The notes under the pieces: generated by a model
Databases searched by the model: none
Told to the model about the DNA's origin: nothing
Seen by the model: the letters and a program-made list of their open reading frames with translations, nothing else
Made by a program: the position numbers and the translations under genes
Source of the DNA: Sphingobacteriia bacterium
GTDB taxonomy: Bacteria > Bacteroidota > Bacteroidia > Bacteroidales > 4484-276
Length of the DNA: 37,989 nucleotides
Direction of reading: 5' to 3'
Assembly (NCBI GenBank): GCA_009930115.1
Contig: RZYY01000015.1
Coordinates: forward strand, 1 to 37,989
Part shown: positions 1 through 37,989 of the stretch, in pieces
Position numbering within the stretch: the first letter of the stretch is position 1
Layout of the letters: each line of letters opens with the position of its first letter

Positions 1-1856
1 TAGAGGAAACAGTTTTTTCTTCCCTCGAAATGGGTAAAGTAGAACAGGTTTCCTTCGTTGTAAAAATAGGCTTTTGATCCGTTTTTCCTGCATTCAAGGT
101 AAGTGTAGTTGTACATATCAGCCTTCACGTCCCAATTGACCTGCTTTATTTTGCCTCCATTTTCGCTCATTTCAAAAGTAATTGTTTGCCCTGGGATAAA
201 AGAAAATGCTTTGGCGAGGGAGTCATTTTTTACCACATTGGTCACTACCTGATCTTTTGCCGGCCGCTCGTAAGTTTTTAGCTCAAACCCGTTTTTGGTT
301 TTCAACAGATAATTGGCTATCGGAAAATCAATGGTTTTTGCACCGATAAAGGGGTCGGACTGAATTTGAAAATGAAGGTGGGGCACCGGAGAACGCCCGG
401 AGTTTCCACTGTAAGCAATCACTTCGCCCCTTTTCACATAGGCCCCTTTGAAAGTCTTGATACTGCCCGGTTTCAGGTGGCTCACCTTTGAATAGATATT
501 TTCGGTATGTTTGATCACAATGGCATTCCCCCAATTATTTCCAAGGTTCATTTCACCAATAGTGTTATCAGGAACACCATCGCGGATTTCCTGCACCATA
601 CCATCGGCTGGTGCCAGCACAGGTTTCCCGTAACAGTAATAATCATTTACCGTATAACCATTATCCGAAAAAACTTTCCCATCTTCACCTGCAATTTCAA
701 AATCCCATGCATGGCGCCACTCTTCCTTGTGTGTATGTTCGCCGTTATGCCCCTGGGTTACTGTCCATTCGTCGAGGAAGGGCAGGATGATGTGAATGAT
801 TGCTTTGGTATCGAATCTCGATTTGTAGTTGTGCTGAGAATAAAGATTCCGCTCAGGTGAAAACCGTTGCACAACCACCAGTTCAGGAATGTAAAAATGA
901 CGTTCCCGCAATTTCAGCGCATAAAGGAAAATCAGGACAACTACATTGAATGCCAGGGAATAAATGGGTAATTCAATCAAATCGAAAAAAACACTTGATG
1001 AGCTGATGATGATAGCTGTTATAGGAGTGAGCAGTATCACCCACAAAAAAGCCCAACGCGAGGGCACGATGTAAAATCCCCCGAGACCGATGGCCGTAAA
1101 AATGAAATTGAAACCGATGTAACTGTAACTTAAGTCGGTAAGATCGGCACCGAGTGCCATATAAAAAAACCAGGCTGAAAAAAATCCGGTGAGTGACAGC
1201 AGAAACGCAATCCGGGAATAAATCAGCAAACCGATGGCTATCAGGATTCCGGCCAGCAGGTTATACTGAAAAAAAATGGCTGCCAGCGATTTGAAATAAA
1301 CAAGGATAGAGTTGTGTACCGGAAGATCGTTGACCCAGTAATAGAGGTTAACCATCTGCATGCCGCCATATCTGTATATTTCTGTAAGGATAAATAAGCC
1401 ACGGTTGCTGGAGGTAAGTACTGAAAACTCTCTGGATGCAAGACTTACCATCCATATTCCAAACAGAAACGGTAAACTCATGTAAGGCAGACCATATTTC
1501 CAGAATATACCCTGGAACCAGATAGTAAGGAAAAAGGTAAACAGGGAGGCAAAGATCAAAATGGTAAAAAATTCAATGCCCGGCTGATAAAACAGTCCCA
1601 TACCCAATCCGACCATCAGGCTGTTGAAACCATAATATCCCTGTGTTACATGGTTTTTGTTAAAGCCGATAAGGATGGCAGCCAGGTTGGTTGTGGTTAC
1701 TGCAATCAGTCCGCTGAATCCGGAATTCCAATCGAAAAAAGAAACGAGAATAAGGATAAACGCAAAGATTTTTTGTTTGGAAAAAAAAACCTGCGAGTAG
1801 CTGAAGAGTATTCCATCCAGGAATGCTATTGCACTTTTTTCGATTCTTTGAATCAT
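1..1856 (-). CDS. Urea transporter-like membrane protein fused to M23 metallopeptidase (partial, C-terminus beyond window)
   Basis: An uninterrupted reading frame enters at the left edge and starts at the ATG at 1856; a TAA lies in frame four codons upstream. Residues 1 to about 290 are a chain of hydrophobic segments carrying the urea-transporter signature (GYYGFNSLMVGLGMG near residue 70, matching the GLYGFNGxLVG motif of the UT family, and a second weaker inverted copy around SYIGFNFIFTAIGLGG). After more membrane segments the protein becomes soluble and contains an M23/LytM zinc site: H382 and D385 in a RHAWDFE motif, then H493 and H495 in HLHF. The M23 domain would sit on the periplasmic side and cleave or bind peptidoglycan cross-links. 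What follows the M23 domain is a beta-rich tail cut by the window. The fusion partner of a urea channel with a cell-wall peptidase is unusual; substrate and coupling are unknown. Confidence 0.82.
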   Translation of the reverse strand, partial: MIQRIEKSAIAFLDGILFSYSQVFFSKQKIFAFILILVSFFDWNSGFSGLIAVTTTNLAAILIGFNKNHVTQGYYGFNSLMVGLGMGLFYQPGIEFFTILIFASLFTFFLTIWFQGIFWKYGLPYMSLPFLFGIWMVSLASREFSVLTSSNRGLFILTEIYRYGGMQMVNLYYWVNDLPVHNSILVYFKSLAAIFFQYNLLAGILIAIGLLIYSRIAFLLSLTGFFSAWFFYMALGADLTDLSYSYIGFNFIFTAIGLGGFYIVPSRWAFLWVILLTPITAIIISSSSVFFDLIELPIYSLAFNVVVLIFLYALKLRERHFYIPELVVVQRFSPERNLYSQHNYKSRFDTKAIIHIILPFLDEWTVTQGHNGEHTHKEEWRHAWDFEIAGEDGKVFSDNGYTVNDYYCYGKPVLAPADGMVQEIRDGVPDNTIGEMNLGNNWGNAIVIKHTENIYSKVSHLKPGSIKTFKGAYVKRGEVIAYSGNSGRSPVPHLHFQIQSDPFIGAKTIDFPIANYLLKTKNGFELKTYERPAKDQVVTNVVKNDSLAKAFSFIPGQTITFEMSENGGKIKQVNWDVKADMYNYTYLECRKNGSKAYFYNEGNLFYFTHFEGRKNCFL

Positions 1857-1962
1857 GGGACACAATTATGTTTTGTATCTATGCTATTTTGTTTTTTGCA
1901 GTAACTCCTGGTTTAACCACCTAATATTGGAATGAATTTGATGTCACTGCTATTAGTCATAA

Positions 1963-2808
1963 TTACTCAATAATCAGTTTTTTAGAGATGATATTATCAT
2001 TAATAATGAATTGAACGAGATATAACCCAGGTTTCAGTTCAGAAATGTCTAAAGTTGTTTGTTTGGAATTTAATTCAAATGACTTCATCCTGATTCCATT
2101 CAATGAGAATACAGCACCTTCTACAATATCATCTGAGTCTGTCACAATTTTTAAGGTTGTTTTTGCAGGGTTTGGAAAAATCGAAATCCTATCAATCAAT
2201 TCCAAATTTTCAACTGAAACTATAATCATTTGAGTGCCCCATTCTTCCTCTCCCTTTTTGAAATAGACCAGTTCATCGCTAGATTCGGATTGGCTTTCCC
2301 AACTATAAAAATACCTTGATGCCACTCCACATCCATTTACATATTTCATTGTATTAACATAATTATCGTTTAAAAAGTCAATGAAATTGATTTTTCTCCC
2401 GTTGTAGAGGTCAGGATCTTTATAAACTGAATCAACAAAACCATTGTGAATCGGATTATTGAGATTCGAATATGAGACCGTATCAACATAGAATTTTTGT
2501 ATTAATACAGGATCAGGGTAATAAAATGCTTTGTAAGCAACATTTCTTACATAATAAACTGTTGTATTATTTGCAGAATAGTATTTGTCAAGGATCTTAA
2601 TATTTGTAATTGACCACATGCCTGAATACCCATTAATATTACCAGCATTCAGATAGTAGTGAAAAACATCATTTACTTCATAATCATAAATCTCACCAAC
2701 TGTGGATATATCCTGAGAAATCAAACCATTAGGTTTTAAGAAAAGAACAATTAGCATTAAAATACTGATACAGAATGTCTTTAACCGTAATTTGAAATTT
2801 GCTTTCAT
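1963..2808 (-). CDS. Secreted T9SS-sorted protein of unknown function
   Basis: The 281-residue product begins with a basic and then hydrophobic signal peptide (about residues 1-31, ending near GLISQ). Its C-terminal 75 residues form a type A type IX secretion sorting domain: IFPNPAKTTLKI, a central SLNGIRMKSF strand, ISELKPGLYLVQF and a final basic KKLIIE. Such proteins cross the inner membrane by Sec and are passed through the outer membrane by the gliding/PorSS machine, where the tail is removed. The 180-residue middle is rich in Tyr, Asn and Asp and I do not recognise it. The gene stands 106 bases upstream of the urea-transporter fusion on the same strand, so they could share a transcript, but no promoter box fully matching TAnnTTTG is seen upstream. 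Confidence 0.8.
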   Translation of the reverse strand: MKANFKLRLKTFCISILMLIVLFLKPNGLISQDISTVGEIYDYEVNDVFHYYLNAGNINGYSGMWSITNIKILDKYYSANNTTVYYVRNVAYKAFYYPDPVLIQKFYVDTVSYSNLNNPIHNGFVDSVYKDPDLYNGRKINFIDFLNDNYVNTMKYVNGCGVASRYFYSWESQSESSDELVYFKKGEEEWGTQMIIVSVENLELIDRISIFPNPAKTTLKIVTDSDDIVEGAVFSLNGIRMKSFELNSKQTTLDISELKPGLYLVQFIINDNIISKKLIIE

Positions 2809-2977
2809 AACTGCATATTATTTAATATATTAAAGCTATCAATCATTTTTATTTCTTGATGTAAAAGTAAATATTTTTCCTATCTTCCGGCAAGGCCATA
2901 CTGTAATTATCATTTTTTTAACATTCTCGTTTTTCCATTTTCAAAAGTGGATTACTCAAGAGTTTTTGCCTCCCGGA
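2809..2977. other. AT-rich intergenic spacer with no visible gene
   Basis: This is the first half of the only stretch above 300 bases without an intact gene (2809-3148). I see no RNA gene, repeat or strong hairpin. Two near-matches to the Bacteroidetes -7 box read toward the T9SS gene on the minus strand (TAGCTTTA at 2830-2837 and TACTTTTA at 2861-2868, each one base off). The other half holds the regulator remnant at 2978-3094. Confidence 0.5.
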
Positions 2978-3094
2978 TCAGGCTTTGGGAGGACCAATGC
3001 GCTCCAAAACCTTCTTTTGGTTTAATTTTTCAATATTCCGTTCCACTGAACGCTGCGTAACCCCAAATTTTGTAACCGAATTTGCTGCCGGGAT
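2978..3094 (-). pseudogene. Decayed C-terminal winged-helix tail of an AlbA_2/RecG-like regulator
   Basis: On the minus strand a start-less 38-codon frame is bounded by TGA at both ends. It reads like the second half of a winged-helix domain: VTKFGVTQRSVERNIEKL, then LERIGPPKA before the stop. This aligns with the end of the intact neighbour at 3149-4609 (INKTPRTVENYLANL, then LKRVGPKLGGHW): recognition helix, spacing and the RxGP turn all correspond. The remnant is closer to the common family wording (FGVTQRSVERNI) than to the neighbour, so it looks like a second, lost family member rather than a recent copy. There is no start codon and the domain is cut just after the RxGP turn, so it cannot encode a functional protein. 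Confidence 0.7.
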
Positions 3095-3148
3095 TCATAT
3101 GGTGCCAAACAAATCATAGGAATTTTTTCGATGTGTATTCCTTTTCCA

Positions 3149-4609
3149 TCATCTCTCAGCCTTTCCATTATGGTTTAAAATTTGCCAGTGACCGCCAAGT
3201 TTTGGTCCTACACGTTTTAATATGCCTTTCATTTTTAGGTTTGCAAGATAATTTTCAACCGTACGTGGTGTTTTGTTTATTTTTTCAGCAATTTGTTCCG
3301 CTGTGATATTCGGATTGTTCTGTATCTCAACCAAAATTTGTAATTCAATCGTTCCGAAATCGTTCCGAAATCGTTCCGAAATCGTTCCGAAATCATTCCG
3401 AAATTTTTCAAAAACTTCCTGCTTATCTTTTTTTGAATTTTGCTGTGAATTTATCAGGTCTTTTTCTTTATCACTGATGGAGTCATAAGAAAAATCCGCC
3501 GCTCCTTTTTCCTGTTCAAAAACCAAAGCAAAGCCTGCGCCCATTCCTTTATAAAATGGTTCGGGTAGCCCGGCGCCAGTGCAGTATTTTAGCATATCTT
3601 TTACGCCGCGTCCCCAATTTTCGATGTATCCGGCGCGAAAAAACACACGGGCAATATCAGGATTTGCCGGAACAGAACTGTGTTTTTGCTTAAGGGTTTC
3701 CAGTGTCCATCCTTCGGGCAAGCGGCCGCTATTGTAAATCATAAGCCAGCGATCGTAAACACTTATTTGTACCGGCACATTGCTGCTGTAATCTTTGTGA
3801 ATAATGGCGTTTAATACAGCTTCGCGAAGTGCCTTTTCAGGATAATCGTATGTTTCGGTGCGGGTAATACCTTCATAAGCAATATTGGCTTTCATGTATT
3901 TCGTGGTAAGCAAATCCATGGTTTTTTCAACCTGCTCAATCAGGCTTCCCTCAATAACATCCTGATACAACAAATCGGAATGCGTGCGAAAGAACCCAAT
4001 CTTTACGAATGCGCCTGTAATCAGTCTTTCGGCATTTTTACCGAAACATAATACGGCCGCTCTCAGCAGGTGATCCTTTTCGGTAAGGTTAAGTACTTCA
4101 AGCAGTTCTTTATTGCTTGCATTCAAATCTTCATCGGGAATTCGATTGCTTCTTTGTGCTTTTTTACGGAAAATAGTAAAGGCATTTTCTGATAAATCAT
4201 CCATCGAAAAGTTTTCGGCAATCACGCCATCCCATTTTTTACCTCGCTTTGCAAGTAAAAATTGTTCGAGTGCACTGCCGCTGAGGTCTTGTATGGTACT
4301 GCCCGAACGATAATAAAAATGGCCATGATATGACACAGGGTTTTTGGATGGATCCACAACTATTTCAATGTAGTTTTTCCTATTTTCTGTTTTATGGTTG
4401 ATTTGAGGAAACAAACCAAAAATATCACGGATTTTATTTGGCAGGTCGTCCAACAGCTTTTTATGATTATCAATGCCTATGACATCGCCTTGATCATCGA
4501 GTCCTATAAAAAGCTTCCCGTCCTGTGCATTGGCAAATGCACAGATTGATCTCAGGCACTCATCTTTCCATATCATCTTAAATTCAGTATGTTGATTTTC
4601 AACCATCAT
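3149..4609 (-). CDS. AlbA_2 / HATPase_c_4 / winged-helix transcriptional regulator (RecG-like family)
   Basis: The 486-residue product has the order typical of the 'putative DNA-binding, ATP-dependent' regulators of Bacteroidetes. Residues 1-125 are an AlbA_2 (Schlafen-like) domain (ENQHTEFK, ICAFANAQDGKLFIGLDD, YYRSGSTIQDLS). Residues 258-340 are a GHKL-like HATPase_c_4 domain (ALREAVLNAIIHKDY, then IYNSGRLP and GYIENWGRGVKDML). Residues 422-478 are a winged helix (ITAEQIAEKINKTPRTVENYL, KRVGPKLGGHWQIL). Between the last two lies a linker, residues 403-421, with FRNDFGTI occurring twice, made by five 11-bp DNA repeats. Because 11 is not a multiple of 3, unit gain or loss would change frame. 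The start is the first of two consecutive ATGs. Members of this family are thought to act as regulators or in defence-like loci; the target is unknown. A remnant of a relative lies just downstream. Confidence 0.85.
   Translation of the reverse strand: MMVENQHTEFKMIWKDECLRSICAFANAQDGKLFIGLDDQGDVIGIDNHKKLLDDLPNKIRDIFGLFPQINHKTENRKNYIEIVVDPSKNPVSYHGHFYYRSGSTIQDLSGSALEQFLLAKRGKKWDGVIAENFSMDDLSENAFTIFRKKAQRSNRIPDEDLNASNKELLEVLNLTEKDHLLRAAVLCFGKNAERLITGAFVKIGFFRTHSDLLYQDVIEGSLIEQVEKTMDLLTTKYMKANIAYEGITRTETYDYPEKALREAVLNAIIHKDYSSNVPVQISVYDRWLMIYNSGRLPEGWTLETLKQKHSSVPANPDIARVFFRAGYIENWGRGVKDMLKYCTGAGLPEPFYKGMGAGFALVFEQEKGAADFSYDSISDKEKDLINSQQNSKKDKQEVFEKFRNDFGTISERFRNDFGTIELQILVEIQNNPNITAEQIAEKINKTPRTVENYLANLKMKGILKRVGPKLGGHWQILNHNGKAER
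3349..3403. repeat. Five-copy 11-bp tandem repeat inside the regulator gene
   Basis: Units on the plus strand: TCGTTCCGAAA at 3349-3359, 3360-3370, 3371-3381 and 3382-3392, all identical, and TCATTCCGAAA at 3393-3403 with one substitution. On the coding (minus) strand each three units (33 bp) give an 11-residue period, so the present array encodes FRNDFGTISERFRNDFGTI. One unit more or less moves the downstream winged-helix domain out of frame. In one alternative frame a TGA follows immediately (at about 3346-3348), in the other a TAA follows after about 24 codons. Confidence 0.95.
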
Positions 4610-4682
4610 AGGTCATAGATTCTGGTCATGCTGCGAAAATAGCTAATTTCCATATTACCCGGCAAGATGCAAATCAGTTTCC

Positions 4683-6041
4683 CTACAACTCGAACTTTCT
4701 GAGGTGCTCCGGTGTTTTTTCCATCTGATCGAACACGGCCATAGTTTCGTTTTGACGGATCACGTGAGCTTTCCCTTCCAGGTCAATCAGCACAATGTTT
4801 GGCCTCAGGTTGATAAATTGCATCCACTGCGTCATGTTGTATGCACCAACATGATGAATAACAAAATGATCACCTTTGTTGAGGAGGGGCAGCACGGCGT
4901 TTTCGCGAATCACGTCAATATTCATACAAAGAGGCCCATACATGGTGGTTTCCTCGGTATATTGCGAAAACTCCTGGGCCGGCGTGATTTTGTGATCGTA
5001 CCAGAAGGAAGTGAACAACAGATTGATACCTATATCCACTATAGTTGTTCTTTTGCCGGTTGAAGATCTTTTATTCGAAATTACCGTTCCGAGCAGAAAT
5101 CCGGCATCATCGATAAGTGCACGGCCGGTTTCAAGAATCAGTAATGGAAGATCGTCGGGCGGATATTCAGCGTTAAGCAGGGCGGATGCAATTTCTTCGG
5201 CATAATCATCAAATGAGGGAGTGGTATCCATGCCTGGCAAGTATGCTCCTTTTAATGTGTTGCGCGAGGCAAACCCCCCGCCCAGATCAATATATTTCAC
5301 CTGGTGGTCGTATTTTCTTTTCAGCCCGAGAGCCAGATCTGTCAGTTTCAACGCAGCAATACCATAGGCCCTGGTGCTCATGATAAATGTTCCGATATGG
5401 CAGTGCAACCCTACCAGTTCCATTTTCCCTGAAGCCATAATTTTATTTAGTGCATCCCATGCCTGACCGTTTTCATAATTAAAGCCAAACCGATCCCAGA
5501 TAGGAAAAATACCGGTGTCCATGTTCACTCTGATGGCCACACGGGGTCTTTTGTTCAGTTTGGAAGTCAGCTCGATGATCGTATAGAGTTCGTCAAGGTG
5601 ATCAATGTGAATGAGGGAGTCGTTTACAATGGCTTTTGTAAGGTCGCTGACCGTTTTGTCGGGGCCGTTAAAAATGATCTTCCGGGGGTCTACACCGTTT
5701 TTAACCGCTTTGTCGTATTCAAAACCTGAAACCACTTCGGCCCATGCGCCCTCCTGGTGGTAAATATTGCATACTGCATCCAGGTAATTGGTTTTATAAG
5801 ACCAGGCAAACTGAACTTTAGGATACCTCATGGTAAAAGCTTTTTGAGCTTTATGAAAAGTGTTGCGAACGGTTTTCTCGGAAATCACAAATACCGGGGA
5901 TTTATAATTTTCGATCAGGGATTTTACCAATACTCCGTCAATATTGGTTTTTGGTGTACGTTCAATACGTGCACCGAACTTATTTGGCATTTCTGTTTCC
6001 AGTCGTTTAATGACAGGCCGCTCATATCTTAATTTTTCCAT
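4683..6041 (-). CDS. PLP-dependent fold-III decarboxylase of the LysA/ornithine decarboxylase family, in RRE/ATP-grasp cluster
   Basis: The 452-residue product shows an alanine-racemase-like TIM barrel followed by the C-terminal beta domain of group IV decarboxylases. Visible landmarks are the PLP lysine K83 in WSYKTNYL, HCHIGT at 213-218, the phosphate-binding glycine loop DLGGGF at 252-257, ETGR at 304-307, and the active-site cysteine C372 in GPLCMNID, with the later GAYNM. All residues expected for catalysis are present, so it is probably active. It carries a roughly 45-residue N-terminal extension and lies 32 bases downstream of the ATP-grasp gene, with no other lysine-pathway gene nearby, so I do not call it lysA. 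The closest functional parallel is BtrK, a LysA-like enzyme that decarboxylates an amino acid tethered to a carrier by an ATP-grasp ligase. A free amino-acid substrate remains possible. Confidence 0.82.
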   Translation of the reverse strand: MEKLRYERPVIKRLETEMPNKFGARIERTPKTNIDGVLVKSLIENYKSPVFVISEKTVRNTFHKAQKAFTMRYPKVQFAWSYKTNYLDAVCNIYHQEGAWAEVVSGFEYDKAVKNGVDPRKIIFNGPDKTVSDLTKAIVNDSLIHIDHLDELYTIIELTSKLNKRPRVAIRVNMDTGIFPIWDRFGFNYENGQAWDALNKIMASGKMELVGLHCHIGTFIMSTRAYGIAALKLTDLALGLKRKYDHQVKYIDLGGGFASRNTLKGAYLPGMDTTPSFDDYAEEIASALLNAEYPPDDLPLLILETGRALIDDAGFLLGTVISNKRSSTGKRTTIVDIGINLLFTSFWYDHKITPAQEFSQYTEETTMYGPLCMNIDVIRENAVLPLLNKGDHFVIHHVGAYNMTQWMQFINLRPNIVLIDLEGKAHVIRQNETMAVFDQMEKTPEHLRKFEL

Positions 6042-6073
6042 GTAAATATTTTATTTCTGAATTTGTTTTGAGA

Positions 6074-7123
6074 TTAAAGTTCTCCTGTTGTAGAAATTTG
6101 TTGAAATTCTTCAATGTCAACAATCATATCCCAGGCATAGCGTACAAACATTTTGCCTACTTTATATTCGGTAAATGGCTTTACTTCTTCGCCAAGTGCA
6201 AGTCGAACAAGAGTTTCGGGGATATTTTGGCCGGCTCCCACAGCAAGATAAATCCATGCCGGCATACGAGGGTTAATTTCGAGAAGATAAAACTCGTTTT
6301 GTTTATCCTTCATCAACTCCAGTTCAAAACCTCCGCGCCATTTGGTCTGGCTGAGAAACTGACCGGTAAGTTCCAGCATTCGGTAATCGGAAATGGATAC
6401 CCCGCCCCAGGCTTTCCCTTTGTCAGTGATGTATTGCTTACGCATGGGAATGGCTGCAATGGTATTACCTTTCCCGTCGCCAAGTCCGGTTACATTGAAT
6501 TCACTACCATGTACAAATTCCTGGATAATCACAGGTGTCCCCCATTTTGCGGTAATCTTGTTGAAATATGTTTTTACCTGGTCATCATTGTAAGCAACAT
6601 AAGCTTCGTAAAATTTGCCTTTGACCAGCACAGGGTATTCAAAATCGTGAGAAAGTTTAAGTGCTGAATGCAGATCGTGATAGGATTTACTTTTAGGTAC
6701 CTTTATTCCATACTTTTTGCCAAACTCATCCAGGTTAACCTTGTGCCTTTCTTCAAACTGGGCAAGGGTGGGTAAAAAAGTGTGTATTCCCATATCTGCA
6801 AGTGTTTTTTCCAAACGAATAAAAGGATACAGTTCGGCATCAAAGTTAGGAATGAGCACATCAATTTTTTCGTTATTATGAATGAATTCAATCCTTTCGA
6901 GAATCGCATCAGTACCAGATGAAGGGTAGGGGATAAGATAGGATTTGTCAACAAGATCATGCATAAATATCCCGGGTTCCAGCGATTCATAGCCAAGTCC
7001 TATAATTCTGCAATCAAACGATTGAGCTTCTTTCAATCCTCTGATGACTGCAACACCCGGTCCGGGACTGTCAATTGCGTTCAAACCGGTAACTGCAATG
7101 GTAAGCTTTCTTTTTTCAGTCAT
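6074..7123 (-). CDS. ATP-grasp ligase, in RRE/decarboxylase cluster
   Basis: The 349-residue product has a short Rossmann-like N-domain (LTIAVTGLNAIDSPGPGVAVIRGL) followed by an ATP-grasp fold: a lysine strand FEYPVLVKGK at 161-170, the hinge VIIQEFVHG at 198-206 that would hold the adenine, and the metal-binding end FYLLEINPR at 278-286. The organisation resembles carbamoyl-phosphate-synthase-type and biosynthetic amino-acid ligases, which form an acyl phosphate and attack it with an amine or thiol. Its ATG lies inside the 3' end of the PqqD-like gene (8-base overlap), so translation is probably coupled. The substrate is not evident from sequence. Nothing looks truncated or mutated. Confidence 0.85.
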   Translation of the reverse strand: MTEKRKLTIAVTGLNAIDSPGPGVAVIRGLKEAQSFDCRIIGLGYESLEPGIFMHDLVDKSYLIPYPSSGTDAILERIEFIHNNEKIDVLIPNFDAELYPFIRLEKTLADMGIHTFLPTLAQFEERHKVNLDEFGKKYGIKVPKSKSYHDLHSALKLSHDFEYPVLVKGKFYEAYVAYNDDQVKTYFNKITAKWGTPVIIQEFVHGSEFNVTGLGDGKGNTIAAIPMRKQYITDKGKAWGGVSISDYRMLELTGQFLSQTKWRGGFELELMKDKQNEFYLLEINPRMPAWIYLAVGAGQNIPETLVRLALGEEVKPFTEYKVGKMFVRYAWDMIVDIEEFQQISTTGEL

Positions 7124-7361
7124 TTTCCACTAATGAAAAGTTATTCAACAAGCCGAGAAAATCTTCAAAATCTTTTTCGAAAGTATTTTTTTCGACAAAA
7201 TATTTTTCAATAGTAGTTGTGATGATTTCTTCCTGTGATTTTCCTTCTTTGAGTCCATTGATAATCATCGCACCCATTGGATTTACCGTAAACGATTCGC
7301 CGGTATCCGGATTGAAAATCAGCCCTGAGGCACTTACTGCCACATTCTTTTTTATTCTCAT
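7116..7361 (-). CDS. PqqD-like peptide-binding protein (RiPP recognition element)
   Basis: The 81-residue product matches the PqqD winged-helix pattern: an N-terminal beta hairpin VAVSASGLIFNPDTGESFTV, then NPMGAMIINGLKEGKSQEEI, and a final helical pair DFEDFLGLLNNFSLV. PqqD-type domains bind leader regions of precursor peptides and present them to modifying enzymes. The frame is open further upstream (to 7511), but that part lies inside the preceding gene; the ATG at 7361 gives exactly one domain and leaves 28 bases after the upstream stop. It overlaps the ATP-grasp start by 8 bases. No radical-SAM enzyme is present, so this is not a PQQ locus. Confidence 0.82.
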   Translation of the reverse strand: MRIKKNVAVSASGLIFNPDTGESFTVNPMGAMIINGLKEGKSQEEIITTTIEKYFVEKNTFEKDFEDFLGLLNNFSLVEND

Positions 7362-7389
7362 TTTTATTATGATTGGAGGTTTCGAAAAA

Positions 7390-8181
7390 TTATTGAATGA
7401 CCAGTTTTCTTGCTGCCGATTTCCAGTTGCCGGCCTGCAGGTAATAAAAGTAAATTCCGCGGGGAAACTGAAGTGTTTCGAGTTGTATTTTATCCTCCGG
7501 CTGATTAACACTGAAAGTACGGATAGTTTTTCCTTCTGCGTTGGTGATAATCAGCTCGCCTGAGGAGTATGAATCCTGGAGTGCAAAAGGAATGGTTACA
7601 AATTCCTTTGCAGGATTTGGAAATGCATTTCCCATATTAATATCCAGTTTGGATTCATCAACGTCGAATGATGTCAGGTGTCCGGGCAGGTCATAGACTC
7701 TGGTTTGAATGGTGTAAGGATAAAGCGAGTAATCGTAGCTGTAGGTTGTCATTTTTGTACTTCCGTCGCTCAGCGTGTGAACGTACATATACTGACAGCC
7801 TGGTACAAAAAGCAGCTTGTTTCCGTCTTCGTCAACAACAAAGGCATTGTAGCTATAATATTGTCCAACTGTGTTGTATTCGTAATAAATGTAAGCCAGA
7901 CAAAGTTTGTCGTCGGTAGTAAAAAGATTTTCAGATACAAATTTAACGTCGTAAAGATAATTGTCTGTGGGTACTTCCAGGTTAATGGTTTTCCATAAAG
8001 AGTGATCGGTATTGTAAATTCTGCACTGGCTGGTTCCTACATGCATGATGAAAAACTTGTCACCTGAATTGGCCAGATTAGTAAACGTCCCCGAGTGATC
8101 GTAGGTTTGTTCAAGGGTGATTTGACAGTAACCCAGGTTTAGACTAAGCATAAATACGATTACAAATGTGATGTGTTTCAT
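7390..8181 (-). CDS. Secreted T9SS-sorted protein, first gene of the RRE operon
   Basis: The 263-residue product has a clear signal peptide (MKHITFVIVFMLSLNLGYC) and a C-terminal type A sorting domain (GNAFPNPAKEFVTIPF, LIITNAEGKTIRTF, FPRGIYFYYLQAG and a basic ARKLVIQ end). The middle part contains several aromatic-rich strands, including SLWKTINLEVP and LFTTDDKLCLAYIYYEYN, and reads like a beta-propeller-type repeat protein, but I cannot name it. A TAnnTTTG box (8204-8211) lies 23 bases upstream. Only 28 bases separate its stop from the PqqD-like gene, so the two are probably on one transcript; whether they act together is open. Confidence 0.82.
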   Translation of the reverse strand: MKHITFVIVFMLSLNLGYCQITLEQTYDHSGTFTNLANSGDKFFIMHVGTSQCRIYNTDHSLWKTINLEVPTDNYLYDVKFVSENLFTTDDKLCLAYIYYEYNTVGQYYSYNAFVVDEDGNKLLFVPGCQYMYVHTLSDGSTKMTTYSYDYSLYPYTIQTRVYDLPGHLTSFDVDESKLDINMGNAFPNPAKEFVTIPFALQDSYSSGELIITNAEGKTIRTFSVNQPEDKIQLETLQFPRGIYFYYLQAGNWKSAARKLVIQ

Positions 8182-8203
8182 AGTAGTTTGATAAAAATTT
8201 TGA

Positions 8204-8211
8204 CAAAGGTA
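8204..8211 (-). promoter_or_regulatory. Bacteroidetes -7 promoter box for the T9SS/RRE operon
   Basis: On the minus strand the bases read TACCTTTG, a full match to TAnnTTTG, 23 bases before the start codon at 8181 and just past the stop of the cytochrome gene. No good -33 TTTG is visible at the usual distance, so the call rests on the -7 box and its position. Confidence 0.45.
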
Positions 8212-8214
8212 ACT

Positions 8215-10338
8215 TTAGTAACAATTTGAAAAAATTATGGTTGCTGTATCTTTCAGATTTAACAGGTATGCTTTTCCTGGTGAGAGGTGGGTTAATGTGG
8301 CGATTTGCTTTTCGGGCCAATACACTCTCCATCCTGCTAGCTCAACAATGATGTTGATCTTATCGATAAAATTCTGATTCAGCGAATTTATGGGCATTTC
8401 ACAGGAACTCAGCACGGGAAGCAAATGCCATCCGGTTTCGTAGGTTTTACTTATGTTTGAAAGCGAGGAACCTCTGAAACTTAGGACAGCCGGGCTGGTC
8501 ATTTTTATAGAATAACCCTGGAAGGGGTCAAAAAAATCAATGGTATGAATACTCGCAGCAGGGTAAATTGTTCCTGAGTCACCAATCATTATTTCCATAG
8601 AGTTTATTATGAATTGCAAAACGGAATCAATTTGTGCATTTTCGGGAAGAATAAAGCAGGAAAGACTATTCCATCCTTTTCTGAGCACAGCATCAAAACC
8701 GGCATTAATCATAGTACTTACAGATTGTACAAGAACCGGAGCACGATCTGAGTTTTCATACATATTTTTGAAACGGTTGATATCATCAGAAGTATAACTG
8801 AACATATTGTCCAGCCATTTATCGTTTACAGTCTGATAAAATACATTTACAACAATTTCAATTTCTTCAAAATAATTATTTAAAGGAACATGATAACTGA
8901 TTTTGTCAGAACCACATCCCTCAATTCCGTTTTGTTTGTTGAAATCAGGATCAGTTGCTGCAAGTCCCTCAATTTTTGTTGTATCATAGCTTGGGTGTGC
9001 TGTGGTAAATCCTTCAGGCGGAATCCGATTGTCCTTTAAAGTCTGGTAAGCACGCTCCAAAACGGTGGTAACATTACCTTCAACATCACCCATCACCATT
9101 TCATAGATCTGGACTTCATCTTCGCTGTTAATGGTATTAAAATGCGGTTCAAAATCAGTGTTTTCAGCTATTAAATTATGATGATCATCTGATCTTCCAC
9201 TATGAAAAATAGTATCACCTGTATTTGTTCTGGCAATAAGTTCGATGAATGCTCTCCGGCTTGGAAATCCGGAAGGAAATTTGTGTCCTGCCTTGTTAGT
9301 CAGGAGTACATTCAAATAAAGTGTATCATTGGTTCGGCCGGTTTCTTCGACGGAAAGGCTGAGTGCCTGTCGGGTAAGCATATTCGAAGACCGGCTTATA
9401 GTGGAATCGAAGTTGGATGTCAAAGCAGTTATGCCAAGTTGCACGATGTTTTCTTTGAAAATTTTACCCATAAAAATATTTGCTCCTGCAAATTGATGCA
9501 TACCGAAAGGTAAGCGTGGTTGGAGCCAGGGTGGAACAGTGCTGATTTTCACAGAATCGTTGATGCGCGGAACGTGGCAACTTTGGCAGCTTTTATTTTC
9601 CGTGGGAAAAACAGAATTTTTCCATTCATGATAAATGGCCTGCTCCACAAATTTTTCACCTGTCGCAACGCCATTGAGGTCAACCGGGTCGGTTAATAAA
9701 GTATGACAGGAAGCACATAATTCAGAATTGTTAATATGGTTGCTATGCACAGGAGTATATCCTGTATTAAAAAGCATAGGATTGATGAATGGATTGGAAA
9801 AAGGACCCCAGATAATTTTATTGGTACCAATCGAAAAAGTTCCCGAAAAATTCCCACTTGATTCGGGAGTAATTTGATGACATACAGTACATTGTACACC
9901 ATCAAGTGCCAGGGGGTCATTTTTCATTTCAGCAATAGTGTAATAATCTTTTTGTGCATAATGGGCATTGATGTTACCCACCGGTGCATGACAGGTTGTG
10001 CATACATTTTCCAATGCTTCTTGGTGTGAAGGATTTACCAGTCCTTCATGGCTTACCTTGGCCTGCCACAGTGGATCTTTTGCTGAGTTTCCCATCATTG
10101 TTGACCGCCAGTCGTTGGCAATGCCAATTGGTGCACCTTGTCCGTTGGTCATCGAATTGTGACAAACAGCACAATTTCCCGATCCTGCGAATAAATTGTT
10201 ATAACCTGTTGGCAAAGGATTATTTCTGACCGGGATAATCATTTTAGCAGGTAAATGATAATTGTCAAACCGGAATGCCAGTAGCAAAAGAGTTATTAAA
10301 GATATCAGGAGAATGAAGAATTGCCGTGTGAGGTTCAT
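8215..10338 (-). CDS. Secreted pentaheme cytochrome c with C-terminal duplicated surface-type domain
   Basis: The 707-residue product starts with a signal/anchor helix (MNLTRQFFILLISLITLLLLAF). Five CxxCH haem sites follow: CAVCH (about residue 56), CTTCH (113), CTVCH (150), CASCH (208) and CQSCH (251). Next comes AGHKFPSGFPSRRAF, a motif common after haem clusters in periplasmic multihaem cytochromes. The last 180 residues hold two diverged copies of a GW-x-YP-x-GYS/KAY module (KGWNSLSCF with IYPAASIHT and GYSIKM; then TGWHLLPVL with VYWPEKQIAT and GKAYLLNL). A 13-codon longer frame to 10377 exists, but a -7 box covers that ATG, so I use 10338. Likely role: electron transfer in the periplasm or at the surface; donor and acceptor unknown. 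It ends just before the promoter of the T9SS/RRE operon. Confidence 0.85.
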   Translation of the reverse strand: MNLTRQFFILLISLITLLLLAFRFDNYHLPAKMIIPVRNNPLPTGYNNLFAGSGNCAVCHNSMTNGQGAPIGIANDWRSTMMGNSAKDPLWQAKVSHEGLVNPSHQEALENVCTTCHAPVGNINAHYAQKDYYTIAEMKNDPLALDGVQCTVCHQITPESSGNFSGTFSIGTNKIIWGPFSNPFINPMLFNTGYTPVHSNHINNSELCASCHTLLTDPVDLNGVATGEKFVEQAIYHEWKNSVFPTENKSCQSCHVPRINDSVKISTVPPWLQPRLPFGMHQFAGANIFMGKIFKENIVQLGITALTSNFDSTISRSSNMLTRQALSLSVEETGRTNDTLYLNVLLTNKAGHKFPSGFPSRRAFIELIARTNTGDTIFHSGRSDDHHNLIAENTDFEPHFNTINSEDEVQIYEMVMGDVEGNVTTVLERAYQTLKDNRIPPEGFTTAHPSYDTTKIEGLAATDPDFNKQNGIEGCGSDKISYHVPLNNYFEEIEIVVNVFYQTVNDKWLDNMFSYTSDDINRFKNMYENSDRAPVLVQSVSTMINAGFDAVLRKGWNSLSCFILPENAQIDSVLQFIINSMEIMIGDSGTIYPAASIHTIDFFDPFQGYSIKMTSPAVLSFRGSSLSNISKTYETGWHLLPVLSSCEMPINSLNQNFIDKINIIVELAGWRVYWPEKQIATLTHLSPGKAYLLNLKDTATIIFSNCY

Positions 10339-10374
10339 AAAAAACAATGAAATATTTTGGCTTAAAAATGATGG

Positions 10375-10382
10375 CAAAAGTA
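10375..10382 (-). promoter_or_regulatory. -7 promoter box that decides the cytochrome start
   Basis: The minus strand reads TACTTTTG, a full match to TAnnTTTG. It overlaps the upstream ATG at 10377, so RNA would begin around 10368 and could only encode the start at 10338, which is also where the signal peptide begins. Confidence 0.5.
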
Positions 10383-10498
10383 AAGTGTGATACTCTGGCT
10401 GGTGTTATAAAATTCCATGAATCTTTTATAAGATTTTCGGCTGGCTGGATTTTCAGCAGGGAAATTGTTTTTTTAATCTTTCTTTTTCAGCTTCCAGC

Positions 10499-11044
10499 TT
10501 AAATTTCAAGATTCTTTTTGTAGTCGCTTACTGTAATGCCGGTAACAGTTCTGAACTGAGAAGAAAGATACTGGACGCTGCTGTACCCCATCATATAGGC
10601 GATTTCGCTTAGCGTAAGATCCCTGCTGCGAATCAGTTCTTTTACTTTTTCAATTTTTTGTAAAATGATAAACTTTTCGAGGGTCATCTGCTCATATTTT
10701 GAGAAAATGGAAGAAATATACTGATACGAAAGATTGAATCGTTCAACCAGATAGTCTGAATTACGCACCATCGCATTGTAGGTGCTGTATTGAACAAGGT
10801 TAATAATGGCGCTTTTTATCTGTTGTGCCAACTGTTCTTCTTTGTTCGACAAAAGCTCAAACCCTTCTTCCCTGAGCATTTCAGCAATCTGGTCAAGTGA
10901 TGAAACTTCAGGGTCAAAGTCAACTTCTGCTTCTCCGAGGTCAATGCGGATAATAATTACTCCGGCATCACGTAAAATCCTTTTCACGAGTTTTACGCAA
11001 CACTGACACAACATATTTTTGATGATGAGTTTTTGGCGAATCAT
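10499..11044 (-). CDS. AraC-family regulator with N-terminal HMA-like metal-binding domain
   Basis: The 181-residue product begins with a small ferredoxin-like domain (IIKNMLCQCCVKLVKRIL, then VSSLDQIAEMLREEGFELL) like heavy-metal-associated domains, whose MxCxxC loop is here M11-L-C13-Q-C15-C16. A helical linker leads to an AraC/XylS double helix-turn-helix in the C-terminal half (SYQYISSIFSKYEQMTLEKF and LTLSEIAYMMGYSSVQYLSS, ending TGITVSDYKK). The frame stays open to 11176, but the ATG at 11044 begins the domain exactly. It is transcribed away from polA with 146 bases between. The cysteines suggest metal or thiol sensing; proteins of this architecture are frequent in Bacteroidetes but little characterised. 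No obvious metal-resistance gene is adjacent. Confidence 0.82.
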   Translation of the reverse strand: MIRQKLIIKNMLCQCCVKLVKRILRDAGVIIIRIDLGEAEVDFDPEVSSLDQIAEMLREEGFELLSNKEEQLAQQIKSAIINLVQYSTYNAMVRNSDYLVERFNLSYQYISSIFSKYEQMTLEKFIILQKIEKVKELIRSRDLTLSEIAYMMGYSSVQYLSSQFRTVTGITVSDYKKNLEI

Positions 11045-11136
11045 TATGCTGTTAAAAAGATCAAAGTACTGACAAAAATAGTTTAAAAATTTCCAGTGTA
11101 CATTTATCTTCCTGATCAAAGAGCGTTCCTTATCAG

Positions 11137-11169
11137 TTTGAAGTCCCATTGCATTTTTCTGTATTTTTG
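11137..11169 (+). promoter_or_regulatory. Promoter of polA
   Basis: A -33 TTTG (11137-11140), a 21-base spacer and a -7 TATTTTTG (11162-11169) match the Bacteroidetes sigma-ABfr consensus TTTG-N19-21-TAnnTTTG. The polA ATG follows 21 bases later. Confidence 0.6.
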
Positions 11170-11190
11170 TTGACATAAAAAAGAAAATTC

Positions 11191-13980
<2,790 letters not shown>

Positions 13981-14120
13981 ATACCGTAACACTGTATTCT
14001 TCAACATGCTGAACGGCTTTCTTTCATGATTTCTGATTTCCTCAAAGTTCAACCCCATCCTGAATTCTGGTATAATTGCAGAGAATTTAATGATGGTCAA
14101 CTTCAATGAAATTAATAATT

Positions 14121-14153
14121 TTTGCCCAAGCCATCATGATTTATCTATCTTTG
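14121..14153 (+). promoter_or_regulatory. Promoter of the ROK-GT2-tatC operon
   Basis: TTTG at 14121-14124, 21-base spacer, TATCTTTG at 14146-14153: the same geometry as the polA promoter. It lies downstream of the ATG at 14090, so the kinase must start at 14186, which is also where the conserved ROK N-terminus begins. Confidence 0.6.
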
Positions 14154-14185
14154 TGGCATTAAGTTTCATTTTAAATATTGGAAAT

Positions 14186-15292
14186 ATGAATCTGAAGGAC
14201 GACAAAAGAATAGTGATGACGCTGGATGCCGGTGGTACCAATTTCGTTTTTTCGGCAATTCAGGCGGGTGAAGAAGTAGTAGATTCCATTACAATGCCTG
14301 CTTCAGCAGATGCGCTTGTTGACCTGCTTAAGCGAATCATGGACGGGTTTGAGGAAGTCAAGAATAAGTTGAAAGAAGCTCCGTCAGCGATTAGTTTTGC
14401 TTTTCCTGGTCCGGCTGAATACGAACTTGGGATTATCGGTGATTTGGTCAATTTGCCCCTTTTCCGCGGTGGTGTAGCACTTGGCCCAATGCTTGAGGAA
14501 AAGTTCAATATTCCGGTGTATATCAACAATGACGGCGATCTGTTTGCATACGGAGAAGCTATCGGAGGCTTGCTTCCTTTTATCAATAATCTACTTGAGA
14601 ATAGTGGTAATCCGAAACGTTATCATAATCTTTTTGGAGCTACTTTTGGAACTGGTTTTGGAGGTGGTATTGTATCAAAGGGTGAGTTGCTGAAGGGAGA
14701 TAATTCAGCTTCCGGTGAAATTAACAGACTTCGCAACAAAGTTCATCCTTTTTATAGTGTTGAAGAATCAGTTAGTATTCGTGGGATTAAACGGATTTAC
14801 AGCCGCACTGCCGGAATTTCTGAAATTCTATGCCCCACACCCCAGTCAATTTTTGAGATCGGAATGGGAAAAGTTGAGGGAAACAAGGATGCTGCCCGTC
14901 AGGCTTACAGGAGATTTTCAATCGCTGCAGGAGACGCTCTTGCCAATGCTATCACTCTGATAGACGGACTGATAGTTTTGGGCGGGGGCATTTCGGGCGC
15001 TTATCCGTTGTTTTTACAAAATCTTGTTGCCGAAATGAATCACCGTTTCGAAACTCCCGAAGGAAAATATCTTCCACGCCTTGAGGTGGAAGTTTTTAAT
15101 CTTGAGTATGAACGTGACCTTCAGCGATTTATCAAAGGAGATCAGAAAGAAATCGAAGTGCCTTTCAGCCAAAAAAAGGTAAAGTATGATCATCTGAAAA
15201 GAATAGGAGTAGGCATAACCCGTCTGGGCACAACGAAGGCAACCTCATTGGGTGCATATGCTTTTGCTCTTAATGAACTGAACAAGAAATAG
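14186..15292 (+). CDS. ROK-family sugar kinase
   Basis: The 368-residue product has the ROK/ASKHA pattern: phosphate-1 loop LDAGGTNFVFS, ISFAFPGPAEY, the catalytic-Asp region INNDGDLFAYGEAIGG, phosphate-2 loop GATFGTGFGGG and adenosine loop LIVLGGGISGA. ROK proteins phosphorylate free hexoses such as glucose, fructose or N-acetyl amino sugars, or act as repressors; there is no N-terminal helix-turn-helix, so this is a kinase. The typical CxCGxxGC zinc motif of ROK is not present in the expected place, where I see instead SGEINRLRNKVHPFYSVEES. This, with about 60 residues more than the usual 300-320, marks a Bacteroidetes-type subgroup. Sugar specificity cannot be read. The next gene begins 7 bases after its stop. 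Confidence 0.88.
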   Translation: MNLKDDKRIVMTLDAGGTNFVFSAIQAGEEVVDSITMPASADALVDLLKRIMDGFEEVKNKLKEAPSAISFAFPGPAEYELGIIGDLVNLPLFRGGVALGPMLEEKFNIPVYINNDGDLFAYGEAIGGLLPFINNLLENSGNPKRYHNLFGATFGTGFGGGIVSKGELLKGDNSASGEINRLRNKVHPFYSVEESVSIRGIKRIYSRTAGISEILCPTPQSIFEIGMGKVEGNKDAARQAYRRFSIAAGDALANAITLIDGLIVLGGGISGAYPLFLQNLVAEMNHRFETPEGKYLPRLEVEVFNLEYERDLQRFIKGDQKEIEVPFSQKKVKYDHLKRIGVGITRLGTTKATSLGAYAFALNELNKK

Positions 15293-15299
15293 AGCCCGA

Positions 15300-16175
15300 A
15301 TGAAGGTATCAGGATTTACCATTGTAAGGAATGGACAAAAATACGATTACCCGTTTACCGAATCCATTCGCTCCATGTTGTCTTTGTGTGATGAGGTGAT
15401 TGTTGCTGTTGGAAATTCAGACGACGATACCCTGGCAATGGTCCGGGCAATTAATTCACCAAAAATCAGGATTATAGAAACAGTATGGGATGATTCACTG
15501 CGCGAAGGTGGTCGCGTACTGGCTGTGGAAACTGACAAAGCTAAGTCGGCTATAGCAGGCGATGCTGATTGGTGTATTTATCTCCAGGCCGATGAAGTGT
15601 TTCATGAAAAAGATTACCCTGAAGTCCGGCGTGCTATGAGAGATAATTTGAATGACAAACGTGTGGACGGACTCTTGTTTGACCACCTCAATTTTTATGG
15701 CTCATTCGATTACATTGCCGATTCGCGTCGCTGGTCATACAAACAAATCAGGGTAATCCGAAATGATCCTCAAATCAATTCATACCGCGATGCCATGAGT
15801 TTTAAAAAAAACGGCCGCAATCTTCTGGTAAAAAAAATCAATGCAACTGTTTATCATTATGGCTGGGTGCGCACCCCTGATGCTATGCAGAAAAAACTTG
15901 AAACCTTCCAAAAACTTTGGCACGACGATGAATGGATTGAAAAAAACGTGCAAAAAGCAGATGAATTTGATTATTCTCAGATTGACTCACTGGCACATTT
16001 CACAGGAACTCATCCTCAGGTCATGCTCGAACGTATAAATCGAATGAATTGGAAATTCGACTTTGATCCGACCAAGGGTATAAAACTTTCGCTGAGACTA
16101 AGAATTTTGAACTGGCTGGAGAAAAAATACGGAATCGAAATCGGAAAGTTCAAAACCTACAGGATAATCAGTTAA
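15300..16175 (+). CDS. Family 2 glycosyltransferase
   Basis: The 291-residue product starts with the GT-A fold strand VSGFTIVRNGQKYDYPF, continues with LCDEVIVAVGNSDDDT, and has the acidic metal/nucleotide site in DWCIYLQADEVFHE (QADE in place of the DxD). The C-terminal third is charged and helical (KLWHDDEWIEKN, LNWLEKKYGIEI), without membrane segments, so it is probably cytosolic. It would transfer a sugar from an NDP-sugar to an unknown acceptor. Seven bases separate it from the ROK kinase and 42 from tatC, so the three form one transcription unit; a functional link between sugar kinase and transferase is plausible but unproven. Confidence 0.83.
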   Translation: MKVSGFTIVRNGQKYDYPFTESIRSMLSLCDEVIVAVGNSDDDTLAMVRAINSPKIRIIETVWDDSLREGGRVLAVETDKAKSAIAGDADWCIYLQADEVFHEKDYPEVRRAMRDNLNDKRVDGLLFDHLNFYGSFDYIADSRRWSYKQIRVIRNDPQINSYRDAMSFKKNGRNLLVKKINATVYHYGWVRTPDAMQKKLETFQKLWHDDEWIEKNVQKADEFDYSQIDSLAHFTGTHPQVMLERINRMNWKFDFDPTKGIKLSLRLRILNWLEKKYGIEIGKFKTYRIIS

Positions 16176-16217
16176 ACTTCCTTCAAACCGGTTTGTGATC
16201 AATACCACCGCCTGAAT

Positions 16218-17057
16218 ATGAAAGATAAAAACCATAATGCAAACGAAATGACCTTTTGGGAGCATCTCGAAGAGTTGCGGTGGCATCTGGTTCGATCTGT
16301 TGTTGCGGTAATCGTGTTTGCAATTGCGGCTTTTATCGCCAAGGATTTTATTTTTAACCACATCATCCTCGCTCCAAAATCTGACGATTTTATTTCACAT
16401 CGCCTGCTTTGTGAAATGGGAAAATATTTGTCCGAAAAATTTTCTTTTGTTTCATCATCAGTACTGTGCATCAGTAATTTCGACCTTAAAATCATCAATA
16501 TCAATCTGTCAGGTCAGTTTTTAGTGCATTTATACATTTCAATTTTTGCAGGAGTATTAGTGGCTATACCCTATATAATTTGGGAAGTCTGGAGTTTTAT
16601 AAAGCCTGCTCTGTACGAAAAAGAACAGAAATATGCTGGGGGAGCTGTTTTCTGGAGTTCACTGCTTTTCATTTTAGGTGTTTTATTCAGCTATTTTCTG
16701 ATTGTACCGTTATCAATTCTTTTCCTTGGTACCTATACTGTCAGCGAAGCTGTTGAAAATCAAATTGCACTCAATTCATATATCAGCACTGTGGTTACGC
16801 TTTCTTTTGCGGTGGGACTGGTATTCGAGCTGCCTGTTTTTGTCTATTTTTTTACCAAAGTTGGGATACTAACGCCTGGTTTTATGCGAAGAAACCGACG
16901 AATGATGATAGTAATCATCTTGATTATTTCCGCAATTATTACCCCACCGGATGTTTTCAGCCAAATTCTTGTAGCCTTTCCGCTGTATGGGTTGTACGAA
17001 ATCAGCATTTATATTTCAGACCGCATTTACCGAAAAAGAGAAGAAGAGCTAAATTGA
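16218..17057 (+). CDS. tatC: Sec-independent protein translocase TatC
   Basis: The 279-residue product has the TatC layout of six membrane spans with a conserved N-terminus (MTFWEHLEELRWHLVRSVVA), the cytoplasmic loop IIWEVWSFIKPALYEKEQKY, VLFSYFLIVPLSILFL and the last helices with ISAIITPPDVFSQILVAFPLYGLYE. TatC recognises twin-arginine signal peptides on folded, often cofactor-bearing, proteins. The first periplasmic loop is longer than in E. coli TatC (around FSFVSSSVLCISNFDLK). No tatA/B gene is in the window. It is the third gene of the unit that starts with the ROK kinase. Confidence 0.95.
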   Translation: MKDKNHNANEMTFWEHLEELRWHLVRSVVAVIVFAIAAFIAKDFIFNHIILAPKSDDFISHRLLCEMGKYLSEKFSFVSSSVLCISNFDLKIININLSGQFLVHLYISIFAGVLVAIPYIIWEVWSFIKPALYEKEQKYAGGAVFWSSLLFILGVLFSYFLIVPLSILFLGTYTVSEAVENQIALNSYISTVVTLSFAVGLVFELPVFVYFFTKVGILTPGFMRRNRRMMIVIILIISAIITPPDVFSQILVAFPLYGLYEISIYISDRIYRKREEELN

Positions 17058-17167
17058 AACAATGAATAGCTGAATAGCCTATCATTCAATTATTTCACTG
17101 CTTAAGATAAATTATTTTTTTATTGTTATTAATTTAACAAAAAACAATTTTGAGCCTGAATAATATC

Positions 17168-17175
17168 TATCTTTG
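17168..17175 (+). promoter_or_regulatory. -7 box upstream of the glutaryl-CoA dehydrogenase/decarboxylase operon
   Basis: TATCTTTG, a full match to TAnnTTTG, 44 bases before the start codon. A TTTG at 17149-17152 is 15 bases upstream, shorter than the usual 19-21, so the -33 element is uncertain. This may serve the whole run to 22636. Confidence 0.5.
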
Positions 17176-17218
17176 CGGCAAATTTAATTGAGTATTTACC
17201 AGAATAAAATTATTAAAA

Positions 17219-18394
17219 ATGGCTTATCCTTTCACACATCCAGATTATGTTCTTGTGGATGAACTGCTTTCTGATGAAAATAAAATTGTTCGTTCAGCTG
17301 TTCGCGACTGGGTTAATCGTTCAGTTATTCCTGTAATTGATGAAGCTGCTCATCAGCATCACTTTCCGCGTCATTTCACCAGAGAACTTGGGGAAATTGG
17401 TGCATTCGGTCCCTTTATCCCCGTTGAATATGGTGGTGCCGGACTTGACCACATTGCTTATGGTGTGATCATGACCGAGCTTGAACGTGGCGATTCAGCC
17501 ATTCGTTCTGCCGCTTCAGTACAGACATCACTGGTGATGTATCCGATCTATGAATTTGGTTCAGAGGAGCAAAAAAGAAAATATTTACCCAAACTTGCCA
17601 CCGGAGAGTTGATCGGATGCTTTGGACTGACTGAGCCCAATCATGGATCTGATCCCGGCGGCATGGAAACCCGGTTTAAAGATATGGGGGATCATTATTT
17701 GCTCAATGGTGCCAAAATGTGGATTACCAACTCGGCAATTGCAGATGTCGGTGTAGTCTGGGCAAAAGATGAATCAGGAGTTGTTCGCGGCCTGATCGTT
17801 GAAAAAGGTATGCCCGGTTTTACCGCACCTGAAACTTATCACAAATGGTCTTTGCGTGCTTCAGTTACCGGCGAAATGGTTTTCGAAGACGTAAAAGTTC
17901 CAAAGGAAAATCTGCTCCCAAATATTAAGGGTTTAAAAGGTCCTTTGATGTGTCTTAACTCAGCCCGCTACGGAATTGCCTGGGGAGCAGTAGGATCGGC
18001 AATGGATTGCTACAACACTGCTTTGCAGTATTCACTTGAACGTAAACAATTTAAAAAACCTATTGCTTCTTATCAACTTCAGCAGAAAAAGCTGGCAGAA
18101 ATGCTGACCGAAATCACAAAAGCACAGTTGCTTATATGGCGGGTTGGTGTACTGAAAAATGAAGGTAAAGCCACTCCGGCACAAATTTCTATGGCAAAAC
18201 GAAACAATGTGGAAATGGCACTTCGTGTAGCCCGCGAGTCACGCCAGGTACTCGGAGCAATGGGAATTACCGGAGATTTCCCCATCATGCGTCACATGAT
18301 GAATCTGGAGTCAGTAATCACTTACGAAGGTACACACGACGTTCACCTGCTTATCACCGGAGCTGATATAACCGGTATTTCAGCTTTTGCATAG
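17219..18394 (+). CDS. gcdH: Glutaryl-CoA dehydrogenase (acyl-CoA dehydrogenase family)
   Basis: The 391-residue product follows glutaryl-CoA dehydrogenase closely: RSAASVQTSLVMYPIYEFGSEEQ around the substrate-binding Arg/Ser, GCFGLTEPNHGSDPG, WITNSAIADVGVVWAK, KWSLRASVTGEMVF, CLNSARYGIAWGAVG, RQVLGAMGITGDF, and the catalytic base E370 in TYEGTHDVH. These mark the glutaryl-CoA rather than the butyryl-CoA branch. The enzyme oxidises glutaryl-CoA and releases CO2 to give crotonyl-CoA in lysine, tryptophan or aromatic degradation; a non-decarboxylating version making glutaconyl-CoA is known in anaerobes and cannot be excluded by eye. It precedes the methylmalonyl-CoA epimerase by 33 bases, so it probably opens the sodium-decarboxylase operon. 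Confidence 0.88.
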   Translation: MAYPFTHPDYVLVDELLSDENKIVRSAVRDWVNRSVIPVIDEAAHQHHFPRHFTRELGEIGAFGPFIPVEYGGAGLDHIAYGVIMTELERGDSAIRSAASVQTSLVMYPIYEFGSEEQKRKYLPKLATGELIGCFGLTEPNHGSDPGGMETRFKDMGDHYLLNGAKMWITNSAIADVGVVWAKDESGVVRGLIVEKGMPGFTAPETYHKWSLRASVTGEMVFEDVKVPKENLLPNIKGLKGPLMCLNSARYGIAWGAVGSAMDCYNTALQYSLERKQFKKPIASYQLQQKKLAEMLTEITKAQLLIWRVGVLKNEGKATPAQISMAKRNNVEMALRVARESRQVLGAMGITGDFPIMRHMMNLESVITYEGTHDVHLLITGADITGISAFA

Positions 18395-18427
18395 ATTTTC
18401 ATCCGCAAAATGTAAAATTTCCCAAAA

Positions 18428-18829
18428 ATGAAAATATCACATATTGAACACATCGGTATTGCCGTAAAAAGCATCGAAGAAAGCATCCCCTATTACGAAA
18501 ATATACTCGGGCTTAAATGTTATGCCGTTGAGGAAGTGAAAGACCAAAAAGTTAAAACGGCATTTTTTCTCGTTGGTCAGACAAAAATAGAGCTCCTTGA
18601 ATCAACTGATCCTGAAGGGCCAATTGGAAAATTCATTGAAAAACGCGGAGAAGGTATTCATCATCTTGCTTTTGCTGTTGATGATGTTAATAAAGCCCTC
18701 GGGGAAACAGCTACAAAAGGTGTCAGGCTGATCGATGAAAAATCGCGAAAAGGTGCTGAAGGACTAAATATCGGGTTTCTGCATCCGAAATTTACTCAGG
18801 GTGTCTTAACCGAGTTTTGCAGCAAGTAA
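18428..18829 (+). CDS. mce: Methylmalonyl-CoA epimerase
   Basis: The 133-residue product is a single VOC-superfamily unit: ISHIEHIGIAVKSIEESIPYY, IELLESTDPEGPIGKFIEK, GEGIHHLAFAVDD and VLTEFCSK at the end. The metal ligands (His in HIGIAV, Glu in IELLE, His in GIHHLAF, final Glu in LTEF) are all present. It interconverts the (S) and (R) forms of methylmalonyl-CoA between methylmalonyl-CoA mutase and the decarboxylase. Its position directly before the carboxyltransferase supports methylmalonyl-CoA as the substrate of that complex. No mutase gene is in this window. Confidence 0.93.
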   Translation: MKISHIEHIGIAVKSIEESIPYYENILGLKCYAVEEVKDQKVKTAFFLVGQTKIELLESTDPEGPIGKFIEKRGEGIHHLAFAVDDVNKALGETATKGVRLIDEKSRKGAEGLNIGFLHPKFTQGVLTEFCSK

Positions 18830-18866
18830 TCCCATTTTTTAACCATTTATTTAAATTTTTTTACCT

Positions 18867-20426
18867 GTGAATAATCAGCAAAAATTACAACAACTCATTG
18901 ATTTGCGTAAGAAAGCACGTGAGGGAGGCGGCGAACAACGGATTGCACAGCAACATCAAAAAGGAAAATACACTGCACGCGAACGTATCGAAATGTTGCT
19001 TGACGAAGGTAGTTTTGAAGAGTATGATATGTTTGTTACCCACCGCAGTACCGAATTTGGAATGGCTGACAAGGTGTACCTTTCCGATGGTGTTATAACA
19101 GGTCATGGCACTATTGACGGTCGGATCGTTTTCATTTTTTCCCAGGATTTTACGGTTTTCGGCGGATCATTGTCTGAAACTTTTGCACAAAAAATTTGCA
19201 AAGTGATGGATCAGGCTATGAAGGTAGGTGCACCAATCATTGGAATTAATGATTCAGGAGGAGCCCGTATTCAGGAAGGAGTGAAGAGCCTGGCAGGTTA
19301 TGCCGAAATTTTCCAGCGAAATATTTTAGCTTCAGGCGTTGTTCCGCAGATATCAGCCATTTTTGGACCATGTGCCGGTGGGGCAGTTTATTCGCCAGCT
19401 CTCACCGATGTAGTGATTATGAGCGACAAAACCAGTTACATGTTTGTAACTGGTCCAAAAGTAACAAAAACAGTAACCGGCGAAACTATTTCTGAAGAGG
19501 ATTTGGGAGGTGCCACCGTACATGCAACAAAATCGGGTGTGGCTCATTTCAGAGCCGATGACGAAGACGAAGGCATCCTGCTCATCCGCAAAACACTGGA
19601 ATATCTTCCGCAAAACAACCTGGAAGAACCAGTCATTACCGAGTGTCATGATCCCATCGACCGAAAAGACGATTTTCTAAACAATATCATCCCTGATAAT
19701 CCTGCCGAACCTTACGATGTAAAAGATATTATTTACACCATTGTGGACGACAGGGAGTTTCTGGAGTTTCACAGACATTTTGCCAAGAATATAGTAGTAG
19801 GATTTGTTAAATTTAATGGGCAACCTGTTGGGATTGTTGCTAATCAACCCAATTTTCTGGCCGGCGTACTCGATATTGATGCTTCGCGCAAAGCGGCAAG
19901 ATTTGTGAGATTATGCGATGTATTTAATGTACCGATTGTTACCCTGGTTGATGTACCTGGTTTTCTGCCGGGAAGCGGTCAGGAGTATGGGGGTATCATT
20001 ATTCACGGTGCTAAATTGATGTTTGCATATGGCGAGGCTACAGTACCTAAGATTACCATCACACTTCGAAAATCCTATGGAGGCGCTCATGATGTTATGG
20101 GATCGAAACAACTCAGAGGCGACATCAATTATGCATGGCCATCGGCCGAAATTGCCGTGATGGGTCCAAAAGGAGCAATTGAAGTGCTTGAAGGCCGAAA
20201 AATCAAGGATTTTGAAAAGCCTGAAGAAGCATCCAAATTCATTGCTGAGAAAGAAGAAGAATACCGCAATAAATTTGCAAATCCTTACGAAGCTGCCCGT
20301 TACGGCTATATTGACGACGTAATTGAACCCCGCAATACAAGATTCAGGATTATCAGGGCTTTGCAGACTTTGTCCAGTAAAAAGGATACGCTTCCTCCAA
20401 AAAAGCACAATAATATTCCCTTATAA
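18867..20426 (+). CDS. mmdA: Methylmalonyl-CoA decarboxylase carboxyltransferase subunit (alpha)
   Basis: The 519-residue product is an acyl-CoA carboxyltransferase of the MmdA/PccB family: [75 protein letters not shown] and [17 protein letters not shown]. It moves CO2 from methylmalonyl-CoA (or propionyl-CoA in the reverse sense) to the biotin of its carrier. A GTG start at 18867 gives the usual N-terminus [18 protein letters not shown]. It is 37 bases after the epimerase and is followed by delta, carrier and beta subunits, which shows a sodium-pumping decarboxylase rather than an ATP-driven propionyl-CoA carboxylase. Confidence 0.93.
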
Positions 20427-20439
20427 AACAATTAAAACT

Positions 20440-20811
20440 ATGTTGCTAACTGAAATATCATTTGATTTTTCAAATATTTCATTTTTGTCCATCATCATTG
20501 CTTTAGTGGGATACGTCATTGTTTTCTCTGCACTGGTTGTTCTTTACTGGATTTTTAATTCCATACCCAAGCTTATCAATATCAACATCAGACGGCAGTT
20601 ACGGAAGCAGGGAAAAAATGATGATGGTGGAGAACTTAATATTGAAGGAAATATCGCAGCGGCAATTACTCTGGCTCTTCACCTGCATCTCAGCGAATTG
20701 CACGATGAAGAAAGCAGTGTGATTACCATTAAACGAATTTCGAGACAGTATGCCCCCTGGAGCTCAAAGATTTATTCAACAAACAGCTTTTTTAGAACAG
20801 TAAAACAATGA
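20440..20811 (+). CDS. OadG-like delta subunit of the sodium-pumping decarboxylase
   Basis: The 123-residue product has one N-terminal membrane helix (FLSIIIALVGYVIVFSALVVLYWIF) followed by a short polar linker and a cytosolic part (IEGNIAAAITLALHLHLSELHDEESSVITIKRI). This is the layout of OadG/MmdD, the small subunit that ties carboxyltransferase and carrier to the membrane beta subunit. The frame is open to 20323 inside mmdA; the ATG at 20440 is the proper start. Its stop overlaps the next start (ATGA at 20808-20811), a sign of coupled translation. Confidence 0.85.
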   Translation: MLLTEISFDFSNISFLSIIIALVGYVIVFSALVVLYWIFNSIPKLININIRRQLRKQGKNDDGGELNIEGNIAAAITLALHLHLSELHDEESSVITIKRISRQYAPWSSKIYSTNSFFRTVKQ

Positions 20812-21239
20812 AAAAATTCAAGTTCTCAATAAAAGGTCACGACTATGAAGTCGAAATTTTGGAATGTGAGGATAAAATTGCCAAAGTTGATGTGAATGGA
20901 ACGGTTTACGAAGTTGAAATGCATCAGGAAATGAAGCAAAGCAAAACACCAAAACTTGTTCGTCAGGAAGTGGAAATTAAGCGTCAGGATCACAAGATCA
21001 AAAAGACCATTACCAAAACGGCAGGATTTGAAGTCAAATGTCCTTTGCCGGGCAATATCATGCAGGTATTTGTAAAAAATGGAGACATCGTGAAATTGGG
21101 CGATAAATTGTTGTTGTATGAAGCAATGAAAATGGAAAATACCATTCTTGCCGAAAAAGACGGCACAATAAAAAACCTGAAAGTTCAATCCGGTTCAAGT
21201 GTGTTGCAAGGTGAAACACTTATGGAAATTGAAGCATAA
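20808..21239 (+). CDS. mmdC: Biotin carrier subunit of the decarboxylase (MmdC-type)
   Basis: The 143-residue product has an N-terminal basic beta part (residues 1-70), then a biotinyl/lipoyl domain of about 70 residues: VKCPLPGNIMQVFVKNGD and YEAMKMENTILAEKDG. K108 in AMKM is the biotinylation site. It carries CO2 from the carboxyltransferase to the membrane beta subunit. Compared with many carriers it lacks the long Pro/Ala hinge before the domain. The gene is 4 bases overlapped with the delta subunit and 47 bases ahead of beta. Confidence 0.92.
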   Translation: MKKFKFSIKGHDYEVEILECEDKIAKVDVNGTVYEVEMHQEMKQSKTPKLVRQEVEIKRQDHKIKKTITKTAGFEVKCPLPGNIMQVFVKNGDIVKLGDKLLLYEAMKMENTILAEKDGTIKNLKVQSGSSVLQGETLMEIEA

Positions 21240-21286
21240 ACATTGGTTAAGACATTTGATTTACCACAAAAAACCAGAAATTATCA

Positions 21287-22636
21287 ATGAAAAAACTGCT
21301 AACCATTGCAGGGATAATAGCTTTGCTGACCCTGATTTCAGCAACAATGATCCAACCTGGCATTCAGTCGTCGGGTGCGGCTGCTGCTCAGTCGGTTGAA
21401 AAACAGGTTTCTGCTGAAAATGATGATTTTATACCGGAACTTGACGAAGAAAGTGAAGCTGCTTCGAAGGGAGTAATTAAGTTTTTGCGCTATACCGGTT
21501 TTGCCAATGCTACCCGTGGTCATCTGATTATGATTGTCGTGGGCTTGTTTTTCATTTTTCTCGCCATTCGATACGAATATGAGCCATTGCTGCTTATCCC
21601 CATCGGAACGGGAATTCTTATTGGAAATATTCCGTTTATGCTGGATGCGGGCCTTCAGCTTGGAATATACGAAAAAGGCAGTGTAATGAACTATCTTTAT
21701 TTCGGTGTAACCTCAGGGATTTATCCACCGCTTATTTTTCTTGGAATTGGCGCAATGACGGATTTTTCTTCATTAATTTCAAACCCTCGCTTAATGTTGC
21801 TTGGTGCAGCAGCACAACTGGGTATTTTTGCTACATTTCTGGGAGCACTGGTACTCGGATTTCATCCGGCTGAAGCCGGTGCTATTGGAATCATTGGAGG
21901 TGCTGACGGGCCTACAGCCATTTTCCTCTCCTCCAAACTTGCCAACGGTATAAATATTCTTTCGGATGGAACAACTGTGAAAAATCTTATTGGGCCAATC
22001 GCTATTGCCGCCTATTCATATATGGCTCTGGTCCCTGTTATTCAGCCACCAATCATGCGATTGATGACCACAAAAAAAGAACGGCTGATCCGAATGAAAC
22101 CCCCAAGAGCTGTCACCAAGCTCGAAAAAATACTTTTCCCGATTATTGGATTGCTTATTACTGCTTTTATTTCACCAAGCGCATTGCCTCTGCTGGGAAT
22201 GTTGTTTTTTGGCAATATTCTCAAGGAAAGCGGGGTTACCAAACGTCTGGCAGATACAGCACGAACATCTATGATCGACATAGTTACCATCATCCTGGGA
22301 TTAACCGTGGGTGCTTCCACACAGGCAGATGTTTTTCTTACCGGAGAGTCCATTTTGATTTTTGTTCTGGGTGCAATTTCATTTATGGTGGCTACTGCAG
22401 GTGGTGTGGGATTTGCTAAGGTGATGAACCTTTTTCTGAAAGGAGATAATAAAATCAATCCTTTGATTGGTGCTTCTGGTGTGTCAGCAGTACCTGACAG
22501 TGCAAGAGTAGCTGAGATTGAGGGATTAAAATATGACCCGAAGAATCATCTTCTGATGCATGCTATGGCACCTAATGTTGCCGGTGTAATTGGCTCAGCC
22601 GTAGCTGCAGGTATTTTGTTGAGCTTCCTGCTGTAA
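21287..22636 (+). CDS. mmdB: Sodium-ion-translocating decarboxylase, beta subunit
   Basis: The 449-residue membrane protein holds the OadB/MmdB signatures: IGIIGGADGPTAIFLSSKLA around the Na+ and carboxybiotin site, LTVGASTQADVFLTGESI, and SGVSAVPDSARVAE. It decarboxylates carboxybiotin at the membrane and exports Na+. The first 70 residues are an extension not needed by the family: a signal-like helix (LLTIAGIIALLTLISATM) and an acidic linker (FIPELDEESEAASKG), with the usual start being near FLRYTGFANATRGHLIM. This completes the complex; downstream the operon ends against the convergent MBL gene. Confidence 0.92.
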   Translation: MKKLLTIAGIIALLTLISATMIQPGIQSSGAAAAQSVEKQVSAENDDFIPELDEESEAASKGVIKFLRYTGFANATRGHLIMIVVGLFFIFLAIRYEYEPLLLIPIGTGILIGNIPFMLDAGLQLGIYEKGSVMNYLYFGVTSGIYPPLIFLGIGAMTDFSSLISNPRLMLLGAAAQLGIFATFLGALVLGFHPAEAGAIGIIGGADGPTAIFLSSKLANGINILSDGTTVKNLIGPIAIAAYSYMALVPVIQPPIMRLMTTKKERLIRMKPPRAVTKLEKILFPIIGLLITAFISPSALPLLGMLFFGNILKESGVTKRLADTARTSMIDIVTIILGLTVGASTQADVFLTGESILIFVLGAISFMVATAGGVGFAKVMNLFLKGDNKINPLIGASGVSAVPDSARVAEIEGLKYDPKNHLLMHAMAPNVAGVIGSAVAAGILLSFLL

Positions 22637-22797
22637 AGTAATTGTCAGTAAACCGGAAAATATTTGTTTGCTGAAAGTTTTATCCAAAACCGGGTTGTCA
22701 CAATAATCATTCTTTCTTTGCTGATAATCAGCTTACTATTGTTTTTAAAGCAGCAAAATCATATTTTTTACCTAAATCAATCAGAAGAAAAACTGAA
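22637..22797. other. Convergent spacer between mmdB and the MBL gene
   Basis: The two genes point at each other. Only short GCTGA/TCAGC inverted repeats (about 22720-22732) without an immediate T tract are seen, too weak to call a terminator with confidence. Confidence 0.3.
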
Positions 22798-23439
22798 TTA
22801 TCCTCTGACAAAAGGATTTGATTGTTTTTCACTGCCAATAAAAGTATGGGGTCCATGACCGGGATAAACAATGTAATCATCGGGCAAAGTGTAAAGTTTG
22901 GTTTTGATACTTGCCTCAAGCGTTTTAAAATTTCCCGTTGGCAGGTCAGTACGCCCGATGCTTCCCTGAAAAAGAACATCTCCGGCGATTATAAATCCCG
23001 ATTGATGACTAATCAGACAAATATGACCATCAACATGCCCGGGTGTATATTTTATTTCAAGCTGAGCATGGCCAAATTTTATCAGGTCTCCTTCGTTCAG
23101 AAAAGTAACCGGTTCAATTATTTCAGTCATTTCAATACCAAACAATTTGCCGTGATCTGCTGCATTGTGCAAAGTTTCGAGCGATTCTTTGTGCATAACA
23201 GGCCGTATGCCGTAGGTATGGAAAATATGCGCCATGCCAAGAATGTGATCAATATGGCAATGGGTTAAGACATGGCCGACAATTTTAAGTTTGTGTCCGG
23301 TAATGAAATCATCAAGTTCTTTTTCCTCATCGTCGTTAAAACAGCCAGGATCTATAATTATGCATTCACCGGTTTCATCACTTACCAGATAGGTATTTTC
23401 CTGAAATGGATTAAAAACAAACCGATCAACTTTAATCAT
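22798..23439 (-). CDS. MBL-fold metal hydrolase (glyoxalase II-like)
   Basis: The 213-residue product carries the complete metallo-beta-lactamase metal set: H60, H62, D64 and H65 in THCHIDH, H135 in PGHVDGH, D154 in IIAGDVLFQGSIGRTD and H195 in YPGHGP. The size and the GRTDLPTG turn fit the single-domain glyoxalase-II/persulfide-dioxygenase-like hydrolases. The ATG at 23439 gives the standard N-terminus VFNPFQENTYLV, while the longer frame to 23622 reads into the divergent promoter region. The substrate is a thioester, but whether lactoylglutathione-type or another is not visible (Bacteroidetes usually lack glutathione). It is convergent to mmdB and divergent from the large outer-membrane protein. 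Confidence 0.88.
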   Translation of the reverse strand: MIKVDRFVFNPFQENTYLVSDETGECIIIDPGCFNDDEEKELDDFITGHKLKIVGHVLTHCHIDHILGMAHIFHTYGIRPVMHKESLETLHNAADHGKLFGIEMTEIIEPVTFLNEGDLIKFGHAQLEIKYTPGHVDGHICLISHQSGFIIAGDVLFQGSIGRTDLPTGNFKTLEASIKTKLYTLPDDYIVYPGHGPHTFIGSEKQSNPFVRG

Positions 23440-23501
23440 GTGGTTTTTTCGTTCATTTGCAAGTGTGTGCATTGAGCTTTTATAAAATATTTTGAATGTT
23501 A

Positions 23502-23509
23502 CAAAGTTA
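23502..23509 (-). promoter_or_regulatory. -7 promoter box of the MBL hydrolase gene
   Basis: The minus strand reads TAACTTTG, matching TAnnTTTG, 63 bases before the start codon at 23439. This supports the shorter coding frame. No clear -33 element. Confidence 0.4.
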
Positions 23510-23590
23510 TGAATATTTGCAGACTGACAGGTATTAAAACATTCATATTGTCCGTTTGATTGAGTCAATGAATAAAATCTACCGGGGGGA

Positions 23591-26500
23591 ATGAGGCAAC
23601 TTTTTACCAGAGATTTTTCCATAACAAAAAGATTTAACAGATGGCTGCTGAAAGCACTGTTGTTATTTTCTTTTCTGCCTGTTTCCGGTTGGTCGCAGTT
23701 TTACGATGGTTACCAGATGGATTTTGGCCGAAGCAGAGTACAGTTTGATAATTTTCTGTGGACATTTTATAAATTTGATCGTTTTGATGTTTATTTTTAC
23801 CTGAACGGAAAAGAACTGGCTGAACACACTTCCCGATATGTTTCCGGCGAACTGACAACAATGGAAAACCGGCTGGGCACCCACCTTGATCTTAAGATAC
23901 AATTCCTGATCTTCAATAATCTGAATGATTTAAAGCAAAGTAACATCGGGTTGAATGCTGATGCAAATTACAATGTTGGCGGAGTTTCATACATTTTGGG
24001 AAATAAAGTGGTGCTTTATTTTGATGGTTCTTTGATTAACTTTGAAAAACAGATTCGGCAGGGTTTAGCTCATGTGCTTCTTCAAAATGCTATTTTTGGC
24101 GGCAACATCACCTCACAAATTCTCAATTCATTCCTGCAAAACACACCTGAATGGTACAGTCGCGGGCTGATTTCATATCTGGCCGAAGAGTGGAATACCG
24201 ACATTGATGACAAAATCAGGAACATTATCCTGTCAGGTAAATTCAGGAAATTCAGTCAATTGGTTTTGGATGAAAACAAAGTGGTTGATGCCGGCCATTC
24301 TTTCTGGAAATTTGTTGCAGATGTTTATGGGAAAGATAATATTACCGAAATAATCAATATGACCCGCGTTAGCCGGAGTGTTGAAAATGGTTTTATGTAT
24401 GCTCTCGGAGTTTCTTTGAAAACGTTGTACAAAGACTGGTACAGTCATTATTATGCAAAATACTCAAATGAACAGGAACGTTTTGATCCGCTTCCTGAAA
24501 ACAGTCAGATCACAGGTCGCCGGGTTCTGAAAAACAATTCCGTTTTGCGTGATTATTCACAGATTGCGTCTTCCGCTTCAGGTGAAAATATTGCATTTGT
24601 TACCAATGAAACCGGAAAATTCCATGTTTGGTTGTTCAGTACTCACCGAAATAAACTAAAACGATTATATACCGGAGGTTTTCGACTTGACGAAAAAGTC
24701 GATTTTTCGTATCCTTTACTTTCATGGCATCCTTCAGGGAATATTTTAAGTATGATTATAGAAAAGAAAGGACTGATACAGCTTTATTTTTATGATCTTG
24801 ACGAGCGAAAATGGACCAACCGTAATTTGTTTGGATTTGAAAAAGTGCTTGATTTTTCTTATTCCGACAACGGTCAGTTATTATTATTGTCAGCAGTACA
24901 GGAGGGGCAAAGCGACATTTTTACCTTTAATCTGATCTCAGGTAGTTACGAGCGCATTACCAATGATATTTTTGATGACCTCAATCCAAGATTTATTGAG
25001 AATTCAACAAAGATCATTTTCAGTTCCAACAGAATATCAGATACACTCACTGAAATAAATTCCTTACCCGCTGACCTGCCTCAACACTACGATGTTTTTG
25101 TATATTCTTACAGCAATAAAGATCCGTTATTGCGCAAAATAACAGATTCGCCGGTGGCAGACGAATTGCAGCCAATGCCTGTCGGTAAAAATTTTATTGC
25201 TTATCTCAGCAACGAAAGTGGCATCCACAATCAGTACATCGGACAGCCCGACAGTGTGGTAGCTTACATTGACACAGCAGTCCATTATCGCTTTTTTACA
25301 CGTTCTGCAGCACTGACTAATTTCCCGGCCAATATCAGCAGCCATCACATTTCACCTGAAGCTGAAACAAATGTTTTTATTGTTAATGATAAAATGTTTG
25401 ACAAACTTTATCGGGATGAATTGACAATAAATGAACCTTTGGAAACAGTGAAACCTGAAACTTCAGATTTTGTAAGATCAATGACAGGCGAAAGCGTGGC
25501 TTTGCCTTCCACACTGAAACCTGAGGTACCTGTCATTGTTCCCGTAGAGAAAGAACAACCTGTCCGCCAACAGCGTAAAAGTTTCAGAAATGTGATGCAC
25601 GACGATACTGTAGAGGTGCCAGCGGAAAATGACTTACCTGAAGCTGATGAGCAGATTGACATTGATACTTACAAATTTGACCAGCAGGGAATTATTCGCA
25701 TAAACATGCCCGACAGTGCCCGGTTATTAATTGATCGCAGCAGAAAAATATCTGATTCAGCAAATTCTGATTTTATTCTTCCGGTTCAGTGTAATTATTA
25801 TACCGAATATTTTATTAATGAGCTGGTTACACAGGTTGATTTTTCCTATTTGAATCAGACTTACCAGCCTTTTTCTTCAGTAGATAATCCGGGATTCAGT
25901 TATCCGGGACTAAGTCCGACTTTTAAAATTGGGCTTACCGATTTGATGGAAGATTATCGCATTATGGGAGGGATGCGCGTGGGACTTGACTTTGTGAACA
26001 AAGAATTCTTTTTTAATTTTTCAAATCTTAAGGGACGTCTTGATAAAGAGTTTGTCTTCCAGTATCGCCACATTGAGGATGTTATTCAATCGGCTTTTGT
26101 ATTCAGACAAAAAGTTTTGGAAGGATTCTATATTCTCACTTATCCGCTCAACAGGGTCTTACGTCTGAAAAATACATTTCTGGTCAGAAACGAAAATTAC
26201 ATCATTGCCGGTCCTGATGAATTGATTCTGAAGGAACCAAATGTCAGGCAAATTTGGGGAGGTGATAAGATTCAGCTCATATATGATGATACACGTGAAC
26301 TTGGACTTAATCTGCCACATGGTATGAAGTTCATGCTTTTCGGGGAATACAATCAAATGGTTGATGATCCTGCTCATAATCTGGTGGTACTGGGTTTTGA
26401 TTTTCGAAACTTTACCCGTTTACACAGGCAGTTTATTTGGGCTAACCGCCTTGCAGGAAGTACAAATTTCGGTAAAGACCGATTAATCTATTTTATGGGT

Positions 26501-26986
26501 GGAACAGACGGTTGGATTTCGCCAAAATTCGACAGGGAAACCCGCATTGACCCATCGATGAACTGGGCTTATCAGACATTGGCCACCAACTTACGCGGTT
26601 TTGGTCAAAATGCACGTAATGGAAATAACTTTATAGTGCTCAACTCGGAATTCCGCTTCCCGGTTTTCACTTATTTACTCAACCGTCCGATAAGTTCAGA
26701 ATTTGTTAAAAACTTCCAGGTGGTAGCTTTTGGTGATTTGGGTACTGCATGGGCAGGCTGGAATCCTTATGATAAAGATAATGTCCTCTACACCAAATAC
26801 GAAACTTATGGCCCTTTGCGCATCAAAGTTCAGTATGAAAAAGACCCGATCATTGGAGGTATTGGTTTTGGAGCACGTACAAAAATCTTTGGTTATTTCA
26901 TGAAGGGGGACCTTGCCTGGGGAATTGAAGACGGAAAAATTAAAAAAGAACCGATTTTTTACTTATCGCTAAATCTTGATTTTTAA
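23591..26986 (+). CDS. Large outer-membrane protein: degenerate gluzincin, TolB-like propeller, BamA-like barrel
   Basis: The 1131-residue product starts with a signal peptide (ending near VSGWSQ). Residues about 30-300 resemble a peptidase-MA/gluzincin domain, but the HExxH position reads QGLAH (157-161), so it cannot hold zinc the normal way. Residues about 315-600 contain repeating WD40/TolB-type blades (IAFVTNETGKFHVWLF, LSWHPSGNILSMI, FSYSDNGQLLLLSAV, IIFSSNRISDT). A Pro/Glu-rich segment (VALPSTLKPEVPVIVPVEK) links to a C-terminal beta barrel of the surface-antigen type, ending in YLSLNLDF, a typical outer-membrane insertion signal. This suggests an outer-membrane protein whose soluble part faces the periplasm. 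The exact job is unknown; the family appears across Bacteroidetes. Confidence 0.8.
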   Translation: MRQLFTRDFSITKRFNRWLLKALLLFSFLPVSGWSQFYDGYQMDFGRSRVQFDNFLWTFYKFDRFDVYFYLNGKELAEHTSRYVSGELTTMENRLGTHLDLKIQFLIFNNLNDLKQSNIGLNADANYNVGGVSYILGNKVVLYFDGSLINFEKQIRQGLAHVLLQNAIFGGNITSQILNSFLQNTPEWYSRGLISYLAEEWNTDIDDKIRNIILSGKFRKFSQLVLDENKVVDAGHSFWKFVADVYGKDNITEIINMTRVSRSVENGFMYALGVSLKTLYKDWYSHYYAKYSNEQERFDPLPENSQITGRRVLKNNSVLRDYSQIASSASGENIAFVTNETGKFHVWLFSTHRNKLKRLYTGGFRLDEKVDFSYPLLSWHPSGNILSMIIEKKGLIQLYFYDLDERKWTNRNLFGFEKVLDFSYSDNGQLLLLSAVQEGQSDIFTFNLISGSYERITNDIFDDLNPRFIENSTKIIFSSNRISDTLTEINSLPADLPQHYDVFVYSYSNKDPLLRKITDSPVADELQPMPVGKNFIAYLSNESGIHNQYIGQPDSVVAYIDTAVHYRFFTRSAALTNFPANISSHHISPEAETNVFIVNDKMFDKLYRDELTINEPLETVKPETSDFVRSMTGESVALPSTLKPEVPVIVPVEKEQPVRQQRKSFRNVMHDDTVEVPAENDLPEADEQIDIDTYKFDQQGIIRINMPDSARLLIDRSRKISDSANSDFILPVQCNYYTEYFINELVTQVDFSYLNQTYQPFSSVDNPGFSYPGLSPTFKIGLTDLMEDYRIMGGMRVGLDFVNKEFFFNFSNLKGRLDKEFVFQYRHIEDVIQSAFVFRQKVLEGFYILTYPLNRVLRLKNTFLVRNENYIIAGPDELILKEPNVRQIWGGDKIQLIYDDTRELGLNLPHGMKFMLFGEYNQMVDDPAHNLVVLGFDFRNFTRLHRQFIWANRLAGSTNFGKDRLIYFMGGTDGWISPKFDRETRIDPSMNWAYQTLATNLRGFGQNARNGNNFIVLNSEFRFPVFTYLLNRPISSEFVKNFQVVAFGDLGTAWAGWNPYDKDNVLYTKYETYGPLRIKVQYEKDPIIGGIGFGARTKIFGYFMKGDLAWGIEDGKIKKEPIFYLSLNLDF

Positions 26987-27091
26987 AGAAGTGCATTAAT
27001 TCTGAAAAGCACAGACCAAAAGTCATTTTACAAGAAGTTAGCTATTTTACAAGTAGGTGAAAACATTTTGGTCAGTGAACAACGAATAAAA

Positions 27092-27125
27092 AATCCAAAT
27101 GCCTGATTGTTTTGCATTTGGATTT
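27092..27125 (-). terminator. Likely terminator of tRNA-Pro
   Basis: On the minus strand the arms read AAATCAAATGC and GCATTTGGATTT, pairing with one bulged base around an 11-base loop, followed by a short T run. It lies 17 bases beyond the tRNA 3' end. Confidence 0.45.
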
Positions 27126-27141
27126 AAAAAATTCGACTAAG

Positions 27142-27216
27142 TCGGGATGGCGAGATTCGAACTCGCGGCCTCCACGTCCCGAACGTGGCGCGCTAGCCGG
27201 GCTGCGCTACATCCCG
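27142..27216 (-). tRNA. tRNA-Pro (anticodon CGG)
   Basis: The minus-strand 75-mer folds as a cloverleaf: acceptor CGGGATG pairs with CATCCCG, the anticodon stem is CCACG/CGTGG around the loop TTCGGGA with anticodon CGG, and the T arm is GCGAGTTCGAATCTCGC. The discriminator is A. The 3' CCA is not encoded. It would read CCG proline codons. It stands alone between the outer-membrane protein and the SDR gene. Confidence 0.93.
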
Positions 27217-27267
27217 TTTGGTTTTTGACCGTGCAAAATTACATTTTTTTTGAAAGGGACAGCTATT

Positions 27268-28278
27268 TCATTGTTTTTCTTCCTTCAAAAAAACAGAAGC
27301 TGTTTGTTTGATTGATTCTTCGATAGGTATAAAGCTGTAGTTAAGAAGCTTACTGATTTTTGCGTTGTTGTAATAGTGCACATTAAAAGCAGATCGGGCA
27401 ATTTGTCGGGTAAACTTATGCGGTTGACCGAGTAATGAAATTACAAAATCCAAGCGCCATCCTATTTCGGCCATCCATTTAAAAAGTTTTATTCCAGGAG
27501 GTTTTTTATTAAAAGCAATTGCAATCAGAGTTAAAACCTGCCGAAAAGCAAGGTCTTCAGCTGACAGAATAAAGCGTTCGCCTGAAATATTTGTTTTCAT
27601 AAGTTGTATCATGATACGCGCAACATCTCTTACATCAATGTAACCGGTAATCCCACCCGTATAAAAAGGCATGCCCTGGTAAACAGTGGTAAAAAGCTGT
27701 GAGCTGCCAGATAGCCAATCGCCGGGTCCAATGATTACTGATGGATTTACAATAAACATATCCAGCCCTTCTGCATTAGCCCGCCAAACTTCACGCTCAG
27801 CACCATATTTGCTGATTGCATAAGCAGAATTAGCACCTGAAGGTTTCCATAAACTTTTTTCACTGAGGGTTTCATTCTGTTTGGCTCTGCCCAATGCCGA
27901 AACAGAACTGACATGACAAAACCTTACATTTCCTTTATCCTGGCATGCATTTACAAGGTTGGCAGTACCCTGCTGATTATTGAAAATAAGCTGTTGGGAA
28001 TCTTTTTTACGAAATGAGACCATTCCGGCACAATGAAAAACTTTTTCCACACCTTCCAACGCGGAAACAATTGACGGCCAGTCTAACAAGTCACCTTCTA
28101 CCCATTCAATTTTTGAAAATAATGCCTCTGCATCGGAAGAATACCACGAAAACGTTTTTCTTACTTGATTTAAATTACTGGTTGATCGCTTTAGTGCCCG
28201 CACTCTTTCATGCTGCTGAACAAGCTCGAAAAGCAAATGAGCACCAAGCAAACCAGTCCCTCCGGTTACAAATATCAT
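27268..28278 (-). CDS. NAD(P)-dependent epimerase/dehydratase-like SDR
   Basis: The 336-residue product is an extended short-chain dehydrogenase: TGGTGLLGAHLLFELV at the N-terminus binds NAD(P), a Ser-Tyr-Lys site is seen as HVSSVSALG and YAISKYGAE, and IVNPSVIIGPGDW follows the catalytic helix. The closest kind by eye is the dihydroflavonol-reductase/3-beta-hydroxysteroid-type group used on sugars, polyketides or lipids. It lies 42 bases downstream of mutY on the same strand and is probably co-transcribed, though a functional link is unlikely. Confidence 0.85.
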   Translation of the reverse strand: MIFVTGGTGLLGAHLLFELVQQHERVRALKRSTSNLNQVRKTFSWYSSDAEALFSKIEWVEGDLLDWPSIVSALEGVEKVFHCAGMVSFRKKDSQQLIFNNQQGTANLVNACQDKGNVRFCHVSSVSALGRAKQNETLSEKSLWKPSGANSAYAISKYGAEREVWRANAEGLDMFIVNPSVIIGPGDWLSGSSQLFTTVYQGMPFYTGGITGYIDVRDVARIMIQLMKTNISGERFILSAEDLAFRQVLTLIAIAFNKKPPGIKLFKWMAEIGWRLDFVISLLGQPHKFTRQIARSAFNVHYYNNAKISKLLNYSFIPIEESIKQTASVFLKEEKQ

Positions 28279-28320
28279 AGGACAAAATTAGTGAAAGCGA
28301 TTTGATTATGAATAATGTTT

Positions 28321-29397
28321 TCAGGAAAAATGTTTCAGATAATTGTGTTCTTTGAGATATTTTTCAATAAGTCTGGGCACAGGGTATTTAGGTATGTCCG
28401 GCAGAATTATCTCCTGAAATGAAAATGATGTTGAAAAGGCCTGATTTAGTTTAATTAAGTAAAACCTGACCAGTAAAAGTTGATGTGTTAGCTGGTGATT
28501 ATAAATCGGAGACGTTTCTGCAATTACCGGATCAAGCCCGTCGAAATAATTTTTCCATTGAGTGGTTGAAGTCAATTGCTCTGCGTTAAGCTCCCCGAAA
28601 GATTCAATTAATGGAAAATCGTAAAGTCCCGACCAGATGTCACCGGGTTTTCGTTTTTGTAATAAGATCATCTTTTGTTGATTTTTTTCGAAAAGAATGA
28701 CCAGATAATTAAAGTATCGTTTTCGCTGACTACTAATTTTCGATTTTACAGGTATTTGATTTACAATTTTTAAGTTCAGAGACTGGCAATTTTGATTGAA
28801 AACACAGAAAAAACAGGCAGGGTTTTTTGGTTTGCAAACAATTGCACCAAAATCCATGATAGCCTGATTGAATTCTGCAGGATTATTTTTGTCAAAGATA
28901 TCTTCTAAAAATTGTTTTATCATTTTTTTCCCTTCAGTTTTATCAACAGGCTCACGGATAGCAAACCAACGGCTTATTACCCGCAATACATTTCCGTCTA
29001 TAACAGGCACTGGTTCGCCAAAAGCGATGGAAGCAACAGCGGCAGCAGTATAGGGGCCAATGCCTTTCAATTGCAAAAGCTCATGGTAGGTTGAGGGGAA
29101 TCTTCCATTGTGTTTGGAAACGATTTCCTTTGAAGCTGCCAGCAAGTTTCGGGCACGCGAATAATAGCCAAGACCCTGCCAAAGTTTCAGTACCTGCTCC
29201 TCGGTAGCCTTTGAAAGGCTGTGCAAGTCAGGAAACAAACGAATGAACCTCAAATAGTAATCGTGTCCCTGCCCGGTGCGTGTTTGTTGAAGAATTATCT
29301 CCGATATCCAGATTTTGTAAGGATCATTTGTGTATCTCCAGGGGAAATCTCTTTTGTTTTCTGAATACCAGCTGATAAGTTGCCTTGCAAAATCCAT
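28321..29397 (-). CDS. mutY: A/G-specific adenine glycosylase MutY
   Basis: The 358-residue product has the HhH-GPD core with WRYTNDPYKIWISEIILQQT (catalytic E33), the helix-hairpin-helix LQLKGIGPYTAAAVASIAFG, the base-excision Asp D134 in VIDGNVLRV, and a [4Fe-4S] loop with C188, C195, C198 and C204 in the canonical C-x6-C-x2-C-x5-C spacing. The C-terminal domain (about 230-358) is the Nudix-like part that reads 8-oxoguanine (PGDIWSGLYDFPLIES, then HQLTHQLLLVRF). It removes adenine mispaired with oxidised guanine. A -7 box is found 52 bases upstream. Confidence 0.95.
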   Translation of the reverse strand: MDFARQLISWYSENKRDFPWRYTNDPYKIWISEIILQQTRTGQGHDYYLRFIRLFPDLHSLSKATEEQVLKLWQGLGYYSRARNLLAASKEIVSKHNGRFPSTYHELLQLKGIGPYTAAAVASIAFGEPVPVIDGNVLRVISRWFAIREPVDKTEGKKMIKQFLEDIFDKNNPAEFNQAIMDFGAIVCKPKNPACFFCVFNQNCQSLNLKIVNQIPVKSKISSQRKRYFNYLVILFEKNQQKMILLQKRKPGDIWSGLYDFPLIESFGELNAEQLTSTTQWKNYFDGLDPVIAETSPIYNHQLTHQLLLVRFYLIKLNQAFSTSFSFQEIILPDIPKYPVPRLIEKYLKEHNYLKHFS

Positions 29398-29448
29398 CTG
29401 TTTAGGTTAGTTTTCTGAGTTATCAATAGCAATGATAATTTTAAATAA

Positions 29449-29456
29449 CAAATTTA
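29449..29456 (-). promoter_or_regulatory. -7 promoter box of mutY
   Basis: The minus strand reads TAAATTTG, matching TAnnTTTG, 52 bases before the mutY start. The region is very AT-rich and there is no visible -33, so chance is possible. Confidence 0.3.
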
Positions 29457-29567
29457 AAGCCGATTTGTTTTTGCTGAAGTCATTGCAGGACAAGAGATTT
29501 GGGATTTTTTTAAAAAGACAGAATAATTCTAAAAAAAATTGAAAACCCCTTTGTTTGAAAAAAAATC

Positions 29568-29575
29568 TATATTTG
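29568..29575 (+). promoter_or_regulatory. -7 promoter box of the HU gene
   Basis: TATATTTG, a full match to TAnnTTTG, 47 bases before the HU ATG. The leader between is A/T-rich without a Shine-Dalgarno sequence, usual for highly expressed Bacteroidetes genes. Confidence 0.55.
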
Positions 29576-29621
29576 CACCCCTATTTAGATAACTAATAAT
29601 CAAATCTTTAAAATTTTAATT

Positions 29622-29912
29622 ATGACAAAAGCAGATATCGTAAACGAAATTGCCACTAAGACTGGAATTGAAAAAGTCTCTGTACAAGCTACTGTAGAGG
29701 CATTTATGGAAACAATAAAACAATCAATGGTCAATGGTGAAAATGTTTATCTACGGGGATTTGGAAGTTTTACCATTAAAAAGCGCGCTGAAAAAACCGG
29801 AAGAAACATCTCCAAGAATACAACCATTATCATTCCGGCCCATAATATTCCATCGTTCAAACCAGCCAAAACTTTTGTAAACGAGGTGAAAAGTCACGTA
29901 AACGTTAAATAA
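29622..29912 (+). CDS. HU-family DNA-binding protein
   Basis: The 96-residue product is a standard HU/IHF chain: MTKADIVNEIATKTGI, FMETIKQSMVNGENVYLRGFGSFTIKKRAEKTGRN in the body and the arm that bends DNA, ending PSFKPAKTFVNEV. The conserved RGFGSF turn is present. It compacts DNA and assists replication and recombination. It shares its transcript with the COX24-type mini-gene and, through a leaky terminator, perhaps RNase G. Confidence 0.93.
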   Translation: MTKADIVNEIATKTGIEKVSVQATVEAFMETIKQSMVNGENVYLRGFGSFTIKKRAEKTGRNISKNTTIIIPAHNIPSFKPAKTFVNEVKSHVNVK

Positions 29913-29930
29913 ATCAGAAAGGATAACATT

Positions 29931-30020
29931 ATGCCAAGCGGAAAAAAAAGAAAAAGACATAAAATGTCGACCCACAAACGGAAAAAACGTTTGCGGAAAA
30001 ACAGGCATAAAAAGAAGTAA
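29931..30020 (+). CDS. AURKAIP1/COX24-domain mini-protein (29 residues)
   Basis: The 29-codon frame begins MPSGKKRKRHKMSTHKRKKR and ends NRHKKK, with nearly every other residue Lys or Arg. This matches the tiny AURKAIP1/COX24 domain protein commonly annotated in Bacteroidetes, the bacterial relative of a mitochondrial small-subunit ribosomal protein, probably binding rRNA. It follows the HU stop by 18 bases, is preceded by a purine-rich AGAAAGGA about 9 bases ahead, and is followed by a terminator. It is short enough to be missed by length cut-offs. Confidence 0.85.
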   Translation: MPSGKKRKRHKMSTHKRKKRLRKNRHKKK

Positions 30021-30038
30021 CACTAACTTTTTGAGAGA

Positions 30039-30087
30039 ATTATTACATGATGCATCGTTCTTTCTTGCATTGTGTAATAATTTTTTC
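30039..30087 (+). terminator. Terminator after the HU/COX24 pair
   Basis: ATTATTACA (30039-30047) pairs with TGTAATAAT (30073-30081); inside, ATGCA and TGCAT extend the stem after a small mismatch. A run of T follows at once (30082-30085). It would separate HU and COX24 expression from RNase G. Confidence 0.6.
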
Positions 30088-30155
30088 ATTTACATACTCT
30101 CCTTTTATCGTATTAAAGTACGTGATAATAAGCTTAATGATTCAAATTCAGTAGC

Positions 30156-31706
30156 GTGGAAAGGGAATTAATAATAGATGTAAACTCCTCAGGAGTTGAT
30201 ATTGCGCTGCTTGAGGATAAATCCCTTGTTGAACTTCAAAAAGAAAAATCCAACAAAAAGTATTCTGTTGGTGATGTTTACCTGGGCAAGGTAAGAAAAA
30301 TAATGCCTGGCTTGAATGCCGCATTTGTAAATGTTGGATACGAAAAAGATGCTTTCCTGCATTACCTTGATCTCGGGCCAAACGTACGATCACTCAACAA
30401 ATTCACTAAACTTGCTATCAGCGGTAAGCTGCCTGCATTATCACTTGGAGACTTTCGACTGGAACCTGAGATAGAAAAAACCGGTAAAATCTCAGATGTT
30501 CTTACTGTAAATCAGCAAATACTGGTACAAATCGCCAAAGAGCCCATTGCTACAAAGGGTCCGCGTATTGCTTCTGAAATTTCATTTGCCGGAAGATTTC
30601 TTGTTCTTGTTCCATTCTCTGATAAAATTTTGATTTCTTCAAAAATCAGAAGTGTCGAAGAACGAAAACGGCTAAAACGTTTGATTAAAAGCATTAAGCC
30701 TAATAATTACGGAGTTATTGTACGTACAGTAGCCGAAAATAAGTTGGTAGCTGAACTGGATGCCGATCTTCGGGACCTGATAAGTAAATGGGATTCACTC
30801 AGCCAGAAACTGGTCAAAGCTGAAGCACCGGTAAAAATAGTAAGTGAACTGGATCGAACATCGGCAATTCTGCGCGATTTACTCAATGAATCATTCAATA
30901 ATATTCATGTTAACGATGTCACGCTTGCTGATGAAATAAAGAACTATGTAAAACAGATTGCTCCGGAAAAAATCAAGATCATCAGGTTGTACAGTGGCGC
31001 TAAACCAATATTTGAATATTTTGGTGTAGATAAACAGATCAAAAATTCATTTGGGAAAATAGTTACCATTAAAAGTGGTGTTTACCTGGTAATTGAGCGA
31101 ACTGAAGCCATGTACACCATTGATGTAAATTCAGGTAATCGGGTCAACCGTGAGAAAAACCAGGAAAACAATTCGCTTGAAGTTAATCTGGAAGCTGCTG
31201 TAGAGCTTGCCCGTCAACTGAGATTAAGGGATATGGGAGGAATCATAGTTGTAGATTTCATCGACATGACTGAATCCAAACACCGGCGAGAACTTTACCA
31301 AAAAATCAAGGATGAAATGGCGAAAGATCGTGCCCGCCACGTTATTCTCCCCCCAAGCAAATTTGGACTGGTGCAGATTACCCGACAGCGCGTGCGGCCG
31401 GCAATGGACGTCCAGATACTCGAAAAATGCCCTGTTTGTAATGGAACCGGTGAAATAAAACCATCAATTCTCATTATTGACGAAATAGAAAACAACTTAC
31501 GGTACCTTATACTGGATCAAAACGAGCGCAACCTTACCATTACTCTTCATCCTTTTATTTATGCCTATCTGACCAAAGGATTTATTTCGACACTCCTTAA
31601 ATGGAGAATAAACATGAAAGCAAAAATAAGGCTGAAACCAGAAGCATCTCACCATTTTCTTGAATATCATTTTTTCAACAAAAATAATGACGAGCTGAAA
31701 ATGTGA
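30156..31706 (+). CDS. rng: Ribonuclease G/E family endoribonuclease
   Basis: The 516-residue product opens with ELIIDVNSSGVDIALLED and an S1 domain (VYLGKVRKIMPGLNAAFVNVGYEKDAFL) with a 60-residue lysine-rich insert. The catalytic domain has D323 in YTIDVNSG and D367 in IVVDFIDM, the magnesium-binding pair, and the Zn-link CPVC at 425-428. It lacks the long scaffold tail of RNase E, so it is the RNase G type that matures rRNA 5' ends and turns over mRNA. The start is GTG at 30156, the only initiation codon before the conserved N-terminus. HU, COX24 and RNase G next to one another is a recurrent Bacteroidetes arrangement. Confidence 0.95.
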   Translation: MERELIIDVNSSGVDIALLEDKSLVELQKEKSNKKYSVGDVYLGKVRKIMPGLNAAFVNVGYEKDAFLHYLDLGPNVRSLNKFTKLAISGKLPALSLGDFRLEPEIEKTGKISDVLTVNQQILVQIAKEPIATKGPRIASEISFAGRFLVLVPFSDKILISSKIRSVEERKRLKRLIKSIKPNNYGVIVRTVAENKLVAELDADLRDLISKWDSLSQKLVKAEAPVKIVSELDRTSAILRDLLNESFNNIHVNDVTLADEIKNYVKQIAPEKIKIIRLYSGAKPIFEYFGVDKQIKNSFGKIVTIKSGVYLVIERTEAMYTIDVNSGNRVNREKNQENNSLEVNLEAAVELARQLRLRDMGGIIVVDFIDMTESKHRRELYQKIKDEMAKDRARHVILPPSKFGLVQITRQRVRPAMDVQILEKCPVCNGTGEIKPSILIIDEIENNLRYLILDQNERNLTITLHPFIYAYLTKGFISTLLKWRINMKAKIRLKPEASHHFLEYHFFNKNNDELKM

Positions 31707-31730
31707 ATTTAACCAAAGCCCGGATTCCAC

Positions 31731-32495
31731 TTATTTATTGATTGTTTTGAATTTTACCTGTGAAATAATAATGTAAAATATTATTATCAGCGGAAGAGCG
31801 TAAAACCTGATGGTCAAAATCAAAACAACCACAAAAGACAAAAAAATGTACCTGTTCAGGTTGTTGTTAAGATGGTAGTTTTTGAACTTAAAAGCCATCA
31901 GTGGTAAAGGGGATATGAGTAATGCTGAAAAAGCAACTGTTAGAAAAAGAAGTGTCGGATATTGCTGTAAAAAATCAATAATCCAAAATTGATTATCCTT
32001 TTCGGCCTGCATCAGGACGAGTGGGAACGATGCAAAAAAAATGGCATTTGCAGGTGTTGGAAGCCCGATGAAAGAGTTGGTCTGCCGGTCATCAATATTG
32101 AATTTAGCCAGTCTTAATGCCGAAAATAAAGGGATGAGAAAAGCAATTGCAGAAGCAGGATATATTCCGTTCCAATTAAAAAAAGATGAATGATTAAGGC
32201 TGATTTGCATTAATTGAAAAACAATAATTCCCGGAGCTACACCAAAAGATACAACGTCAGAAAGCGAATCGAGCTGCAGTCCAAGAGGGGAGCGGGCATT
32301 AAGTAACCTTGCAAGCATCCCGTCAAGAAAATCAAAAACAGCGGCAATCCCTATGAACAGTGAGGCAAGCACTAAATTATCGTTGAAAGCTAAAGTGATT
32401 GAAATGCATCCACTTAAAAGATTCAGCAAGGTCACGCTGTTAGGTATGTTTTTTCGTAGCACCTGATTATTTTTGAACAAGTTAAAGTATATCAC
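31731..32495 (-). CDS. pssA: CDP-diacylglycerol-serine O-phosphatidyltransferase
   Basis: The 254-residue membrane enzyme contains the CDP-alcohol phosphotransferase signature exactly: DG-x2-AR-x8-G-x3-D-x3-D in DGMLARLLNARSPLGLQLDSLSD. It begins with RKNIPNSVTLLNLLSGC and has about seven membrane spans. It makes phosphatidylserine, the precursor of phosphatidylethanolamine. The start is GTG at 32495; no ATG is available before the conserved N-terminus. It is convergent with RNase G (24 bases apart) and divergent from the 82-residue gene. Confidence 0.93.
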   Translation of the reverse strand: MIYFNLFKNNQVLRKNIPNSVTLLNLLSGCISITLAFNDNLVLASLFIGIAAVFDFLDGMLARLLNARSPLGLQLDSLSDVVSFGVAPGIIVFQLMQISLNHSSFFNWNGIYPASAIAFLIPLFSALRLAKFNIDDRQTNSFIGLPTPANAIFFASFPLVLMQAEKDNQFWIIDFLQQYPTLLFLTVAFSALLISPLPLMAFKFKNYHLNNNLNRYIFLSFVVVLILTIRFYALPLIIIFYIIISQVKFKTINK

Positions 32496-32648
32496 CGTTT
32501 ATTTTTTTTGAAAATTCAATGTTTTTCGTTCCGAACAAAAAATATCTTACTAAAAAGTCATTATGATCTTCCAATCATTTCGTTAGTTTAGCGTTGTCAA
32601 TTTTCAAAAAAAACAGGTAAAAGTAGCTTTTTTATAAAACTTCAAACC

Positions 32649-32897
32649 ATGACTATTGACCAATTTATGTCTTATTCGCCGCAGGAGCGTGCCAGCATGG
32701 TGCTCACTGAAGGCCAGGAGATCTTGGACCGAATATTTATGTATTACATTATCAGACTTTACAAATATTCGGATTTTTATGTGGAGTTATGGTACCAGAC
32801 TGCTTCCAACCATATTGATAAAATACTTGTGGTTGACCTGGAGGATGTGTTGCATTTGTACGAAAAAAATATTGACATTTCTGATCTTTTCAAATAG
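32649..32897 (+). CDS. Small protein of unknown function coupled to queA
   Basis: The 82-residue product has no signal peptide or membrane span. It begins MTIDQFMSYSPQERASMV, has an aromatic-rich middle (RIFMYYIIRLYKYSDFYVELWY) and an acidic end (VVDLEDVLHLYEKNIDISDL). I do not recognise a domain; the spread of aromatic and acidic residues is protein-like, and the ATG has a normal A-rich leader. It ends 2 bases before queA starts, so they must share a transcript and probably translation. Confidence 0.7.
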   Translation: MTIDQFMSYSPQERASMVLTEGQEILDRIFMYYIIRLYKYSDFYVELWYQTASNHIDKILVVDLEDVLHLYEKNIDISDLFK

Positions 32898-32899
32898 TT

Positions 32900-34123
32900 A
32901 TGATCTTACCTGAAACAATAAATCGTATTTGTATTGATGATTACGCATATGATCTGCCGGTTGAGCGCATAGCGAAATTTCCATTGTCAAACCGCGACTC
33001 TTCCAAATTGCTTACTTATAAAAATGGACAGATTGGGGCTGATACGTTTAATAACCTTGATAGGTATCTTCAAGGTAACAGCCTGTTGGTACTGAATAAT
33101 ACCAGGGTAGTTCATGCAAGGCTTTTTTTTCGCAAGCAAACTGGTGCTTTGATTGAAATTTTTTGTCTTGAACCTGCTCAGGAAAGTCTGGAGATGCAGT
33201 TGGCTTTCCAGCAAAAAGGAAGTGTGAGTTGGAAATGTTTGCTGGGTAATGCACGGAGATGGAAAAGCGGTGAACTTCAGGAAAGTTTTAAAAATGAAAA
33301 TAAAACAATTACGCTGAGATCTTTGAAAATTGGCAGGGTAGATGATGCTTTTGAGATAAAATTTTCGTGGGAACCAAAAGAGCTTAGTTTTGCCGAAGTG
33401 CTTGAAGCAGCAGGCAAAATACCGTTACCTCCATACCTGAATCGTGGTGCAGTTGACAGTGATTACGAACAATATCAGACAGTTTTTGCCCTCCACGAAG
33501 GCTCAGTTGCCGCTCCCACAGCTGGTTTGCACTTTACACCCAAGCTTCTTGAACGGTTAAATCAGCGAAGCATTTTTCCGGATTATCTTACCCTTCATGT
33601 TGGAGCTGGCACTTTCAAACCGGTTGGCAGAGAGGGATTAAAAGCGCACAATATGCATATCGAACAGATAAGCATCTCAAGACATTTAATCGAAAATCTG
33701 CTGAAGCATAGCGGTAATGTTATTGCTGTCGGGACAACATCGGTGAGGGCACTGGAAAGTCTTTACTGGTATGGTGTAAAGCTTGAATACAACAAGGACG
33801 CGGTTTTCAAAACAGAGCAGTTTGATCCTTATCTTTTAGATCAGCCTAAACTCACTTTAAACCAGGCTTTTCAAAATGTTCTGAAGCGGATGCATCAATC
33901 AGCATCTGACTTACTCACCGGCTCAACTCAGCTCATGATTGTCCCTGGTTATGATTATAAAGTCATTAACGGAATGATTACCAATTTTCATCAGCCTCGC
34001 TCTACGCTATTATTGTTGATTGCTGCATGGCTGGGTGACAAATGGAAAGAAATCTATGATTTTGCCTTAAAAAATAACTTCCGTTTTCTAAGTTATGGTG
34101 ATGCGTGTTTGTTTCTAAAATAG
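32900..34123 (+). CDS. queA: S-adenosylmethionine:tRNA ribosyltransferase-isomerase
   Basis: The 407-residue product shows QueA landmarks: YDLPVERIAKFPLSNRDSSKL, SLLVLNNTRVVHARL, AAGKIPLPPYLNR, SVAAPTAGLHFT, LHVGAGTFKPV, AVGTTSVRALESL, ITNFHQPRSTLLLLI and the end FLSYGDACLFLK. It transfers the ribosyl part of SAM to preQ1 in tRNA, giving epoxyqueuosine. A roughly 60-residue insertion after the first domain (QKGSVSWKCLLGNARRWKSG) is normal for the long form of Bacteroidetes. No other queuosine genes are nearby. Confidence 0.96.
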   Translation: MILPETINRICIDDYAYDLPVERIAKFPLSNRDSSKLLTYKNGQIGADTFNNLDRYLQGNSLLVLNNTRVVHARLFFRKQTGALIEIFCLEPAQESLEMQLAFQQKGSVSWKCLLGNARRWKSGELQESFKNENKTITLRSLKIGRVDDAFEIKFSWEPKELSFAEVLEAAGKIPLPPYLNRGAVDSDYEQYQTVFALHEGSVAAPTAGLHFTPKLLERLNQRSIFPDYLTLHVGAGTFKPVGREGLKAHNMHIEQISISRHLIENLLKHSGNVIAVGTTSVRALESLYWYGVKLEYNKDAVFKTEQFDPYLLDQPKLTLNQAFQNVLKRMHQSASDLLTGSTQLMIVPGYDYKVINGMITNFHQPRSTLLLLIAAWLGDKWKEIYDFALKNNFRFLSYGDACLFLK

Positions 34124-34200
34124 AATCTGTCAGATAAAAAGTCTGATGGTTCAACCTGTTTTATAATTCCCCAGTTTATTTGAGATATAGTTTCATCATG

Positions 34201-34228
34201 TCAGAAATTTTTTCTGAACTTTTTATTT
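34201..34228 (+). terminator. Possible terminator after queA
   Basis: TCAGAAA (34201-34207) and TTTCTGA (34211-34217) form a 7-bp stem with a 3-base loop, followed by ACTTTTTATTTT. The stem is AT-rich, so termination may be partial. Confidence 0.4.
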
Positions 34229-34256
34229 TCCGCTCATCAAGTTGAAGGCGGATTAC

Positions 34257-34264
34257 TATTTTTG
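34257..34264 (+). promoter_or_regulatory. -7 promoter box of the GT2-PatB pair
   Basis: TATTTTTG matches TAnnTTTG. It overlaps a TTG at 34262, so that codon cannot start translation and the ATG at 34283 is used, leaving a very short leader. The -33 element is not clear. Confidence 0.35.
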
Positions 34265-34282
34265 CCGCTTATTTCTCAGAAA

Positions 34283-35428
34283 ATGATCGAAGCTGTTGTG
34301 AGGGATATTTCCCAAAACCCCTGTTTTACCATAATATTAGGAGTTTTTTTATTTGTACTTATCGTTCAATTGTTCTGGTACTGGCTCATTTTCAGAAAAA
34401 TTGCATTTGCCCGAAAATCAGGTCAGCATCAGGAGGCAAAATCTGTTTCAGTGGTTGTCGTCTCGTCCAATCAATACAATATGTTGAGAAGCAACCTACC
34501 GGAAATTTTAAATCAGGATTATCCTAACTATGAGGTGATCGTTGTCAACGAAATTTCCGACGATGATAGTTGTGAGCTACTCGAACGTTTTTCGGAACAA
34601 TATGCTCATTTGCGGGTGATTAATATCCAGCAAACATTGAATTGGTTCAAAGGTATCAAGTTTCCGCTTTCAATCGGAATCAAATCAGCAAAGAATGAAA
34701 TAGTTTTGGTCACCGATATTTTCAGCAGGCCGGTGAGTAACAAATGGATCAACGCTTTTGTGGAGAGTTATGGCAACGATTCGAAAATAGTTCTTGGTTA
34801 TACTTCTTTTCAAACGCCATCCGGCATTAATTGGTGGTATCGTTTTGCCGGTTTTTATGATGCTCTCAACTGGTTATCACTTGCCAGGTCAGGGCTTCCG
34901 GTTACAGGTGCAGGACAGAATTTGTCTTTTACAAGATCATTGTTTTTCGGGCAACATGGTTTTATCAACCACTATAATTTAAATGCAGGTGCAGATGAGC
35001 TTTTTGTTAATAAGGCAGCCCGGACGAACAAAGTTGGGGTTCAGATCAGTAAGGAAAGCCGGATGATATGTTTAGAACCTGTGACCTTATCTCAATGGCT
35101 TTTGCTTGAAAAGACTAAGCTTGCAATTCGTCGTCGCTTCAGGTTTTTTAGTCAGTTGCTGTTGGCTGTTCATCCTGTTACAGCTGGTTTGTTTTATCTA
35201 AGCTTTGTGTGGCTGCTTTCAAAGAATTTTTACCCGGGAATTGTAGCTGCCATTTATGCGTTTCGATTGATAAATCAGCTCATTATATCAAGCTTCGCAC
35301 AAAAGCAATTATCCGAAAAAAAGCTATGGATGCTCATGCCAGTTTTTGAACCTGTGCTTCTTCTGGTGGATTTTTTCCTCAGAATAAAACTGTTGTTTGA
35401 AAAGGAGAAAAAATTTATCTTTCCATGA
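34283..35428 (+). CDS. Membrane-associated family 2 glycosyltransferase with altered metal site
   Basis: The 381-residue product begins with a membrane helix (PCFTIILGVFLFVLIVQLFWYWLIF), then a GT-A domain (SVVVVSSNQYNMLRSNLPE, YPNYEVIVVNEISDDDS), and ends with two or three membrane segments (VTAGLFYLSFVWLL, GIVAAIYAFRLINQLII). The family metal motif TDADC reads TDIFS here (in VLVTDIFSRP), and SGDDDLFVN reads AGADELFVN. The acceptor-binding signature is only partly visible (KTKLAIRRRF). Loss of both acidic motifs suggests changed metal use, or a non-catalytic role. The gene overlaps the following PatB-like gene (ATGA), so they are coupled. Confidence 0.8.
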   Translation: MIEAVVRDISQNPCFTIILGVFLFVLIVQLFWYWLIFRKIAFARKSGQHQEAKSVSVVVVSSNQYNMLRSNLPEILNQDYPNYEVIVVNEISDDDSCELLERFSEQYAHLRVINIQQTLNWFKGIKFPLSIGIKSAKNEIVLVTDIFSRPVSNKWINAFVESYGNDSKIVLGYTSFQTPSGINWWYRFAGFYDALNWLSLARSGLPVTGAGQNLSFTRSLFFGQHGFINHYNLNAGADELFVNKAARTNKVGVQISKESRMICLEPVTLSQWLLLEKTKLAIRRRFRFFSQLLLAVHPVTAGLFYLSFVWLLSKNFYPGIVAAIYAFRLINQLIISSFAQKQLSEKKLWMLMPVFEPVLLLVDFFLRIKLLFEKEKKFIFP

Positions 35429-36591
35429 TGCATTATGATTTTGATGAAATAATTCAACGCTCCGATACTGACTGCGTAAAATATGATCTTCGGAAAATTG
35501 TTTTCAGGGACGGAGATGTTTTGCCAATGTGGGTAGCTGATATGGATTTCCGGACTCCTGATTTCATAATCAGTGCGCTGAGAAAACGTTTGGAACATGA
35601 AATTCTTGGGTATTCATTCAGATCAAAAGGGTTCAGCAGTGCAGTTGTTAATTGGATGAAGTCAAGACATCAGTGGGAAATACGGCCCGATTGGATTAGT
35701 TTCAGTCCGGGAGTTGTACCTGCCATCAACATGATCGTTCTGGCATTTTCACAGCCGGGAGATAAGATAATTGTACAGCCGCCCGTGTATTTTCCTTTCT
35801 TTTCAGCGATTGAAAATAATGGCAGAACAAGGGTTGACAATCCGTTGAAAATGATAAATGGCAGATTGTGTATGGATTTTGAAGATTTAAGGTCAAAATC
35901 CACAGAAGCTAAAATGATTATCATAAGCCATCCTCATAATCCGGGTGGAAGTGTATGGACAGTTGATGAACTTCAACAACTTGCTGCTATTTGTTTGGAA
36001 AACAATGTTCTGATGATTTCTGATGAAATCCACTCTGATTTGGTATATTCTCCGCATAAACATATTCCATTGGCTTCGCTATCAGAAGAAATCGCCCGTC
36101 ATACCATCACTTGCAATGCGCCTTCCAAGACCTTTAATATGGCTGGGCTGGCCACATCCTATCTGATTATTCCGGAAAAAGCCCTACTTGATCGTTACAA
36201 CCACATGCTCAATGATGAATTACATCTGTCTGGAGGGAATCTTCCAGGCACCGTGGCTCTGGAAGCTGCTTACAACAAAGGATCAGATTGGCTTTCGCAG
36301 TTGCTTGGTTATCTGCAGGGAAATATCAGGTTGGTGATGGAATTTTGCAAAAATTATCTTCCGGCTATTATCCCAATAATTCCGGAATCTACTTATATGG
36401 TCTGGCTGGATTGTCGAAATCTGGGGTTTACTGATGAAGAACTGAATGAATTCTTCATTCGTAAAGCCAGACTTGGATTAAATGAAGGCAGGCAATTTGG
36501 CCCGGGAGGTGAAGGATTTATGCGTATGAACATTGCCTGCCCCAGGTCTGTTGTTTTGGAAGCACTGCAACGGTTGAAGCATGCAATTTGA
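35425..36591 (+). CDS. PatB/MalY-family PLP-dependent C-S lyase/aminotransferase
   Basis: The 388-residue product is a fold-I PLP enzyme: DVLPMWVADMDFRTPDFI, ISFSPGVVPAINMIVLAF, IISHPHNPGGSVW, MISDEIHSDLVY and the Schiff-base lysine in CNAPSKTFNMAGL, with RMNIACPR near the end for the substrate carboxylate. These are the marks of the PatB/MalY group, which cleaves cystathionine or cysteine to pyruvate, ammonia and a thiol or acts as an aminotransferase. Length agrees with the family (about 390). It begins within the stop of the glycosyltransferase (ATGA overlap). Substrate cannot be fixed from sequence. Confidence 0.9.
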   Translation: MMHYDFDEIIQRSDTDCVKYDLRKIVFRDGDVLPMWVADMDFRTPDFIISALRKRLEHEILGYSFRSKGFSSAVVNWMKSRHQWEIRPDWISFSPGVVPAINMIVLAFSQPGDKIIVQPPVYFPFFSAIENNGRTRVDNPLKMINGRLCMDFEDLRSKSTEAKMIIISHPHNPGGSVWTVDELQQLAAICLENNVLMISDEIHSDLVYSPHKHIPLASLSEEIARHTITCNAPSKTFNMAGLATSYLIIPEKALLDRYNHMLNDELHLSGGNLPGTVALEAAYNKGSDWLSQLLGYLQGNIRLVMEFCKNYLPAIIPIIPESTYMVWLDCRNLGFTDEELNEFFIRKARLGLNEGRQFGPGGEGFMRMNIACPRSVVLEALQRLKHAI

Positions 36592-36682
36592 GTTGCCTTA
36601 ATTGGATTTTTTTCATACTGCCAGTTTATTACAGCAAAAAGGATTTGAATTTTTGGCATTTTTTTGGTTTTGAAATATTGAT

Positions 36683-36690
36683 TAGTTTTG
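36683..36690 (+). promoter_or_regulatory. -7 promoter box of the DUF5060 protein gene
   Basis: TAGTTTTG matches TAnnTTTG and lies 18 bases before the first ATG at 36709. The -33 element is uncertain because several TTTG copies lie upstream at unsuitable distances. Confidence 0.35.
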
Positions 36691-36708
36691 TTAAATGATT
36701 TCAGACCA

Positions 36709-37989
36709 ATGCATTTTATGAGGAAATTCTGCACGCATAGCATCTTTTTTTTAATTCTGTTTTTCCTGACGTTGACTCTTTCAGGTGTGAATCCTCAGAT
36801 CAATTCGGTAATTCCGGTTAGCACTACTATTCCGGAGTACGAAAAAATCGAGCTTGTTGTTTCAATATCAGCAACATATAGCTCTCCTTATGATTTTGAT
36901 CAGGTAAATCTTCAATGCACTTTTACTTCACCAACAGGAAAAATTTATGAAGTTGATGGCTTTTATTATCAGCCATTTAACATGCCTGAGCCTGATTATC
37001 TGGTTCCTGCCGGGCAACCTGACTGGCGTATTCGTTTTTCACCGAATGAAACAGGGTTGTGGTCTTATATGGTTAAAATTACCGATACACAAGGCAGTGC
37101 CAGCTATCCCACGCAGCAGTTTACGTGTGTTGCTTCATCACACAAGGGTTTTATTAAACGTGTAGGAGACCATCTGGTGCATGATAATGGTGAGCGTTTT
37201 TTAGGACTGGGAACTAATCTTGCCTGGACTGAATGGGGGTCAGGTTTTACAGTTTATGACGACTGGCTGGTTACCCTGAATAATAATGGAGGTAACTTCG
37301 TAAAAATTACAATGGCCCCGTGGATTTTTGGACTTGAATGGGGCTCTGGAACACTTGGAAATTATAACAACCGCCAAAACCGTGCATGGGGTCTCGACTG
37401 GATATTTGACAAAATGACTGAGTATGGCATTTATTGCCAATTTCACTTTTTGGTTCATGATGAACTTCGCCCCGACAATAATACCGGATGGAATGAAAAC
37501 CCCTATAAAAGTGCGAATGGAGGACCGTGTAATAACCCACAGGATTTTTTTACCAATGCTACAGCCAAAAAATTTTATAAACAGAAAATAAGATATTCCA
37601 TTGCACGGTGGGGCTATTCAAGCTATCTGCATTCCTGGGAAATTATGTCGGAAGCAGACAATACTGGATTTTTTGAAAGCTATTATCCGGATATTTACAA
37701 TTGGCTGATTGAGACATCTGACTTCATAAAAAACCGGGATGTTTATCAACGTGCCGTTACATCCGGATTTGCCTGGCCGCAAAACGATCCTCTTTACTGG
37801 AATAACCCGATGACTGATTTTACCCAGACCCATATTTATGATTTCGTTCCTGACCTTGAAATGAAAGTGTACAATTATTCCAACTATTATCGTGACTTTT
37901 ATCAAAAACCTACCATAACTGGCGAATTTGCTCTTGGCCATGATCCCGCAGCAATCCTACAGGCTGATCCTGATGGAATTGCCTTTCAT
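36709..37989 (+). CDS. Secreted DUF5060/glycoside-hydrolase-like protein (partial, C-terminus beyond window)
   Basis: The first 427 residues are present and the frame runs off the right edge. A signal peptide covers about residues 1-30 (ATG at 36709 or 36718, same frame). A beta-sandwich of the DUF5060 type follows (KIELVVSISATYSSPYDFDQ, IRFSPNETGLWSYMVKI), then a (beta/alpha)8-like hydrolase with GERFLGLGTNLAWTEW, KITMAPWIFGLEW, a likely acid/base E315 in HSWEIMSEAD and a likely nucleophile E406 in TGEFAL. This fits the family of surface or extracellular polysaccharide hydrolases. Whether a T9SS tail or other modules follow is beyond the window. Substrate unknown. Confidence 0.82.
   Translation, partial: MHFMRKFCTHSIFFLILFFLTLTLSGVNPQINSVIPVSTTIPEYEKIELVVSISATYSSPYDFDQVNLQCTFTSPTGKIYEVDGFYYQPFNMPEPDYLVPAGQPDWRIRFSPNETGLWSYMVKITDTQGSASYPTQQFTCVASSHKGFIKRVGDHLVHDNGERFLGLGTNLAWTEWGSGFTVYDDWLVTLNNNGGNFVKITMAPWIFGLEWGSGTLGNYNNRQNRAWGLDWIFDKMTEYGIYCQFHFLVHDELRPDNNTGWNENPYKSANGGPCNNPQDFFTNATAKKFYKQKIRYSIARWGYSSYLHSWEIMSEADNTGFFESYYPDIYNWLIETSDFIKNRDVYQRAVTSGFAWPQNDPLYWNNPMTDFTQTHIYDFVPDLEMKVYNYSNYYRDFYQKPTITGEFALGHDPAAILQADPDGIAFH

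Follow-up and report, generated by a model that had tools for sequence, protein, structure and literature searches.

In the Bacteroidota, a PqqD-like RRE, an ATP-grasp ligase and a PLP-dependent decarboxylase are encoded by a three-gene unit whose association lies far beyond chance and which forms the head of a six-gene operon. Sequence comparison strongly supports a conserved operon in which a leader-like tag is matched to the RRE pocket, and the peptide recognised by the RRE is most likely the N-terminal tag of the decarboxylase itself. It seems reasonably probable that the RRE docks the ATP-grasp enzyme onto the tagged decarboxylase, where a ligated amino acid would be decarboxylated in place and the product handed to a trans-envelope route. 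A previous sequence-only reading of the window (the whole stretch of 37,989 nucleotides analysed here) had rightly singled out a real and unusual unit, but had assigned the RRE to a hidden peptide; it is best read as an RRE for the decarboxylase tag. The unit and its predicted recognition elements lie in the window as follows.

7116-7361, minus strand: PqqD-like RRE (81 aa; PF05402)
7281-7283, minus strand: PqqD N27, predicted YxxP-binding residue
7170-7172, minus strand: PqqD D64, predicted YxxP-binding residue
7158-7160, minus strand: PqqD F68, predicted YxxP-binding residue
6074-7123, minus strand: ATP-grasp ligase (349 aa) with a CPS-like/PylC-like fold (Pfam and AlphaFold2 model)
4683-6041, minus strand: alanine-racemase-fold PLP decarboxylase (452 aa), N-citrylornithine-decarboxylase-like (Pfam, NCBIfam and fold)
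5967-6041, minus strand: leader-like N-terminal tag of the decarboxylase, residues 1-25, MEKLRYERPVIKRLETEMPNKFGAR (conservation, predicted disorder and covariation with PqqD D64)
6009-6026, minus strand: tag motif YERPVI
5979-5981, minus strand: tag K21, invariant
5973-5975, minus strand: tag G23

The gene coordinates bear out the layout first read from the sequence, three minus-strand genes with an 8-base overlap between PqqD and ATP-grasp and a 32-base gap between ATP-grasp and decarboxylase. The PqqD-like protein matches PF05402 (PqqD) at 38.1 bits against a gathering cut-off of 23.4, the ATP-grasp enzyme matches ATPgrasp_Ter (44.2 bits, cut-off 29.1) and the decarboxylase scores 99.8 bits with Orn_Arg_deC_N and 48.5 with Orn_DAP_Arg_deC; no NCBIfam model exceeded its own cut-off for any of the three proteins. 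The contig of the window comes from a draft genome, the relatives and homologue matches of which are Bacteroidales and other Bacteroidota. Adjacency in one genome only had been named in the sequence-only reading as grounds for abandoning it; instead, of 80 distinct Bacteroidota decarboxylase loci that have 1.6 kb or more of sequence upstream, 78 keep the order PqqD, ATP-grasp, decarboxylase, and this order is identical at every locus read from other families and classes of Bacteroidota, which supports the proposal of one conserved, undescribed unit. The decarboxylase is present in 30 of the 59 relatives and, among 394 genomes sampled from Bacteroidota, in 35, or about 1 in 11 species. At the first of the two exceptions to the order (locus L091 of genome G037), PqqD and ATP-grasp lie on a separate contig from the decarboxylase, and both the tag and the PqqD Asp are retained despite this separation; at the second, the divergent locus L176, the tag is kept and no PqqD was detected beside the ligase. 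The titles and abstracts of the published work found on PqqD together with ATP-grasp do not appear to describe the operon, and we found no work joining PqqD, ATP-grasp, decarboxylase and Bacteroidetes. An apparent ATP-grasp/decarboxylase fusion at locus L007 (genome G005) was rejected as an assembly gap, marked by a run of X. In genome G521 (contigs C56 and C234) the decarboxylase and the ATP-grasp are both duplicated, on different contigs, and at locus L055 (842-1090, plus strand) a second, orphan PqqD-like gene, with no ATP-grasp of its own, lies about 5 kb upstream of the operon.

The start of the decarboxylase conforms to the consensus [YF]E[RKS]Px[ILV]KK..xxMPNKFG, which is found in all distinct decarboxylases of the family, down to about 45% identity. 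P9 and K21 do not vary among 135 sequences; E7 and G23 are each kept in 133, and residue 6 is Tyr in 116 and Phe in 19. The tag carries the YxxP leader motif of lasso peptides and fits the pattern [Y/W]xxPx[L/V/I/F/A]. The pattern [YFW]xxPx[ILVFA] occurs close to the N-terminus in 176 of the 178 decarboxylase ORFs; a stretch of 90 residues was scanned in these, since the listed frame of many of them includes an upstream extension. Of 1,229 other ORFs, 41 (3%) have the pattern in their first 25 residues. The AlphaFold2 model of the decarboxylase has a mean pLDDT of 86.9, with residues 1-25 below 50, and solved relatives align only from about residue 29 (closest match 7kh2), leaving the tag outside their folds. 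Conserved, predicted to be disordered and external to the fold, the tag looks like a partner-binding motif.

The RRE appears well suited to such a motif. The closest solved chain to the PqqD-like protein is TbiB1, a lasso-peptide RRE (E 1.5e-7), and discrete lasso RREs bind [Y/W]xxPx[L/V/I/F/A] (PMC13381572). In the LppB-leader crystal structure, N33 holds the kink at the motif proline; D70 of LppB hydrogen-bonds the leader Tyr, F74 touches the proline and lines a second pocket with M78 and L83, and the leader mutants Y-16A and P-13A bind LppB more weakly (PMC13381572). PqqD N27, D64, F68, L72 and L77 reproduce the spacing of LppB N33, D70, F74, M78 and L83 at a constant offset of 6, the mapping having been made by spacing; N27 is found in 133 of 135 sequences (the other two being gaps) and position 68 is Phe in 130 of 135. 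The PqqD-like protein thus belongs to the same fold family as the discrete lasso RREs (B1: TbiB1, TfuB1/FusB1) and LppB of the LPP RiPPs, and is predicted to share with them the recognition of [Y/W]xxPx[L/V/I] through the same contact residues, including Asp for Tyr. It differs from the lasso and LPP systems in that the motif is borne by an enzyme and not by a short precursor peptide, and in a conserved operon without B2 protease, lasso cyclase or HPr-type kinase; neither a B2 protease nor a lasso cyclase occurs among the conserved neighbour families, and the lasso B1 models score below their cut-offs (NF033530, 32.5 of 70 bits; NF033536, 22.5 of 80).

Tag and pocket also vary together. In the first 115 pairs, all 107 Tyr tags were accompanied by D64 and all 8 Phe tags by a different residue at that position (Fisher p 1.7e-12, without regard to relatedness). 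A targeted search for genomes with Phe tags enlarged the set to 134 usable pairs, three tags of which (YDKP, YTKP and FEPP) were read by eye. PqqD residue 64 is then Asp beside every Tyr tag (112) except for two Asn and one His, and beside Phe tags it is Tyr (14), Ser (4) or His (1), never Asp. With sequence weighting, none of the other 36,612 inter-protein column pairs scores as high as decarboxylase Y6 with PqqD D64, whether by corrected mutual information (0.436; next pair, 0.300) or by normalised mutual information (0.746; next pair, 0.477); the third pair by the former, decarboxylase residue 4 with PqqD K53, also falls where the N-terminal end of the binding site is expected. On the tree, the Tyr/Phe switch occurred about four or five times, and three of these events share their branch with the PqqD change; phylogenetically independent pairs number only two to four, none discordant, and are too few for a formal test. 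Taken with the pocket residues, this covariation gives good support to the idea that the PqqD-like RRE would bind the decarboxylase tag.

A small protein beside an ATP-grasp ligase is also the arrangement of LysW-type amino-group carrier systems. Unlike in those systems, the C-terminus of PqqD is variable across homologues and lacks a conserved Glu motif, so that PqqD as a LysW-like carrier was rejected and the earlier suggestion of an RRE replacing the carrier protein loses its support.

With regard to the chemistry, the closest NCBIfam model to the decarboxylase is that of N-citrylornithine decarboxylase (NF041039, 233.1 bits, below the cut-off of 500), and its nearest solved fold is 7kh2 (Z 44.1 over 399 residues, 31% identity). 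Against LysA (TIGR01048) it scores 206.9 bits, under the cut-off of 297.9, and its orthologues 203-237 bits. In alignments, the CE(S/T)GD loop of LysA reads CMNID here, with Met for Glu, and the arginine of LysA RP..LY is replaced by Thr, both as in N-citrylornithine decarboxylase. The altered residues are those with which LysA recognises the far end of diaminopimelate. Given this Met and Thr, the enzyme is probably not a free-diaminopimelate decarboxylase, and from its FslC-like active-site loop it would be expected to act on an amino acid in ligated and not in free form. It resembles FslC/FigC, SbnH and AcsE in being an alanine-racemase-fold decarboxylase, and the N-citrylornithine decarboxylase FslC/FigC in its CM..D loop and in the Thr for the LysA arginine, but it differs from FslC/FigC in scoring below the family cut-off, in having conserved neighbours without a siderophore (NIS) synthetase and in bearing the N-terminal tag. 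Members of the FslC/SbnH/AcsE/MccE/BtrK family take ligated or carrier-bound amino acids as substrates (PMC7857480), in keeping with a pathway in which ligation precedes decarboxylation. A larger, ligated substrate had already been anticipated by the sequence-only reading by analogy with BtrK, to which the enzyme is indeed related, N-citrylornithine decarboxylase being closer. The scheme proposed here likewise parallels butirosin BtrI/BtrJ/BtrK in that an ATP-grasp enzyme ligates first and a LysA relative then decarboxylates; unlike in butirosin biosynthesis, none of the conserved neighbours is an acyl carrier protein, the small protein being PqqD-like, and coupling seems to proceed via the RRE and the tag. 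The ATP-grasp model (AlphaFold2, pLDDT 91.6) has 2pn1 as its nearest solved fold (Z 28.7), and this predicted fold is generic and does not reveal the substrate.

In the mechanism that we favour, the PqqD-like protein would be a discrete RRE gripping the tag YxxPx[IL] as a lasso-type RRE grips its leader. Their genes overlap, so that PqqD and ATP-grasp are probably made together, and the RRE would thereby dock the ligase onto the decarboxylase; we infer, with modest support, that the RRE is held by the ATP-grasp enzyme and that the complex passes the ligated amino acid to the decarboxylase. The ligase would couple an amino acid, via its side chain, to a second molecule, and the decarboxylase would convert the ligated amino acid into an amine by removing its free alpha-carboxylate. 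This chemistry is inferred, as is the direction of transport. As a conjecture, the intermediate would not be released into the cytoplasm, and the product would pass to a trans-envelope route formed by a urea-transporter-like channel with an M23 domain, an outer-membrane barrel and a TPR protein.

The conservation of the tag beyond its YxxP motif admits another reading, which we regard as unlikely: the decarboxylase may be its own substrate, the RRE presenting the tag and the ATP-grasp enzyme loading an amino acid, e.g. through its gamma-carboxylate, on Lys21, the arm then swinging into the PLP site for decarboxylation in place. A ribosomally built aminoacyl-lysine arm would here take the place of the phosphopantetheine of BtrI. 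K21 (135/135) and G23 (133/135) do lie within the segment predicted to be disordered, and K21 stands 12 residues past the motif proline; in LppA the part of the leader past the RRE-bound stretch is suggested to meet the modifying enzyme (PMC13381572). The relative BtrK, moreover, decarboxylates a carrier-bound amino acid (PMC7857480). However, no release step is apparent, and the invariant Lys may merely contact the surface of the ATP-grasp enzyme or the decarboxylase.

The search for a precursor peptide bears on a third possibility, that of a RiPP pathway whose precursor has a gene of its own, the decarboxylase merely joining the same RRE complex through a similar motif. RiPP precursors can be unlinked and hypervariable. 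No short ORF is common to the loci around the operon (80 loci): the shared short ORFs recovered were mainly gene ends and antisense frames, and two clusters corresponded to the N-terminal starts of PqqD and the decarboxylase. The genome of the window has no second tag-bearing ORF, and other proteins of the 59 relatives gave only five weak matches to the tag (E at least 0.02). The ORF searches thus revealed neither an adjacent precursor nor one with a shared leader, one of which a RiPP cluster should have, though a precursor unrelated in sequence would escape them. Precursor peptides are the usual partners of RREs (PMC12710340), but in view of these searches we consider a separate precursor improbable. 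That no precursor peptide is visible had been noticed from the window alone; the amino acid had then been placed on the end of a peptide, the decarboxylase tag, most likely the peptide that the RRE binds, having gone unseen.

Chance juxtaposition of PqqD-like and ATP-grasp genes with an ordinary decarboxylase of free diaminopimelate, lysine or ornithine is very improbable, for although the LysA relationship is clear and no LysA above cut-off was found elsewhere in the genus of the window, the score and active-site residues given above are not those of LysA, 9 of 17 operon carriers have a separate LysA above cut-off, and neither the conserved gene order nor the covariation of tag and RRE would be explained. 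A partial LysA-like open frame at a contig edge in the draft genome of the window (G000:C163) may be contamination (draft contamination 8.87%).

An RRE for an enzyme-borne tag would put a familiar recognition module to a new use. The presence of an RRE is generally read as a sign of a peptide natural product; in this operon the same lock-and-key fit seems to join two metabolic enzymes. If this is true, genome mining based on RREs will have to reckon with leaders carried by enzymes, a testable function can be proposed for 'orphan' PqqD genes, and the tag would constitute a short, transferable docking element with a natural Tyr/Phe-Asp specificity switch.

Beyond the three genes that the sequence-only reading had correctly taken for an operon, it missed the remainder, a transporter fusion, a barrel and a TPR protein, and its statement that no protease lies nearby is contradicted by an M23-peptidase fusion in the window itself. 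Among the 57 loci with at least 7 kb of downstream sequence, a urea-transporter/M23-peptidase fusion is encoded downstream in 55, an outer-membrane-barrel-like protein of about 450-500 aa with N-terminal TPR, a secretion signal and a C-terminal Phe also in 55, and a secreted TPR protein in 54. In the relatives the fusion directly follows the decarboxylase as the fourth gene of the operon, and in the closest relative, of the same genus (genome G001, locus L208, with the fusion at 8935-11148 on the minus strand), all six genes are contiguous; the window has two unrelated genes between decarboxylase and fusion, and G001 has none.

3149-4609, minus strand: AlbA/RecG-like protein, between decarboxylase and transporter fusion
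1963-2808, minus strand: T9SS-tailed protein, between decarboxylase and transporter fusion
9-1856, minus strand: urea-transporter-like membrane domain fused to a periplasmic M23 (LytM) peptidase domain, its 3' part lost at the contig end

We found no description of a trans-envelope set composed of a transporter/M23 fusion, an outer-membrane TPR-barrel and a secreted TPR protein, and this part of the operon points to an undescribed product. Finally, the window encodes at 10499-11176 (minus strand) a protein that joins an HMA metal-binding domain to an AraC-type regulator; at 29 of the 80 loci a relative of this protein is encoded upstream of the operon.
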